NCBI RefSeq assembly: GCF_002950575.1
Contig: NZ_CP026923.1
Location: 310,001-374,000 of the forward strand
DNA from: Pontimonas salivibrio
GTDB lineage: Bacteria > Actinomycetota > Actinomycetes > Actinomycetales > Microbacteriaceae
Direction: 5' to 3'
Length of the DNA stretch: 64,000 nt
Each line of letters starts with the position of its first letter. Within the stretch, counting starts at the first letter, position 1. Shown here piece by piece: positions 1 through 64,000 of the stretch. The notes below the pieces were generated by a model that was given only the letters and a program-made list of their open reading frames with translations, was not told the origin of the DNA and ran no database searches. Both the position numbers and the translations under genes were made by a program.

Positions 1-2
1 TG

Positions 3-740
3 ATTGGTGCCGAACCCGATGGTTTGAACATCAACCAGGGTTACGGCTCCACCTATCCCGGCAACCTGCAAGAGGCCGTGGTGGAGTTGGGGGCCGATTT
101 GGGTATTGCCCACGACGGCGACGCGGATCGAACACTCGCCGTGGACCACACGGGGGCACTGGTGGATGGCGACCGCATGATTGCCATCCTTGCCCTGGCG
201 ATGAAACGTCGAGGCGAGTTAGCCGGCGATGCTGTGGCGGTCACGGTGATGAGCAATTTGGGGCTTCGACGACTGCTCGAGCAACACGGCATCACTATTC
301 ATGACACCAAAGTGGGCGACCGCTACGTGTTGGAAGAAATCCACAAGAGTGGTTTGTCGCTGGGTGGCGAACAATCCGGCCACATCATTTTGGCCAACCA
401 CCAAACGACCGGTGACGGCATCCTCACCGGACTTCACCTTGCTGCCGAAGTCATCCACAGCGGTCGACGCCTACACGACTTGGCGAGTGACATGGAGGTC
501 TACCCGCAGGTTCTGGTCAACGTGCCAGGGGTGAACCACAACGGCCTAACCGGTAATGCGGTCGTCAGCGACCGGGTTGCTGACATAGAGCGCTCCTTGG
601 GTGACTCGGGTCGAGTGTTGCTTCGGCCTTCTGGCACAGAGCCTTTGGTGCGCGTCATGGTGGAGGCCTCCACCAAAGAACTCGCCCAGCAGTATGCGGC
701 TGACATTGCTGATGTAGTGCGCCAAGAGTTAGCGCACTAA
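3..740 (+). CDS. glmM: Phosphoglucosamine mutase, 3' part
   Basis: C-terminal half of phosphoglucosamine mutase, which interconverts glucosamine-6-phosphate and glucosamine-1-phosphate for UDP-GlcNAc synthesis in the cytoplasm. The gene enters from the left edge; the in-frame reading begins at base 3 with the family sequence IGAEPDGLNINQGYGS. The metal-binding loop DGDADR is visible, as is the C-terminal phosphate-binding loop RPSGTEPLVRVMVEA. The N-terminal active-site serine lies outside the window. The stop overlaps the end of the convergent coaA by 4 bp. glmS, the preceding pathway step, lies 1 kb downstream, so this is a cell-wall precursor locus. Confidence 0.95.
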   Translation: MGAEPDGLNINQGYGSTYPGNLQEAVVELGADLGIAHDGDADRTLAVDHTGALVDGDRMIAILALAMKRRGELAGDAVAVTVMSNLGLRRLLEQHGITIHDTKVGDRYVLEEIHKSGLSLGGEQSGHIILANHQTTGDGILTGLHLAAEVIHSGRRLHDLASDMEVYPQVLVNVPGVNHNGLTGNAVVSDRVADIERSLGDSGRVLLRPSGTEPLVRVMVEASTKELAQQYAADIADVVRQELAH

Positions 741-1681
741 ACCTTTCGAAGCAACACCGTATTGATTCGGTGGTCGGCTTCTTTCCGCAAGATCAGTGAC
801 GCTCGCGGTTTTGTGGGCGAAATGTTGTCTTGCAGGTTGGGTTTGTTCACTTCAGCCCAAATTCGCCGCGCCTCCGCTCTTGCTTCTGGCTCACTCAAGC
901 TCGAATAGCGGTGAAAGTAACTGCGGGGGTCAGCAAAGGCTCCCTGTTGGAGTGCGAGAAAACGCTCTTCGTACCATGTCGCAATATCCCGGGTTCGAGC
1001 GTCAACATAAATGCTGAAATCGAACAGGTCGCTCACCGCTAACGCTGACGAACCACTCGGTGGTTGGAGGACGTTCAGCCCCTCCAGAATGAGCACGTCG
1101 GGAGAGTCGACGACTTGGGTTTCCCCCTCCAGCCGGTCATACAACAGGTGGGAGTAGACGGGCGCTTCCACCGGCGCGACGCCGCTTTTGACCTGGGAGA
1201 TAAAGCGCAGGAGAGAGCGCCGGTCGTAACTTTCAGGAAAACCTTTGCGGTGCAAAATGCCACGGCGCTCTAACTCTTTGGTGGGCCACAAGAAACCATC
1301 CGTTGCCACAAGGTCCACTTTGGGTGTTTGGGCTTGGGCGCTGAGTAGCTCCCGCAACAGCCTGGAAGTGGTGGATTTTCCTACCGCCACACTGCCGGCA
1401 ACCCCAATCACAAAAGGTGTGAGGGTGGTGTCTGCACCTAGGTAGGTCCTGGTGTGGTGGTGGAGGTCCCTGGTTGCTTGGATGTAGAGGCCCAACAGTT
1501 CCGCCAAGGGTTGATACACCTGGGTGACTTCATCTACGTCAAGGCGATCACCGGTCGAGCGGATGCGCGCAAGATCCTCATCCGTGAGGGTGAAGGGTTT
1601 TCTGGCGGAGAGGCTGGCCCAACTGGCTCGGTCGTAGGCGACAAACGGGGTAGCGTTTTCCGCGCTCTCTCGGGCGGGCAT
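737..1681 (-). CDS. coaA: Type I pantothenate kinase
   Basis: ATP-dependent phosphorylation of pantothenate, the committed step of CoA synthesis. The P-loop is seen as GVAGSVAVGKSTTSR, the PanK-I hallmark, and the family pattern continues with DGFLWP and a C-terminal LILRKEADH block. I chose the ATG at 1681 (314 aa, the usual PanK-I length, beginning MPARES); an upstream in-frame ATG at 1771 would add 30 atypical residues and overlap glmS. It is divergent from glmS with 57 bp between starts and convergent with glmM. No strong ribosome binding site is seen at the chosen start, so the start is moderately certain. Confidence 0.93.
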   Translation of the reverse strand: MPARESAENATPFVAYDRASWASLSARKPFTLTDEDLARIRSTGDRLDVDEVTQVYQPLAELLGLYIQATRDLHHHTRTYLGADTTLTPFVIGVAGSVAVGKSTTSRLLRELLSAQAQTPKVDLVATDGFLWPTKELERRGILHRKGFPESYDRRSLLRFISQVKSGVAPVEAPVYSHLLYDRLEGETQVVDSPDVLILEGLNVLQPPSGSSALAVSDLFDFSIYVDARTRDIATWYEERFLALQQGAFADPRSYFHRYSSLSEPEARAEARRIWAEVNKPNLQDNISPTKPRASLILRKEADHRINTVLLRKV

Positions 1682-1738
1682 GACCTCAACAGTAGTACCA
1701 CCGGGTTGGCTGGGGAGCCATCGCCTAGACTCGAGCAC

Positions 1739-3586
1739 ATGTGTGGAATTGTCGGATATGTCGGCCATCAAGCGAGCCTTCCAGTGTTAATGGCCGGTCT
1801 GAAGCGTTTGGAATATCGCGGTTACGACTCCGCCGGTGTCGCCATTGTTGACGAGGTGGGTGGTATCCACACCGCAAAAAAAGCCGGCAAACTTCAGGTA
1901 CTCGCCGATCAGCTCACCATCGAAGCACTGGGCGAAGGTCACACCGGCATTGCCCACACTCGGTGGGCCACACACGGTGGTCCCACCGATTTAAACGCCC
2001 ACCCCCATTTGGCCGATGGCGGCAAGCTTGCCCTGATTCACAACGGCATCATCGAAAATTACCAGGCGCTCGCCGAAGCGCTGCGAGCTGACGGTATTGA
2101 CTGCATCAGCGAAACCGATTCGGAAGTGGCTGCCCACCTGGTGGCCAAGGAATACCGGGACACCGGTGACCTCACTGAGGCGCTACGCCAGAGTGCCAAC
2201 CAGCTCCACGGGGCCTTCACACTGTTGGTGACTCACCAAGATCAACCGGGTCTTGTGGTCGGGGCACGGCGAAACTCACCGTTAGTGGTCGGCTTGGGTG
2301 AAGGCGAAAACTTCCTGGCCTCCGATGTGTCAGCCTTTGTTGAACACACTCAGCGGGCGGTAGCGCTCGGTCAAGACCAGGTAGTGACGATTACTCCTGA
2401 AGGGATTAGCGTCACCGACTTCGACGGCAATGTCGTCCACCCTGAAGAGTTCACCGTGGATTGGGATGCCAGCGCCGCCGAAAAAGGCGGTTGGTCGAGT
2501 TTCATGGCGAAGGAAATTTCTGAACAGCCTGAAGCTGTGGCCAATACTCTGCGAAGTCGAATTACCCCTGAAGGCCATATCGATATTCCCGAGCTGGCCA
2601 AGGTGGTCGCCGACACACAGATTACTCGCGTGGTGTTTATTGCCTGCGGTACTGCGGCTTACTCCGCCATGTTGGGGGCGTATGCGATGGAGAAGTGGGC
2701 ACATATCCCCGCCTCCGTGGAACTCTCACACGAGTTTCGATACCGAGACGCGGTAATCGACGCGCACACACTGGTGGTGTCGGTGAGCCAATCGGGAGAA
2801 ACGATGGACACGCTGATGGCGGTGCGCCACGCGGCCGAAGCGGGTGCCACCACGGTGTCAATCTGTAACACCCAGGGGGCCACTATTCCCCGCGAATCCA
2901 CCGCCACGCTCTACACCCATGCGGGCCCAGAAGTTGCTGTCGCCTCCACCAAAGCGTTTTCCGCGCAAGTGGTTGCCACCTACCTGTTGGCTCTTGCCTT
3001 TGGTGAAGCCAGAGGTGCGCTGAGCGCAGCTGAGCGAGCCGAATTAGCTGAAGCCCTCCTGGCTGCGCCAGACCAGATGGCAGAGATGGTCCAAACGGGT
3101 GAGCGTATTCATGAATTGGCTCACTGGATGGCGGATACCCATTCGGTGCTGTATTTGGGTCGACACGTCGGTTACCCCATCGCATTGGAAGGGGCACTGA
3201 AACTTAAAGAGCTTGCCTATATCCATGCGGAAGGTTTTGCTGCCGGAGAGCTCAAACACGGGCCCATTGCCCTGATCGAGCCCGGCCAAATCGTGTTCGT
3301 GGTGGTGCCAAGCCCGCGAGACCCCCGCTCGCTACACTCCAAAGTGGTCTCCAACATTCAAGAGATTCGCGCTCGCGGCGCACGGGTGATTGCGCTGGCA
3401 GAGCGCGGCGATGCGGCCGTGTTGCCGTTCGCCGATGAGGTGATTGCCCTTCCGCCCGCACACACGTTTGTTGAACCCCTACTGGCTGTCATACCGCTTC
3501 ACTTGTTTGGGATGGAATTGGCGATGGCGAAAGGGTTAGACGTTGATCAGCCTCGAAACCTGGCCAAATCGGTGACGGTGGAGTAG
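1739..3586 (+). CDS. glmS: Glutamine--fructose-6-phosphate aminotransferase
   Basis: Makes glucosamine-6-phosphate from fructose-6-phosphate and glutamine, feeding peptidoglycan synthesis. The start is fixed by MCGIVGYVG: after removal of the initiator Met the Cys becomes the N-terminal glutaminase nucleophile. The class II amidotransferase domain (about residues 1-220) contains HTRWATHG, and two SIS sugar-isomerase domains follow (CGTAAYS; SQSGETMDT). The C-terminus NLAKSVTVE is the family ending. The length of 615 aa is normal. The upstream in-frame extension to 1454 is non-native because it reads through coaA. It is followed 7 bp later by acpS. Confidence 0.97.
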   Translation: MCGIVGYVGHQASLPVLMAGLKRLEYRGYDSAGVAIVDEVGGIHTAKKAGKLQVLADQLTIEALGEGHTGIAHTRWATHGGPTDLNAHPHLADGGKLALIHNGIIENYQALAEALRADGIDCISETDSEVAAHLVAKEYRDTGDLTEALRQSANQLHGAFTLLVTHQDQPGLVVGARRNSPLVVGLGEGENFLASDVSAFVEHTQRAVALGQDQVVTITPEGISVTDFDGNVVHPEEFTVDWDASAAEKGGWSSFMAKEISEQPEAVANTLRSRITPEGHIDIPELAKVVADTQITRVVFIACGTAAYSAMLGAYAMEKWAHIPASVELSHEFRYRDAVIDAHTLVVSVSQSGETMDTLMAVRHAAEAGATTVSICNTQGATIPRESTATLYTHAGPEVAVASTKAFSAQVVATYLLALAFGEARGALSAAERAELAEALLAAPDQMAEMVQTGERIHELAHWMADTHSVLYLGRHVGYPIALEGALKLKELAYIHAEGFAAGELKHGPIALIEPGQIVFVVVPSPRDPRSLHSKVVSNIQEIRARGARVIALAERGDAAVLPFADEVIALPPAHTFVEPLLAVIPLHLFGMELAMAKGLDVDQPRNLAKSVTVE

Positions 3587-3593
3587 ACCGCAG

Positions 3594-3980
3594 ATGGTGA
3601 TTGCCGTTGGCGTGGATGTCGTCGACATTGATCGAATGGCCAGAGCGCTGGAGCGAACTCCAGCGCTTGGCCCTCGCGTCTTTGGCGACCTCGATACGGA
3701 AGGACTCGCCCCGGAGGGGAATGCGGCTTCCCTGGCCGCTAGGTTCGCCGCCAAGGAGGCCACACTGAAAGCCCTTGGGGGGCACATTCCAGGTTTTAGT
3801 TGGCACGACATTCAAGTGCAGCGGCCCGCGCAGGCACCCCCGACTCTCGTTCTCACTGGTGGTGCACAGCGTGCCAGTCAGCACAAAGGAATTAATCGGT
3901 GGCACCTGTCGCTGAGCCACGATGGTGGTGTGGCCATCGCGTTTGTGGTGGCTGAATCTCTGGAAGAGGCACGGGTATGA
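3594..3980 (+). CDS. acpS: Holo-[acyl-carrier-protein] synthase
   Basis: Transfers 4'-phosphopantetheine from CoA to apo-ACP. The family start MVIAVGVDVVDIDRM carries the metal-binding Asp, and the central ARFAAKEATLKALGG motif carries the catalytic Glu/Lys. The C-terminal HLSLSHDGGVAIAFVVAE strand is also typical. The length of 128 aa is normal. The stop overlaps the alr start as ATGA, so translation is probably coupled. The location between glmS and alr is common in actinobacteria. Confidence 0.95.
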   Translation: MVIAVGVDVVDIDRMARALERTPALGPRVFGDLDTEGLAPEGNAASLAARFAAKEATLKALGGHIPGFSWHDIQVQRPAQAPPTLVLTGGAQRASQHKGINRWHLSLSHDGGVAIAFVVAESLEEARV

Positions 3981-5068
3981 GAGAAGCACTCATTCGGCCG
4001 AGCCTCATTAGCGCCAACGTGGAGGCACTACACGCCAGGGCAGCAACGCCGCAGAGCATGCTGGTGGTCAAAGCCGATGGTTACGGCCACGGCGCGTTGA
4101 CTGCCGCTCGTGCGGGGTTGGAAGCGGGGGCAACGTGGCTCGGAACAGCGGACATCGACGAAGCCCTCGCCCTTCGTGCTGGAGGGATTGACGCACCGAT
4201 CCTCGCCTGGCTCATCGGGCCAGACAGTGCTGTGGCGGAAGCGATCCAGGTGGGCATCGACTTGGGGATCTCCAGCCCCTGGCAGTTAGATGTCGCAGCA
4301 AAACACGCAACAACAGCCACACCCGCCACGGTGCAGCTGAAAATTGATTCCGGCATGGGCCGTGGCGGCCTCACGGAGCCCGACTGGGCACCTGTGGCCA
4401 GTCGGGCAAAAGAGTATGAGCGCCAAGGCCTCATTCGAGTGCGTGGAGTGTTTACCCACCTGTCCTTAGAGTCGACTACTTCAGACAACACCCAGTTGGA
4501 GCGCTTCGAGCGTGCTCTCGCGGTGCTGCACGATGCAGGCCTGAGGCCAGAACTCACCCACGCGGGGGCCAGTGTCGGCTCCATTCGAACACCCGGACGC
4601 GGGTACGACTTGGCCCGGTTCGGTATCGCGGCCTACGGGTTCGCGCTCACACCCGAACACGAAGCGTTGGGTCTGCGCCCGGCGATGCGACTATCGGGGC
4701 AAGTCATCGTGACGAAGCGGCTTCCCGCTGGGCACGGTGTCGGATACGACCTCACCTACACCACAGCGTCAGATACGACCATGGCGATTATTCCGCTCGG
4801 CTACGCCGACGGTGTGCCACGCCACGGCTCATCAGCGGGACCTGTCGTCCTTGGTGACCAGCGTTTTCAGGTTGCAGGTCGTGTCTCAATGGACCAGATT
4901 TCGATTGATGTGGGTGACCACCCAGTCCAGGTGGGCCAATGGGCGGTGCTATGGGGGGATCCCACAGAGGGGCACCCCTCGGCAGCTGAATGGGCTGCCG
5001 TATCGGGCACAATCCCTTATGAAGTCGTGTCCCTGTTGGGCTCCAGGGTTCCCCGGGTGGTGCAATGA
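3977..5068 (+). CDS. alr: Alanine racemase
   Basis: PLP enzyme converting L-Ala to D-Ala for peptidoglycan. The PLP lysine is in MLVVKADGYGHGA near residue 35. The catalytic Tyr region is seen as AYGFAL, followed by PLGYADGVPR and GRVSMDQISID of the C-terminal beta domain. The length of 363 aa is typical. It overlaps acpS by 4 bp and tsaE by 4 bp (ATGA), so acpS-alr-tsaE-tsaB-rimI-tsaD reads as one tightly packed operon. Confidence 0.96.
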   Translation: MREALIRPSLISANVEALHARAATPQSMLVVKADGYGHGALTAARAGLEAGATWLGTADIDEALALRAGGIDAPILAWLIGPDSAVAEAIQVGIDLGISSPWQLDVAAKHATTATPATVQLKIDSGMGRGGLTEPDWAPVASRAKEYERQGLIRVRGVFTHLSLESTTSDNTQLERFERALAVLHDAGLRPELTHAGASVGSIRTPGRGYDLARFGIAAYGFALTPEHEALGLRPAMRLSGQVIVTKRLPAGHGVGYDLTYTTASDTTMAIIPLGYADGVPRHGSSAGPVVLGDQRFQVAGRVSMDQISIDVGDHPVQVGQWAVLWGDPTEGHPSAAEWAAVSGTIPYEVVSLLGSRVPRVVQ

Positions 5069-5598
5069 CCACGGTGTCGGTAACCAGCGCGGAGGCGATG
5101 GAAGCACTCGGTGGGCGCATCGGGGCACAGCTTGTTGCGGGTGATGTGGTGGTCCTCCACGGCCCATTAGGTGCGGGGAAGACCACCTTTACCCGCGGTG
5201 TGGGGCAGGCTTTGGGGGTTCAGGGAGTGATCGCCTCACCGACCTTCGTAGTGGCCAGGACTCACCCCCGGAACGTGGCCGAGCATCCACCCCTCGTGCA
5301 CGTCGATGCCTACCGCCTGGCTCATGCGGAAGAACTAGTCGATTTGGATATCGATTACGACCATTCCATCGTGTTGATTGAGTGGGGTAGGGGCTATGTG
5401 GAAAGGGTCGCCGACCAGTGGCTCGATATCGATATTGAGACCCGGGCGTCCCTGATGGAAGATGATCAGCCGATGGAGGACGACCCTATGGAGGATGACC
5501 GGGAACGCCTCGTCACGTTGAGCGTTCACTCTCGAAGTGGCCACTCACCACACCGCTTCACATCGTTGATGGAGGACCTTAATGATTTTGGCCATTGA
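5065..5598 (+). CDS. tsaE: tRNA t6A synthesis ATPase TsaE
   Basis: ATPase that cycles the TsaB-TsaD complex during threonylcarbamoyl transfer to A37 of ANN-decoding tRNAs. The Walker A motif LHGPLGAGKTTF is near residues 31-42, with the SPTFVV switch and the conserved HVDAYRL and IEWG motifs following. At 177 aa it is somewhat longer than many homologues because of a Met/Glu/Asp-rich stretch at about residues 131-145, built from three near-copies of MEDD(x)P/R. The 3' end overlaps tsaB by 17 bp. Confidence 0.94.
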   Translation: MTTVSVTSAEAMEALGGRIGAQLVAGDVVVLHGPLGAGKTTFTRGVGQALGVQGVIASPTFVVARTHPRNVAEHPPLVHVDAYRLAHAEELVDLDIDYDHSIVLIEWGRGYVERVADQWLDIDIETRASLMEDDQPMEDDPMEDDRERLVTLSVHSRSGHSPHRFTSLMEDLNDFGH

Positions 5599-6181
5599 TT
5601 CATCTGCGGGCACCGCGGTAGCTGTGACCACCTCTGATGGGGTGCAGGTGAGCGTGGCGGAAACCCTCGATCGCAGGAGCCACGCCGAAGCTATTGGTCC
5701 CCTCATTGCACAAGCGCTGGACTCTGCAGGAATTGGTCCCAAAGACATCACCGCGGTCGTGATGGGAGTGGGCCCCGGTCCTTTCACCGGACTTCGAGTC
5801 GGGATGGCTGCGGCGCAAAGCTTCGCCTGGGCACGTTCCGTGCCGCTGTGGCCGGTGCACAGCCACGATGCTGCTGCGGTGTCGATAGTTCACGACAGTG
5901 CGGTGATAACGGATGCGCGCCGAGGAGAGTGGGCCTTCTCGGCCTACACCCCCCATCCCCAGGGCGGTTTGGGTGTCCGGGAAGGATTGAGTCGTTTAAT
6001 CCCCCGAGAAGACATTGACGACAGTCAGACCCACTGGCACGATTCGTTGCTTATTAGGGCAGAAAATGTGAACCCCGCCCATTTAGCGCTCGCCGCGGTA
6101 ACGCTCCAGGCACGCGGGGAGAATCTGGAAGAGCCTCGGCCGGTGTATTTGCGTGAACCCGATGTGACGATGCCCCAATGA
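5582..6181 (+). CDS. tsaB: tRNA t6A synthesis protein TsaB
   Basis: ASKHA-fold partner that dimerises with TsaD in t6A synthesis. The N-terminal MILAIDSSAGTAVAV strand and the GVGPGPFTGLRVGMAAAQ motif are characteristic. The length of 199 aa is typical. The ATG lies inside the 3' end of tsaE, and the stop overlaps the rimI start as ATGA. The C-terminal REPDVTMPQ ending is common to actinobacterial TsaB. Confidence 0.94.
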   Translation: MILAIDSSAGTAVAVTTSDGVQVSVAETLDRRSHAEAIGPLIAQALDSAGIGPKDITAVVMGVGPGPFTGLRVGMAAAQSFAWARSVPLWPVHSHDAAAVSIVHDSAVITDARRGEWAFSAYTPHPQGGLGVREGLSRLIPREDIDDSQTHWHDSLLIRAENVNPAHLALAAVTLQARGENLEEPRPVYLREPDVTMPQ

Positions 6182-6651
6182 GCCAGATAGTTCGCCCCTA
6201 TGAGCCGGGCGATCGTGATTCGCTGATCGCCCTCGAAGCCGAGCTTTTTGGGTCCGATGCGTGGTCGCCCGAGGTCTTCACGCTTGAGCTACAGCACCCC
6301 TTTTCTCATTACCTCGTCCTCGAAGACGGCCCAGCTGTGGTCGGTTATGGGGGAGTGCGGGTGCCTGTGCCGGCCGCCCCAGGCGACATTCAAACTCTCG
6401 CGATTTACCCCGACTATCGCCGCGCTGGTTGGGCCAGGCGAATACTCAACGAGCTAGTGGGGTATGCCACCGCGAAGGGGGTGCCGGAATTGTTGTTGGA
6501 GGTCCGTGCCGATAACCCCGCCGCCCATGCCCTCTACGAGAGTGTCGGCTTTCGGGAGATTGCCCGGCGGCCAAACTACTATCAGCCAGACGGAGTTGAC
6601 GCCATAGTGATGCGCCTCACACTCACCACACCTGAAGGGGACGGGCAATGA
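6178..6651 (+). CDS. rimI: Ribosomal protein alanine N-acetyltransferase RimI
   Basis: GNAT-fold N-terminal acetyltransferase, by family acting on ribosomal protein S18 and perhaps other proteins. The acetyl-CoA binding region reads [20 protein letters not shown], in which the usual R/QxxGxG/A is present as RRAGWA. The C-terminal [15 protein letters not shown] motif is diagnostic of RimI. The length is 157 aa. It is embedded between tsaB and tsaD with ATGA overlaps on both sides, a conserved actinobacterial order. Confidence 0.93.
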
Positions 6652-8252
6652 ACCGCGACGCACCCCTTGTGCTGGGAATTGAGACCAGCTGTGATGAAAC
6701 CTCGGTGGGAATTGTCCGGGGTGACCAACTTCTTGCCAACGTGGTGTCATCTTCCATGGAACAACACCGCCGCTTTGGTGGTGTTGTCCCCGAAGTGGCT
6801 GCCAGGGCACACGTAGAGGCGATGCCTCAGGTGTTGCAAGAAGCCATCGACCAGGCTGGTGTTGCGGTGGAAGACGTTGACGCTATCGCGGTCACCGCGG
6901 GTCCTGGTCTCGCCGGGGCCTTAATGGTGGGTGTAGGTGCCGCAAAAGGTTTGGCCCAAGCTCTCGATAAGCCGCTCTATGCGGTCAATCACTTAGTCGG
7001 TCACGTGGCGGTGGAACTACTGCGCTCGGAAGGGCGCGAACTGGAGTTGCCTTGTGTTGCGCTGTTGGTCTCTGGAGGGCACACGTCACTTCTTCTCATT
7101 CGTGACCTTGTTGACGGTGTGGAAGTCTTAGGCGAAACTATCGACGACGCTGCCGGTGAAGCCTTTGACAAAGTCGCCAGAGTGCTGGGGTTGCCCTACC
7201 CGGGTGGTCCAGAAATTGACCGGGTCGCCCGAACAGGGGATTCGCGCAAATATGCGTTCCCCCGAGGCTTGACCCAACACAAAGACCAAGCCACACACCG
7301 CTATAACTTTTCTTTTTCCGGTCTGAAAACCGCTGTGGCGAGGTGGTGGGAAGCCCACGGCGATCCCACCGATGAGGCGCTCATTGCTGACGTGGCCGCA
7401 TCGTTCCAAGAAGCTGTCGCCGATGTGTTGATCGCTAAAGCCATCGATGCCTGCACCGAACACGGTGTTCCACGGTTGGTGCTGGGTGGGGGCGTGGCGG
7501 CAAACTCGAGAGTGCGGGCCTTAGCTGTTGAGCGTGCAGGCGTGGCGGGTGTGGACCTGCGCATTCCACCGCTGTCGTTGTGCACCGATAACGGCGCAAT
7601 GATTGCCGTGTTAGGGGCGGAGTTGATCAAGAGGGGCCAGGCGCCCTCGCGCATGGATACTTCTGCCCAGTCAACCGTTTCCGCCGAGCATGCTCAGTTG
7701 GGGCGCGAGGTTGATGGTTCGTCTAATGGCGGTGATGTGCCCGTGGATGATCCTGAGGTCACTGAATCGTTGACACGCTGGGCCCCCACCGACCCGGTCA
7801 GTGCGCCAGAAGCAGAAGCAGAAGCAGAAGCAGAAGCAGAAGCGGCGGAAGGCGTTGATTCTGCGTCCACTGGTAGCGAAGCTGAAGGCGAGGGCGAAGA
7901 GGAAGAACGTATTGACGAGGCCATCACCGGCCTACAGCCCACAGTGTCGGCTTCGACAACTAGGGCGCCCACACCGAAGCGACCTTGGCTGCCCACGGTG
8001 AGCCTCTCGCTCGGGGTGTTAGGACTCGCGCTGTCGCCTGCGCTTGGTGTGGGAGTGATTCCGGCCATCCTTGCGGTGGTGACTGGACACATTTCCAAGC
8101 CCTACCCTCTGGCAAGGAAGGGCACCGTGATGGTGGCTTTGGTCCTTGGCTATCTGGGTATTGCCCTGTCCATCGTGGTGGGTGTGGCCGCGGCAACACC
8201 GTTGGTTCGGGCACTGTTAGTCAGCGCAGGGTTGTTACTGCCGGAGGGTTAG
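6648..8252 (+). CDS. tsaD: t6A synthase TsaD with acidic-repeat linker and C-terminal membrane domain
   Basis: Catalytic subunit for N6-threonylcarbamoyladenosine at tRNA position 37. Residues 1 to about 335 are a complete Tsa[25 protein letters not shown] (metal-binding His pair), SGGHTSL and [12 protein letters not shown]. The normal protein ends near 340 aa, whereas this one is 534 aa. Residues 337-440 form an acidic low-complexity linker with an (EA)n run encoded by a hexamer repeat. Residues 445-534 hold two hydrophobic segments around [13 protein letters not shown], resembling DUF4190 two-TM domains. No stop or frameshift separates the parts. The tail could anchor the enzyme to the membrane; this is inference. 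A separate DUF4190-like gene occurs at 23223-23504. Confidence 0.93.
7807..7842 (+). repeat. CAGAAG hexamer tandem repeat, 6 copies
   Basis: Six perfect copies of CAGAAG inside tsaD, encoding the alternating Glu-Ala run of the linker. Because the unit is two codons, copy-number slippage would change linker length without breaking the frame. Confidence 0.95.
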
Positions 8253-8270
8253 ACTTGTTTGTCGGCGCGG

Positions 8271-9458
8271 TCAGCCGGCGGCTGGGACCAGTCGTGTGGC
8301 AACGATTGCGACTTTCTTGCCCTGGTAGCGGGTGATGATCAGCGTGCCGGACTCTGAGCCTTGTGGGGAGAGTTGTTCCCGCAGTCTCGCGGGATCAATA
8401 TCGACGCCTCGTTTTTTGATTTCCAGGGTGCCAATGTTGGCGTCTCGGACCCAAGCGACCAGGTCTTTCGTTTTCAGTGGCAGGACTTTGTGGACGGCGA
8501 AACCGGCGGCAAACACGCTGTGGTGTTCCTCGTCAGAGGTGATGTAGGCGATGCCGGGTGAGAGCATTGCGCCGCCCAACATTCCGGCGAGCTTGCCAAT
8601 GAGCCGGGCCCGAATGACCGCACCGTCTGGTTCATAGAGGTAATCGCGAAGCGGCCCGATATCTGCGTCTGGCGCATCGTTTTCAGCTGTCAGTTCGGCC
8701 GAATGCTCAGCACCGAGCACGAGTGCCGATCGCCGAATACCCGGGCGGGCCAGCGCGCCCCACCAGAGGACCACTTCGACAACGCCGCCACTGTGGCTGA
8801 CCCACTGTGCTTCGGCATCTGCGGGTATCAACTCGCGGTCCATCCCGGGCGCAAGCTTGATCCCACTGGGGCGTGTTCGAGCGAGGGTGAATGCGTCGGT
8901 GAGCGAGGGTGACCACTGTTCGGGATTGACAAGGCGGGTTCCGCCCTCTCGTCTTGCAGGATCTAGCCAAATGCCTTCGACGCCACTCAGGTCAACCTGA
9001 AGGGCATCAGCGTGTTCGACGGTGACGGAGTCGAACATAGCGAGGTTGTAGCTCGCTAGTGCCGCGGTGTTGTGGTCCGAATCGACAGCGAGGACGGATA
9101 GCCCCAGTGCGGCAAAGGCCATCGAGTCTCCTCCGATGCCACAACCCAGGTCGGCGACAGTCCTAATGCCTGCGGCCTGGAAGCGGCCTGCGTGGTGGGC
9201 GGCCACGGCAAGACGACTGGCCTGCTCCAAGCCTGTTTCGCTGAAAAGCATCTGACTGGCGTAAGGGCCAAATTTCGCTTCGCCTTTTCGGCGCAGTCGA
9301 AGCTGTTCGAGTGCTTGGTGGATGCGTTCGGTCGGGTGTCCGGCGCGGCGGAGGGCTGAAACAGTCTGAACGATGTCTGCACTCGAATCTGACTCGGCGA
9401 GAGTGTCGATGAGTATCAGAGTTTCGGACTGGAGCAATACGTCCGCATCGATAGCCAC
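8271..9458 (-). CDS. Class I SAM-dependent methyltransferase with THUMP-like C-terminal domain
   Basis: Actinobacterial methyltransferase of unknown substrate, probably RNA or nucleoside by fold. The SAM-binding motif I is TVADLGCGIGGDSMAFA, followed by the acidic VLAVDSD of motif II and a WLDPARR catalytic-loop motif. The C-terminal ~75 residues (KTKDLVAWVRDANIG, EIKKRGVDIDPARLR) match the THUMP-like domain that follows this family. An open frame continues upstream to 9551, but it would be encoded by the groES CIRCE region. I therefore prefer the GTG at 9458 (VAIDADVLL), which is uncertain. It is convergent with tsaD (18 bp apart) and divergent from groES. Confidence 0.82.
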   Translation of the reverse strand: MAIDADVLLQSETLILIDTLAESDSSADIVQTVSALRRAGHPTERIHQALEQLRLRRKGEAKFGPYASQMLFSETGLEQASRLAVAAHHAGRFQAAGIRTVADLGCGIGGDSMAFAALGLSVLAVDSDHNTAALASYNLAMFDSVTVEHADALQVDLSGVEGIWLDPARREGGTRLVNPEQWSPSLTDAFTLARTRPSGIKLAPGMDRELIPADAEAQWVSHSGGVVEVVLWWGALARPGIRRSALVLGAEHSAELTAENDAPDADIGPLRDYLYEPDGAVIRARLIGKLAGMLGGAMLSPGIAYITSDEEHHSVFAAGFAVHKVLPLKTKDLVAWVRDANIGTLEIKKRGVDIDPARLREQLSPQGSESGTLIITRYQGKKVAIVATRLVPAAG

Positions 9459-9493
9459 CTCGCTATTGTGGCAGGCTCCGGAGCGCACAATTT

Positions 9494-9520
9494 TTGGCAC
9501 TCGGATTGCATGAGTGCTAA
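9494..9520 (+). promoter_or_regulatory. CIRCE element 1 (HrcA operator)
   Basis: TTGGCACTC, a 9-bp spacer, then GAGTGCTAA. This matches the CIRCE consensus TTAGCACTC-N9-GAGTGCTAA with one mismatch and lies upstream of groES. HrcA binding here would repress groES in the absence of heat or protein-folding stress. The repressor gene is not in the window. Confidence 0.93.
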
Positions 9521-9535
9521 TTCGTTCGATACAGT
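9506..9535 (+). promoter_or_regulatory. Putative groES promoter
   Basis: A -35-like TTGCAT (9506-9511) and -10-like TACAGT (9530-9535) are 18 bp apart and interleaved with the two CIRCE elements. This is the usual geometry for HrcA repression. The position is inferred from consensus only. Confidence 0.55.
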
Positions 9536-9540
9536 AAGAC

Positions 9541-9567
9541 TTAGCACTCAAGTGGTGAGTGTGCTAA
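9541..9567 (+). promoter_or_regulatory. CIRCE element 2 (HrcA operator)
   Basis: TTAGCACTC, a 9-bp spacer, then GTGTGCTAA; the right arm has one mismatch to consensus. It starts 20 bp after CIRCE 1 ends and just downstream of the proposed -10, so the two sites bracket the promoter. Confidence 0.88.
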
Positions 9568-9594
9568 CCCATTAGTTTCAGAAAGAGGTCAACC

Positions 9595-9888
9595 GTGTCG
9601 GTGTCTATCAAGCCGCTCGAAGATCGCGTAGTCATTCAGCAGGTCGATGCAGAGCAGACCACCTCGTCCGGTCTGGTCATTCCAGACACAGCTCAAGAAA
9701 AGCCCCAAGAGGGTGAAGTTGTGGCTGTTGGACCAGGTCGCATGGCAGGAGACAAGCGAGTTCCCATGGACATTTCCGTGGGTGACCGCGTGCTCTACTC
9801 CAAGTACGGCGGAACCGAAGTGAAATTCGGAACTGACGAGTACTTGGTGCTCTCGGCCAAAGACATTTTGGCGATCGTCGAGCGCTAA
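9595..9888 (+). CDS. groES: Co-chaperonin GroES
   Basis: 10-kDa lid of the GroEL chaperonin. The sequence begins [15 protein letters not shown] with the mobile-loop region [17 protein letters not shown] and ends KDILAIVER, all canonical; the length is 97 aa. It starts at GTG with an upstream GAAAGAGG ribosome binding site. No groEL follows: a strong terminator lies 13 bp after the stop and an unrelated permease comes next. groES is therefore monocistronic, as in actinobacteria whose main groEL is elsewhere. Confidence 0.97.
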
Positions 9889-9901
9889 CACACGCTTTCC
9901 T

Positions 9902-9936
9902 AAGAACGCCCCGGCCGTGAAGGCCGGGGCGTTCTT
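9902..9936 (+). terminator. Rho-independent-like terminator after groES
   Basis: Perfect 15-bp inverted repeat, AAGAACGCCCCGGCC and its complement, around a GTGAA loop. The 3' arm ends CGTTCTT. It lies 13 bp beyond the groES stop. Confidence 0.9.
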
Positions 9937-9976
9937 GTATGCGGGGCGGGGTGTTCCTCGGCGCTAACCTTGGGCA

Positions 9977-10879
9977 GTGACATCATCTGAGACGAAGAGT
10001 GTTCGCGCTGGCTATGGCTACGCGCTGGGCGCTTATTCGCTGTGGGGCTTCATGCCTCTGTATTTTGTGGCGTTGGCGCCCGCAAGCTCATTAGAGATTC
10101 TCGCCTGGCGAATTGTGTTGTCGTTGGTGTTCTGTGTGCTGATTTTGCTGGCGACCGGACACCTGCAGCGAGCGCTCGCGGTACTTCGAGACCGGCGCAG
10201 CGCGCTGCTCACCGCGGCGGCTGGGGTGTTGATTTTGGCCAACTGGGGCATTTTTGTGTACGCAACCCAGACCGGGCATGTGATGGATGCCGCGTTGGGG
10301 TATTTCATTAACCCTCTGGTGACGGCACTGCTGGGAGTGTTTATTTTGCGTGAGCGGCTGCGCACGGCCCAGTGGGTAGCCCTGGCACTTGGTGTTGTGG
10401 CGGTCACGGTGCTCGTTGTGGGCTATGGCGAGTTTCCATGGATATCCGTAGGCCTTGCGTTTTCTTTCGGTTTTTATGGTCTGGTGAAGAAAGGTTTGGG
10501 CCAGATGCCAGCCCTCACCGGGTTGACCTTGGAGACAGTGTGGGTGACACCGCTGGCAGTGGGTTTGTTGATCTGGATTGCGCTGACCGACGGCTTGGCG
10601 GTCACTAGCGAAGGCGCTGGACTCGTCATGTTGATGTCGTTAGCGGGTGCCGTGACGTCGATACCGCTGTTACTTTTCGCATCAGCAGCGAGGCGCCTGC
10701 CTCTGGCAACTGTTGGGTTACTGCAGTATTTAAACCCGATCTTGCAAGCACTGGTGGGAATCTTCATCCTGATGGAACCGATGCCTATCGAGCGGTGGTG
10801 GGGCTTCGCCATCATCGTCGTGGCACTTGGCGTTTTCATTGGCGACGCTCTCAAAACCCGGGGGTTAACCGGGAGGTAA
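9977..10879 (+). CDS. rarD: EamA/RarD family permease
   Basis: Membrane protein of the drug/metabolite transporter superfamily with about ten hydrophobic helices. It starts at GTG and has the RarD-type beginning GYGYALGAYSLWGFMPLYF; later landmarks are NWGIFVYATQTGHVMDAALGYF and GLLQYLNPILQALVG. The length of 300 aa is normal for RarD. The substrate is unknown for this subgroup (RarD was named from chloramphenicol sensitivity). It stands alone, with the groES terminator upstream and the ABC binding-protein gene downstream. Confidence 0.88.
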   Translation: MTSSETKSVRAGYGYALGAYSLWGFMPLYFVALAPASSLEILAWRIVLSLVFCVLILLATGHLQRALAVLRDRRSALLTAAAGVLILANWGIFVYATQTGHVMDAALGYFINPLVTALLGVFILRERLRTAQWVALALGVVAVTVLVVGYGEFPWISVGLAFSFGFYGLVKKGLGQMPALTGLTLETVWVTPLAVGLLIWIALTDGLAVTSEGAGLVMLMSLAGAVTSIPLLLFASAARRLPLATVGLLQYLNPILQALVGIFILMEPMPIERWWGFAIIVVALGVFIGDALKTRGLTGR

Positions 10880-10911
10880 GCCAATTTTCCCCAGGAATTT
10901 CGCGTCACGAT

Positions 10912-10927
10912 GTTACAGGGCTGTAAC
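10912..10927. promoter_or_regulatory. Palindromic site upstream of the ABC binding protein
   Basis: GTTACAG-GG-CTGTAAC, a perfect 7-bp inverted repeat, lies 107 bp upstream of the binding-protein start. The GTTAC/GTAAC half-sites resemble those of GlnR-type nitrogen regulators, but this assignment is speculative. A -10-like TACGAT is at 10961-10966. Confidence 0.5.
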
Positions 10928-11033
10928 CATCCTGTAGTGCCTTGGGCACCCCTGAGCGCTTACGATAGAAGCCGGTTGTGTATCGCACGACCCTTTTTCC
11001 CTTGAGGATGAAGAAGAGTATGTAAGGAGCATC

Positions 11034-12332
11034 ATGAGCGTAATTTCGAAGGCTGGGAGTGGTTTTGCCATTCTCGCCGCCTCGGCGCTAGTGCTCAGTG
11101 GTTGTGCAGCGGCTGAAGAGCCCGTTGCCGAAGAAACCACTGAGGAAGAGACGACTGAAGAGTCGCCTGCGGCTGAGGAACTAAGTCTGAAGATTGGTAC
11201 CGCCCTTCCGGTCACGGGAACCCTCGCGTTCCTCGGACCCCCCGAAGAAGCCGGTGTCGCACTCGCCCAGAAGGACATCAACGACGCCGCAGCGGGTATC
11301 TCGCTTGAGGTTGTCTTCGGTGACTCGGGTGACCTCGACAACAAGGCCTACGAGACTGAAATTCCCCGTCTTCTGAACGAAGACGTGGCAGCTATCGTCG
11401 GTGCCGCATCATCCGGTGTGTCCTTGCAGTTCATCGACCAGGTGACCAAGGAAGCTGGCGTGCTCATGGTGTCGCCCGCGAACACCTCGACAGCATTCTC
11501 TGACTACGACGATGCCGGTCTCTACTGGCGTACTGCGCCTGCAGACTTCCTCCAGGGTGAAGCCCTTGGAACTCTGTTGGCTCAGGATGGTCACGAGACT
11601 GCCTCGATGATCGTGTTGAACGACTCGTATGGAACCACCCTGCGCGACGAGGCCACCAAGGCCTTCGAAGCTGCCGGTGGAGAAATCCTCGCGACTCCTT
11701 CAGTCAACCAGGGTGACACCAACCTGACTTCGCAGATCAGCGAAGCTCTCGCCGGTGACCCCGACGCACTTGTTGTGATCCTCTTCGACGAGACCAAGAC
11801 TGCTGTGCCCGAGATTGTGGCAGCAGGCTTCCCCGGTGAGAACATTTACTTCACCGATGGAAACCTCTCCAACTACTCGGCTGACTTCGAAGAAGGCCTC
11901 ATCACCGGTGCCAAGGGAACACTCCCCGGACCGACAGATGCTGCCCAGGAGTTCAAAGACGCAGCTGACGCCGTGTGGGTTGAAATGGGTAACCCCTCAC
12001 TGTTCGAAGCAGACGTCTGGGCATACAGCACCGAGTCTTACGACGCGACCGTGTTGATTGCTCTTGCCGCTTTGGCTGCAGGTTCGACCGATTCGGCCGA
12101 CATCGCAGGCAAGCTGCAGGAAGTCTCCGGTGGATCCGGTGATGGTGAAAAGTGCACCTCGTTCGCCGAGTGTGCTGACATCATCAACGGTGGTGGAGTT
12201 GCTGACTACGACGGCTTCTCGGGCCCCGTCACCTTCGGTGACAACGGTGACCCGACCCAGGCCCAGGTTGGTATCTACCAGTACGGTGACGACAACACGT
12301 ACTCACCGATCGATGTGGTGGCGAACTTCTAA
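11034..12332 (+). CDS. Branched-chain amino acid type ABC transporter substrate-binding lipoprotein
   Basis: Extracytoplasmic solute receptor anchored as a lipoprotein. The signal peptide ends in the lipobox VLSGC near residue 25, followed by a Glu/Thr-rich acidic linker (about residues 26-50). The type I periplasmic binding fold begins at LKIGTALPVTGTLAFLGPPEEAG and contains AIVGAASSGVS, MVSPANTST and IVLNDSYG. The length is 432 aa. A strong ribosome binding site, TAAGGAGC, precedes the ATG. The permease and ATPase genes lie on the opposite strand just downstream and converge on it. Hydrophobic amino acids, amides or urea are possible ligands; the sequence alone does not decide. Confidence 0.88.
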   Translation: MSVISKAGSGFAILAASALVLSGCAAAEEPVAEETTEEETTEESPAAEELSLKIGTALPVTGTLAFLGPPEEAGVALAQKDINDAAAGISLEVVFGDSGDLDNKAYETEIPRLLNEDVAAIVGAASSGVSLQFIDQVTKEAGVLMVSPANTSTAFSDYDDAGLYWRTAPADFLQGEALGTLLAQDGHETASMIVLNDSYGTTLRDEATKAFEAAGGEILATPSVNQGDTNLTSQISEALAGDPDALVVILFDETKTAVPEIVAAGFPGENIYFTDGNLSNYSADFEEGLITGAKGTLPGPTDAAQEFKDAADAVWVEMGNPSLFEADVWAYSTESYDATVLIALAALAAGSTDSADIAGKLQEVSGGSGDGEKCTSFAECADIINGGGVADYDGFSGPVTFGDNGDPTQAQVGIYQYGDDNTYSPIDVVANF

Positions 12333-12366
12333 GCTGACTTCTTAGTCAGTGACGAAAGTCACTACT

Positions 12367-12398
12367 CTGCGGCCCCGGTCTTCTGACCGGGGCCGCAG
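12367..12398 (+). terminator. Terminator after the binding-protein gene
   Basis: Perfect 14-bp stem, CTGCGGCCCCGGTC and its complement, with a TTCT loop, followed by TCGTTTT. It ends the plus-strand transcript. The remaining 226 bp up to the livF stop show no gene. Confidence 0.88.
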
Positions 12399-12624
12399 TC
12401 GTTTTCCCTCGCTTTGCGCTGTTGCACTGTGGAGTCGGCGAGGTCGCACCATGTTCTCTCTGGTGACCTGAACGACGATGAGGTCTCCGCTCGGCGACGG
12501 TGCATTGGCGCCAGCACTGCCGTCACAGGGTGCGACTCGCTCAGCCCTACCTCGGTTCCGGCTGCACTCTAAAGAACCGCTCTCGAGGCCTCTGAAGGCT
12601 TCTTAACCGGGCGCAGGTAGCGGT

Positions 12625-13356
12625 TTAGGCTCCCAGTGAGCCGAGGTAAAGCTCGATCACCCGAGGGTCGTTCAGAAGCTCACGTCCGGTGCCTGTGTAG
12701 GCGTCCTTACCCTGGTCGAGCACGTAGGCGCGGTCACAGATTTGCAGGCAGCGCCTGGCGTTCTGCTCGACCATGATCGTTGTCACGCCGGCGTTGTTGA
12801 TTTCCGAGACTCGGATAAAGGCTTCGTCCTGTCGGACCGGGGAAAGGCCAGCGGAGGGTTCATCGAGGAGCAACACTGACGGATTCATCATCAGTGCACG
12901 GCCCATGGCGACCATCTGTCGCTCTCCACCGGAGAGCGACCCTGCGCGCTGCTTGAGGCGTGGCTTCAGCTCAGCAAAGAGCTCAGTAACCGTCGTCATG
13001 CCCTCTTCGAGCTTGCTGGGGTCTTGGTAGACACCCATTTCGAGGTTTTCCTCGATGGTGAGGCTGGGGAACACGTTGTTGTTCTGGGGGACCATCCCCA
13101 CACCGCGGGCAACAAGCTTGTTCGCTTTCAACCCTGTGATGTCTTCGCCGAGGAGGCTGATTGACCCACCTCGCACGTTCACCTGGCCAAACATGGCCTT
13201 CAACAGAGTGGACTTACCGGCACCGTTCGGGCCGATGATTCCAATCAATTCACCTTTACCCGCCGTGAGGTTACAGCCCTCAAGGATGTTCACACCGGGA
13301 AGGTAGCCCGCAACGAGGTCCTTGATTTCGACGACGGGCGCTTCGTGCTCTGCCAT
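12625..13356 (-). CDS. livF: ABC transporter ATP-binding protein LivF
   Basis: Second ATPase of a branched-chain-amino-acid type importer. Walker A GPNGAGKSTLLKA, ABC signature LSGGERQMVAMG and Walker B LLLDEPSAGLSP are all visible. The length of 243 aa is typical for LivF. It is the last gene of the livH-M-G-F operon; its start overlaps the livG stop by one base (TAATG). Confidence 0.92.
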   Translation of the reverse strand: MAEHEAPVVEIKDLVAGYLPGVNILEGCNLTAGKGELIGIIGPNGAGKSTLLKAMFGQVNVRGGSISLLGEDITGLKANKLVARGVGMVPQNNNVFPSLTIEENLEMGVYQDPSKLEEGMTTVTELFAELKPRLKQRAGSLSGGERQMVAMGRALMMNPSVLLLDEPSAGLSPVRQDEAFIRVSEINNAGVTTIMVEQNARRCLQICDRAYVLDQGKDAYTGTGRELLNDPRVIELYLGSLGA

Positions 13357-14255
13357 TAGGCCTCTCCCTCAGGTAGCTGGATTCGACCGGTAACAACACC
13401 CAGGTCAGTGTCCTGGTGGCTGCCCAGGTAGGCATCGACTACTGCTTCGTTGGCCATCACTTCGTCCGGGGCGCCTTCAGCAATGATCTTGCCCTCGGCC
13501 ATGACGACCACCCAGTCGGCGATGTGGCGCACCATGTGCATGTCGTGCTCCACGAAGAGGACGGTCATGCCTTCCTTCTTGAGGTTCAGAATGTGCTCCA
13601 GCAGGGATTCTGTCAGCGCCGGGTTGACCCCAGCCATCGGCTCATCGAGCATTACCAGCGTCGGGTCACTCATGAGAGCGCGGGCCATTTCAAGCAGTTT
13701 CCGTTGACCACCGGAGAGGCTCGCTGCGAAGTCGTCCTTGAGCTTCAGGAGCTTGAAGCGCTCGAGTAGTTCAAGCGCTTTGGCTTCAATTTCTTCTTCC
13801 TTCTTTTTCCAGAGGAACGGAAAGATGGATTGGAAGAGGTTTTCCCCGCTTTGGTCTTTGGCGCCAAGCTTCATGTTTTCCAACACGGTCAGCAAACTAA
13901 GTGCTTTGGTGAGCTGGAAGGTGCGCACCTGACCGCGCTGTGCGACTTTATAAGCGGGGATTCCGGCAAGGCTTTGACCGTTAAATTCCCAGCTTCCAGT
14001 ATCCGGGGTATCGAAGCCGGTTAGCAGGTTGAAGAAGGTGGTCTTTCCCGCACCGTTTGGGCCAATTAGTGCGGTGATCGCTCCGCGAGGGATCTCCAGG
14101 TGTTCGACGTCGACCGCAGTCAAACCACCGAAAGTTCTGGAGACGTGATCGGCAACGATGATGGGGTCCACTTTCTTCACCCCGGGGGCAACCTCACCGG
14201 TGTGGAGCCCGGTGGACTTCACCGGGCTGGATTGTGGTGTCGCGCTATCGGACAA
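13356..14255 (-). CDS. livG: ABC transporter ATP-binding protein LivG
   Basis: First ATPase of the importer. It has Walker A GPNGAGKTTFFNL, signature LSGGQRKLLEMARAL, Walker B VMLDEPMAGVNP and the LivG-type C-terminus with VMANEAVVDAYLG. At 299 aa it is longer than the usual ~255 because of an N-terminal extension of about 30 residues and a Lys/Glu-rich insert (KKKEEEIEAK) in the helical domain. It overlaps livM by 11 bp. Confidence 0.92.
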   Translation of the reverse strand: MSDSATPQSSPVKSTGLHTGEVAPGVKKVDPIIVADHVSRTFGGLTAVDVEHLEIPRGAITALIGPNGAGKTTFFNLLTGFDTPDTGSWEFNGQSLAGIPAYKVAQRGQVRTFQLTKALSLLTVLENMKLGAKDQSGENLFQSIFPFLWKKKEEEIEAKALELLERFKLLKLKDDFAASLSGGQRKLLEMARALMSDPTLVMLDEPMAGVNPALTESLLEHILNLKKEGMTVLFVEHDMHMVRHIADWVVVMAEGKIIAEGAPDEVMANEAVVDAYLGSHQDTDLGVVTGRIQLPEGEA

Positions 14256-15225
14256 AGGTCAACTCCCTCTTGTCGCCAACAATTCCCTGTGGCCTAAACA
14301 CCACAATCAGGATGAGCAAGATACCGATGATCACGAAGCGCAACGCCCCAGCCTGAGCAGAGGAGAAGGCTCCGAGGAGGCCAACATCGGCCAATGCGGG
14401 AAGCAGAGCTCCGAGGAAGGCTTGGAGTACCCAGAAGATCAGTGCTCCAAGGAGAGGGCCGAATACTGTTGCGGCCCCACCGAGCAAAAGCGCTGTCCAC
14501 ACGAAGAACGTGAGCGAGGTGATGAAGGTCATCGGGTTCGCCGAGGAAGGCAAGACGTAGATGACACCACCTAGTCCGGCAATGACACCACCGACCATGA
14601 GGGCTTGGAGTTTGTAACCAAACACGTTCTTACCCAGGGCCCGCACGGCGTCTTCATCTTCCCGGATGCCTTTGATGACTCGGCCCCAGGGACTGTTCAC
14701 CAAGCGCCACACCACCAGAAGGCTGATGATGAGGATGATCAAACCGACAATCAAAATCCAGAACTGGTTGGCCGTATACGACCACGGCCCAAAGCCGTAG
14801 GTGCCATCGGGGAACGGGTTGATGGAACGGAAGTCGTCAGCGAATCCGGTAAGCCCATCTGCGGAACCTGTCACGGAGTTAAACGCCTGAGAGACCAACA
14901 GAAGACGAATGATTTCTGCCGCAGCAATCGTCACAATGGCCAGATAATCACCCCGTAGTTGCAGGGTGGGTAACCCTAATATCAAGGCGAAGATAATTGA
15001 CGCGGCAATCGCCGTGAGCATGGATGCCCACCAAGGGAACCCAAAGCTCAGGGCCGAGATTGCATAGCCATAGCCTCCCACGGCCATGAATCCAGCGATA
15101 CCAAAGTTCAGTAGGCCGACAAAGCCGAAGTGAACGGCGAGACCCAGCGCTGCCAGAGCAAACGCAATGGTGACAGGGTTAAACAGCGCTTGCGCGGTGT
15201 TGATATAGATCGAATTCCAGTCCAT
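14245..15225 (-). CDS. livM: ABC transporter permease LivM
   Basis: Inner-membrane permease with about nine hydrophobic segments. The LivM landmarks GLLNFGIAGFMAVGGYGYA and SPWGRVIKGIREDEDAVRALGKNVF (coupling region) are present, with a C-terminal FRPQGIVG. The length is 326 aa. It lies 9 bp downstream of livH and overlaps livG. Confidence 0.92.
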   Translation of the reverse strand: MDWNSIYINTAQALFNPVTIAFALAALGLAVHFGFVGLLNFGIAGFMAVGGYGYAISALSFGFPWWASMLTAIAASIIFALILGLPTLQLRGDYLAIVTIAAAEIIRLLLVSQAFNSVTGSADGLTGFADDFRSINPFPDGTYGFGPWSYTANQFWILIVGLIILIISLLVVWRLVNSPWGRVIKGIREDEDAVRALGKNVFGYKLQALMVGGVIAGLGGVIYVLPSSANPMTFITSLTFFVWTALLLGGAATVFGPLLGALIFWVLQAFLGALLPALADVGLLGAFSSAQAGALRFVIIGILLILIVVFRPQGIVGDKRELTFVR

Positions 15226-15234
15226 GACGCCCCG

Positions 15235-16614
15235 CTAACCTATTCGCTCTCTCTTGCCGAGAATTCCTTGTGGCCTAAACAGCAGAATCACGATCATGAT
15301 GACCAATGCTCCAACGTATTTGAGGTCCGAGGGAATAAACAGCGCAGAGGTCTCAATGAAGACACCCACAATGAGCGCGCCGACTAGCGCACCAAATGCC
15401 GTTCCCAACCCGCCAAGAACACCGGCGGCGAAAATGAAGAGGAGGATTTTTTCTCCCATATCCCACTTCAAGCCTGGACGGAAGTAGGCCCAGAGGATGC
15501 CTGCGAGTCCGGACAGGGCACCAGATAGCACCCAGACAGTTCTAATCACTCGCTCGACATCGATACCGGACGCTGCAGCCAAGGACGCGTTGTCTGACAC
15601 CGCACGGGTCGCTTTGCCCATTTTGGTGTTGAGTAGCCACCAGCCCACGGCAATAATCACGATGAGGCTGACCGCCATGCTGATCAGGTCATTGACACTG
15701 AGAGCGACGGTTCTAAACAGGGGGACTTCAGTAGACCCTGTTCCGCCGGGAAGTTGAGCGGTGCCACCTCCGGCGAAGAACTGGTACACGTAGCGCACGC
15801 TCAGTGAGAGGCCAATACTCACAATCATCATCTGAACGATGCCGACACCGCGTCGCCGCAGTTGGCCAAACACTCCGGCATCTATGGCCCAGCCAAATCC
15901 ACCGGAGAGAGCTATGGCGGCAGGGAATGCCAACCAGACCGGAACCCCGAGGACAACAAACATCAGGGCTGCCAGAGCTCCGAAGGTGACCATTTCACCC
16001 TGTGCGAAGTTTGGCAGAGCAGTGGTTCCAAAAATGAGCGATAGGCCAATTGCGGCGAGCCCCAACAGCAGGCCGAAGTTCAGCCCGTCGAAGACTCGCA
16101 TGAGGAATTGGTCAACGGTGCTGATTGGTGTGCGCTCACCTTCACCGATAAAGAAGTTGTAGGCAACGTTGTTGGTGAAGCCCCAATCAAAACTTTGGAC
16201 TGGCCCACCTTCCAACACAGCGACGCCTTCAGGAAGAGTCGACTCAACCAGAGTGATTTGGTAGGTGCCTCTCTCGGGAACCCCAATATTCCACTGGCCG
16301 TTCTCGTCGGTGAGGACTGAGGCTTCATAGCCGTTGCCCTCAATGATGATTTCGACACCCTCAAGTGGAGTGCCCTCATTCTTGACGTTGCCAAAGACTT
16401 GGAAGTCGTATTCTTCGCCCACAGAGTCGGCATAGGCCGGGGCAGACAGCGCCATTCCGGTCACTGCTAACGCAAACGTCATGAGAATCATGACAAGACG
16501 TCGAAACACAGGTTTGCGCTCGGTGGCTACGAGATCCACACGGCCTCCACTCAGTTTTGATTTCCCTGCGCCGTCTTGACGCCTCACTGACTCTGTCACC
16601 GTTGACAGCGCCAT
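15235..16614 (-). CDS. livH: ABC transporter permease LivH with N-terminal exported Ig-like domain
   Basis: Permease partner of LivM, here with an unusual front end. From the ATG at 16614 (459 aa) the protein has a charged N-terminus, a hydrophobic segment (LVMILMTFALAVTGMALSA) and a signal-peptidase-like AYA-D site near residue 61. Next come about 75 residues resembling a carboxypeptidase-regulatory/Cna-B beta sandwich (GNVKNEGTPLEGVEIIIEG, TDENGQWNIGVP). The LivH core follows from about residue 145 (ALPNFAQGEMVTFGALAA; C-terminal FRPQGILG). Classical LivH is ~300 aa. An upstream ATG at 16653 is possible. It heads the livHMGF operon, divergent from guaB. Confidence 0.87.
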   Translation of the reverse strand: MALSTVTESVRRQDGAGKSKLSGGRVDLVATERKPVFRRLVMILMTFALAVTGMALSAPAYADSVGEEYDFQVFGNVKNEGTPLEGVEIIIEGNGYEASVLTDENGQWNIGVPERGTYQITLVESTLPEGVAVLEGGPVQSFDWGFTNNVAYNFFIGEGERTPISTVDQFLMRVFDGLNFGLLLGLAAIGLSLIFGTTALPNFAQGEMVTFGALAALMFVVLGVPVWLAFPAAIALSGGFGWAIDAGVFGQLRRRGVGIVQMMIVSIGLSLSVRYVYQFFAGGGTAQLPGGTGSTEVPLFRTVALSVNDLISMAVSLIVIIAVGWWLLNTKMGKATRAVSDNASLAAASGIDVERVIRTVWVLSGALSGLAGILWAYFRPGLKWDMGEKILLFIFAAGVLGGLGTAFGALVGALIVGVFIETSALFIPSDLKYVGALVIMIVILLFRPQGILGKRERIG

Positions 16615-16620
16615 GCTTAG

Positions 16621-18252
<1,632 letters not shown>

Positions 18253-18281
18253 ACCGCCCGATCGGTGGCCCGGACTAAGCT

Positions 18282-19400
18282 GTGGGCGTGAACGAGCTGG
18301 AAATTGGTGGCGCGAAGCGCGCCCGCGAAGCCTATGGTCTTGACGACATTGCCGTGATTCCCTCACGGCGCACGAGGGACCCCGAAGATGTCTCCCTCGA
18401 GTGGTCGATTGATGCGTTTACTTTTTCTATGCCGGTCGTGGCCGCCCCGATGGATTCGGTGATGTCCCCGGAAAGCGCCATTACGCTCGGAAAGCTTGGT
18501 GGCTTGGGGGTGTTGAACCTCGAAGGGCTGTGGACCCGCTACGCCGACGCCGAAAAAGTGTTGGCCGAGATTTCCCACGTAGACCCTCAGGTGGCCACTC
18601 CCTTGTTGCAGAAGCTTTACCAGGAACCGATTAAGCCAGAACTGATTCGACAGCGCCTCGACGAAATTCGTGAAGCGGGTGTTCCCGTTGCCGGAGCGTT
18701 GAGCCCGCAGCGCACGAGAGAGTTTTCGGATGTGGTGATTTCTGCCGGGGTTGACCTTTTCGTGATTAGAGGGACCACTGTCAGTGCGGAACACGTCAGT
18801 TCCAACCGTGAACCCCTCAACCTCAAAGAGTTCATCTATCAACTCGATGTCCCCGTGATTGTGGGCGGTGCTGCCAGCTACACGGCGGCTTTGCACCTGA
18901 TGCGCACCGGCGCCGCCGGTGTTCTTGTCGGTTTCGGTGGTGGTGCGTCATCCAGCACCAGACTCACCCTCGGTATTCACGCGCCCATGGTGACCGCTAT
19001 TTCCGATGTGGCAGCAGCCAGACGTGACTACCTCGATGAATCCGGCGGCCGTTACGTTCACGTCTTAGCCGACGGTGGCTTGGGTGTGAGCGGCAACATT
19101 GTGGCGGCGTTAGCCTCTGGTGCCGATGCGGTCATGCTGGGTTCGCCCCTGGCCCGAGCGAAAGAAGCACCCGGTGCTGGTTGGCATTGGGGGCCTGAAG
19201 CACACCACCCACACCTTCCCCGGGGAAACCGTGTTGAGGTGGGTAGTGCGGGTTCGCTCGAGGAAGTCCTCCTAGGCCCTGCCTATTTAGCGGACGGCAA
19301 GACCAACCTGATGGGTGCGCTTCGCCACTCCATGGCGACTTGTGGCTACACCGAGCTCAAAGACTTCCAAAAGGTCGACGTCGTTCTCACCAAACATTAG
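18282..19400 (+). CDS. guaB3: GuaB3-family IMP dehydrogenase-related protein
   Basis: Actinobacterial paralogue of IMPDH lacking CBS domains. The family start EIGGAKRAREAYGLDDIAVIPSRRT is clear, and VAAPMDSVMS follows. The segment aligned to the IMPDH catalytic loop reads GFGGGASSSTR (residues 217-227): Ser224 occupies the position of the catalytic Cys, so ordinary IMPDH chemistry is doubtful. The length is 372 aa. Starts at 18282 or 18288 (both GTG) are possible. The position directly behind guaB suggests a role in guanine nucleotide supply; the reaction is not established from sequence. Confidence 0.9.
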   Translation: MGVNELEIGGAKRAREAYGLDDIAVIPSRRTRDPEDVSLEWSIDAFTFSMPVVAAPMDSVMSPESAITLGKLGGLGVLNLEGLWTRYADAEKVLAEISHVDPQVATPLLQKLYQEPIKPELIRQRLDEIREAGVPVAGALSPQRTREFSDVVISAGVDLFVIRGTTVSAEHVSSNREPLNLKEFIYQLDVPVIVGGAASYTAALHLMRTGAAGVLVGFGGGASSSTRLTLGIHAPMVTAISDVAAARRDYLDESGGRYVHVLADGGLGVSGNIVAALASGADAVMLGSPLARAKEAPGAGWHWGPEAHHPHLPRGNRVEVGSAGSLEEVLLGPAYLADGKTNLMGALRHSMATCGYTELKDFQKVDVVLTKH

Positions 19401-19501
19401 GTAGGCGAACCGGAGGGAGTTGCGGCCCACCATCCCAAGGCGTCCCCCAGTTGGCCCAACTACCCTAGAAGGACCGGACTTCGGCGGAGCAAGGGGCTTT
19501 C

Positions 19502-20242
19502 ATGTGGGCTGTGGCCAAAAGGCCAAAGTGGATTGGTGCGCTGGTGTTGGCGTTGACCATCGCTGCCGTGTTTGCCGGTCTGGGACAGTGGCAGTGGGAG
19601 CGAAGCTTCGCCAATGTTGATGTGCCCACCAGGGAAACCGAAACCCCCGTGGAATTGGGGTCTGTGGCTTCCCCGCAGTCGGTGATTTCCACTGACGCCA
19701 GTGGTCGGATGGTGAGCGTTGAGTGTGATGTTGTGGGTGGTGACGATCTGTGGATCACCGATCGGCTCCACCCTGATGGTCGTGGTGATTGGTTGATTCG
19801 ACACTGCCAGACACCGGAAGGGCACTCTTTAGCAGTCGCGGCGGGGTGGCTTCCGGCCTCGGAGGCAACCCAGCGGGTGGAAGGATTCAGTGCTCCAACC
19901 GGTCAGGATCTGGTGGGTCGTTACGTTCCGACAGAGTCACCCCAGTCGTCGGATTTTGAAGCGGGGGAGCGAAGCGCCATTTCGGTGGCCGAATTGATTA
20001 ACCTCTGGGAGCAACCGGGCCCGGTCTATGGCGGCTACCTAGTGTCGTCTGTTGCCCCGGAAGGGTTGCGTGCGATTTCCACGGCACCGCCCCCACCGGA
20101 TGGTGAGCTCAACTGGTTGAACCTGTTTTACGCGGCCGAGTGGGCAATTTTTGCCCTTTTCGCTATTTATCTCTGGTACCGGCTCGTGAGAGACGAGTGG
20201 GAGTCGGAACAGGCATCACAGCCCGAAGGGGCCAAAGCTTAG
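19502..20242 (+). CDS. SURF1-family protein
   Basis: Two-helix membrane protein of the SURF1/Shy1 family, associated with cytochrome c oxidase assembly. The N-terminal helix (GALVLALTIAAVFAGLGQWQWER) contains the typical GQWQW-R motif. The C-terminal helix is preceded by LNWLNLFYAAEWA, matching the family NWxxxFYAxEW pattern. The extracytoplasmic middle has YGGYLV. The length is 246 aa. A DUF3817 gene, often beside SURF1 in actinobacteria, starts one base after the stop. Confidence 0.85.
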   Translation: MWAVAKRPKWIGALVLALTIAAVFAGLGQWQWERSFANVDVPTRETETPVELGSVASPQSVISTDASGRMVSVECDVVGGDDLWITDRLHPDGRGDWLIRHCQTPEGHSLAVAAGWLPASEATQRVEGFSAPTGQDLVGRYVPTESPQSSDFEAGERSAISVAELINLWEQPGPVYGGYLVSSVAPEGLRAISTAPPPPDGELNWLNLFYAAEWAIFALFAIYLWYRLVRDEWESEQASQPEGAKA

Positions 20243-20243
20243 G

Positions 20244-20720
20244 ATGGAGAAGATGTCACCTGACGCCAGTGCTTCTGCACAACCCGATGAGTCCGTACAA
20301 CACGATTCTGTGCGACAGGGTCGCCCTGCCGCACACCCGTCACTTCCAGGTGCCCTGAAGTTTTATCGCGTCGCGGCCTACATCACCGGGGTGTTGTTGT
20401 TGCTGCTGACCGTCGAAATTATCGCCAAATATGGCTACGGCTATGAGGTGGAAATGTTTGGCGATGAGGGCTTGGTGGCGCTCACTCCAGACGGTGAAGT
20501 CGAAGCGTTCAACTTTTCTCAAGCGATCCTCATCGCCCACGGCTGGTTCTATGTCGTCTACCTGTTCGCGTCGTTTCGGATTTGGTCGATTCTGCGGTGG
20601 CCCTTTTGGCGATTCTTGTGGCTTGCTTCCGGTGGGCTCTTCCCGTTCCTGTCTTTCGTCATAGAGTCTGGTGCGACCACAATCATTCGTCAGGCCATTA
20701 AGGAAGCTCACACCCCGTGA
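20244..20720 (+). CDS. DUF3817 membrane protein
   Basis: Small integral membrane protein of unknown function. After a ~35-residue hydrophilic, His/Asp-rich N-terminus come three hydrophobic segments. Family landmarks are [30 protein letters not shown] and [23 protein letters not shown]. The length is 158 aa. The end overlaps the guaA start as GTGA. The neighbourhood (SURF1, DUF3817, guaA) is a conserved actinobacterial arrangement. Confidence 0.85.
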
Positions 20721-22300
20721 CCACAGCAACTGTTCACACCCCGAGACCCGTACTCGTGGTTGACTTCGGTGCCCAATACGCACAGCTCATCGCCCGGCGA
20801 GTGCGAGAAGCCGGTGTCTACTCAGAAATTGTCCCCCACACCGCCACAGCCGCTGACATTATGGCCAAAGATCCCCTTGCTCTGGTCTTAAGCGGTGGAC
20901 CGGCGAGTGTGTATGAACCGGGTTCGCCGGAGTTGGACCCGGCCGTGTTTGATCTCGATGTGCCCATTTTTGGCATCTGTTACGGCTTCCAAGTGATGGC
21001 GCAAGCCCTCGGTGGTGAAGTCGCCCAGACGGGCAGCCGCGAATACGGTCGCACGGAAGCCCGAGTGGTCAACAACACCGACCCACTATTGGCGGGACAA
21101 CCCGACACCCAGGTGACGTGGATGAGCCACGGCGATCAGGTGGTCGCTGCCCCTCCCGGTTTTTCTGTGCTCGCCACCACCGAGGCGACACCGGTGGCGG
21201 CTTTTGGGGACCCGGCCACCAAGCGCTACGGCGTCCAATGGCACCCCGAGGTGCGCCACACCGACTGGGGCCAAAACGTGTTGGAGCATTTCTTGCACGA
21301 CATTGTCGGGCTTGCTCGCGAATGGAATGCCGACAATGTGATTGCCGACCAGGTGGAAGCGATTCGCGACACAGTCGGCGATGCGCGCGTGATTTGTGGT
21401 CTCTCCGGCGGGGTCGATTCGTCCGTGGCGGCCGCTCTAGTTCACCGCGCCATCGGTGACCAGTTGGTGTGTGTTTTTGTCGACCACGGGCTACTTCGAG
21501 CGGGTGAGCGTGAACAGGTCGAGCGTGATTTCGTGCAATCCACCGGTGTGCGCCTGGTGACTGTCGATGCCACTAAGCGCTTCCTGGGTGAACTCTCCGG
21601 CGTGGTAGACCCGGAGTCAAAGCGCAAAATCATTGGCCGGGAATTTATTCGCACCTTCGAACAGGCGGCAGCTGACCTGGTCCGAGAAGCGGCCGAAGAT
21701 GACGCCGAGGTGCGGTTTTTAGTCCAAGGCACCCTGTATCCGGATGTGGTGGAAAGCGGTGGCGGTGCCGGCACAGCGGTCATTAAGAGCCACCACAATG
21801 TGGGGGGCCTGCCAGACGATTTAGAGTTTGACCTGATCGAGCCCCTGCGCACCCTGTTTAAAGATGAGGTGCGTGAGATTGGTCGGCAACTGGGTGTGCC
21901 AGAAGACATTGTCGCCAGGCACCCTTTCCCCGGACCGGGTTTGGGTATTCGCATTGTGGGTGAAGTCACCGCGGAGCGACTTGACCTGCTGCGTGCAGCG
22001 GACCTGATTGTCCGCGAAGAGCTCACCGCCACAGGTGTTGATGGGGAGATTTGGCAGTGCCCGGTGGTGTTGCTGGCGGATGTGCGCTCGGTGGGGGTCC
22101 AAGGTGACGGTAGGACCTACGGCCACCCCATCGTGTTGCGCCCGGTCTCCAGTGATGATGCGATGACGGCTGACTGGACGCGGCTGGAGCACGAGCTGTT
22201 GGCCAACATTTCTAACCGCATCACCAACGAAGTGGCCGGTGTGAACCGAGTGGTTTTGGACATTACGTCAAAGCCGCCCGGCACCATCGAATGGGAGTAG
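20717..22300 (+). CDS. guaA: GMP synthase (glutamine-hydrolysing)
   Basis: Converts XMP to GMP. The N-terminal class I amidotransferase has [11 protein letters not shown] (nucleophile Cys) and a later QWHPEV His/Glu site. The ATP-pyrophosphatase P-loop [14 protein letters not shown] follows, and the C-terminal dimerisation domain ends KPPGTIEWE, the universal GuaA ending. The length of 527 aa is typical. It sits about 2.5 kb downstream of guaB. Confidence 0.97.
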
Positions 22301-22323
22301 CCGGGCGACTTTGATCGTAGGGG

Positions 22324-23109
22324 TTATTCGCCTCGCAGGATGGCGAGGATGCGCAAGATTTCGACGTAGAGCCACACGACGGTGACCACAATGCCGAAGG
22401 CTGCCTGCCAGCCGTAAATCTCTGGCGCGCCACCTTCGACGCCCGACTTGATCGACTCAAAGTCGAGCACGAGCGAGTAGACGGCGAGGAGCACAATGAC
22501 GACACCGAGGATGAGGCCCAGGGGGATGCCAAAGATTTCGTAGCTCCGCAGGCCAAACATTGAATCGGTTGCGCCGAACATGACCAGTCCGAAGTTCACC
22601 AGCGAGAACGCCAAGTAACCAAACATTCCCACAATGGCGATCCGGGTGAGACGCGGAGTGGCGCGCAGTTTTCCACTGAGGAACAAAAACAGGGTCACTC
22701 CGACAACACCGAGGGTTCCAAAGACCGCCTGGGTGACGATGCCGTCCCACATGGTGTTGAAAATGGCGGAAATCCCGCCCACAAACACACCCTGGACGGC
22801 GGCAAAAGTGAGGATTAGGCCTCTTGAGGGCACCTTTTTGAAAATGTTGACCAGGGCCAACACGAAACCGGCGATGGCGGCGGGGATGGCGAGGAATGGA
22901 ACAACCCATCCGACGAGTGCGCCGATGACGAGAACCCCAAAACTGATGAGGGTTTTCATGATGGTGTCGTTGTAGCTCATCCGTCCGGTTTCCGACGGGG
23001 TCGCCGATGGGCGGCCGTACAGCTCATCAAGCTCGGCCACACTCGCGGTCGGTCGAACGGGCTGGTTGAACACCGCTGAGCGACTAAACGCAGGGTTTGA
23101 ATTGGCCAT
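22324..23109 (-). CDS. Bax inhibitor-1/YccA-like membrane protein
   Basis: Seven-TM protein of the actinobacterial Bax-inhibitor-1-like family (DUF4282/YccA-type). A cytoplasmic N-terminus of about 45 residues contains SNPAFSRSAVFN. Further landmarks are QGVFVGGISAIFN and a C-terminal IYGWQAAFGIVVTVVWLYVEILRIL. Family members are proposed to act as pH-gated ion leak channels or protease modulators; the role here is unknown. The length is 261 aa. It is convergent with guaA, 23 bp apart. Confidence 0.85.
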   Translation of the reverse strand: MANSNPAFSRSAVFNQPVRPTASVAELDELYGRPSATPSETGRMSYNDTIMKTLISFGVLVIGALVGWVVPFLAIPAAIAGFVLALVNIFKKVPSRGLILTFAAVQGVFVGGISAIFNTMWDGIVTQAVFGTLGVVGVTLFLFLSGKLRATPRLTRIAIVGMFGYLAFSLVNFGLVMFGATDSMFGLRSYEIFGIPLGLILGVVIVLLAVYSLVLDFESIKSGVEGGAPEIYGWQAAFGIVVTVVWLYVEILRILAILRGE

Positions 23110-23222
23110 GAGGGGACCTCAACTCCTTAATCAATAACTGGGGGTGCATAACTGCACTGATACCAGTGTAGGCACCGTGCTGGGGAAAATCTCGGTGTAC
23201 GCCCAAGGCTTACTGAATGCGG

Positions 23223-23504
23223 TTACGGCCAGAGAGGGTTTTCCAACCAAATGGTGGCCAGTGCGCCCAACACCACAGCGAATAGGGCCACCCACAACCA
23301 ACCCAGGCCGATCGCCACCCACGCCAAAGGTGCACCCCGCTGATCGGCGCGACGAATTTGCCCAATCGACAGGTAACCAAAAACGACGGCAAGGGGGCTT
23401 GCGACCAGCGACAGCAGAAAGGCCAGAGGAGCAAGCACGTTGAGGCGTTTTCGTGCACGCCGACGCCTGGTGGGCGCAGGCAACTCCTCGGTCTCGAATT
23501 CCAT
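23223..23504 (-). CDS. DUF4190-like small membrane protein
   Basis: A 93-aa protein: an acidic start MEFETEELPAP, an Arg-rich patch (RRRRARKR), then two hydrophobic segments separated by GQIRRADQRGAPLAW. This is the DUF4190 pattern of two helices around a polar loop. Start: ATG at 23504; the frame is open further upstream but runs opposite pcrA. Function unknown. It resembles the tail of TsaD in this window. Confidence 0.75.
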   Translation of the reverse strand: MEFETEELPAPTRRRRARKRLNVLAPLAFLLSLVASPLAVVFGYLSIGQIRRADQRGAPLAWVAIGLGWLWVALFAVVLGALATIWLENPLWP

Positions 23505-23577
23505 GCCTTCAGAATATGGCCTGGGGCTTAACGCCCGCAGGCTTATCGTCTGTGGCCCGCCGTAGACTGAGACTCTC

Positions 23578-25884
23578 ATGCTTCCCGCCGATTCACCCCT
23601 GCTCGAGGGATTAAACGACCGCCAAGCCCAAGCCGTCACCTCCCAAGCGGGCGCACTGCTGATTGTGGCCGGAGCGGGATCAGGAAAAACGAGTGTGCTG
23701 ACGCGCAGGATTGCCGGCTTGATTGCCTCCAAAACAGCCTGGCCCAGCCAAATTCTCGCCATTACATTCACCAATAAAGCGGCCGGGGAAATGCGCGAGC
23801 GAGTGGCCGCCTTGGTCGGTGAGGCCAGCCAAGGCATGTGGATTTCGACTTTTCACTCCGCGTGTGTGCGCATCCTGCGCACCGAAGCGGAACGCTTTGG
23901 GTACACCAAAGCGTTCACGATTTACGATTCGGGTGACCAACGCGCACTCATTAAACGCCTTATTCGTGACCACGGTGCTGACCGTTTAGGGCTGACCCCT
24001 GCTTCGGTGTCAGGAAAAATGTCGCGGTTGAAAAATGAACTGGTTGATGTCGATAGTTACCGCGGCCAGGTGCGCGAATCTGACCCCAACGATGTGGCGT
24101 TCTATCAACTGTGGTCGGACTATCAGGCGGAACTTGCGCGCTCGCAAGCGTTCGATTTTGACGACCTGATTGTGCACACGGTTCAACTGTTTCGGGCGTT
24201 CCCGGAGGTGGCGGCGGTGTATCGGCGACGATTCCGTCACATTTTGGTGGACGAATACCAAGACACCAACCACGCCCAGTACGCCCTGATTCGTGAGTTG
24301 ACTCAGGCCGTTTCGCCCGAACAGGTGCCCGAATCGGCCCCACCTCACGAGCGTGAGAATGGTCTTGAGGCGCCCGCCCTTACCGTGGTGGGTGACTCGG
24401 ATCAGTCCATTTATGCCTTTAGAGGCGCGGACATCCGCAACATTGTCGAGTTTGAGCGCGACTTCCCCGGTGCGGAAGTGATCCTGCTAGAGCAAAACTA
24501 TCGCTCAAAGCAGACTATTTTGGATGCCGCCAATGCGGTCATCTCACAAAACTTCGATCGGAAAGCCAAAAACCTTTTCTCCGAATTGGGCGCCGGCGAC
24601 AAAATCCAAGGCTTCACCGGCTACAGCCAGCACGACGAAGCACAGTTTGTCGCCGATGAGATCGGAAAACTCATCGACGAGGGCTACCGCTACCAAGACA
24701 TTGCTGTCTTTTACCGGACCAATGCTCAAACCCGAGCAATGGAAGATGTGTTCATTCGCCAGGCCCTGCCCTATCGAATTATTGGTGGCACCAAGTTCTA
24801 CGAACGCGCCGAAATTAAAGACCTTCTCGCCTACCTCCACGCGATCGCAAACCCCGCTGACGCCCTCGCCGTGCGCCGAATTCTGAACACCCCGAAAAGG
24901 GGGATTGGTCCCGCCACGGAAGCCACGTTGGTCGCCCACGCCGAACAGGCCGGCATCACACTCAGCCAAGCACTGACCGAAGTGGATCAGATGGGCTTGG
25001 GCCCGAAAGTCACGGGCGCCATTAGTGAGTTGAGCCAACTGCTCATCGAGCTGCGCTCCACTCTCGATTCGGCTACCGCAGCAGAAACGTTGAAGGCGGT
25101 GATCGATCGCACCGGCTATCGCACGCTGTTAGAGCGCTCTAACGATCCGCAAGATCTCGCCCGCGTGGAAAACGTCGACGAATTACTCGGTGTGGCCAGT
25201 GAATTCTCCCGAGGCAACCAAGACGGTGGTTTGGTCGAATTCCTCACCGAAGTGTCTCTTGTCGCAGCAGCGGACGAATTAGATGACTCTGGTGGCACCG
25301 TCTCCCTCATGACCCTGCACACCGCGAAAGGCCTCGAGTTTGATGCGGTGTTTGTCACCGGCGTCGAAGAAGAGTTGTTGCCCCACCGGATGAGTGCCAA
25401 CGAACCCGGTGGCCTCGCCGAAGAGCGTCGATTGTTCTATGTGGGAATGACTCGAGCAAAAAACAAACTGCACCTGTCGTTGGCGATGAGCCGTCAAACC
25501 TTCGGCGAAGCGATGGTGTGTGCCCCCAGTCGCTTCCTGCGAGAAATTCCGGAAGAGTTGATGCAGTGGCGGGACTCCGGCCTCGGTGACCGCGCGCTCA
25601 CTGCGCCGCGTACTTCTCTCGAGCGCGAACCACGCTCACTGCCTCGGCCACCGCGGGAGAAGAATACCCAGTGGGCTAACCGGATTGACACGGTGGTGCG
25701 CGATAACTCGGAAATGGAACTCGCCGTGGGGGATCGAATCACTCACGACGATTTCGGCCCAGGGACCATTAGCGCCCTCACGGGTGCTGGGCCCAAAAGG
25801 GTTGCCGAGGTGCGTTTCGACCAGGTCGGCAAAAAGCGTCTCCTTGTCAAAATTGCCCCCATTTCACTCACACCAGGCGTCTAA
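23578..25884 (+). CDS. pcrA: ATP-dependent DNA helicase PcrA/UvrD
   Basis: SF1A 3'-5' helicase in DNA repair and transcription-replication conflict resolution. Motifs seen: Q-motif LNDRQAQAV, Walker A AGAGSGKTSVL, TFTNKAAGEMRERV (Ia), DEYQDTNHAQY (II), VVGDSDQSIYAFRGA (III), LEQNYRSKQTIL (IV), TLHTAKGLEFDAVF (V) and VGMTRAKNKL (VI). The C-terminal VGDRITHDDFGPGTI to LLVKIAPI is the Tudor-like RNA-polymerase-interaction domain. The length is 768 aa. Confidence 0.96.
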   Translation: MLPADSPLLEGLNDRQAQAVTSQAGALLIVAGAGSGKTSVLTRRIAGLIASKTAWPSQILAITFTNKAAGEMRERVAALVGEASQGMWISTFHSACVRILRTEAERFGYTKAFTIYDSGDQRALIKRLIRDHGADRLGLTPASVSGKMSRLKNELVDVDSYRGQVRESDPNDVAFYQLWSDYQAELARSQAFDFDDLIVHTVQLFRAFPEVAAVYRRRFRHILVDEYQDTNHAQYALIRELTQAVSPEQVPESAPPHERENGLEAPALTVVGDSDQSIYAFRGADIRNIVEFERDFPGAEVILLEQNYRSKQTILDAANAVISQNFDRKAKNLFSELGAGDKIQGFTGYSQHDEAQFVADEIGKLIDEGYRYQDIAVFYRTNAQTRAMEDVFIRQALPYRIIGGTKFYERAEIKDLLAYLHAIANPADALAVRRILNTPKRGIGPATEATLVAHAEQAGITLSQALTEVDQMGLGPKVTGAISELSQLLIELRSTLDSATAAETLKAVIDRTGYRTLLERSNDPQDLARVENVDELLGVASEFSRGNQDGGLVEFLTEVSLVAAADELDDSGGTVSLMTLHTAKGLEFDAVFVTGVEEELLPHRMSANEPGGLAEERRLFYVGMTRAKNKLHLSLAMSRQTFGEAMVCAPSRFLREIPEELMQWRDSGLGDRALTAPRTSLEREPRSLPRPPREKNTQWANRIDTVVRDNSEMELAVGDRITHDDFGPGTISALTGAGPKRVAEVRFDQVGKKRLLVKIAPISLTPGV

Positions 25885-25987
25885 ACCGCCTGGGGCCGTC
25901 ACGCCAAGACACTAGGCTTGGAGGCACTTGTGAACTCGATGCGCCCCCCAATGGGGTTGTGCGTGTACTGCTGAGAGGTAATTCTGC

Positions 25988-27151
25988 GTGGATCTTTTTG
26001 AGTATCAAGCCCGAGACATGTTCGAAGCACACGGGGTTCCCGTGTTGGCCGGCCGAATCGCGGACACCGCTGATGAGGTTGAGGCTGCAGCGAAGGAATT
26101 AGGGGGCGTCACGGTCGTCAAAGCCCAAGTAAAAGTGGGCGGACGTGGCAAGGCGGGTGGTGTGAAGGTCGCCAAGAACCCCGAAGAGGCGCGGAGCGCC
26201 GCAGAGTCCATCTTGGGCCTCGACATTAAAGGCCACGTTGTCCACCGAGTGATGGTTGCGGCCGGTGCCGCCATTAACCGCGAGTTTTACTTTTCGGTAC
26301 TGCTCGATCGAGCGAATCGTTCCTACCTCGTGCTGTGTAGCTACGAGGGCGGCATGGAAATCGAGCAGCTGGCTGAAGAGCGCCCCGACGCCTTGGCACG
26401 GGTGCAGGTCTCGCCGTTGGAGGGCATCACCCTCGAGGTGGCCAAAGACATTGCCGTAAAAGCCCAGTTCCCCGCAGAACTGGTGGACCAGGTCGCTCCG
26501 GTGTTGGTGAGCCTCTACGACGTGTTCATCGCAGAAGACGCCACGCTGGTGGAAGTAAACCCTCTGGTTCTCACCGAGGGCGGCGACATCATTGCCCTCG
26601 ATGGCAAGGTCACACTCGACGAAAATGCGGCGTTTAGAAACCCGCATCACGACGCACTGGCCGATAAAGCCTCGGCTGACCCTTTGGAAGAAAAAGCGAA
26701 AGCCCACGATTTGAACTACGTGAAGCTAGACGGCGAAGTCGGTGTCATCGGAAACGGTGCCGGTCTGGTGATGTCAACACTCGACGTTGTCGCCTACGCC
26801 GGTGAGAACTTCGGTGGAGTAAAACCCGCCAACTTCCTCGACATTGGAGGTGGCGCCTCTGCTGAAGTGATGGCCGCCGGTTTGGATGTCATTTTGGGTG
26901 ACCCCCAGGTCAAGAGCGTTTTCGTGAACGTGTTCGGTGGGATTACCGCCTGCGACCAGGTCGCCCGCGGAATTGTTCAAGCCTTAGAAATCATCGGCGA
27001 TCAGGCGACAAAGCCGCTTGTGGTGCGCCTTGATGGCAACAGCGTGGAAGAGGGTCGGGCCATTCTTGCTGAAGCGGCCCACCCACTGGTTCACCTTGCC
27101 GACACGATGGACGAAGGGGCGAGCCGCGCAGCCGAGCTTGCCTGGAAGTAG
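25988..27151 (+). CDS. sucC: Succinyl-CoA synthetase subunit beta
   Basis: TCA-cycle enzyme subunit with an ATP-grasp fold. It begins [20 protein letters not shown] (GTG start) and has [25 protein letters not shown] and the C-terminal [13 protein letters not shown]. The length is 387 aa. sucD follows after 11 bp, so the two are co-transcribed. Confidence 0.96.
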
Positions 27152-27162
27152 GGATAGAAGAC

Positions 27163-28050
27163 ATGTCAATTTTTCTCAATAAAGACTCCAAGGTCATCGT
27201 TCAGGGCATCACCGGTGGTGAAGGCTCTAAGCACACGGCGTTGATGTTGGCTGCCGGAACCCAGGTGGTCGGTGGGGTGAACGCCAGAAAGGCGGGCACC
27301 ACAGTCACTCACGGCGATGTGACACTGCCAGTGTTTGGAACGGTCCAAGAAGCGATGGAACAGACCGGTGCTGACGTGTCGGTGGTGTTTGTTCCCCCCG
27401 CTTTTGCGAAAGATGCCGTCAACGAAGCGATCGATGCCCAGATGCCGCTTGTTGTGGTGATCACTGAAGGTATTCCCGTGCACGACACGGCAGAGTTCTT
27501 TGCCCGTGCAGAACGCTCGGGTAAGACCCGGCTCATTGGTCCGAACTGCCCAGGAATTATCACCCCCGGTGAGGCGTTGGCCGGCATTACCCCGGCGTCG
27601 ATTACGGGACCTGGCCCCATTGGTTTGGTGTCCAAATCGGGCACATTGACCTACCAAATGATGTTTGAGCTTCGCGATATCGGCTTCTCCACGGCGATTG
27701 GTATCGGCGGAGACCCCATTGTGGGGACCACTCACATCGATGCACTCGAGGCTTTTGAGGCAGACCCTGCGACGAAGGCAATCGTGATGATCGGCGAAAT
27801 TGGCGGCGACGCGGAAGAGCGCGCCGCCGACTACATCCGCTCGCACGTGACTAAGCCGGTCGTTGGCTACGTGGCCGGGTTTACTGCACCCGAGGGGAAA
27901 ACCATGGGCCACGCAGGAGCCATCGTGTCAGGTTCAGCCGGTACTGCACAGGCCAAGCAGGATGCTCTTGAGGCAGCCGGTGTCACTGTGGGGAAAACTC
28001 CGAGTGAGACGGCGCGGCTGATGCGCGACATTGTTGACCAGCTGAAGTAA
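27163..28050 (+). CDS. sucD: Succinyl-CoA synthetase subunit alpha
   Basis: CoA-binding subunit. It has [15 protein letters not shown] and [12 protein letters not shown], and the phosphorylated His lies in [10 protein letters not shown]. The length is 295 aa. It pairs with sucC immediately upstream. A weak hairpin (CTACCG/CGGTAG) follows the stop without a T-run. Confidence 0.96.
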
Positions 28051-28100
28051 CTGCCTCTCTACCGGGCTGCGGTAGTGCTGGAGGGTAGGCTCAACACTCG

Positions 28101-29372
28101 ATGAAAGCCCGCTTTGCGGTACTCGTGACCGCCCTCGAAACCCTCGTGGTGGTCGGTATCGGTGTGGGCATTTTCTTTGCTCCCTTGAGTGTGGTGTGGG
28201 CTCTTGATGACCAGTTCGCCACCGATTTGCTGGTGTATTGGCGGGCGTCGGCAGATATCTGGCTTTTGGGTCACGGTGTCCCGTTAACGATTTCTCTCCC
28301 TGCTGACACTGCTCAAGGTCTGGGGCTTTTAGCGAGCCAGTCCAACTTTGCATTGAGTGTTGCTCCGCTTGGTCCCGCACTGTTAACCCTGTGGTTTGGT
28401 TTTCGCATGGGCCGGCGGGACATGGTGCTGGATTTCCCGGTTGTGGTGTGGGTCACGTCACTGCTCACGTTGGTGGGTTTGTCGTATGCCATCGCGTGGA
28501 GTGCGCGCCACGACGTGGCGTCGTTCCCCCTCGTGGAGGCCACCGTTGCGCCGTCGTTGTTCATGGCCTCGGGGCTGATCATCGCGTCGTGGACAACGAA
28601 ATGGTCGCCTGGTCGTTTATGGCTTCAGCAGGTGATGCCGCCTGGGGGGTGGCAGGTGCTCTCCAGTGGTGTCCGTGCGGGTATTGGATCCTTCGCCATC
28701 TTGATTGGTGTCGTGAGTGTGTTTTTTGCCGTCTCACTGGTGGTTTCTTACGCCACAGTCATTGGGCTGTTTGAATCATTGGGGCCGAGTGTTGTGGGTT
28801 TGGTGGCTCTGTTTGTCGCGCAATTGGTGTTTGTGCCGACGTTGGTGGTGTGGTTGGCCGCGTGGCTGATTGGCCCTGGTTTTCAACTGGGTCAGGCGGC
28901 CCAGTTTTCGCCCCTTGGGACAGATATTCAGGCTTTGCCTGCCCTGCCCATTTTGGGCGCGTTACCCCAAGAGGTGGGGCCGACAGGTTTTGGTGTGGTC
29001 GTGGTTCCGTTGATTGCTGCGGTGATTGCGGCCGCTCTCTCGGAGCGCGGTTTGGGATATTCGGTGGGAGATACATTCTGGACTCCTGGTGGATCATTGT
29101 TTTCCCAACCCCCCATCCGCGGTCTACTGACCGCAATTACCGCCACAGCAACAGCGGTGCTGATGTTGTGGATTCCGGCAGTGTTGGTGACAGGCTCACT
29201 GGGTCCTGGGCGTTTTGCCACTGTGGGGCTTGACCTTCCGGCAGTGATGGCCTGGTGGGCGATCGAGGTGGCCCTTGGCACACTCCTGGGCTTAGCGGCC
29301 GGTCGCGGTTTCCGGTGGGTTAGAGCCCACGAGCAACCCGGGCAACACACCCAGCAGAGTGTGGCTCGGTAG
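28101..29372 (+). CDS. DUF6350 polytopic membrane protein
   Basis: Actinobacterial integral membrane protein of unknown function, with about ten hydrophobic segments over 423 aa. The start has LETLVVVGIGVGIFFAPLSVVWALDDQF; a later family landmark is AAWLIGPGFQLG. Its place between sucD and purN is conserved in actinobacteria. The C-terminal tail is hydrophilic and overlaps the upstream region of purN by some 14 coding positions depending on the purN start. Confidence 0.8.
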   Translation: MKARFAVLVTALETLVVVGIGVGIFFAPLSVVWALDDQFATDLLVYWRASADIWLLGHGVPLTISLPADTAQGLGLLASQSNFALSVAPLGPALLTLWFGFRMGRRDMVLDFPVVVWVTSLLTLVGLSYAIAWSARHDVASFPLVEATVAPSLFMASGLIIASWTTKWSPGRLWLQQVMPPGGWQVLSSGVRAGIGSFAILIGVVSVFFAVSLVVSYATVIGLFESLGPSVVGLVALFVAQLVFVPTLVVWLAAWLIGPGFQLGQAAQFSPLGTDIQALPALPILGALPQEVGPTGFGVVVVPLIAAVIAAALSERGLGYSVGDTFWTPGGSLFSQPPIRGLLTAITATATAVLMLWIPAVLVTGSLGPGRFATVGLDLPAVMAWWAIEVALGTLLGLAAGRGFRWVRAHEQPGQHTQQSVAR

Positions 29373-29385
29373 GCTATCTCGAGTG

Positions 29386-29985
29386 GTGACGCGTCTTGTC
29401 GTGTTGATCTCGGGGTCGGGGTCGAATCTTTTGGACCTCCTCGAGCGCTGCGAAGAACACCCTGAGGCCGGCTTGACTGTGGTCGCGGTGGGCGCTGATT
29501 GCGAGGCGGCAGGGCTGGACCATGCTCGATCACGCAACATCTCGACCTTTGTGGTGCCGTTGAGCAGTTTTTCGTCCCGTGAGGAATGGGGGGAGAACCT
29601 GGGTGAGGAGATCGAGGCCTACTCACCCGATGTGGTGGTCTTGAGTGGATTCATGAAATTGTTGCCCCCGGGTGTGGTGGGTCGTTTCGCACCGGGGATG
29701 ATCAACACCCATCCGGCCTATTTGCCCGAGTTTCCTGGTGCTCACGCCGTGGCTGATCAGATTCGGGCCGGAGTGAACCAGGCGGGTGCCTCGGTGATTT
29801 CGGTGGATGATGGTGTCGACACGGGGCCCATTTTGGCCAGGCAACGCGTCCCGGTAGAAGCGTCTGACAGTGTCGAGTCGCTGCACGATCGAATCAAAAT
29901 TGTTGAACGGCAGTTGCTGTGGCAGGTCTTGACCCAAGGTGACAAGTTGGCCACTGTGCCACAAGGAGAGGACAGCAGCACATGA
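29386..29985 (+). CDS. purN: Phosphoribosylglycinamide formyltransferase
   Basis: Third step of purine synthesis, using 10-formyl-THF. It begins [18 protein letters not shown] and has the catalytic [17 protein letters not shown] (Asn/His) and [15 protein letters not shown] (Asp). The length is 199 aa from GTG 29386; an adjacent GTG at 29383 or a longer frame from 29359 is possible. The stop overlaps the purH start (ATGA). Confidence 0.94.
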
Positions 29986-31538
29986 CTGAGGCACGCACAA
30001 TTCGACGGGCCCTGATATCTGTCAGCGATAAGACGGGATTGGTGGAGTTGGCTCGCGCCCTGGGGGAATCGGGTGTGGAAATTGTCTCGACGGGCTCTAC
30101 CGCGTTGGCCATTAGGGATGCGGGTGTGAAGGTGACCGATGTGGCGGCAGTGACCGGGTTTGCGGAAGCCCTCGATGGTCGGGTGAAGACTTTGCACCCC
30201 TCCATTCATGGAGGGATTTTGGCTGATCGTCGCCTCGAATCACACAACCAACAGCTCTCGGATTTAGGTATCGAACCCTTCGACCTTGTGGTGGTGAACC
30301 TGTATCCCTTTGCCGCCACCGTGGCCAGTGGAAAAGGGCCCGAAGAGGTGATTGAAAACATTGACATTGGTGGTCCGGCACTGATCCGTGCGGCGGCAAA
30401 AAACCATCACAGCGTGAGTGTGGTGGTGGACCCGGCGGACTATCCCAGCGTGACGCGGTTTTTGAGTGAAGGCGGGGTGTCGTTAGCGGCCCGCGAAGCG
30501 TGGGCAGGGAAGGCCTACCAACACACCGCGTCCTATGACCAGATGATTGCTCAGTGGTTCGCTTCCACAAAAGACCAGTCGACCACGCAAGATTCAGCCC
30601 CACCCGAAGCGGTGTCGGTTACCGGTGTCGGAGGACAGCCTCTTCGTTACGGTGAGAACTCTCACCAGTCCGCCAGTGTCTATCAACGTGTGGGTGCAAC
30701 ACCGGGTCTTGCCCAGGCCACCCTGTTGCAGGGCAAAGAGATGTCGTACAACAACTTTTTGGACGCCGAGGCGGCATTGATTGCTGCGGGCGACCATGAG
30801 GGCCCCGCGGTCGCCATCATCAAACACCAAAACCCGTGTGGCATTGCGACGGCGGGCACCATTCTTGAGGCCTACCGGGCGGCCCACGCCTGTGATCCGG
30901 TGTCGGCTTTTGGCGGTGTGATTGCCCTCAACCGGCCGCTTGACGCCGACACCGCAGCCGCTATTGCGGACGTGTTCACCGAAGTAATTGTGGCACCCGG
31001 AGTGAGTGACGCCGCCAGGGAAGTCCTCGCTGCGAAGAAAAACCTCCGAGTGTTGGTCCTCCCCGAGGGTTACCGGCCTGATGACACCGACTATCGAGTG
31101 ATTTCTGGTGGCCTGTTGGTTCAGCAGAGGGATCGGTATTTCGTGCCCGCCGATCAGTGGGAGCAGGTCGCCGGTGGTCCAGTCGACCAAGCGACGATGG
31201 CGAGCCTGGAGTTTGCCTGGCGGGCGGTGAAATCGGTGAAATCAAACGCCATTTTGCTCGCCGCCGATGGCGCCAGTGTCGGAATCGGCATGGGTCAGGT
31301 CAACCGTGTGGATTCGTGCCAGTTGGCGGTGACCAGGGCGGGAGGACGCGCCGCCGGCTCTGTTACCGCATCGGATGCCTTTTTCCCCTTTGCCGACGGG
31401 CTCGACATTCTCATTGCGGCAGGTGTGGCGGCGGTTGTTCAACCGGGTGGTTCGGTGCGTGATGAGGAAGTGGTTGCACGGGCTACGGCGGCCAACATTG
31501 CCCTATTCCACACCGGGCAGCGCCACTTCTTGCACTAA
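29982..31538 (+). CDS. purH: Bifunctional AICAR formyltransferase/IMP cyclohydrolase
   Basis: Last two steps of IMP synthesis. The N-terminal cyclohydrolase has [25 protein letters not shown] and [17 protein letters not shown]. The C-terminal formyltransferase has KHQNPCGIA and [10 protein letters not shown], with the terminal RHFLH. The length is 518 aa. Translation is coupled to purN by an ATGA overlap; the stop overlaps the convergent GNAT gene. Confidence 0.97.
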
Positions 31539-31990
31539 TTGAGGCTCAGTGTTCCGATGGTGTCGCCGTAGCTGGTCTGGCCGGAGTCGATGAACCCGAG
31601 GCGGTGAAAGAAGTCGCCGGGCCCCGCTTCTCCCGGCGTCCACATCACGTGGAGGGTGTCGAACCCGCGCGTAGTCGCCTCATCGATGACGGCCTGCGCG
31701 GCGAAGCGCCCCACGCCGGCGCCCTGTGCACTGCCCGCGACGGTGATGCGCCAAATGCAGCTGCGAAGCTCGGGTAGGGGGTGTTCGGGGTCAAAATACG
31801 CACGAATGAAGCCGACAACTTCTTGGTCTTTTCTGATTACCCGCGACCACGCTTTTGATGGGTCGACGCTGGGTTCTTCTTCGGTGTAGGTGACCGGGGT
31901 GGCGAAATCTTCTTGCTCTGGCCGAATTTCCAGGGTGTTGGCTGCGCTCGCGGTTTCGGCGGAAAGTTCTTCTAGTCGCAGCTCGCTCAT
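31535..31990 (-). CDS. GNAT-family acetyltransferase
   Basis: Putative N-acetyltransferase of 151 aa with unknown substrate. The central beta strand [30 protein letters not shown] contains the acetyl-CoA-binding pyrophosphate loop Q-x-x-G-x-G as QGAGVG. FFHRLGF is the C-terminal GNAT motif. It converges with purH with a 4-bp overlap of stops and is divergent from icd, with an 18-bp palindrome between the starts. Confidence 0.82.
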
Positions 31991-32028
31991 GCGACAAGGT
32001 TATGGCTTTCCCCACCATTATGGGCAGG

Positions 32029-32046
32029 TATCTTCACGTGAAGATA
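32029..32046. promoter_or_regulatory. Perfect 18-bp palindrome between GNAT and icd
   Basis: TATCTTCACGTGAAGATA is a perfect palindrome located 39 bp upstream of the GNAT start and 66 bp upstream of icd. The TATCTT-N6-AAGATA shape is typical of MarR-family operators in actinobacteria. No candidate regulator gene is adjacent. Confidence 0.6.
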
Positions 32047-32111
32047 AAAGACAAAATCGGGTTAGACTGACTTTTAGTCCAAGACAGACAGAGTGATGCA
32101 AGGGGTTACAC

Positions 32112-33326
32112 GTGGAAAAGATCAAAGTTGATGGCGTTGTTGTCGAATTAGACGGCGATGAAATGACGCGAATTATTTGGCAGTTCATTAAAGATCGCCT
32201 CATCCACCCCTACTTGGATGTGACCCTCGAGTACTACGACCTGGGTATGGAAAACCGCGACAAAACAGACGACCAGGTCACCGTTGATTCCGCCCACGCA
32301 ATCATCAAGCACGGTGTGGGGGTGAAATGCGCGACGATCACTCCGGACGAAGCCCGCGTGGAAGAATTCGGGTTGAAAAAAATGTGGCGAAGCCCGAACG
32401 GAACCATCCGAAACATCATCGGTGGGGTAATTTTCCGTGAGCCCATCATCATTTCCAACATCCCCCGACTGGTCCCCGGCTGGAACAAACCCATCATTGT
32501 GGGGCGCCACGCCTTTGGTGACCAGTACCGTGCGACAGATTTCCTCTTCGATGGCCCTGGAACGCTGAGCATTAGCTTTCAGCCACAAGACGGTTCAGAG
32601 GCACAAAGCTTTGAAGTGTTCCAAGCCCCCGGTGCCGGGGTCGCCATGGCGATGTACAACCTGGATGAGTCGATTCGCGACTTTGCCCGGGCATCCATGA
32701 ATTACGGACTCTCCCGCGGCTACCCGGTCTATCTCTCCACCAAGAACACCATTTTGAAAGCCTATGACGGTCGATTCAAAGACCTCTTCCAAGAAATCTT
32801 TGACGCTGAATTTGCGGAGAAATTTGCCGAAGCGGGCATCACCTACGAACACCGACTGATCGACGACATGGTGGCGAGTGCCATGAAGTGGGAGGGCGGT
32901 TATGTCTGGGCGACAAAGAACTACGACGGCGACGTTCAATCAGACACCGTCGCCCAAGGCTTTGGCTCGCTGGGTCTCATGACTAGTGTGTTGACCTCGC
33001 CCGACGGCAAGATTGTGGAAGCGGAAGCTGCTCACGGCACGGTGACTCGTCACTACCGGGAACACCAAAAAGGTAACCCGACGTCTACCAACCCGATTGC
33101 GTCCATCTTTGCCTGGACGCGGGGTCTGGCCCACCGCGGAAAACTGGATGACAACCAGGCACTCATTGACTTTGCCGACACTCTCGAGCAGGTCGTCATC
33201 GAGACCGTCGAGGCGGGCGTGATGACGAAGGATTTGGCGCTGCTCGTGGGTCCGGACCAGAAGTGGTTAACCACCGAAGGTTTCCTCGAAGCTCTGGATG
33301 AGAACCTGCAGGCCAAGCTCGCCTGA
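32112..33326 (+). CDS. icd: NADP-dependent isocitrate dehydrogenase (type II, dimeric)
   Basis: Oxidative decarboxylation of isocitrate in the TCA cycle. The GTG start gives [23 protein letters not shown], the eukaryote-like type II IDH N-terminus. Substrate and metal motifs include [22 protein letters not shown] and [20 protein letters not shown] is the NADP site. The length is 404 aa. It is divergent from the GNAT gene. Confidence 0.96.
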
Positions 33327-33353
33327 GGCCGTTACTGGCACGCACGCCAGCTT

Positions 33354-33382
33354 GCACATTAATACCCCCTGGGGTATATACT
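33354..33382 (+). promoter_or_regulatory. Promoter with CsoR-type operator (operator 33362-33377)
   Basis: The operator ATACCCC-CT-GGGGTAT has perfect 7-bp arms and the G/C-tract palindrome used by CsoR/RcnR-family repressors (copper- or persulfide-responsive). It lies between a -35-like TTGCAC near 33354 and a -10-like TATACT (33377-33382), so binding would block the promoter of the small Cys-rich gene at 33425. The regulator gene is not in the window. Confidence 0.75.
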
Positions 33383-33424
33383 GAGGGCAGACGTTTACTG
33401 ACCTGAGTAAAAAGGAGAAAACCC

Positions 33425-33541
33425 ATGTGCAGTCCCGTGCGTTGTAACCGCTGCAGCAAAGTCACTTGGAGTGGATGTGGCGAGCACATCGAAGAAGCGC
33501 TCGCACCGTTCTCTCACGACGAGCTCTGCACCTGCGGCTAA
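33425..33541 (+). CDS. Tiny Cys-rich protein, 38 aa
   Basis: ATG at 33425, preceded by a strong AAAGGAG ribosome binding site 8 bp upstream. The 38-residue product has six Cys: CNRC at 7-10, CGEH at 18-21, and CTC at 35-37 near the C-terminus, plus Cys2. The arrangement suggests a small metal (Zn or Cu) site. Similar tiny proteins of the pattern C-x4-C-x2-C-x7-C-x2-H occur in many actinobacteria without known function. The upstream CsoR-like operator suggests induction by copper or reactive sulfur. It lies downstream of icd and upstream of a hypothetical gene. Confidence 0.8.
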   Translation: MCSPVRCNRCSKVTWSGCGEHIEEALAPFSHDELCTCG

Positions 33542-33575
33542 TCTCCCCGGCTGATACCGAGGCTGACCAGCGTTG

Positions 33576-33956
33576 GTGATTACCGCGCCCGCCGAGGATC
33601 AGAAGCCCCCACGGGGTGCCACGTCACCCTCGAGTACGGACCAGGCCACAGCGGTCGACCTCGATCTGATGCTGGACCAGGTGCTCGCTTCCCTGGAACA
33701 CGTAGCTGCTGAGGATTCCTTGTGCACCCTTACAGGGGAGCGTGTTCAGGCCGCGAAATATTTCGAAGGCCAGGTTGTTGCCCTGAAAGAACTCCGGCGG
33801 ATTCGCCGCACTAGCCTTTCGCCAGAGGCCGACAATCAGGCGCGGCTCGCCCTGATTGAGCAGTGGTCGAAGCGGCTGCGCTCTCATGAGCGCTCCGATC
33901 TGAAATGGCAGTCCTACCTCAGTGGTGGGCGTGACGCATTGACTGCAGTGTCCTAG
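33576..33956 (+). CDS. Hypothetical protein
   Basis: Not recognised. The ~126-aa product has a disordered N-terminus (Pro/Ser/Thr) and a predicted helical body with LMLDQVLASLEHVAAEDSL and FEGQVVALKELRRIRR. It is soluble, with no signal peptide. The start is uncertain (GTG 33576 or TTG 33573). It follows the Cys-rich gene by 34 bp on the same strand and could share its promoter. The stop overlaps the convergent RnfD-FNR gene by 4 bp. Confidence 0.55.
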   Translation: MITAPAEDQKPPRGATSPSSTDQATAVDLDLMLDQVLASLEHVAAEDSLCTLTGERVQAAKYFEGQVVALKELRRIRRTSLSPEADNQARLALIEQWSKRLRSHERSDLKWQSYLSGGRDALTAVS

Positions 33957-35428
33957 TACCCGATGAAGCGATCCGTCTGAACTCGCTTCACACCGGCGGC
34001 CTCGAGGTTCTTTCTCGCCTTGGCCACAAACTCCGGTGATCCGGAAACCCCCGCCCAACTGATGTCATCCACGGAATCGGGCAAGGCTGTGGAGATCTGG
34101 TCCACACTTCCCACCATCACTCGTCTGATTCCGCGGACATGAGACAACTCGGGATAGATTTCTTCCTCATCGGCTGAGACCACCACAATCAAGGTGCCCT
34201 CAACACCCAATTCTCGATCTCGGGCGTTAAACAGCTGTGCAGAAAACGGAGTGATCCCCACACCCCGGGCGACCATCACGAAGTGGCCCACAATCGCATG
34301 CGGCGGTAAGAAATCACCCCCCACCTGACTGACTCTGGCCTTCGTGCCCGGTGTTGCCTTCGCCAAGGCACGCTTCCACGAACTGCCCGGGTCACTGTGG
34401 CGGGTAGTGATGGCGAAAGTCCACTGATCAGACTCCGAGGGTGGGGCCAACCGTGACACGCTCATCACTCGCCTAGAACCCCTCGAATCGACGCGTTGGT
34501 GTGGCAACTGAAGCTCAACCCATTGGCCTGGCTCGATCCGCAGAGGATGATCACTAATAAACCGGTATTCGCGCACCGTGTCGTTGATGTCCATCACCTG
34601 CTGGAGGGTGACCGCTGTGGAGCGCCTCACCGCCCGAAGGGCGGTGAGACCCCACGCCACTGCATTGCCCAGAAGGAGTGCCAGCTCAGGCGATGAGCTG
34701 AGTGTGGTGAAGCCAAGAGGAAGGCTGAATGGAAGTGCGGCGGGAAGGGCGATTGTGGCTGCCACCAGAAACTGGTCAAAGCGCCTGGTCGCTTGGGTCA
34801 GTGGTTCACTGACCATGAAAAAGCCCAAGAACAACAACGGGTAGCTGGTGACCACCAACCACAGGGTGTCACCCAGTGGTTCCCCGGAGACCAGAAGCCT
34901 GGCCGTCAGCAGAGCGAGGGAGAGTGCGAGAAACCACCCCACGGCGAAGAAATGACCTGAGCGAAAGGCGACCAAGGCGCCACCGGCAATGATCAGTGGG
35001 GTGAGCCACGGTGTGGCGACCCACCAAAAGCCGACGGTGAGGCCAAAGACTGACGCAAAGAACACGCCCGTTGCGGCGGGGTTAAACAGATGGCGTCCAC
35101 CAGGGGCGATTAACCATTTTGAGGCCCCCGCAATTGCCCCCGCAGCGCTCACCCCGATGAGGTCTCGTGGCTCCAGTGTGGGCGGCACAATCAACGCAAT
35201 CAACACTCCAGTGATGACGCTCGATTCGACGTGTAGTGGAGCACCCCGCCACAGGGCACCCAACACACTGGTCAACAGCGTTGCGGCAATCCCGAGACCG
35301 GCCGTCACCAGAATCCCAATTGGACTAAAGCCCACCAGACCCAGCGCGGAGAGTCCCGCAGCGGCCAGCACGATCATTGTCAACACCGAACTGATCAGCC
35401 GGTACATCCCAGGCCACGTCACCGTCAT
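33953..35428 (-). CDS. RnfD/NqrB-like membrane domain fused to ferredoxin-NADP reductase domain
   Basis: Predicted electron-transfer protein of 491 aa moving electrons from cytoplasmic NAD(P)H through the membrane. Residues 1 to ~275 are a polytopic RnfD/NqrB-like domain with the hallmark GGRHLFNPAATGVFFA and PLLFLGFFMVSEPLT. Residues ~290-491 are an FNR-type reductase with the FAD-binding RRVMSVSRL and the nucleotide-binding VARGVGITPFSAQL. The start at 35428 overlaps the apbE stop (ATGA). apbE and an FMN-binding lipoprotein precede it in the same operon, so the outward acceptor is probably the flavinylated lipoprotein. Confidence 0.85.
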   Translation of the reverse strand: MTVTWPGMYRLISSVLTMIVLAAAGLSALGLVGFSPIGILVTAGLGIAATLLTSVLGALWRGAPLHVESSVITGVLIALIVPPTLEPRDLIGVSAAGAIAGASKWLIAPGGRHLFNPAATGVFFASVFGLTVGFWWVATPWLTPLIIAGGALVAFRSGHFFAVGWFLALSLALLTARLLVSGEPLGDTLWLVVTSYPLLFLGFFMVSEPLTQATRRFDQFLVAATIALPAALPFSLPLGFTTLSSSPELALLLGNAVAWGLTALRAVRRSTAVTLQQVMDINDTVREYRFISDHPLRIEPGQWVELQLPHQRVDSRGSRRVMSVSRLAPPSESDQWTFAITTRHSDPGSSWKRALAKATPGTKARVSQVGGDFLPPHAIVGHFVMVARGVGITPFSAQLFNARDRELGVEGTLIVVVSADEEEIYPELSHVRGIRRVMVGSVDQISTALPDSVDDISWAGVSGSPEFVAKARKNLEAAGVKRVQTDRFIGY

Positions 35429-36285
35429 GGGTACACCTCTCCGGGAAAATCTGTTGAGTGAGTCAACACCCCGTGGCCATCGATGATGGCCCACTGGAAA
35501 GAAAAATACTCCTCCAGCACCTCAGGTTTCACCACAAACAATGCTGTGGCTAAACCGTCTGCCACCGCACACTCTGCGGCCACCACCCAACTGGCTCGAA
35601 TTGTCGACGTGGGAAGACCCGTGAGGGCGTCCAAAATGTGGTGGACCCCTGGTGCCCAACTGCGCCGATTGGGCGAGGAAGAAGCCAGCGATTGTCCGCT
35701 CAGTTCAACGACCCCCACCACACGTTCTGGGTTACCGGGGTGTTCCATCCCCACACGCTCCGGCGCGGAAGTATGTGCCCGAATATCGCCGCTGGCATCC
35801 ACAACGACATCCTCGATTCCCGCTTCGCGCACAATCCGAAACACTTCGTCGACGAGGTATCCCTTTCCCGCTGCACCAATATCAATGGACACCGGACGGG
35901 GTGCGAGGAGGGTGTTGCCCTCCAGGCTCAACACATCAGAAAACCGGGGAATCGATGGGGGCCTACCCGCCGCGGGTTCGAGTCGATACTGGGCGTCATA
36001 GCCCCAATGTTCCAGAGCGTTACCCACCACAGGGCTTAGTGCCCCGCCCGTTGCCGTGTACAACGATTCGTAGAGGGAAAACAGGTCGACAATGTCCGGA
36101 GGAAACAGGTATTCACCGGCCTCGGATGACACCTGTGCCACCAGAGAGTCGCCACGAAAACGCGAGTAGGTCCGATCAAACTCGTCGATTCGAGTGCTGA
36201 TTGCCTGCCTAAGGGTCTCGGGAAGTGTGACTGAGGTGTCGATCACCCAGGGGACGCCAATGGCGTCAAAGCGCCACGTGGTCAC
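35425..36285 (-). CDS. apbE: FAD:protein FMN transferase
   Basis: ApbE-family enzyme that attaches FMN to a Thr/Ser of extracytoplasmic redox proteins. Motifs: FRGDSLVAQ, ALSPVVGNAL, the core SIDIGAAGKGYLVDEV, VVVDASGDI and HHILDALTGLPTS (metal-binding region). The length is 286 aa, slightly short, and no signal peptide is obvious, so it may act on the cytoplasmic side. The likely target is the FMN-binding lipoprotein whose gene ends 3 bp upstream. Confidence 0.92.
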   Translation of the reverse strand: MTTWRFDAIGVPWVIDTSVTLPETLRQAISTRIDEFDRTYSRFRGDSLVAQVSSEAGEYLFPPDIVDLFSLYESLYTATGGALSPVVGNALEHWGYDAQYRLEPAAGRPPSIPRFSDVLSLEGNTLLAPRPVSIDIGAAGKGYLVDEVFRIVREAGIEDVVVDASGDIRAHTSAPERVGMEHPGNPERVVGVVELSGQSLASSSPNRRSWAPGVHHILDALTGLPTSTIRASWVVAAECAVADGLATALFVVKPEVLEEYFSFQWAIIDGHGVLTHSTDFPGEVYP

Positions 36286-36288
36286 CCG

Positions 36289-36804
36289 CTAGCTCGCTTT
36301 GGCGTCCTGGCGGATTCTTTCCAAAGCGTCCGAAAAACCACCGCCGGTGAGTGACGAACCTGCCACACGGGACACGTCGGCGTCATCGAGGGACTTACCG
36401 ACCACCTCTTCGCCGATGCCTCCGGCAAACATCGCCTGGTAGCGATCGGTGGTGGAATTTGTCGGCTGAGGGGTGACCTCGACAGCACTGATCACCCCAT
36501 CGGTCAGGGTCACGCTCACCACAACCGTTTCTGGTCCGTTGGGTGACTGGTATTCACCCGTCGCCTCAAAGGAACCATCAACATACGCTCCGGCCATCAT
36601 GTCGCTGTTGGCTTCGGCGCCATCCATCGAAGTCTCATCCGAAGAGATGTCTTGTGTCGCCTCCTCGGTCTCTGATGACTCAGCTGGCGCCGTGTCGTCC
36701 ACGTCGGTTGGGGTGGAATCCACCATGGCAGCCGATTGGCACCCGGCGAGGGCGACCAGTGAACTAAGCGACACCGTCATTTTCATGGGAAGAGAAACCC
36801 GCAT
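36289..36804 (-). CDS. FMN-binding domain lipoprotein
   Basis: Lipoprotein of 171 aa; the signal peptide ends in LVALAGC (lipobox Cys near residue 22). An Asp/Glu/Thr-rich spacer follows to about residue 75, then an FMN_bind domain (DGSFEATGEYQSPNGPETVVVSVTLTDG, ISAVEV). The flavinylation motif appears as DVSRVAGSSLTGGGF, with the Thr of SSLT the expected FMN-linked residue. It is the first gene of the three-gene electron-transfer operon. It probably receives electrons from the RnfD-FNR protein on the outer face of the membrane. Confidence 0.88.
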   Translation of the reverse strand: MRVSLPMKMTVSLSSLVALAGCQSAAMVDSTPTDVDDTAPAESSETEEATQDISSDETSMDGAEANSDMMAGAYVDGSFEATGEYQSPNGPETVVVSVTLTDGVISAVEVTPQPTNSTTDRYQAMFAGGIGEEVVGKSLDDADVSRVAGSSLTGGGFSDALERIRQDAKAS

Positions 36805-36909
36805 CGGAAGCCTTTCGTCATCACGCGGAAGAGCTTTCAGTGTGCGCCAGGAGGGTGGAATTTTCCTGAATGGTCGACCAAGGCTTTCTGGTGGACTGGC
36901 GTGGTCTAG

Positions 36910-37767
36910 TTAGCGGAAGATAATCGTCCGAATACCGTCCAGCAAAATGCGGTGTTCGGCAAACCAGCCAACGGCCTGAGCCAGAGTCCGGGATTCTTCA
37001 TCCTGACCCACTCGCACCAGTTCGGCTGGTGACTGAGAGTGATCGACACGCACCACGTTTTGTTCGATGATGGGGCCCTCGTCGAGATCCTCGGTCACGA
37101 AATGCGCGGTGGCACCGATGAGTTTCACACCGCGCTGGTGGGCTTGCCGGTACGGATTTGCTCCCTTGAAACCTGGCAAGAACGAATGGTGGATATTGAT
37201 CATCCGTCCCGCTAAACGCTCACACAATTCGGGTGACACGACCTGCATGTAGCGGGCGAGAACAACTAACTCAATATCGTGTGATTGGACCACTTCCCAC
37301 ACCCGGGCTTCAAAATCAGCTTTTTCGGCTTCCGTGGTGACCGGTTTCCACTCAAAATCCACACCGTAAAACTCTGCTGCAGAGCCCAAGTCTGGGTGGT
37401 TGGCCAGAATCATCGGCACATCGATAGCTAAGTGACCATCTCGTTGGCGAGAAAGTAAATCTGTCACACAGTGAGCGGCCGTTGAGCCAAGAACGAGGGT
37501 CCTCGTTTTTTGACCCACCGTGCTCACCGAATGTTCCATGTTGTAGCGCTCAACGACGGGGCGCAGGATGCCGGAAAATTCTTCTGAGCCGAGCAGTGTT
37601 TCGACCTGAAGGCGCATAAAAAACCGGCCGGTGTCGTGACTGGAGAACTGTTGCGACTCGGTAATGTTGCCCCGGGCTTCCACCACCGCACCACTCACGG
37701 CGTGGACAATCCCGGGTTGGTCGTCACATACAAGGGTGACAATGAGGTGTTGGTCCAAGGAAGTCAC
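36910..37767 (-). CDS. purU: Formyltetrahydrofolate deformylase
   Basis: Hydrolyses 10-formyl-THF to THF and formate, balancing one-carbon pools. An N-terminal ACT-like domain (LIVTLVCDDQPGIVHAV) precedes a formyltransferase-fold domain with MINIHHSFLPGFKGANPY and ATAHFVTEDLDEGPII (Asn, His and Asp of the active site). The length is 285 aa. It is divergent from the MFS gene, 53 bp apart. Confidence 0.95.
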   Translation of the reverse strand: MTSLDQHLIVTLVCDDQPGIVHAVSGAVVEARGNITESQQFSSHDTGRFFMRLQVETLLGSEEFSGILRPVVERYNMEHSVSTVGQKTRTLVLGSTAAHCVTDLLSRQRDGHLAIDVPMILANHPDLGSAAEFYGVDFEWKPVTTEAEKADFEARVWEVVQSHDIELVVLARYMQVVSPELCERLAGRMINIHHSFLPGFKGANPYRQAHQRGVKLIGATAHFVTEDLDEGPIIEQNVVRVDHSQSPAELVRVGQDEESRTLAQAVGWFAEHRILLDGIRTIIFR

Positions 37768-37820
37768 CCCCTTAGCTTAGGCTTTGTGGCCGGGCCTGCC
37801 GAAGCGGCCTGTGGGGAAAA

Positions 37821-39050
37821 TTGATGACAGATCACTCGAAAGCCAGCAACGAACCGTCGGTGTTTCCCCTCCGCGCGTTGATGCTGTTGGCCACCGCAGT
37901 TTTTGTCTCCGTCACAGCTGAATTCATGCCCACGGGCTTGCTTCCCCAAATTGCTGAAGGCCTGGCAGTGAGCGAGGCTCAAGTGGGGCTTCTGGTCACC
38001 ATTTTTGCTGCCACCGTAGTGCTCACCGCAATGGGCTTATCCATTCTCACCAGGCGTTATTCACGCAAATCTCTGGTCATTACTGCCCTGATCGTGATGG
38101 CACTATCCAACGTGGTGGCCGCGATAGCCCCCAGCTTTGCTGTGATGGTGGGAGCCCGCATACTGGGGGGTCTCTCGCACGGACTGTTTTTCGCCCTCGC
38201 GAATGCTTACGCCGCCTATTTGGTGCCGAGGGAGCGGCTAGGTCGGGCGGTGGCCATTCTCACGGCCGGCGGCACGATGGCTTTTGTGTTGGGTGTTCCC
38301 CTGGGTACTGCTCTGGGAAACGCTTTTGGGTGGCGCTTAGCGTTTGTGGCATTGGCGGTCATCATTTTGGCGCTCGCCTTTGCTCTCATGGTGACGCTGC
38401 CCGGAGTCAGCAGAGAGGTCGCACTATCAACCGGTGAAATCGCGCTGCCGATGCGCCGCGACCCCACCCTGCCTTTGGTGTTAGTCGCGGCAGTGATTGT
38501 CATTTTGGTACTTGCCGGTCAAAACACTTTTTATGTGTACATCGCGCCCTACCTGATTGATGTGGCGGGTTTTGGCGGCCAAGGGGTGGCGGGTGTGCTG
38601 TTTCTTTACGGCGGTGCCGGCGCGATCGGTGTCGTCTTAGCCGGTGTGTTGGGTGATCGTTTTCCGAAGGGGTCACTCATCGGCATGCTCCTGGTCGCAA
38701 CCGTGTCGATGGCGATGTTGGGTTTCAGGGGCTACGGAGAAATCTGGGTGGTCACCATGGTGATGGTGTGGGCTGCCGCCTTTGGGGGTATTCCGGCGTT
38801 GCTTCAGTTGCGCCTGCTCCGGGCCGCATCGGTGCGCCTGCGTGACTTTGGTTCTGCGGTACTCGTCACCGCGTTCAATTTGGGTATCGGCGGTGGTGCG
38901 CTCATCGGTGCACTGCTGTATGACCCACTGGGTGTTCAAGCCCTGGGTTATGCCGGGGCAAGCGGGTTTGCCATTGCGGTACTTGTCGCCGTCGTTGCTG
39001 ACCGCATTGAGTTATCCAGAGTGCCCTCGCCCAATGCCCAACGAGGGTGA
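37821..39050 (+). CDS. MFS exporter (DHA1-like)
   Basis: Twelve-TM major facilitator of 409 aa resembling sugar-efflux and drug-exporter families. The N-terminal VSVTAEFMPTGLLPQIAEGLAVSEAQVGLLV is typical of the AraJ/CmlR-like group, and RILGGLSHGLFFALANAYAA is a motif C-like region. The start could be ATG 37821 or 37824. Substrate unknown. It ends just before the ZTP riboswitch of glyA. Confidence 0.85.
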   Translation: MMTDHSKASNEPSVFPLRALMLLATAVFVSVTAEFMPTGLLPQIAEGLAVSEAQVGLLVTIFAATVVLTAMGLSILTRRYSRKSLVITALIVMALSNVVAAIAPSFAVMVGARILGGLSHGLFFALANAYAAYLVPRERLGRAVAILTAGGTMAFVLGVPLGTALGNAFGWRLAFVALAVIILALAFALMVTLPGVSREVALSTGEIALPMRRDPTLPLVLVAAVIVILVLAGQNTFYVYIAPYLIDVAGFGGQGVAGVLFLYGGAGAIGVVLAGVLGDRFPKGSLIGMLLVATVSMAMLGFRGYGEIWVVTMVMVWAAAFGGIPALLQLRLLRAASVRLRDFGSAVLVTAFNLGIGGGALIGALLYDPLGVQALGYAGASGFAIAVLVAVVADRIELSRVPSPNAQRG

Positions 39051-39057
39051 GTAGAAT

Positions 39058-39132
39058 CGGGCCATCGCAACTGGCGTAAAGATGGGTCACCATCGGGGAG
39101 CGACATATCGTCATCGGCCGTGCGCCTGGGCT
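39058..39132 (+). ncRNA. ZTP (pfl) riboswitch
   Basis: The leader of glyA has the two conserved blocks of the ZTP aptamer: ATCGCAACTGGCG near the 5' end with CGGGGAGCGA (39094-39103), and the pseudoknot-forming CCGTGCGCCTGGGC near 39118-39131. ZTP/ZMP binding signals 10-formyl-THF shortage and turns on one-carbon genes, in line with glyA and folD downstream. The 3' end of the aptamer overlaps a competing stem: GGCTgGTGG (39129-39137) can pair with CCACAGCC (39170-39177), enclosing a hairpin at 39147-39166 just before the Shine-Dalgarno site. There is no T-run, so translational control is likelier. Confidence 0.88.
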
Positions 39133-39190
39133 GGTGGAGAAACAGTGGGGAACCCTACGGTTCCTCGAACCACAGCCAGAAGGAGACACC

Positions 39191-40486
39191 GTGAACCCGG
39201 CCACTCGAATCGACACCCGCTCCCCCTCGTTTACTGCCTCACTCCAAGAGGTTGACCCAGAAATTGCTGCCGTATTAGCCAACGAGCGAGACCGTCAAGA
39301 AACGACGCTCGAGATGATCGCCAGTGAAAACTTTGTTCCGTTTTCCATCCTGGAAACCCAAGGCAGTGTGCTGACCAACAAATACGCCGAAGGCTACCCG
39401 GGTAAGCGCTACTACGGTGGCTGCGAATTTGTCGACATCGCCGAAGAGCTCGCCATTGAGCGTGCCAAAACGCTCTTCAGTGCGGCGTATGCCAACGTGC
39501 AGCCCCACGCAGGAGCCCAAGCCAGCGCGGCAGCACTGCACGCCCTGGCAAGCCCCGGCGACACCATCCTCGGGCTTGAGCTCGCCCACGGCGGGCACCT
39601 GACCCACGGCATGAAACTGAACTTTTCGGGCAAGGTCTACAACGCCACCTCATACGGGGTTGACCCCGAAACGTTCCTCATCGACATGAACCAGGTGCGT
39701 GACGCCGCACTCGAGCACAAACCCAAAGTCCTGATCGCCGGCTGGTCGGCCTACCCCCGACACATCGACTTCAAAGCATTCCGCGAAATTGCCGATGAGG
39801 TCGGTGCCACCCTGTGGGTGGACATGGCCCACTTCGCCGGACTGGTCGCCGCCGGGGTACACCCTTCACCCGTGCCCTACGCCGACGTCGTCACCTCCAC
39901 CGTGCACAAAACACTGGGTGGACCGCGCTCGGGTGTGATCTTGAGCCGCGATGAGGGCCTCGCCAAGAAACTGAACTCGGCAGTCTTCCCCGGACAGCAG
40001 GGTGGTCCGCTGATGCACGTCATTGCGGCCAAAGCAGTGGCGTTCAAAATCGCGATGGAACCGGAGTTCCGGGAGCGCCAAGAGCGCACCATCGCCGGAG
40101 CTCAGGCTCTCGCCTCACGTCTGACCACCGCCGACTCAACCGCCGCTGGTGTCGATGTCCTCACCGGGGGTACCGATGTGCACCTCACTCTGGTGGACCT
40201 TCGACACTCGGAATTCAACGGTCTTGAGGCCGAAGATCGGCTCCACGAGGTGGGCATCACGGTAAACCGCAACGCGGTTCCCTTCGACCCACGCCCGCCG
40301 ATGGTCACTAGTGGTGTGCGCATTGGTACACCCGCGCTTGCCACAAGGGGTTTTGGTCCCACCGAGTTTGACGAAGTCGCCGACATCATCGCCGAAACCT
40401 TGAAGCCAGGAGGCGATTTGGCGGAACTTCGAGCGCGGGTGACCGCCCTTACCGCCGACTTCCCCCTCTACCGGGAATTGGGGTAG
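39191..40486 (+). CDS. glyA: Serine hydroxymethyltransferase
   Basis: PLP enzyme making glycine and methylene-THF from serine. It has [40 protein letters not shown] and the PLP-lysine motif [15 protein letters not shown]. The start is GTG 39191, preceded by AGAAGGAGA at good spacing; the length is 431 aa. It is controlled by the upstream ZTP riboswitch and followed by folD. Confidence 0.97.
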
Positions 40487-40517
40487 TGGGAACGCTGGTT
40501 CGAGAGGAAGCCCACCG

Positions 40518-41411
40518 ATGAGCGCTTCCGTGTTGGATGGCCTCGCCACAGCAGCGACCATCAAAGACGAATTGCGCAATCGAGTGCGCTCACTGACTTC
40601 CTCAGGCCACACGCCTGGTTTAGCGACCCTGCTGGTGGGTGATGACCCGGGTTCGAAGTGGTACGTCGCCGGTAAGCATCGGGATTGTGCGGAAGTGGGA
40701 ATTGCCTCGATTTCCAGGGAGCTTCCCGCGACTGCCAGCCAGGCCGAGCTGGAAGCGGTCATTGACGAATTAAATGTCAGCCCTGAAGTCACCGGCTATA
40801 TCGTCCAACTGCCGCTTCCCGATCACATCGACTCGGAAGCGTTGATTGAGCGCATTGATCCGGCAAAAGACGCTGATGGGTTGCACCCGATGAACCTGGG
40901 CCGACTAGTCGCTCGAGTCTCCGGCGAGATTGACTCACCCCTACCGTGTACACCGCGGGCCGTCATTGAACTGGTCGAGCGTCACGGCCAGAGCTTGTCC
41001 GGAGCCCACGTCGTTGTGGTGGGTCGAGGCATCACGGTGGGCCGCTCGATTGGCCTGCTCCTCACACGCCGCGGTGTGGATGCCACGGTAACCCTCACGC
41101 ACTCCAGGACCAACAACCTCTCGCACTACCTGCAACAGGCCGACGTGATTGTCGCGGCAGCCGGGTCGCCCCACATTGTGGGCACAGAAGATGTGAAATC
41201 GGGGGCCATCGTGTTGGACGTCGGAGTCTCCCGTGAGGAGGATCCGGAGACCGGCAAACCCCGAATTGTGGGTGACGTAGATCCCGCTGTGGCCGAAGTG
41301 GCCGGCTGGTTGTCGCCAAACCCGGGTGGTGTAGGACCGATGACGAGAGCATTACTTTTACAGAATGTCGTCGAAATGGCTGAGCGTCAGGCGGGCGGCC
41401 ACGGTGGCTAA
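40518..41411 (+). CDS. folD: Methylenetetrahydrofolate dehydrogenase/cyclohydrolase
   Basis: Converts methylene-THF to 10-formyl-THF. FolD motifs include [14 protein letters not shown] (the catalytic Lys is in the YxxxK region), [23 protein letters not shown] and [14 protein letters not shown]. The length is 297 aa. It lies 31 bp downstream of glyA, so is probably in the same riboswitch-controlled transcript, and overlaps tdk by 8 bp. Confidence 0.96.
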
Positions 41412-42066
41412 GCTCTACTTCCGCTACGGGGCGATGAACTCCGGGAAGTCCACTGCGCTACTTCAGGCCGCGCACAACTATGAAGAGCGTGGCCAACGCG
41501 TAGTGCTCCTGAAGCCCCGTATTGACACGAAAGGCCAAGGCACGATTGTCTCCCGGCTGGGAGTCTCCAGACCTGTCGATGTGATGCTCGAGCCTGATGA
41601 CAACCTCGTTCAGGTTGTGGCTGCTCACATTGATCGGCTCCAGGCAGAAACCGCAGAGCGCCTCTCGTGTGTACTGGTCGACGAAGCGCAGTTTCTCACC
41701 CCGGCCCAAGTGGAAGACCTTTTCGTGGTGGCTGTTCAAGTGGGAGTGCCGGTGTTGGCCTATGGCATTCGCACCGACTTCCAAACCGTGGCCTTCCCAG
41801 GCAGCAGGCGACTGCTCGAAATTGCCCACTCCGTTGAAGAGCTGAAAACCATCTGTCGTTGCGGGAAGAAAGCGATATTCAACGCCCGCACAGCCGACGG
41901 AGAGTTCATTTTCGACGGTGACCAAGTCGCCATCGACGGTGTCGATGTCGGCTACGAGTCACTCTGTGGCCAGTGTTATCTCCAAGAGAGTGGCGGCCGT
42001 CTAGCCAGTGCCCATCAGCGGCCGGTCGATCCGCAGTTGCCTGGTCCCGACCCTGACTTCAGCTGA
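41404..42066 (+). CDS. tdk: Thymidine kinase (type II)
   Basis: Salvage enzyme phosphorylating thymidine. P-loop [16 protein letters not shown], the DEAQFLT motif, the lasso-domain AYGIRTDFQ, and structural-Zn cysteines in [13 protein letters not shown] and LCGQCYLQ. I chose the GTG at 41404 (220 aa); the frame is open upstream inside folD. The C-terminal 20 residues are Pro-rich. Confidence 0.94.
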
Positions 42067-42093
42067 GCCGACCCGTTCGTTGGACCTAGGGAT

Positions 42094-42170
42094 TGGTCGG
42101 GGTGACAGGATTTGAACCTGCGGCCTCGTCGTCCCGAACGACGCGCGCTACCAAGCTGCGCCACACCCCG
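42094..42170 (-). tRNA. tRNA-Pro (anticodon CGG)
   Basis: The reverse strand folds as a full cloverleaf: acceptor CGGGGTG/CACCCCG, D-arm GCGCAGCTTGGTAGCGC, anticodon loop TTCGGGA with anticodon CGG reading CCG, and T-loop GGTTCAAATCC. The CCA tail is encoded (bases 42094-42096). The annotated span includes CCA. It sits 8 bp from the metallophosphoesterase stop. Confidence 0.96.
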
Positions 42171-42178
42171 CCTGGGGG

Positions 42179-43138
42179 TTAAGCGTACCCGATATCGTCG
42201 CCGACCAGAGTGACGAGGACGGCCTCCGGAGGGCACGCAAAACGCACGGGGGCGAAAATACTGGTGCCAATTCCGGCCGACACGTTCAAGTAGGAGGCCC
42301 TGTTTCCGTGGGGCCACATTGTCAGGCCTCGGGCTCGGGAGAGGGGTAGGTCACAGTTGGTGGTGAGTGCCCCAATACCCGGGACACACACTTGGCCCCC
42401 GTGGGTATGGCCGGCAAAAATCAGTTCCGAACCGTGTGTGACTAACGCATCCAACACTCGGCGGTAAGGCGCATGGGTGACCCCGATGGTGGTGGTGGAT
42501 CGAGCCCCGGCGGTGTCGTCGCTTCGCTGCTCCCTGGCGGCTTCCAGCCACGTGGGGAGTGAATCGGTGTGGTCGGCGCCAGCGTGGGCATCACCCAATC
42601 CGACGAATTCCAGTTCGGATCCTCGGATAGTGAGCGAGACCACACCATTGTCAATGTCGTGCCAGCCCAACTCGTCATACAGAGCGGTGAGGCCGTCAAA
42701 GTCCAGGGGAATTCCATGATCGACACGTGCTGATGGGCCCGCAAGGTAGCCAAAAGGGTTCACCACTCGGGGCCCAAACCGGTCATTTGACCCGTGGACC
42801 ACCACTCCGGGGATGCCCTTTAGCGGCAGCAGTGCTTCCTTGAGCTGGGGCAAGGCACTGGGGTGACCAAAGAAGTCACCTGTGCCGACTACCAGGTCGG
42901 GTGGGTTGTCACCCAGTGCCCGGATCCAGGAGACGGCGTTTTTCTGCCAGGGTGCCAGGTGGAGGTCACTGAGGTGGAGAATCCGGATGGGTTCACTGCC
43001 CGCATCCAAAATGGGGACCTGTTCGACACGCAGCTGGTAGCGCCCCCGCTCCACCACAACACCGTAGGCAAAAGCCAGGGCGGAAAGCGCACCCATCCCC
43101 CACAGTGCTCGAGACAGGGTGTTTCCGGATGCTCTCAC
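42179..43138 (-). CDS. Metallophosphoesterase
   Basis: Calcineurin-like phosphoesterase with an N-terminal TM anchor (residues ~10-28). The metal motifs run in order: LHLSDLHLAP (DxH), GTGDFFG (GDxxG-like), HGSNDRFGP (GSND, taking the place of GNH), GVTHAP and FAGHTHGGQVC (GHTH). The length is 319 aa. YkuE-type relatives are membrane-associated; the substrate is unknown. It lies 6 bp downstream of the PBP gene on the same strand, a conserved actinobacterial pairing that suggests an envelope role. Confidence 0.88.
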   Translation of the reverse strand: MRASGNTLSRALWGMGALSALAFAYGVVVERGRYQLRVEQVPILDAGSEPIRILHLSDLHLAPWQKNAVSWIRALGDNPPDLVVGTGDFFGHPSALPQLKEALLPLKGIPGVVVHGSNDRFGPRVVNPFGYLAGPSARVDHGIPLDFDGLTALYDELGWHDIDNGVVSLTIRGSELEFVGLGDAHAGADHTDSLPTWLEAAREQRSDDTAGARSTTTIGVTHAPYRRVLDALVTHGSELIFAGHTHGGQVCVPGIGALTTNCDLPLSRARGLTMWPHGNRASYLNVSAGIGTSIFAPVRFACPPEAVLVTLVGDDIGYA

Positions 43139-43144
43139 AGCGGG

Positions 43145-45727
43145 CTATTCCAGAACTTCGTCGGGGTTCGGGGCAGCTCCGGCGAAACAATTCATGGCCA
43201 CTTCGACCTGGACATCGATGCGAACGAACGACCCCGCATCGGGTAGCTGGCCGATCGCTTCAGCATTGGCAGTGTCAGAGCCGGCCGAACCTTCGAAACA
43301 GTAGGCCTGAAGGGGCCCATAAATTCCTGCTTCTTGGAGTAGGCCTCTAATTTCGACTTCAGAGCGTGCCGGGGAGATGAGGTTCGGCATGACGGTACTG
43401 GGAACGAATCGGTCTCGGTCATCGCCACCCTCACCCAGGGTCACATACACCGTTTGCCCTCTGGCGAGCAGGGTGCCGGGTGCGGGCTCATACGAGACGA
43501 CCACTCCGGCTGCACCGGCTTGAACTTCTAGCTTCAAGCCAACCCCTTCGAGTAGCTGGATTGCTTCGTCGATGTACAGCCCGGTGATGTCGGGTAGTTG
43601 CACACCGGCGCCATTTTGCAACCGCGCAGGCGGGGTGGGGAATGCCTCCCCGCCATACATTTCGTTTGCGCGGTCCATGATGGGTCGGAAAATATCGTGA
43701 CGCATGACGGTTCCACCGGAAATTCGTCGAAGACTGGTGTCGCCGACGATGTTTCCGACCCACACTGCGGTCGCAACTTCTGTACTGGAGCCGACCATCC
43801 AGGTGTGAACCTGGCTATCTGTGGTTCCAGTTTTTCCGATCACGGGAACGTCGCCGCCTGGGTTCGCGCGGGTTCCGGTTCCTCCAGTGACTACTCCACG
43901 CATGGGGGATGCGGCAGCTGCTGCTACATCGGGTGTGAGCGATTGGCGGCAGCTGCTTTCTTGCCCCGCTAGGCGCACTCCATCAGTTGTTTCGAAGTAG
44001 TCCACCATCACCGGTTCGCAGGTTTTTCCGCCGTTGGCGATACCGCCGAAAGCAGAGGCCATGGTCAGCGGGGCGATTTCGTTGGTGCCCAACACGGCAG
44101 CAGGGTTGGTTTGAAGGGGGTTGTTGTCGGCGCGGTGAACACCGAGTGCTTCTGCGACTCGTCGAATTTCGCACTGGTCCAGTTCTTTCGCAATCGATGC
44201 GTAGGCGGAGTTAATCGAACGGGTTGTCGCTTCAAAGACGCTCACGGACGGGATTTCTAAGTTGGCGGAGTTTTTAAACTCCCAAATGCCACCCCACGGT
44301 CCACCACCGTCAGCGCAGGTGTCCAAGAATTCGGTTTGGTCTTGTTCAAACTGGGAGGCATCGACCACTTCGTTGAGCCCGAAACCGCGTTGCAGCCAGG
44401 CGAGCAAGGCAAAAATCTTGTAGGTCGATCCGACCTGGAAACCGCTCGATCCACCGTAGGGGCGGTCGGTGTTGAAGTTCACCGCGGTTGCGGTAATTCC
44501 GCCGCCGTCTTCAGTGTCGTTGAAGACCTTGTTTTGCGCCATGGTGAGGATTCGACCAGTGTCGATTTCGACGCTGACCGTTGCGCTACCCAATTCAATG
44601 GTCTCTAAATCGTTAGGTACGAGTTCCCACACGCGGTCTTGCGCGGTGCGTTGCAAGTCCATGTTCATGGTGGTGTAGACGTCGAGTCCACCTTGGCGCC
44701 AGCGATCGAGGCGTTCTTCCGGGGTGGCGCCTAAACTTTCGAAATTTTCCACGTTTCGCACCACGTAGTCGCAGAAGAATTTGGCGTATTCGTTGGCGGC
44801 TAAGCAGCCGTTGGTGGGTTCGGCGATTTGGACAAAGTTTGAATCGACGGGGATGGCGACCGCTTCGTCGTATTGGGCTTCAGTGAGGTAGCCCTCTTGC
44901 CACATGGACCACAAGATGACGTTTCGTCGCTCCTCATTGGCTTCGTAGTTGTCCGCGGTGGACAGGTTTCTGGTCGTCGGGTATTGCACGATGGCAATCA
45001 AACTGGCGGCCTCGGCAGGCGACAGGGTTTGCGCAATTTTTCCGAAGTAGCGCTGCGAGGCAGCTTGAATACCGTAAGTGTTTCCCCCAAACGGGGCGAT
45101 GTTGAGGTATGCCTCGAGGATTTCATCCTTCGTGAAGCGTTTTTCTAAACCAATGGCCAACTTCATTTCGTTGAGCTTGCGGTCGAAGTCTGTCGCGGTG
45201 GCTTGCCGGTACGCCTCGTCGCGTTCTTCTTCCGTGGGCAGGTAGAGCGAGCGTTGCACGAAAATGTTTTTCACCAGCTGCATGGTCAGTGTCGAAGCAC
45301 CCGATTCGATATCGCCGGCGAGGACGTTTCCCAGTGCCGCGCGGAATACCGACGTGGCGTCAACGCCGGCGTGATCGTAAAACCGTCGATCTTCGCCGGC
45401 GACCGCCGCATTGATGACGTGTTCACTCATCCGCTCGAGAGGAATCTCTTCACGGTCTTGCCAATACACCTCTGCGATGCGGATGTGACCGTCGGCCGGG
45501 TTATCGCTTCGCCACGCCCACAGCGTGTTCTTTTCGGCCTGTTCGCCCAGGTCAATGTATTCCGGCAGGGCGTCAAAAACCCCAATCGCACTGTTGGCGG
45601 CAACACCGGTCACCGCAATGGCGGGGGCGACCATGGCGGTCACAATCACACCGGCCAGGGCGGACATCCCGGTAATGCCGAGTATCGCTGCGAACCAGCC
45701 CTTTGACTTCTGCGGGTTATTTGCCAT
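43145..45727 (-). CDS. ponA: Class A penicillin-binding protein with PASTA domains
   Basis: Bifunctional peptidoglycan glycosyltransferase/transpeptidase of 860 aa. One N-terminal TM helix is followed by the GT51 domain with NAAVAGEDRRFYDHAGVD and GASTLTMQLVKN. The transpeptidase domain has the nucleophile motif STYK (in FQVGSTYKIF), SxN as SIN and KTG in VIGKTGTTD. Two C-terminal PASTA repeats start at LPDITGLYIDEAI and MPNLISPARSE. The start is the ATG at 45727, divergent from the DUF4177 gene. Confidence 0.95.
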   Translation of the reverse strand: MANNPQKSKGWFAAILGITGMSALAGVIVTAMVAPAIAVTGVAANSAIGVFDALPEYIDLGEQAEKNTLWAWRSDNPADGHIRIAEVYWQDREEIPLERMSEHVINAAVAGEDRRFYDHAGVDATSVFRAALGNVLAGDIESGASTLTMQLVKNIFVQRSLYLPTEEERDEAYRQATATDFDRKLNEMKLAIGLEKRFTKDEILEAYLNIAPFGGNTYGIQAASQRYFGKIAQTLSPAEAASLIAIVQYPTTRNLSTADNYEANEERRNVILWSMWQEGYLTEAQYDEAVAIPVDSNFVQIAEPTNGCLAANEYAKFFCDYVVRNVENFESLGATPEERLDRWRQGGLDVYTTMNMDLQRTAQDRVWELVPNDLETIELGSATVSVEIDTGRILTMAQNKVFNDTEDGGGITATAVNFNTDRPYGGSSGFQVGSTYKIFALLAWLQRGFGLNEVVDASQFEQDQTEFLDTCADGGGPWGGIWEFKNSANLEIPSVSVFEATTRSINSAYASIAKELDQCEIRRVAEALGVHRADNNPLQTNPAAVLGTNEIAPLTMASAFGGIANGGKTCEPVMVDYFETTDGVRLAGQESSCRQSLTPDVAAAAASPMRGVVTGGTGTRANPGGDVPVIGKTGTTDSQVHTWMVGSSTEVATAVWVGNIVGDTSLRRISGGTVMRHDIFRPIMDRANEMYGGEAFPTPPARLQNGAGVQLPDITGLYIDEAIQLLEGVGLKLEVQAGAAGVVVSYEPAPGTLLARGQTVYVTLGEGGDDRDRFVPSTVMPNLISPARSEVEIRGLLQEAGIYGPLQAYCFEGSAGSDTANAEAIGQLPDAGSFVRIDVQVEVAMNCFAGAAPNPDEVLE

Positions 45728-45780
45728 ACCAGTAGGCTACGCGATGGATATAAGAGTCAACTCGAAGGAGGACGGCGCGC

Positions 45781-45939
45781 ATGACCACGTGGGAATATGC
45801 AACAACACCGCTGATCATCCACAACACCACCGCCATTTTGAACCAGTGGGGCGAAGGCGGCTGGGAGCTTGTCAATGTGATTACCGGACCAGAGGGCGGA
45901 CTCGTCGCCTACTTTAAACGCCCGAAGGGTGACAACTAG
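45781..45939 (+). CDS. DUF4177-like small protein, 52 aa
   Basis: Short protein beginning MTTWEYATTPLI and ending VAYFKRPKGDN, with the WEL motif in GEGGWELVNVI that marks DUF4177-like proteins. A strong GAAGGAGG ribosome binding site precedes the ATG. The stop overlaps the RidA start by one base (TAGTG), so the pair is coupled. Function unknown; the gene is conserved in this position in actinobacteria. Confidence 0.85.
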   Translation: MTTWEYATTPLIIHNTTAILNQWGEGGWELVNVITGPEGGLVAYFKRPKGDN

Positions 45940-46406
45940 TGGGACACATCGATGCACGCCTTCGCGAATTAGGTATCGATATTCCTGAGGTTGCCTCCCC
46001 TGTGGCCAACTATGTGCCCGCCCGCACCACCGGATCTTTGCTCTACACCGCTGGCCAGTTGCCTTTCGTCGATGGTGCACTGGTCGCTACCGGCAAGGTA
46101 GGCCAAGACGTGTCCACCAGCGAAGCGGTCGAACTGGCCCGTATCTGCACACTCAACGCACTCGCTGCGGCCCAAAGCGTGCTGGGGTCTCTCGATCGCA
46201 TTACCCAGGTGGTGAAGGTCAACGGTTTTGTGGCCTCCAGCCCCGATTTCATCCAACAACCCACTGTCTTAAACGGAGCATCAGAATTGTTGGGTGAGAT
46301 TTTTGGTGACATCGGCATCCACGCGCGCGCTGCAGTAGGTGTCGCTGTCTTACCCCTTGACGCCCCGGTGGAACTCGAACTGATTGTGGAGTTTTCCACC
46401 CCGTAA
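45939..46406 (+). CDS. RidA-family protein
   Basis: Rid/YjgF superfamily member of 155 aa; family members hydrolyse reactive enamine/imine intermediates. Motifs: SLLYTAGQLPFVDG and HARAAVGVAVLPLDAPVELELIVEF, where the Arg of HARAAVGV is the position used for substrate binding in RidA. Starts at GTG 45939. Convergent with acs, 8 bp apart. Confidence 0.9.
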   Translation: MGHIDARLRELGIDIPEVASPVANYVPARTTGSLLYTAGQLPFVDGALVATGKVGQDVSTSEAVELARICTLNALAAAQSVLGSLDRITQVVKVNGFVASSPDFIQQPTVLNGASELLGEIFGDIGIHARAAVGVAVLPLDAPVELELIVEFSTP

Positions 46407-46414
46407 CGAGGGGG

Positions 46415-48373
46415 TTACTCGTCGTCTAGGGACGTCGTGATGGTCCGAATCACGCTGGTGTCGGTCAGCGTCGTCGTGTCCCCAATTTCTCGACCCTCGG
46501 CGATGTCTTGAAGCAGCCGGCGCATGATTTTGCCTGAGCGGGTTTTGGGCAGCTCGTCGACCAAGTGAATTTCGCGCGGTTTGGCAATCGCACCAATTTG
46601 TTGGCCCACCCAGTTGCGCAGTTCCGCCACAAGTTCATCAGCAGGTTTTTGGTCCACAAAACGCGATTTCAAAATCACAAAAGCCACCACCGCTTGACCA
46701 GTGGTGTCATCTTGTGCTCCGACAACGGCTGCCTCCGCCGTCATTTCATGGGCCACAATCGCTGACTCAATTTCCATGGTGGACAGGCGGTGGCCGGACA
46801 CATTCATGACGTCGTCTACTCGCCCGAGTAACCAAATGTCGTGATCGGCGTCCAAGTGGGCACCGTCACCGGCGAAGTATTTGTCACCGAAGCGAGACCA
46901 GTAGGTGTCGACGTAGCGATCGGGGTCACCCCAAATGCCGCGCAGCATAGACGGCCAGGGTTGTGTCACCACTAGCAGCCCACCGGCTTCCGGGCCCACA
47001 TGGGTGCCCTCTTCACTCAACACGTCAATGCTGATACCGGGTAGGGGTACTTGGGCGGCACCCGGTTTGGTGCTGGTCACACCGGGTAGGGCAGAGATCA
47101 TGATGGCACCCGTTTCGGTTTGCCACCAGGTATCCACAATGGGAGCGACCCCCCCGCCGATGACTTCCCGGTACCACATCCACGCTTCTGGGTTGATCGG
47201 TTCACCGACGGAACCCAGCAGGCGCAGGGAGCTCAGATCGCGGGCGCCAGGGATCTGTCGGCCGGCTTTCATAAACGCCCGAATCGCGGTGGGGGCGGTA
47301 TAGAAAATGCTGACCTTGTATTTCTCGACGATGTCCCACCAGCGCCCAGGTGCAGGTGAATCGGGGGTTCCCTCATAAATGACTTGGGTGGCACCATTAG
47401 CCAGGGGCCCGTAGACGACGTAGCTGTGGCCGGTAATCCACCCAATGTCCGCAGTGCACCAATAGACGTCTGTTTCGGGGTGCAAGTCGAATACGTTTTT
47501 GTGGGTAAACGCCGCCTGGGTGAGGTACCCACCAGAAGTGTGCAAAATGCCTTTAGGTTTCCCGGTCGTCCCCGAGGTGTAAAGGATAAACAGCGGGTTT
47601 TCGGCCTCAAACCCTTCGGCGTGGTGTTGATCCGACATGGGGGCAATTTCCTCATGCCACCACAGGTCGCGACCGTCCACCATGGCGACCTCGTTGCCAC
47701 CACGCTTCACCACCAACACGTTGTCCACCGGGCTGGCAATCATCTCCAGGGCGTCATCAACGGCCGGCTTGAGAGCAAACACGGACCCTTTTCGGTAACC
47801 ACCATCAGCGGTAATCACCAGCTTGGCTTCTGCGTCATCGATTCGCGCCCGCAAGCTTTCGGCACTGAAACCACCAAACACGACCGAGTGAATCGCGCCA
47901 ATCCGTGCGACGGCCAGCATCGCAATGACCGCCTCTGGAATGAGTGGCATATAGATCACGACACGGTCACCCTGGCTGACCCCTAACGACAGCAGCAGGT
48001 TTGCTGCCCGGCGCACCTCGGCGGTCAGTTCGGCGTAGCTGATGTCACGTTGGTCACCCGGTTCGCCCTCAAAGTGCAGCGCAATGCGCTCGCCGTGTCC
48101 GGCCTCTACGTGTCGATCCAGACAGTTGTAGGCGACGTTGATGTGACCATCGGCAAACCATTTCGCAAAAGGCGGGTTGGACCAGTCCAGTACCTCAGTA
48201 AAGGGCTTATGCCAGTGCAGTAATTCGCGCGACTGGTCGGCCCAAAACTCCGGCCCGTTGTCTTTGGCGGCCTCATAGAGTTCCGGACCGGCAATTCGCT
48301 GGGCCACAAACTCTGTAGGAGGCTCGAAACGCCGCTCTTCGTGCAGGCGGTTATCAATCGTGGATTCGGACAC
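46415..48373 (-). CDS. acs: Acetyl-CoA synthetase
   Basis: AMP-forming acetate activation. It has [19 protein letters not shown] (P-loop), [10 protein letters not shown], and the C-terminal [16 protein letters not shown] with the catalytic Lys that is subject to acetylation. The length of 652 aa is typical. It is divergent from the tad cluster. Confidence 0.97.
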
Positions 48374-48503
48374 GGTGTGTGACCCCTTTTCGCATCATTG
48401 CGGCTTACCAACAGGTGCACACCAGTGTAAATGGAGGACGCGAATTTTCCACAGTTGTTGTCATGGCGTCCCACCAGGAAGCCATTCCTGACACCCTGCC
48501 AGT

Positions 48504-49478
48504 GTGCCCACCCCCACACGTTGGTCTTTTCCTGCCCCGGAGCAGGCACTCCTAGACGACAGTGTGATTCGCGCCCTGGGCCCTCTGGGTGTCCTCGGTT
48601 CGGATCCGAGTGTCACCGACGTATTCGTGGTCGGTGACGGCCGGGTTTTTGCCGACCGCGGTGATGGCGCTCTGATGGTCACCGATCTTCGACTGAGCGC
48701 AGATGCCAGTGTTGACCTGGCCAGGGCACTGATTGAAGCTGGTGGCCGGCACCTGGATGAGGCTTCACCCATTGTTGATGTGCGCTTGGCTGAGGGTATT
48801 CGTGTTCATGCCGCCCTCCCGCCGGTGGCACTCGGGGGAGCGGTGCTCTCAATTCGCTTTGGCCGGGGCCCCAAACCCGATATTGGTGCGCTGGCCCTGG
48901 GGTGGTCTACTGCGGTGCGTGACCGGGTACTCGCCGCCGTCGATCAGCGACACACCCTGTTGGTGACGGGTGCGACGGGTAGTGGGAAAACGACCCTCCT
49001 GGCCGCACTGTTAGCGTTCGCGTCACCCCGGGATCGCATCGTGGTGATTGAAGATGTCAGCGAGTTGCGCATCGACCATCCACACGTCGTGCAACTCGAA
49101 TGCCGCCAGGCGAACTTAGAGGGCGCGGGGGAGGTCACCCTGCAGCGGCTCGTGCGGGAATCGCTTCGCATGCGACCGGGCCGACTCGTCGTGGGGGAGT
49201 GTCGAGGGGCAGAGCTTCGCGATCTCCTCTCCGCACTCACCACCGGTCACCGAGGCGGTGCCGCTACTATGCACGCGCACTCTTTGGAAGAAGTGCCGGC
49301 GCGCTTGGATAGTTTGGCCGCGCTCGCGGGGCTCACATCAGAACAATTGGCGCGCCAGGCGCGCAGTGCCTTTGACCTCATCATTCACGTCGACCACACC
49401 CCGGGGAAACCCCGCGAGGTCACACTCGGCCATTTTGTGGGCACTGCGGGAGGTGACCTTGTGGTGGCCAGGATCTAG
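48504..49478 (+). CDS. tadA: Type II/IV secretion ATPase, TadA/CpaF-like
   Basis: Hexameric assembly ATPase for Flp/Tad-type pili or pseudopili. Walker A is VTGATGSGKTTLLAALL, the Asp box IVVIEDVSELRI, Walker B LRMRPGRLVVGECRGAE and the His box GHRGGAATMHAHS. At 324 aa it is shorter at the N-terminus than most CpaF proteins. It is the first gene of the five-gene cluster to 51631 that sits beside topA, like the Rv3659c-Rv3654c locus of mycobacteria. Confidence 0.88.
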   Translation: MPTPTRWSFPAPEQALLDDSVIRALGPLGVLGSDPSVTDVFVVGDGRVFADRGDGALMVTDLRLSADASVDLARALIEAGGRHLDEASPIVDVRLAEGIRVHAALPPVALGGAVLSIRFGRGPKPDIGALALGWSTAVRDRVLAAVDQRHTLLVTGATGSGKTTLLAALLAFASPRDRIVVIEDVSELRIDHPHVVQLECRQANLEGAGEVTLQRLVRESLRMRPGRLVVGECRGAELRDLLSALTTGHRGGAATMHAHSLEEVPARLDSLAALAGLTSEQLARQARSAFDLIIHVDHTPGKPREVTLGHFVGTAGGDLVVARI

Positions 49479-49506
49479 TCGACCGCGGGGTGTGGGGGTC
49501 GCCCAC

Positions 49507-50412
49507 ATGGCGACCCTGTCGGCCCGGTTGGCCGTGTTTTTTCAAGCAGGCCTCTCTCCGGCGAAAGCGTGGGAAGAGTTAGCCCGCGATGGCCAAATCG
49601 GCGAAGCCGGCCAAGCCCTCGCGGGACGCATCCAATCCCACCTGCAAGGCGGCGGTCGACATGCCGAGAGTGTGCGAGGGGCCTGTGAGGCCGGGGGCGA
49701 ACCCGAGCGAGTGTTTTCAGCTGTCGTCGTTGTTGCCGACGAATCGGGCACTGCGCTCTATCAAGCCCTGTGGGCGTTGGCCGAGGCGCTTCGCGATCGG
49801 GTGTCCGTGGAGGCAGAAATCCGCTCCATCGTTCAAGCCCCCCGACAGACCACCCTGTTGCTACTGGCATTGCCGCCACTTAGTCTCGTGGTGGCGGGGT
49901 TACTGGGGGTGAACGCTCTCGGTTTTTTGACCGGTTCAGCATTTGGCTGGTTGTTGCTCATCCTGGCGGCGTTGCTCTACGTGGCAGCCATTGTGTGGAT
50001 GGGGCGTTTAGTTGCCCAGCTGATGCCCGATTCTGGTTACCTTTCACCGGCGAGGGATCTCCTTGCGGTCGCCAGCCAGGGTGGAGCACTACCCGAGGTG
50101 GCAGAGGCGAGGGTCAATAGGGTGTTACTCGCACACGGACTCGCCGAGTCGGACAATGCCGACATTGCCCACCTCACTGCACTATCGCGCCGAGTGGGAA
50201 TCCCCATCTCTCGCCTGTCCGTGGCGGAAGCCACCTGGCAACGACACCACGCTCGTGCCGAAGCAGCCGAGGCCGCGCAAAGTTTGTCGGTCCGCATTCT
50301 CATTCCCCTTGGGCTGTTTATCCTGCCGGCGTTCGTTGCCGTGGGAGTTGTCCCGGTGATTTTTGCCCTGCTGGAGGGGGCCCTTCGACCAGACCAGCAG
50401 GGACTGTGGTGA
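49507..50412 (+). CDS. tadB: Type II secretion F-domain protein, TadB-like
   Basis: Inner-membrane platform protein with a T2SSF domain (LAVFFQAGLSPAKAWEELA) and three to four hydrophobic segments (about residues 115-155 and 265-290). The start is ambiguous: ATG 49507 (301 aa) or GTG 49492; the frame is also open farther upstream within tadA. It is the only F-domain gene in the cluster, whereas canonical Tad loci encode TadB and TadC. Confidence 0.8.
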   Translation: MATLSARLAVFFQAGLSPAKAWEELARDGQIGEAGQALAGRIQSHLQGGGRHAESVRGACEAGGEPERVFSAVVVVADESGTALYQALWALAEALRDRVSVEAEIRSIVQAPRQTTLLLLALPPLSLVVAGLLGVNALGFLTGSAFGWLLLILAALLYVAAIVWMGRLVAQLMPDSGYLSPARDLLAVASQGGALPEVAEARVNRVLLAHGLAESDNADIAHLTALSRRVGIPISRLSVAEATWQRHHARAEAAEAAQSLSVRILIPLGLFILPAFVAVGVVPVIFALLEGALRPDQQGLW

Positions 50413-50608
50413 CCAGGACACCACGCACTATCCGAACACAGGGTGACCCGGAAAGTCTGCTCCCACACGAGTGGGAGATGTCCACAGCCCCACCCTCACA
50501 ATCCCTTTCCGCCTTAATCCAATGGTGACTCTTCTGTGCCTCTCCGGCCTGACAGTGTGCGCGAGTTACCAAGCGGTGACATCGGCCGGAGAGGAAAGGA
50601 ATGACACC

Positions 50609-50869
50609 GTGAACGAACCAGAGAGTGCACAAGGTAAAGCACAAAATAGTCCGGGGGATACCGAACAGAGCAGTGAGCACAACGCCCAGCATGTCGAGGA
50701 TTTAGGACGGGGGCCCCGAGCAGATGAGGGGGCAGCGACCGCCGAATACGCGATTGCGACGATGGCGGCAGTGGGGTTTGCCGGACTGCTGGTGGTCATT
50801 ATGCAAAGCGATGAGGTGCGGGAGATTCTCACCGACCTGGTGCGCAGTGCACTTAGTTTCACCGCGTGA
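50609..50869 (+). CDS. DUF4244 pilin-like protein
   Basis: An 86-aa protein from GTG 50609. The N-terminus is hydrophilic and Gln/Glu-rich (about 35 residues), followed by DEGAATAEYAIATMAAVGFAGLLVV. This is a short charged segment, then a single hydrophobic helix with the Glu at position 5 typical of Flp/Tad pilins. It is probably the major pseudopilin. It overlaps the next gene by 23 bp. A ribosome binding site GAAAGGA lies 8 bp upstream. Confidence 0.82.
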   Translation: MNEPESAQGKAQNSPGDTEQSSEHNAQHVEDLGRGPRADEGAATAEYAIATMAAVGFAGLLVVIMQSDEVREILTDLVRSALSFTA

Positions 50870-51242
50870 TCGAGGCAGTGTCACCGCCGAGTGGGCTTTA
50901 GTCCTCCCGGCGGTGGTGCTGGTTCTGGCTGCCGTCTTGAGCTCGGTGGGGGTGATGGTTCAACAGTCCCGACTGGATGGGGTCGCTGCTGATGCGGCGA
51001 GGCTCGCCAGCCTCGGTCACTCCGCGGCATTAATCGCCGGCCATGTCGGGGATCAGCTGGGCGAGGAGGCCACTGTGTCATTGCAGTCCGCGTCCGAGGG
51101 CATCAGCGTGTGCGCGGTGGTGGAGGCGATGTCGTCAGGGCCATTATCGATAGTGACGGGCCTCACGATGCAGGGCATGGCGTGTGCGTTGCGGGAGAGT
51201 GAGCCGGTGGCCGAGGCAACTACACCCCGAGAGTCATTGTGA
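50847..51242 (+). CDS. TadE-like pseudopilin
   Basis: A 131-aa protein with the TadE signature: DRGSVTAEWALVLPAVVLVLAAVLSS near the N-terminus, then an extracytoplasmic region with two Cys (CAVVEAM, ACALRES). I chose the GTG at 50847; it lies within the DUF4244 gene. The stop overlaps the next gene as GTGA. Confidence 0.82.
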   Translation: MHLVSPRDRGSVTAEWALVLPAVVLVLAAVLSSVGVMVQQSRLDGVAADAARLASLGHSAALIAGHVGDQLGEEATVSLQSASEGISVCAVVEAMSSGPLSIVTGLTMQGMACALRESEPVAEATTPRESL

Positions 51243-51631
51243 GGGTTCTGCCGGAAGCCCCGAGTGTCGACTCGTACACAAGAGGCTCCGGGGTGGTGGT
51301 TGCCCTCGGTGTCATCGCAGCCCTGGTCATCGCCGGTAGTGCTGCGCTGATGGTGGTCGACCTGTTGCGCTTTGGTGAAAAAGTTCAACACGCGGCCAAC
51401 CTTTCGGCGCTGGCGGCATCGGATGTGGCGATGGGGGTCATCCCCGGGCGGCCCTGCGTGGTGGCCAGGGAGATTGGTCGCAGCCAGGGGATTCGGGTGA
51501 GCTCGTGCGAGGTCACTGGAAGCCTCGTCAGGGTGTACGCCACGACTACCCGGCATGGTCTGTCGATTACTAAACGCGCTGCTGCGGGGCCCATTTCTGG
51601 AGGGGTCTGGCCGGATGGTGATGTTCGCTGA
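51239..51631 (+). CDS. TadE/TadG-like Rv3654c-family protein
   Basis: A 130-aa protein with an N-terminal hydrophobic helix (GVVVALGVIAALVIAGSAALMVVDLL) followed by VQHAANLSALAASDVAMG, matching the 'helicase/secretion neighborhood' TadE-like family. It is the last gene of the cluster. Two Cys in the exported part may form a disulfide. Confidence 0.8.
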   Translation: MRVLPEAPSVDSYTRGSGVVVALGVIAALVIAGSAALMVVDLLRFGEKVQHAANLSALAASDVAMGVIPGRPCVVAREIGRSQGIRVSSCEVTGSLVRVYATTTRHGLSITKRAAAGPISGGVWPDGDVR

Positions 51632-51721
51632 CCCCGAGGCGGAAACGTGCCATCAAGAAATAGTTGTGTATCGTGAGCCCTCGGATAGGACCAAGAGCAG
51701 CCGGCTCAAGGTGAGGTCACA

Positions 51722-54565
51722 GTGTCCGATGTAAGGAGCATGGTGCCTGAGGGCAAGAAACTAGTCATTGTCGAGTCGCCCGCCAAAGCAAAAACTATTG
51801 GTAAGTATTTGGGTGACGACTACGAAGTGATGGCTTCGGTGGGTCACGTTCGCGATTTGGCCCAACCGAAAGAGTTGCCGGCCGAGTTGAAAAAGACGTC
51901 ACTGGGTCGCTTCGCCGTCGATGTGGACAACGGTTTCGAGCCCTACTACGTCACCACCGAGCGGGGTCGAAAGACCGTGTCGGATCTGAAAAAGGCTGCC
52001 AAGGGCGCCACCGAAATTTACCTCGCAACAGATGAAGACCGCGAGGGTGAAGCCATCGCCTGGCACCTGTTGGAGTTGTTGAAACCAAAAGTTCCGGTCA
52101 AGCGCATGGTCTTCCACGAAATCACCGAAGACTCGATTCGTAGTGCAACATCTGACACCCGCGATGTCGACACCGCGTTGGTCGATGCTCAAGAAACCAG
52201 ACGCATCGTGGATCGCCTTTACGGTTTTGAGGTCTCACCGGTTCTGTGGCGACGGGTCTCTGGCGCCAAATCGGCGGGCCGTGTGCAATCACCCGCTCTT
52301 CGCCTCATTGTCGATCGCGAACTGGAGCGCCGGGCGTTTATCCCCGCCGTCTATTCGGATGTGAAAGCCACCGTCGAAACGGGTGCCGGCGAATCTTTTG
52401 TAGCGTCAGTGGCCAGGCTGGATGGTACCCGGGTGGCTAGTGGGCGAGATTTCTCCAGTGAGGGTGAACTCAAAGACGGCGTGCGCCTGATTGACCCCGA
52501 AGTGGCGACGGCTCTAGTGAAAGCGTTGGAGGCACCCGGCAGCACGCTCGAAGTGGCGGCCATTGACCCGAAGCCTTACACCCGGCGGCCGGCGGCTCCT
52601 TTTACGACGTCCACCTTGCAGCAAGAGGCCGGACGAAAACTTCGCTTTTCTGCTCAGCAGACCATGAGTGTTGCCCAGGGGCTCTACGAAAACGGTTACA
52701 TCACTTATATGCGAACCGATTCGGTGAGCTTGTCCCAGCAAGCTATTTCGGCGGCAAGGGCCCAAGCGAAACAAATGTTTGGTCCCTCCAGCGTTCCCGA
52801 TTCACCCAGGCTTTATAAAGGCAAGTCCCAAAACGCCCAGGAAGCACACGAAGCGGTGCGTCCCGCGGGTGAAGCCTTCAAATCACCCGACGAGCTTTCG
52901 GGGGTGTTGCGCCCCGACGAGTTGAAACTCTACGAACTCATTTGGCGGCGCACTGTGGCCAGCCAAATGGTGGATGCCAAAGGTCAAACCGTCACCGTGA
53001 CACTGGGTGCTGCGGACGTGGAAGTTGGCGGCAGCCCGGTCACCGTCGAGCTCACGGCGTCTGGAACCGTGTTGTTCGAGCGTGGCTTCCTGCAGGCTTA
53101 CGAAGAGAGCAACGACGACGATAAAGACGACGACGGTAAATCGGCTGTGTTGCCGAAAATGGAGCAGGGCGAACGCCTCGGGGTGACGGAGGTGTCGGCG
53201 AAAGCCCACGAAACGCAACCCCCTGCGCGGTTTACTGAAGCAAGCCTCGTCAAAGCTCTCGAAGAGCGTGGGATTGGTCGACCCTCCACCTACGCATCCA
53301 TCATCTCCACGATTATTGATCGCGGTTATGTCTCCCGCCGCGGAAGCGCCATGATTCCCCAGTGGATTGCGTTCCCCGTCACGAGGCTGCTCTCAGAGCG
53401 CTTTAGTGAACTGGTCGACTACCAGTTCACTGCCGAGTTGGAAGAAGACTTGGACCGGATTGCCCGCGGCGAATACTCACGCCAAGAATGGTTGCAGCGG
53501 TTCTATTTTGGTGACGATGACCACCGTGGGCTAAAGGATGTTGCCCTGCTGGCGACCGAAGAAATTGATACCCGTGAGCTGAACACCATCGCCATTACCG
53601 ACACCATTTCACTGCGAGTGGGTAAATACAGTCCCTTCTTAGAAACCCTCGATGAAGAAACCGGTGAAGTCCGGCGGGTGAATTTGCCGCCCGAGCTTGC
53701 CCCTGATGAGTTAACCCCCCAAAAAGCTCAAGAGCTGATTGATGCGCCCCCGGTCGAAGACCGGGTGCTGGGTATTGATCCAGAAAGCCTGCGGGAAATT
53801 GTCGCCAAAAAGGGCCGCTTCGGCCCCTACGTCACCGAAGTCATTCCGGAAGATGAGGCAGAAGCAGCGCAAGGGAAGAAAAAGACTGCGGTGAAGCCCA
53901 AAACGGCGTCCCTGTTCCAAGCAATGGATATCGAAACCATTGATTTGGACACGGCCTTGAAGCTTCTATCCCTGCCACGAGAAGTGGGACCCGACCCCGA
54001 ATCGGGTGAAATGATTACCGCCCAGAACGGGCGCTACGGACCGTATTTGAAAAAGGGCACCGACACGCGTTCGTTGGATAGCGAAGACCTCATTTTCGAG
54101 ATTGATGTGCCCGGTGCGGTGGCACGTTTTGCGGAGCCCAAATACGGTGGCCGCAGGCAAACACCACCGCTGAAAACCCTCGAGGTCGATTCGAACACCG
54201 GTAAAGCCATCACGGTCAAAAATGGGCGTTTTGGTCCCTATGTGACCGATGGAGAAACCAACGTGACCGTGCCCAGGGGGATTGACCCTGCGGCAATCGA
54301 TCAGGAAACCGCTGAACGGATGTTGGCCGAGAAACGCGCGAAAGGTCCGGCACCAAAGCGTGCTGCCAAAAAACCTGCGGCGAAAAAAACGCCAGTAAAG
54401 AAGCCTGCCGCAAAAAAGACACCGGTGAAGAAACCTGCCGCGAAAAAACCAGCGGCCAAAAAGACCACGTCAGCCACAACAACAGTGAAGAACGCAGGCG
54501 CCAAGAAGGCCGCCGCAAAGTCCGGTACGAAGACAGGCAATCCCTCATCAAAGGATGAGGGATGA
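51722..54565 (+). CDS. topA: DNA topoisomerase I
   Basis: Type IA topoisomerase relaxing negative supercoils. The TOPRIM start LVIVESPAKAKTIGKYLG is followed by ATDEDREGEAIAWHL, and the catalytic Tyr is in ENGYITYMRTDSVSLS. C-terminal repeats of the actinobacterial type (GRFGPYVT, GRYGPYL) replace Zn fingers. The last ~80 residues are a Lys/Ala/Pro tail (KKPAAKKTPV repeats), a nonspecific DNA-binding extension. The length is 947 aa. The start could also be ATG 51740, but GTG 51722 has a GAGG box at good spacing. Confidence 0.96.
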   Translation: MSDVRSMVPEGKKLVIVESPAKAKTIGKYLGDDYEVMASVGHVRDLAQPKELPAELKKTSLGRFAVDVDNGFEPYYVTTERGRKTVSDLKKAAKGATEIYLATDEDREGEAIAWHLLELLKPKVPVKRMVFHEITEDSIRSATSDTRDVDTALVDAQETRRIVDRLYGFEVSPVLWRRVSGAKSAGRVQSPALRLIVDRELERRAFIPAVYSDVKATVETGAGESFVASVARLDGTRVASGRDFSSEGELKDGVRLIDPEVATALVKALEAPGSTLEVAAIDPKPYTRRPAAPFTTSTLQQEAGRKLRFSAQQTMSVAQGLYENGYITYMRTDSVSLSQQAISAARAQAKQMFGPSSVPDSPRLYKGKSQNAQEAHEAVRPAGEAFKSPDELSGVLRPDELKLYELIWRRTVASQMVDAKGQTVTVTLGAADVEVGGSPVTVELTASGTVLFERGFLQAYEESNDDDKDDDGKSAVLPKMEQGERLGVTEVSAKAHETQPPARFTEASLVKALEERGIGRPSTYASIISTIIDRGYVSRRGSAMIPQWIAFPVTRLLSERFSELVDYQFTAELEEDLDRIARGEYSRQEWLQRFYFGDDDHRGLKDVALLATEEIDTRELNTIAITDTISLRVGKYSPFLETLDEETGEVRRVNLPPELAPDELTPQKAQELIDAPPVEDRVLGIDPESLREIVAKKGRFGPYVTEVIPEDEAEAAQGKKKTAVKPKTASLFQAMDIETIDLDTALKLLSLPREVGPDPESGEMITAQNGRYGPYLKKGTDTRSLDSEDLIFEIDVPGAVARFAEPKYGGRRQTPPLKTLEVDSNTGKAITVKNGRFGPYVTDGETNVTVPRGIDPAAIDQETAERMLAEKRAKGPAPKRAAKKPAAKKTPVKKPAAKKTPVKKPAAKKPAAKKTTSATTTVKNAGAKKAAAKSGTKTGNPSSKDEG

Positions 54566-55182
54566 CCAGCGCATTCATCACCTTTGAAGGGGGTGATGGT
54601 TCGGGGAAATCAACCCAACTGGAATTACTGTCTGGTTGGTTAGAACAGCGCGACCACTCAGTAGTCCTCACCCGCGAACCCGGCGGCACAGATGTTGGCG
54701 TCGAGTTGCGCGAAATTATTTTGCACCGCAAAGGGTTCTTAGCCCCCCGCGCTGAAGCGCTGTTGTATGCCGCTGATCGTGCCCACCACATCCACACTGT
54801 GGTTCGACCTGCCCTGGCTGAGGGCAAAGTGGTGATTCAAGACCGTTACTTTGACTCCTCAGTGGCCTACCAGGGCGCGGGCCGGGTCCTCTCCGAGGAT
54901 GAAGTGCGCGATCTGTCGCTGTGGGCAACAGAGGGCCTCATTCCAGACCTCACCGTTGTGCTTGATGTCCCCGCCGATGTTCAGCGCGCCAGGCGTGAGA
55001 GCACCCGCACGGTGTATGACCGGTTGGAAGCAGAAGCCGATGATTTCCACGAAAGAGTTCGTGACGCCTACCGACGCTTTGCGGAAAAAGAGCCCGAGCG
55101 TTTTGTGCTCATTGACGGCCAACGACCCGCCGAAGACATTCACGGGGACATTGTCGAGCGTGTCACGACGTTGCTTGGGTAG
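54562..55182 (+). CDS. tmk: Thymidylate kinase
   Basis: dTMP to dTDP. P-loop FEGGDGSGKSTQLELL, TREPGGTDVG, and QDRYFDSSVAYQG with the lid-region Arg residues RARRES. The length is 206 aa. The ATG overlaps the topA stop (ATGA). Confidence 0.96.
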   Translation: MTSAFITFEGGDGSGKSTQLELLSGWLEQRDHSVVLTREPGGTDVGVELREIILHRKGFLAPRAEALLYAADRAHHIHTVVRPALAEGKVVIQDRYFDSSVAYQGAGRVLSEDEVRDLSLWATEGLIPDLTVVLDVPADVQRARRESTRTVYDRLEAEADDFHERVRDAYRRFAEKEPERFVLIDGQRPAEDIHGDIVERVTTLLG

Positions 55183-55191
55183 CCTGGGGCT

Positions 55192-56343
55192 GTGAGCCTC
55201 TGGGATCAGCTCGTCGGACAAGAAACCGCTATTGCCGCGGTACGTGAGGCTGCACAGCCCGGCTCACAGGCCATGACCCACGCGTGGATGGTGGTGGGGC
55301 CGGCAGGCTCCGGCCGCTCCACCCTCGCCCACGCCTTTGCCGCCACGCTGGTGTCCAACGGAAACGACGATGAGGCACTCGCCCACGTGATGGCCGGGAC
55401 CCACCCGGACGTGACCCTGGTGGCAACCGACCGGGTCACCATCTCCATTGATGAAGTGCGTGAGCTTGTCACCCAGAGCTATTACTCGCCGTCGCAGTCG
55501 AAGTGGCGGGTCATCGTGATGGAAGACGCCGACCGGATGACTGAGCGCACCTCCAACGTCCTACTCAAAGCCTTGGAAGAGCCCCCGCCCCACACGGTGT
55601 GGATTTTGTGTGCCCCGAGTGTTCAAGACGTGTTGCCCACCATTTACTCTCGGGTGCGCACTATCACCCTTCGCACCCCCACGGTTGATCAGGTGGCCAC
55701 ACTGATTCACCAGCGCCACGGTGTGGACTTGGATGTGGCCACAATGGCTGCCCGCGAAGCCCAAAGCCACATCGGCATGGCCACCAGGCTTGCCACGGAT
55801 GCGGAAGCCAGGGCCCGTCGGGACGAAACAGTCAAAGCCGTGTTGTCATTGAACTCCGTCTCCAGAGCGGTGAACCAAGCCGCCCACCTCATTGCGCTCG
55901 CCGGAGCTGACCAAAAAGCACTGCTGGAAAAACTCGATCAGCAAGAACGAGAAGACACCCTGCGATCGCTGGGTGTTGCCCCCGGAGGTAGTGTCCCCGC
56001 GGCTCTTCGAGGCAGCGTGAAAGCGCTGGAGGATAACCAAAAGCGAAGGGCCACTAGGAGCTTGCGAGACGGTGTTGATCGCATTGCCACGGATATCACC
56101 TCGGTGTTGCGGGATGTCTTGATGCTTCAGGTGGGTAGTGCGGAACCGCTGGTGAACGAACGCCATCGCCCGGCACTGGAGGAGCGCGCAGGGGTAACGA
56201 CCGCCCACCACACCTTGGCCGCCATGGAGCACGTGCAGATTGCTCGTGATCGGATCGCCGGCAACACCCCACCGCAACTGGCCCTGGAAGCCATGTTGAT
56301 TGCGGTCAGTGGTCGAGTGCCGCTAGCCGAGGCGGCGGCGTAG
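55192..56343 (+). CDS. holB: DNA polymerase III subunit delta'
   Basis: Clamp-loader subunit. It begins SLWDQLVGQETAIAAVREAA and has a P-loop VVGPAGSGRSTLAHA and the SRC region TYYSRVRTI-like segment read here as PTIYSRVRTITLRTP. EDADRMTERTSNVLLKALEEPP is diagnostic. The length is 383 aa from GTG. It is the last core gene before the accessory region. Confidence 0.93.
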   Translation: MSLWDQLVGQETAIAAVREAAQPGSQAMTHAWMVVGPAGSGRSTLAHAFAATLVSNGNDDEALAHVMAGTHPDVTLVATDRVTISIDEVRELVTQSYYSPSQSKWRVIVMEDADRMTERTSNVLLKALEEPPPHTVWILCAPSVQDVLPTIYSRVRTITLRTPTVDQVATLIHQRHGVDLDVATMAAREAQSHIGMATRLATDAEARARRDETVKAVLSLNSVSRAVNQAAHLIALAGADQKALLEKLDQQEREDTLRSLGVAPGGSVPAALRGSVKALEDNQKRRATRSLRDGVDRIATDITSVLRDVLMLQVGSAEPLVNERHRPALEERAGVTTAHHTLAAMEHVQIARDRIAGNTPPQLALEAMLIAVSGRVPLAEAAA

Positions 56344-56355
56344 AGCGCTCGTTAC

Positions 56356-56367
56356 GGTCGGCCCATC
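56356..56367. repeat. 12-bp direct repeat, left copy
   Basis: GGTCGGCCCATC lies just after the holB stop; the identical sequence recurs at 58306-58317. The two copies bracket the first AbiE pair exactly (1,950 bp apart). They may be an insertion scar or attachment-like sequence; inference only. Confidence 0.6.
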
Positions 56368-56377
56368 AGGCACGCTT

Positions 56378-57301
56378 TTACTGTCTTTGGGCCCTTGATA
56401 GGGAGTGTTCGAGCAGTCGGACCAATTCACTGCGTCTTTTGGGATCGAGGGTGTCGAGGTTGTGCTGGCGCCACCTAATGGCGGGAAGTTGTGGTGCACC
56501 ATCCAAGCCGAGCAGTGACCAATCTGCCGCACCCTCTTCGAAGGTGAGTAAGAACTCCTGGTGGTATTGGGGCATTTGCCCAATGAGTTCACGAATAAGT
56601 CGCGCCTGTGTCTGAATGAGGGTGTGGATTCCGATCGGCGCCTGGGTCATTCCCACGAATCCGTCACGGTATTCCGCCGCGAGGTCCTTGACGCGGCCAG
56701 AGAGTATTTCCCCCATTGGACGATTGTGGCTGAGTAGATAGAGCAGAAAGGTTTCCCTCAGGCCGTGTTGGATCCCTTCGCCCTCGAGCAAGCTACGAAC
56801 ATCGAAAAGGTCTCGAGGGTGCTGGCGGTCTAGTGCCGCGACGAGTTTTCCCGCATACAAGTCGTCGAAGGAAACGACCGGTGCTTGAGCAAATCCAAAC
56901 TCAGACTCGACAGATTCCGTGACGGTCATGACCGTCGAGCCTTTCACCACACCGCGCAACACCGGTGAGCACTCAATCTTTACTCGAGCATGATTCGAGA
57001 GCACAATCAATCGGGTGAGTGCGCCTCCAGTTCGGTGTTGCCCCACACGGGCGCCGGGAATCTTTCCTTGGATTGCGGCTTGGATTCTGATTAAGGCGGA
57101 CTCGATTTCTTCCAGTGCTTTGGTCCTGCCATTCAGCGGGAGATACATCAAGTCGATGTCTACTGAAAGGCGTGGAAGATCGCGAACGAACAGGTTGATG
57201 GCTGTGCCGCCCTTGAGGGCGAAACAGCTTTCCTTCGCTGTTAACGGAAGCAGCTGTATGAGCAGGCGTACTTGTTGGCGGTAACTGTCAAGAAAGGGCA
57301 T
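56378..57301 (-). CDS. AbiEii-type nucleotidyltransferase toxin (module 1)
   Basis: Type IV toxin-antitoxin toxin of 307 aa. The nucleotidyltransferase signature is KGGTAINLF followed by LSVDIDLMYLP (DxDL); CFALKGG is the common AbiEii opening. The AbiEii region FDDLYAGKLVAALDRQHPRDLFDV follows. By family it inhibits growth by modifying RNA or tRNA (MenT/AbiEii). The start overlaps the antitoxin gene by 14 bp. It sits just behind holB in the accessory region. Confidence 0.9.
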   Translation of the reverse strand: MPFLDSYRQQVRLLIQLLPLTAKESCFALKGGTAINLFVRDLPRLSVDIDLMYLPLNGRTKALEEIESALIRIQAAIQGKIPGARVGQHRTGGALTRLIVLSNHARVKIECSPVLRGVVKGSTVMTVTESVESEFGFAQAPVVSFDDLYAGKLVAALDRQHPRDLFDVRSLLEGEGIQHGLRETFLLYLLSHNRPMGEILSGRVKDLAAEYRDGFVGMTQAPIGIHTLIQTQARLIRELIGQMPQYHQEFLLTFEEGAADWSLLGLDGAPQLPAIRWRQHNLDTLDPKRRSELVRLLEHSLSRAQRQ

Positions 57302-58112
57302 CGAGGCTTTCGGGAACCGTAATTAAATATTCCGGGTCAAGCCTTCCCCCTCGGACTAACATCCGTTTACCTGATCCCAAGTCAAAAACCCCCCTATCGA
57401 GCCGGTTACGCCAGTCGTGCTGGTGACGGTCGGCGAAGAAGAAAAATAGCCGTTTTACTTTGACACTGGTGCAAGTTGTTAACAGTTTTTCCAACCGTGT
57501 GGGGCTGAGGTGTGATGCCCCCTGCATGAGCATGTCCACCTGATGAAAGCTTTCTTCGTCGGGGAGCTGATCGAGTAGTTCAAGAAATGCTCGCTCAGGT
57601 GTGGACACGGTCAGTGTCCAGTCCCATTGGCCCCAACTAATTTCCCGCACGTCATCTTTTCCCAGTAGCGATGTGGGAAAAAGCTTTTGGGTGTTGTGGA
57701 ATTCGAATGTCTGGGGGAGCTCGAGTTTTGCGAGCCAGCTGGGAGGTTTTTCGGGCCCGTAAAGGTGAATCCGGTGTGGGTCGACGCTGAGGTAGTGGGC
57801 AAAACCCTGAGCGTCAAGTGCGCTCCGACCACCTACGTGTATCGGCTTGTCGAGCATCTGGCGGAGCGATATGGCCACCTGCTGCCATTGAAGCTCTCCT
57901 CGTGTGCGCCGATAGAGACCTCGTGTGGGTTGTTCGAGCCACCTGGTTCGCACGTAGTAGGCCCGCAAGCTACTCGAGATTCCGAGGCGTTCTAGCCAGG
58001 CGGCATCGACCACGAGGCCTTCTGGCAAATGACGTTCTAGTTGGTTTAGCCGAGAGATATTTTCCGTAATCACATTAAGTAATTTATCATTTTTGTAAAC
58101 CCCGGTCACCAT
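57288..58112 (-). CDS. AbiEi-type antitoxin (module 1)
   Basis: Antitoxin and probable autorepressor of the toxin downstream. N-terminal winged-helix region ISRLNQLERHLPEGLVVDAAWLERLGIS, then REYxxxWLxxPxRGxY-like YVRTRWLEQPTRGLYRR, and GGRSALDAQGFAHYL; these are AbiEi hallmarks. 274 aa from ATG 58112. The first codons lie in an AT-rich stretch (58065-58100), unlike the surroundings, that may in fact be the promoter; a later GTG at 58073 is a credible alternative start. Confidence 0.85.
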   Translation of the reverse strand: MVTGVYKNDKLLNVITENISRLNQLERHLPEGLVVDAAWLERLGISSSLRAYYVRTRWLEQPTRGLYRRTRGELQWQQVAISLRQMLDKPIHVGGRSALDAQGFAHYLSVDPHRIHLYGPEKPPSWLAKLELPQTFEFHNTQKLFPTSLLGKDDVREISWGQWDWTLTVSTPERAFLELLDQLPDEESFHQVDMLMQGASHLSPTRLEKLLTTCTSVKVKRLFFFFADRHQHDWRNRLDRGVFDLGSGKRMLVRGGRLDPEYLITVPESLDALS

Positions 58113-58343
58113 GGCCGAAATCCCGACGCCTGGCCCGCGGTTTTTGGTGTGCGTTGTGGCGACGCTCGTGTCGCAGGCCGGGCGACTTCGATTTCTTTCT
58201 GATATTCCGTCGAGCACTGAAAGGCTCGCGGCGGGGGACCATGCCCGGCGAGGGTAAGCAGTCGCTGCAGTTACTGGTGGGCCGCCACCCCAAATGCGAT
58301 TACATGGTCGGCCCATCGGCCCACCGCCGACTTTCGGGCGTAT
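58113..58343. other. Intergenic region behind AbiE module 1
   Basis: 231 bp without a gene I can support on either strand. It contains the second copy of the 12-bp repeat (58306-58317) and no tRNA or obvious terminator. Confidence 0.6.
58306..58317. repeat. 12-bp direct repeat, right copy
   Basis: GGTCGGCCCATC, identical to 56356-56367. Both copies are preceded by a TTAC (TTAC-GGTC on the left, TTACATGGTC on the right). Confidence 0.6.
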
Positions 58344-59396
58344 TTAGTCCCTGGTCGACGGGTGGCCAAAAGTACTGTGTTCAAGTCCGCGGATATAGCC
58401 CAGCGCGAAGAGGCGACCGAGCATGTGGTAACCAGGCCGTTCGTTTGATTCGCCTTCCAGCGTCGGCACGTGATCAGGTCGCATCACCCCGTGGAAATCG
58501 ACGTCGTGGTAGGCCTGGAAACATTCCGCCATGTCCGTTTGGCCATCGTCGTGGAATGTTTCCTGGAACTGTTCGACGTTTCCTCTGATGTCGCGGAAAT
58601 GCACGAACGGTATTCGGTCGGATCCGATACTTCGGATCACATCGGCCATGGTCTGTTGACCCGATAGGACTTCTTCCATGAGGGCGAAGTTTCCTTGGCA
58701 GAAGGTAATGCCGTGGGAATCGGATGAAGAGTAGGCAAGTACCCTCCGGAACGCTTCCACGGAGCTCATAATCCGGGGAACACCACGATCAATGTGTTGT
58801 GGGGGGTCGTCGGGGTGAAGAGCGAGCTTGACGCCCGCTTTTTCTGCTTCGGGGATTACGGCGTCTAAGAAATATTCCAATGCCTGCCACATGTCATCGG
58901 CGCTGACCTCATTGGCGGCGAGCAGTTGTGGCCCGGCCTGGGCAGTTTCCCTGACATACCCGGTGACTAAGGCTCCGCCTCGGTCAGGAATGGCAATGTC
59001 GGTGCGAGCCCAGCTGGAACAGGCCATCCAGTTGTAGGACAACACTTCGATGCCTAAAGCACCCATTGCTCGGATCTGCTCGATGACTTGATCGATTTGT
59101 TCGTCGCGTCCTTCTGTCCCTAAGCGAACTTTGTCAATCGGCGCGGTGTCTTCGATGGCGACGAGGTCAAAACCCCACTGTTCAAAGAGTTCCTTATCGT
59201 GCTCGATTGCCTTTCGGCTCCATGGGGCTTCCTGCCTGGCATCGGGAGCCCAGCCACTACTTCCCACCGATTGGAACATCGTCTGGTCGTGTTCGCCGCC
59301 GTTCAGGATTCCCACCGCGTGATCGACACCGGCCTGCTTCACCAGTTTCCAGGAGGCCTCTGGCCGAGGGGGGAAAAACTCGCTGAGCGTGATCAC
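58344..59396 (-). CDS. uxuA: Mannonate dehydratase
   Basis: Dehydrates D-mannonate to 2-keto-3-deoxygluconate in hexuronate catabolism. TIM-barrel enzyme of 350 aa with the motif LALHPDDPP, SDSHGITFCQGNF and HFRDIRGN. No uxaC, uxuB, kdgK or transporter lies beside it, so it is a lone pathway gene within the accessory stretch. It may act on uronates shared with enzymes elsewhere. Confidence 0.92.
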   Translation of the reverse strand: MITLSEFFPPRPEASWKLVKQAGVDHAVGILNGGEHDQTMFQSVGSSGWAPDARQEAPWSRKAIEHDKELFEQWGFDLVAIEDTAPIDKVRLGTEGRDEQIDQVIEQIRAMGALGIEVLSYNWMACSSWARTDIAIPDRGGALVTGYVRETAQAGPQLLAANEVSADDMWQALEYFLDAVIPEAEKAGVKLALHPDDPPQHIDRGVPRIMSSVEAFRRVLAYSSSDSHGITFCQGNFALMEEVLSGQQTMADVIRSIGSDRIPFVHFRDIRGNVEQFQETFHDDGQTDMAECFQAYHDVDFHGVMRPDHVPTLEGESNERPGYHMLGRLFALGYIRGLEHSTFGHPSTRD

Positions 59397-59422
59397 TAAC
59401 CGACCCCTTCACCATACAAAAT

Positions 59423-59457
59423 AGGATTCCATCAGGGTATATGGGATATCGAATCCT
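59423..59457. promoter_or_regulatory. Inverted repeat upstream of uxuA
   Basis: AGGATTC (59423-59429) and GAATCCT (59451-59457) are perfect arms 28 bp centre to centre. They lie 27 bp upstream of the uxuA ATG. The intervening GATATC and GGTATAT are further short symmetric pieces. Possible operator for a uronate regulator; not assigned. Confidence 0.45.
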
Positions 59458-59522
59458 TGGGCGGGTCAGTGCGTGCACCCGGACGACCGTCGCGCAAATT
59501 GCGAGGGACGTCGCAAATATAT

Positions 59523-60503
59523 CTAACGGCTTGAGGATGCCCCTCCAGTGTTCCGCTTCCCCACGCCACGGCGCACGTTCTTCGAAGGAGCGGCCGGGGC
59601 AGGGGGTGTGGCAGGGGCTGCCGTTAGCTGCTGATTCTGAACGCGAAGGACCTCTTGGCGCAGGGCAATCAGTCCAGCCTGGTCGGAGTCGCCATCCCGC
59701 TCGAGCCCATCAATCGCATCGAACATCTCGCTCCAGTGGTCTTTCGACGCCCGCTGCTCTTGTGCTCGTGATTCGTCCATTGCATTAATTACGATCCCAA
59801 TCAACACATTCAAGATGGTGAACACGATGATGAATACGTAAGAGAGGAAGAACATCAGTGCAGCAGGCGTGACCGCCATCGCCTCTTGAAAATAGTTCGG
59901 GAAGTTCTCAAGCGTCAAGAGGATGAACAGGCTCTCCATTGCTTTCGTAATATCGCCCCAGTGCTCAGGGAGTGCAGTGCCAAAGAGGTAATGCCCAACC
60001 ATCGCGTACAGGAAAAGAAGAAACAGGATCAGCACCGTGACGCTGGCCAAGGGAGGCATACTCTTGACAATCGAATTTGTGAGAATTCGCACTTCAGGCA
60101 TAAAGCGGAAGAGCCGCACCACCCGAAGCAGACGTAGTAGACGCAACACCACGGTTTGCGCAGAAAACACGGGAATCAGTGCAATGACGAGAAAGTCGAA
60201 GATGTTCCACGGGCTCGTGAAAAACATCCAAGGTTTTTTGCCGTAGGAAAGGATGCGCAGCGCCAGCTCGACCACGTACACCCACAGCACGACTGAGTCG
60301 TAGGTGCGAGCGATTGCGGCGAAAGTTGGGTCGAGGTCGGGGAGGGTCAGAGCTGCGAGAAAAAAGGCGTTAACCACAATGAGTCCCACGACGGTGAACT
60401 CGAAAACATTGCCATACACAATTCTCGTGAGCCATTCGATTCGGTATGGCGGAAGCGATTTGTCGGCGGGAATAAACACACGAGATTGCCTGGTGTCGGA
60501 CAC
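59523..60503 (-). CDS. Voltage-gated ion channel (BacNav-like, one-domain)
   Basis: Six-TM channel subunit of 326 aa, presumably a homotetramer. The voltage sensor S4 has Arg at 121, 124, 127, 130 and 133 (RLLRLLRVVRLFR). The pore loop sits between S5 (SVTVLILFLLFLYAMVG) and S6 (FIIVFTILNVLIGIVINAMDE). The selectivity-filter sequence is TLENFP (197-202) where NaChBac relatives have TLESWS, so Glu is retained but the Trp is Phe. After S6 a coiled-coil-like tail (about 275-297) and a disordered Pro/Ala/Arg tail follow. GTG start. Ion selectivity is not predictable from this. Confidence 0.88.
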   Translation of the reverse strand: MSDTRQSRVFIPADKSLPPYRIEWLTRIVYGNVFEFTVVGLIVVNAFFLAALTLPDLDPTFAAIARTYDSVVLWVYVVELALRILSYGKKPWMFFTSPWNIFDFLVIALIPVFSAQTVVLRLLRLLRVVRLFRFMPEVRILTNSIVKSMPPLASVTVLILFLLFLYAMVGHYLFGTALPEHWGDITKAMESLFILLTLENFPNYFQEAMAVTPAALMFFLSYVFIIVFTILNVLIGIVINAMDESRAQEQRASKDHWSEMFDAIDGLERDGDSDQAGLIALRQEVLRVQNQQLTAAPATPPAPAAPSKNVRRGVGKRNTGGASSSR

Positions 60504-60802
60504 GGGCTAACCTTCCTCAGTTACGACACGGCCAACGGGTTTACGGGCCCACGACAGCATTCTCGGGAACTGTCGTCCACGGTCTAGCCCGCCTTTAGGT
60601 TATGCGGTGGCTTCTTAGTCTTTGGTGAGAAAAGTGCAGTGCCTTCCGTCGCTGGCGTCACGTCACGCTCGATCAGTTACCGAGAAGTGTCTCCGAGTCG
60701 GGATCGCCCCCCAAAAGTCATCAATCGCTGCAAAACCAGAAGAGGTCCCGCACTTTCTGATTCCAGCAAGTGACCGGGCAGCCCCCATAGTGATCGTCCT
60801 TT

Positions 60803-60839
60803 GCCGCTTGAGTTCAGTTGGTAGAGCGTCTCACTCGTA
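60803..60839 (+). pseudogene. tRNA-Thr 5' half remnant
   Basis: Matches the intact tRNA-Thr (62809 onward) from its first base to one base past the anticodon. There are three mismatches in the acceptor/D region, then a run of 26 identical bases (60814-60839 versus 62820-62845). The 3' half is absent. A -10-like CATAGT lies 11 bp upstream, at the same distance as TATACT before the intact copy. It may be a duplicated attachment site left by integration. Confidence 0.85.
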
Positions 60840-61196
60840 GGGTGTGGGTTTCTTCGTTCACAATCTGCGTTTGCGTACCCGGAACCCAATGATTTACTGG
60901 GCAGTAGCCCTTAACGCAAAGAGCAACGGTGCTCTCGGCGTACGCTCTGCCGCATCTATTCCGTGAAGGAATCGATGGTTTATGCCGAGCGCTCCAAAAA
61001 GGTGCCACCAAAACGAGCACTGGCCCCAGGTGAGATCCTGTCCCAGTCGTCCATTCAGGGAGGGAATGTTGGGGTTCTCGAAAAATCAACGGCGATCGTT
61101 GAATCTGACCGCGCACACTCTGGTTCGTCCACCGACGGTTGTGGGCAAAAGGGGGGAAGCTGAATTCGCTTGATTCATAAAAACATGGACAGTAGC

Positions 61197-61214
61197 TTCC
61201 ATATTTATATGGAA
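61197..61214. promoter_or_regulatory. Palindromic operator of AbiE module 2
   Basis: TTCCATAT-TT-ATATGGAA, perfect 8-bp arms, ends 17 bp before the antitoxin ATG and covers the only AT-rich promoter-like patch. AbiEi antitoxins autorepress by binding inverted repeats, so this is the likely operator. Confidence 0.72.
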
Positions 61215-61231
61215 TATGCGAGCATGGGGCC

Positions 61232-61843
61232 ATGAAGAACGTGGAAATCGTGTGGCGCACCCTGGCAGACGCCGCGCTCGAGGGGCAGCGCGATTGGAAC
61301 AGCATCGGCGAGATCGCTGACGCCGCATCGGTCGCGCCCTCAACGACCCATCAGGCGCTCGGGCGACTGGTTGACATTGGCGCCGTCCGTCCGAATTCGC
61401 GCCGTGGATACACGGTGGTCTCGCCGGAGAAACTCCTCGAAGCGTTCGCTGCTCACCGCAACCTACGCGCCGACACCATGGTCTCCACAACCTTGCCTGC
61501 CGCCCAAGAGCTCCTCGACGACGATGGGGTCGACTACGCGCTCAGCGGCAGCAGCGCGGCAGCGCACTACCTTGGTGGTCGCAACACGATTTCTGATCTT
61601 GGCCGTCGGATCGTCTACACAACCCGACCCCTCTCGCAGGCTGACTTCCCTGAGGGAGACGAGGTCATCATCCTCGTCGAAGATCCCCTCGCGGCGCGCA
61701 CCTGGAAGTCCGGTTACACCAGCCTCGCGCAAACCTACGCCGACCTGTGGGCAAGCCCAGGGTGGCAGGCCGCCGAATTCACCCGTGCACTCAAAGCGAA
61801 GCTGTTTGGCGACGCCGACTGGGAGCAGCGCACCAGTGCCTAA
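61232..61843 (+). CDS. AbiEi-like antitoxin (module 2)
   Basis: 203 aa. The N-terminal winged helix WNSIGEIADAASVAPSTTHQALGRLVDIGAV resembles a MarR-like DNA-binding domain. The C-terminal antitoxin domain has YALSGSSAAAHYLGG and SLAQTYADLWASPGWQAAEF, typical of type IV AbiEi antitoxins. It is unrelated in detail to module 1. The stop overlaps the toxin gene by 8 bp. A palindromic operator lies directly upstream. It is part of the tRNA-Thr-bounded island. Confidence 0.78.
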   Translation: MKNVEIVWRTLADAALEGQRDWNSIGEIADAASVAPSTTHQALGRLVDIGAVRPNSRRGYTVVSPEKLLEAFAAHRNLRADTMVSTTLPAAQELLDDDGVDYALSGSSAAAHYLGGRNTISDLGRRIVYTTRPLSQADFPEGDEVIILVEDPLAARTWKSGYTSLAQTYADLWASPGWQAAEFTRALKAKLFGDADWEQRTSA

Positions 61844-62525
61844 TCTCTACGAAGATGGCGACGGAGTCATCCGCGCAGTCGTCGACCGGCTAGGTTCCGA
61901 CCTCGAGCCATCGATCCTCATCGGCGGGTGGGCGACCTTCGTTCGCGTGGGCGGCGAGATCAGTCTCGACATTGATCTCATCACCTCGCAGCAGAGCCGC
62001 CACAAGATCGAGCAGATGATGACCGACCTTTCCTCCAGCAACAACCACCAAGGGCGGAAACTGCGCGCGACGTTCGACGACGTGCACCTCGACATCTACC
62101 TGCCCTTCGAGTCGCAACTCGGCAGCAAGCTGCGATTGAAAGTTGAGGTACTCGCGGAGTACCCAGACGAGCTCTCGTTCGAGAAGTGGACACTGTTGAG
62201 AGTTGAAGCACACATCGCTACCAAGATGGCGGCTCTGCTCGATCGGCACTCTTCTGAGAAGGGCCAGAAGGATGCGCGCGAGATCCTCGCACTACTGAAG
62301 CTTGAGGGCATCGACCCCGTGATCGCCGCGGAGGTCCTTGACCGGGCGTCCACCCTCGACATCGTGAATCTGCCGACCATGGTCGGCGAAGCCTTCGACC
62401 TGATCGGCGCCATCCTGCCTTTATCGAAGGCTGACCAGAAACTTGTCGCTGCGGCAAACAAGTCCTGGGTCGCCGAACTTCAGCTTCGCGGCGTCGGGCC
62501 TCAACAATCACGGCCGCGCCTCTGA
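61836..62525 (+). CDS. AbiEii-like nucleotidyltransferase toxin (module 2)
   Basis: 229 aa from GTG 61836. The nucleotidyltransferase core is SILIGGWATFVRVGG then SLDIDLIT (GGW...DxDL), followed by a helical domain with EAHIATKMAALLDRHSSEKGQKDAREILALL. It resembles the DUF6036/AbiEii-like group. A longer frame from 61371 overlaps the antitoxin and is not native. Inference: the antitoxin-toxin order and the 8-bp overlap fit a type IV TA pair. Confidence 0.78.
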   Translation: MPNLYEDGDGVIRAVVDRLGSDLEPSILIGGWATFVRVGGEISLDIDLITSQQSRHKIEQMMTDLSSSNNHQGRKLRATFDDVHLDIYLPFESQLGSKLRLKVEVLAEYPDELSFEKWTLLRVEAHIATKMAALLDRHSSEKGQKDAREILALLKLEGIDPVIAAEVLDRASTLDIVNLPTMVGEAFDLIGAILPLSKADQKLVAAANKSWVAELQLRGVGPQQSRPRL

Positions 62526-62808
62526 GGCGGTCACTCGATCCAACAGTGCTACGTTGTTGCGGCTGCGACGAGGTGCCGCCGACCTACTTGTCCAGCGTTC
62601 TACTTCTTCGTTGAGGACGCAGTAGATGGCGGCCTCGAATGAGTCACCACAACCGCCCAGGTTCACACGGTGAGCCCAAAACTTTAGCCCTCCTAGCACT
62701 GACTCAAATCACACACCGCGGCTGACACGGCATGAGTGAACGAGGCACCAGGTTTGTCCACCTACCTACATGTTGGTGTTGTGCGGAGAACCTATACTTG
62801 GGGGACTT
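62526..62808. other. Intergenic region between toxin 2 and tRNA-Thr
   Basis: 283 bp; no gene or repeat seen apart from the tRNA promoter at its end. Confidence 0.6.
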
Positions 62809-62884
62809 GCCGCCTTAGCTCAGTTGGTAGAGCGTCTCACTCGTAATGAGAAGGTCGCGGGTTCGATTCCCGCAGGCGGCCCCA
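62809..62884 (+). tRNA. tRNA-Thr (anticodon CGU)
   Basis: Complete cloverleaf: acceptor GCCGCCT/AGGCGGC, D-arm TAGCTCAGTTGGTAGAGC, anticodon stem TCTCA/TGAGA with loop CTCGTAA (anticodon CGT reading ACG), T-arm GCGGGTTCGATTCCCGC. The encoded CCA is at 62882-62884. A -10-like TATACT lies at 62793-62798, 10 bp upstream. Confidence 0.97.
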
Positions 62885-62991
62885 TCTGAAGTCTTCGGAA
62901 GGTGAAAACTGCTGAGGTCCCTATTTAGAGCCTTAGCTCATCTTCATTCCTCCTTGACGCCAGTTCCGCATCGTTTTCTAGCTACCGATCC

Positions 62992-63097
62992 CTGAGGCGA
63001 TGCCGGAGGGGCGACGGGTAGGATGAGGCATGGAGTGCCGGGAAGCCTGGTCGGCGTGTGGGGCGTGGATGTGCATGCCGCATCGGTTTTGCCTCAG
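62992..63097 (+). ncRNA. Candidate structured leader RNA of mrpA
   Basis: CTGAGGC (62992-62998) can pair with GCCTCAG (63091-63097). Inside it, GATGC (62999-63003) can pair with GCATC (63080-63084), closing a ~75-nt G-rich region that holds a further hairpin GGCA-TGGAG-TGCC (63027-63039). It lies 86 bp before the mrpA start. I do not recognise a known riboswitch in it; the fold is inferred by eye. Confidence 0.45.
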
Positions 63098-63133
63098 TGG
63101 TGGGACCGAGACCAACCCGACTATGAGGAGAAC

Positions 63134-63187
63134 ATGACGCGCTCGAGCTTGATGCCCCGCCCATGTTTTCCGCAGGTGGCGTCGTGA
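63134..63187 (+). CDS. Short upstream ORF overlapping mrpA start (17 codons)
   Basis: ATG at 63134 with a GAGGAG Shine-Dalgarno 6 bp upstream. It runs to a TGA at 63185-63187 that overlaps the mrpA GTG as GTGA. The 17-residue product has a Pro/Cys-rich middle. It could be a leader peptide coupling translation to mrpA. Alternatively mrpA uses another start; the peptide itself has no recognisable family. Confidence 0.45.
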   Translation: MTRSSLMPRPCFPQVAS

Positions 63188-64000
63188 CCCTGACGGCCAT
63201 TCTTTTTTCCACCTTGGCACTCGTCGCGGTCACCATGCTGGCGACGAGGGTTATTGGTCGAAACGCCGGCTGGTTGGCAGCCGCAGTCCTCGCGGCTTTG
63301 GCCTTTGCGGTGGGAGTCCGTATCCCCGAAATTCTGGGTGATGCTGGCACTGCGGAGGGCCTCGGCGTGGTGCGAGAGAGTGTGCCGTGGATTCCGAGCC
63401 TGGATATCGCGTTGGGATTGCGCCTGGACGGACTATCCGCCCTGTTTCTCATTATTGTCTTGGGCATTGGTGCCCTCGTGATGGCCTACTCCGCGCGGTA
63501 CATGTCTGAGCGAAACGTCCACCCCCACACGGGCTATTTCGCGTGGATGCTGCTGTTTGCCTTCGCAATGACCGGGCTGGTCCTCTCCGACGACCTCATC
63601 CTGCTTTTTGTGTTCTGGGAACTCACCACCCTGTGTTCATTTTTTCTCATAAACCGCTCGGGGGAGCGCGCTGGGGCACCCGCGGTGCGCACACTCTTGG
63701 TGACCGCCATGGGTGGACTGTCCCTCCTGTTTGCCGTTGTCTTGATTGTGGTGCGCACCGGCACCACGGTGATTAGTGAAGCCCTCAGCAGTGCTGTCTG
63801 GTCAGAAGACCCTGGCTTTAGTGCGGCGATTGCGGTGTTGGTGGCCCTGGCCGCGATGACAAAGTCGGCGCAGTTTCCGTTCCACATGTGGTTGCCAGAC
63901 GCCATGGTGGCTCCCACGCCTGTCAGTGCCTACCTCCATGCGGCGGCCATGGTCAAAGCCGGCATCTACCTTTTGATGCTGTTTTCTCCCGCCCTCGGCG
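63184..64000 (+). CDS. mrpA: Na+/H+ antiporter subunit MrpA, 5' part
   Basis: Large NuoL-like subunit of the multi-subunit Mrp cation/proton antiporter, cut by the right edge. The reading frame from GTG 63184 has an AGGTGG ribosome binding site 5 bp upstream. Conserved features: RLDGLSALFLIIVLGIGALVMAYSARYM, LILLFVFWELTTLCSFFLI (essential Glu), and AAMTKSAQFPFHMWLPDAMVAPTPVSAYLHAAAMVKAGIYL with the membrane Lys residues. About 272 codons are visible. The downstream mrpB-G genes would be outside the window. Confidence 0.9.
   Translation, partial: MTLTAILFSTLALVAVTMLATRVIGRNAGWLAAAVLAALAFAVGVRIPEILGDAGTAEGLGVVRESVPWIPSLDIALGLRLDGLSALFLIIVLGIGALVMAYSARYMSERNVHPHTGYFAWMLLFAFAMTGLVLSDDLILLFVFWELTTLCSFFLINRSGERAGAPAVRTLLVTAMGGLSLLFAVVLIVVRTGTTVISEALSSAVWSEDPGFSAAIAVLVALAAMTKSAQFPFHMWLPDAMVAPTPVSAYLHAAAMVKAGIYLLMLFSPALG

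Follow-up and report, generated by a model that had tools for sequence, protein, structure and literature searches.

The window, a 64,000-nucleotide stretch spanning C1:310001-374000 of the Pontimonas salivibrio genome, contains a 38-codon ORF encoding a six-cysteine microprotein, preceded by a promoter region that adjoins an isocitrate dehydrogenase-like gene (icd, 32112-33326). The promoter reads TTGCAC-N-ATACCCCCTGGGGTAT-ATACT and is followed by AAGGAG and then by the ORF (Table 1). ATACCCCCTGGGGTAT is a perfect 7-2-7 inverted repeat positioned between the -35 and -10 elements, and it matches the consensus ATACCn6GGTAT bound by ScCsoR (SCO0620) of Streptomyces coelicolor, a repressor released by polysulfide (PMC7533328). 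In the promoters of relatives (loci L033 and L034), the operator likewise lies inside the spacer, in the arrangement TTGACA-N18-CATACT. The first-pass annotation had proposed such an operator for a gene encoding a tiny protein with CxxC, CxxH and CxC motifs. Its coordinates and inverted repeat proved right, the repeat is commoner in the genome than chance would have it, and all three motifs are read in the ORF at 33425-33541, at residues 7-10, 18-21 and 35-37, respectively; the six cysteines are C2, C7, C10, C18, C35 and C37.

Table 1. Features of the microprotein locus (window numbering) and genes at exact operator sites in the genome (genome numbering)
Feature	Position	Strand	Basis or context
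-35 element TTGCAC	33352..33357	+	sequence; promoters of relatives
CstR-type operator ATACCCCCTGGGGTAT, ATACCCC-CT-GGGGTAT (TACCC-N4-GGGTA)	33362..33377	.	sequence, conservation, spacing, ScCsoR consensus
Alternative -10 element TATATA	33375..33380	+	spacer of 17 to TTGCAC
-10 element TATACT	33377..33382	+	spacer of 19 to TTGCAC
Ribosome-binding site AAGGAG	33412..33417	+	sequence
38-aa six-cysteine microprotein MCSPVRCNRCSKVTWSGCGEHIEEALAPFSHDELCTCG	33425..33541	+	ATG at 33425; homologues; AlphaFold2 mean pLDDT 87
127-aa partner protein, listed with a TTG start	33573..33956	+	predicted helical; invariant motifs
Thioredoxin, PF00085	site 67274		ATACC-N6-GGTAT upstream
katG / glycine-transporter-type membrane gene, PF03458	site C1:243657-243672 (L009/L184)		between both genes
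DUF4395 membrane protein, PF14340	site C1:262666-262681, operator ATACCAGGGGGGGTAT		upstream
Microprotein	site 343362		ATACC-N6-GGTAT upstream
YgaP-like transmembrane protein, PF11127	site 504396		ATACC-N6-GGTAT upstream
Rhodanese lipoprotein, PF00581	site 740847		ATACC-N6-GGTAT upstream
CoA-disulfide-reductase-type/rhodanese fusion and CsoR-family gene; PF07992, PF02852, PF00581, PF02583	site 1373265		
SLAC1/TDT-type exporter, PF03595	site 1697773		ATACC-N6-GGTAT upstream

The operator is overrepresented in this 1.76-Mb single-contig genome. Exact matches to ATACC-N6-GGTAT occur at 8 sites, as opposed to 1.0 expected from the composition of the window (Poisson p = 1e-5), and the pattern TACCCC-N2-GGGGTA occurs exactly at 6 sites against 0.18 expected on the same basis (p = 4e-8). 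One of these six (C1:225437) is intragenic and has no exact ATACC-N6-GGTAT match. When up to one mismatch was allowed, 35 operator sites were found genome-wide, compared with 13 for the reversed control pattern. Judging by the annotation of the adjoining genes, at least seven of the eight exact sites fit a persulfide/thiol regulon, the YgaP-like and DUF4395 membrane proteins being included by association. A DUF4395-like protein also adjoins the microprotein at another locus (L111), which suggests that DUF4395 takes part in the persulfide response. The remaining exact operator lies between the catalase-peroxidase gene katG and a glycine-transporter-type membrane gene and may control either side.

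The genome encodes a single CsoR-family protein (PF02583 at 2.1e-24), the presence of a CsoR/RcnR-family regulator being what the first-pass annotation had made its operator depend on. Copper-sensing CsoR proteins hold the metal in a Cys-His-Cys site, of which the histidine is the second ligand. In the protein encoded here, two cysteines are 29 residues apart, and the position of the copper-ligand histidine, four residues before the second cysteine, is occupied by alanine. The spacing of the cysteines is the same as that of Cys37 and Cys66 of ScCsoR, both of which are needed for release by polysulfide (PMC7533328). The gene, at C1:1371184-1371546, is overlapped by the 3' end of the CoADR-rhodanese gene (L002:7544-9262), with which it shares the operator at C1:1373265. 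By sequence and gene context, the regulator is of the CstR (sulfane-sulfur) type rather than of the copper CsoR type.

Control by this operator is conserved among relatives. ATACC-N6-GGTAT with at most one mismatch was found within 130 bp upstream of 67 of 146 homologues, as opposed to 57 of 3,000 random windows of the same loci (1.9%), and control palindromes gave 0-1. Among the 122 GTDB gene copies listed, 51 have a proximal operator and 26 have one at another position up to 4 kb away; a further 22 lack the site but have a sulfur gene in the same range, counting homologues of CstR, CoADR, rhodanese, thioredoxin, TauE, SQR or SLAC1. Together, an operator at either distance or such a sulfur gene marks 97 of these 122 loci (51+26+22, minus 2 with a distant operator alone); neither an operator nor a sulfur gene lies within 4 kb of 23 copies. 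Many copies stand at the ends of operons, behind CoADR-rhodanese. CstR-type genes are present at 53 of 150 microprotein loci, where the chance estimate is well under 1% for one to two such genes per genome. Every one of the 50 CsoR-family proteins beside the microprotein in other genomes that could be typed, that is, with both cysteines within the match, lacks the histidine and has A (22), G (22), S (5) or N (1) instead.

The microprotein ORF is a real gene. Its alignment comprises 115 homologues, and closely related pairs differ at 1760, 1329 and 2874 sites in codon positions 1, 2 and 3, respectively, so that the third position prevails. Of 297 genomes examined in the order, 154 contain the microprotein, and a profile search found it in 36 of 297 genomes sampled across the phylum. 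Copies are also carried by actinobacterial plasmids, many of them without a listed gene in a gene table that is itself incomplete. A scan of GTDB with a degenerate DNA pattern fixing C7, C10, K12, T14, W15, G17, C18, G19 and H21 returned at least 119 loci; among the matches listed, 117 belong to Actinomycetota, 1 to Chloroflexota and 1 to an Acidobacteriota bin.

Members follow the pattern C-x4-C-x2-C-x-K-x-T-W-x-G-C-G-x-H...C-x-[C/GH], of which the window member is a short form. The family core consists of C2, C7, C10, K12, T14, W15, G17, C18, G19, H21, V29 and C35, although only C35, V29 and later positions count as independent, since the search pattern dictated C7 to H21 and a filter selected for C2. 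Rare changes within the core are seen among BLAST-derived members (W15Y in L046 and T14G in L050). Position 37 is cysteine in 63% of the family, and in 36% C35-x-G-H38 or a near variant is found instead, an exchange that, like C35, was not imposed by the search pattern. Exchanges of cysteine and histidine are typical of structural metal sites, and this one suggests that the peptide binds metal. A C-terminal tail of the GFFxRLFGR type, attached by a variable linker, is present in 61 of 119 members among the matches listed and absent from the window member. Written as G-[FLW]-[FL]-x-[RK]-[LIM]-[FL]-G-R (L065, L070, L073, L083, L116 and about 55 others), the tail resembles a docking or membrane motif. 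At four loci of one genus (L037, L042, L054 and L057), the microprotein occurs as a second copy, of the MCSPIACSDCGKTTWTGCGLH type, which has no operator and follows a small TM2-like membrane protein.

AlphaFold2 modelled the microprotein as a beta hairpin and a short helix (pLDDT 87). Set against zinc-ribbon and treble-clef proteins, which carry two ligand pairs on knuckles of a known zinc fold, the microprotein has CxxC and CxC/CxGH pairs along with the modelled hairpin and short helix. Foldseek returned no significant match in the PDB (best E, 4.5), sequence searches of Pfam, NCBIfam and the PDB gave no significant match, and none of the Pfam/NCBIfam models fits any of the 115 members. The sole Pfam/NCBIfam hit of the microprotein at E <= 1 was the NCBIfam model TIGR04129 (CxxH/CxxC protein), whose members are likewise very small and carry CxxH and CxxC motifs. 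With E = 0.53 and a score of 10.5 bits, where the cutoff is 35, the microprotein is not a member. The motif strings of the peptide were absent from the papers searched, a weak absence because the search covered open PMC text alone.

Between the microprotein ORF and the ORF of the 127-aa partner there are 31 bp, not the 34 bp given in the first-pass annotation, and the interval has no terminator. The partner belongs to a small, unannotated family with the invariant motifs SLC, A-x-K-Y-x-E-G and W-x2-Y-L-x-G-G-x-D-A. It was found in 3 of 149 genomes of the order, each time directly behind the microprotein gene. When the loci from the pattern scan are added to this search, the partner is present in six genomes (the window, L059/L219, L063, L092, L095 and L218) in the same arrangement, the adjacency in L063, L095, L059 and L218 being taken from tblastn offsets and coordinates. 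The partner family was thus seen solely beside the microprotein, all five homologous loci lying directly downstream of its gene. AlphaFold2 predicts four helices (pLDDT 77 from 4 sequences); Pfam gave no match, and Foldseek found nothing significant in the PDB (best E, 1.9). Co-expression of the two genes, as had been suggested for the hypothetical gene that follows, is well supported by the short gap, the lack of a terminator and the kept adjacency, and the partner is probably on the same transcript.

The product could be a metallothionein for copper or other soft metals under a copper-sensing CsoR-family repressor, like mycobacterial MymT under RicR. Six cysteines in 38 residues and a Cys/His ligand swap that points to metal binding would suit such a protein, and MymT, a copper-binding metallothionein, belongs to the RicR regulon (PMC4801387). 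The two systems are alike in placing a tiny cysteine-rich protein under a CsoR-family repressor. However, RicR is a copper sensor with a copper regulon, whereas the regulator and regulon found here are of the sulfur type, no sequence match to MymT was found, and no metallothionein family of Pfam/NCBIfam matched the microprotein (E <= 1) or any of the 115 members. The sole regulator lacks the histidine, and the CopZ/CopA-like HMA proteins (C1:187051-187478, the locus at 187 kb) have no exact or one-mismatch ATACC-N6-GGTAT site nearby. The spacing of the operator also differs from that of csoR sites: TACCC-N5-GGGTA was found near 8 of 8 copper-type csoR genes, but upstream of the microprotein the N4 spacing occurs 68 times and N5 once, and N5 sites are absent from the genome of the window. 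Among sampled genomes without CstR, the sole CsoR-family member has a copper-CsoR-like score and carries the histidine in 8 of 8. No operator precedes the microprotein gene in any of 13 CstR-less genomes (those with a His-bearing or unclassified strong-scoring CsoR alone, or with none), compared with 17 of 27 with a CstR candidate, the latter being the best matches to the window peptide (Fisher p = 1e-4, with a lower effective number because of relatedness, four of the 13 peptides being near-identical). We therefore rejected the copper reading, now unlikely, on regulator type, regulon, N4 versus N5 spacing and the CstR-less genomes. The first-pass annotation had left Cu(I) and persulfides open as signals for CsoR-family control of a small cysteine protein. 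The control stands, and the choice of signal now falls strongly on persulfide or sulfane sulfur, which is favored over copper by the missing histidine, the N4 spacing, the sites at sulfur/thiol genes and the lack of any near CopZ/CopA.

Two further explanations concern what the ORF does. It may encode a zinc-ribbon-like adaptor under CstR that does not itself carry sulfur but binds another protein, such as the 127-aa partner, thioredoxin or a rhodanese, and regulates it. The small predicted hairpin and helix, a ligand swap typical of structural metal sites, the dedicated downstream partner in six genomes and the docking- or membrane-motif-like tail, conserved as G-F-F-x-R-L-F-G-R in about half of the family, are in keeping with an adaptor. 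Yet the conservation of C2 and C18, due in part to how the set was built, exceeds what a four-ligand site needs, the tail is missing from many members, that of the window among them, and most have no partner; we regard such a function as possible, though doubtful. Alternatively, the ORF might encode a leader peptide rich in cysteine through which cysteine shortage attenuates the gene downstream, as in mycobacteria, where short cysteine-rich regulatory ORFs exist (PMC9094748). Those ORFs share with the microprotein gene its shortness, its cysteine content and the ease with which ORF callers overlook it, but they are attenuators, whereas this family is conserved as a protein. Residues K12, T14, W15, G17, G19, H21 and V29 and the C-terminal tail are conserved phylum-wide, the downstream genes vary, many copies end operons behind CoADR-rhodanese, and the microprotein gene has its own ribosome-binding site. 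The leader-peptide explanation is highly improbable and was rejected on the conserved non-cysteine residues, the third-position bias of the changes and the operon-end copies.

Like the spacer length and the CstR-less genomes, the distribution of regulators across the order speaks for sulfur rather than copper. At least two CsoR-family genes were found in 99 of 154 genomes with the microprotein and in 28 of 143 without it, and the counts for at least two genes or one divergent gene were 136 of 154 and 40 of 143, respectively; this proxy for CstR was chosen post hoc, and the rows of the co-occurrence tests share ancestry. The microprotein gene persists in at least 13 genomes that have neither a CstR-type regulator nor the operator. 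Thus, its role extends beyond CstR-induced conditions and is not tied to persulfide induction. The copies in CstR-less genomes (L198-L208) have other promoters, several of which share TAGGATCG or TAGAATCG just upstream, perhaps as -10 elements.

Computation thus shows a conserved operator, a regulon, the type of its regulator and the co-occurrence of regulator and microprotein. It appears very likely that a CstR-type repressor controls the microprotein gene. We infer from the precedents of ScCsoR and CstR that the inducer is persulfide or polysulfide (PMC7533328, PMC10318464). Without the inducer, the genome's one CsoR-family protein would sit on ATACCCCCTGGGGTAT between the -35 and -10 elements and block RNA polymerase. 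Modification of its cysteines by persulfide or polysulfide would cause the repressor to leave the DNA, and the microprotein and the 127-aa partner would then be made together with thioredoxin, rhodaneses, the CoA-disulfide reductase-rhodanese, the SLAC1-type exporter and small membrane proteins.

For the peptide itself, we infer metal binding and a biochemical role in sulfur handling. The microprotein would fold around a metal, probably zinc, with C7, C10, C35 and C37/H38 as the favored ligands, and the conserved thiols C2 and C18, the latter in a GCGxH loop, could accept or pass on sulfane sulfur. Instead, a sulfurtransferase or reductase might use it as a small adaptor. Our main reading has the microprotein as a member of the CstR regulon and as a metal-folded protein that either accepts and passes on sulfane sulfur or serves as an adaptor, with a probability of roughly 0.65. 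Of its two preferred forms, a metal-structured small thiol protein accepting or relaying sulfane sulfur is a tentative choice, held at less than even odds, and an adaptor of the rhodanese/thioredoxin system is a lesser possibility. The earlier suggestion of a miniature metal- or sulfur-handling protein remains plausible. More speculatively, and with considerable doubt, the family may form a new class of zinc-structured, single-domain sulfane-sulfur carriers of 38 to 60 residues that serve the persulfide response of actinobacteria exclusively. Sulfur would move from rhodanese to the GCGxH thiol and on to thioredoxin or the 127-aa partner, and about half of the members would dock through their C-terminal tail.

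The operator, the regulator and the regulon are of a known kind. CstR of Staphylococcus aureus is a CsoR-family persulfide sensor without the copper histidine, and we know of no such microprotein in its regulon. The sensor type and the repressed sulfur genes are as in the present genome, although S. aureus belongs to the phylum Bacillota; its targets, as listed in PMC10318464, are rhodaneses, CoA-disulfide reductase-type enzymes and sulfite/sulfide genes. The ScCsoR circuit has the same operator, a regulator with two cysteines 29 residues apart, and both a rhodanese and a sulfite transporter among its targets, but it comprises four genes with a persulfide dioxygenase, and no microprotein was reported there (PMC7533328). 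In the same class, 9 sampled genomes from a sister genus with large genomes yielded no member of the microprotein family.

As far as searched, the microprotein and partner families are undescribed in family libraries and open papers. A widespread family, present in about half of the sampled genomes of the order, is thus missing from the family databases searched and often omitted from gene tables. The link between this family and the persulfide response can now be tested directly, and the difference between N4 and N5 spacers offers a simple means of distinguishing operators for sulfur sensing from those for copper sensing in genomes of actinobacteria. Should the peptide carry sulfane sulfur, it would rank with the smallest proteins for which such a role is known.

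Next to the partner gene, on the negative strand (33953-36804), we noted by eye a 513-aa membrane protein whose C-terminal part is ferredoxin/flavin reductase-like, together with an ApbE-like flavin transferase-like protein and an FMN-binding-type lipoprotein. These genes possibly form a flavin-based electron-transfer cluster.
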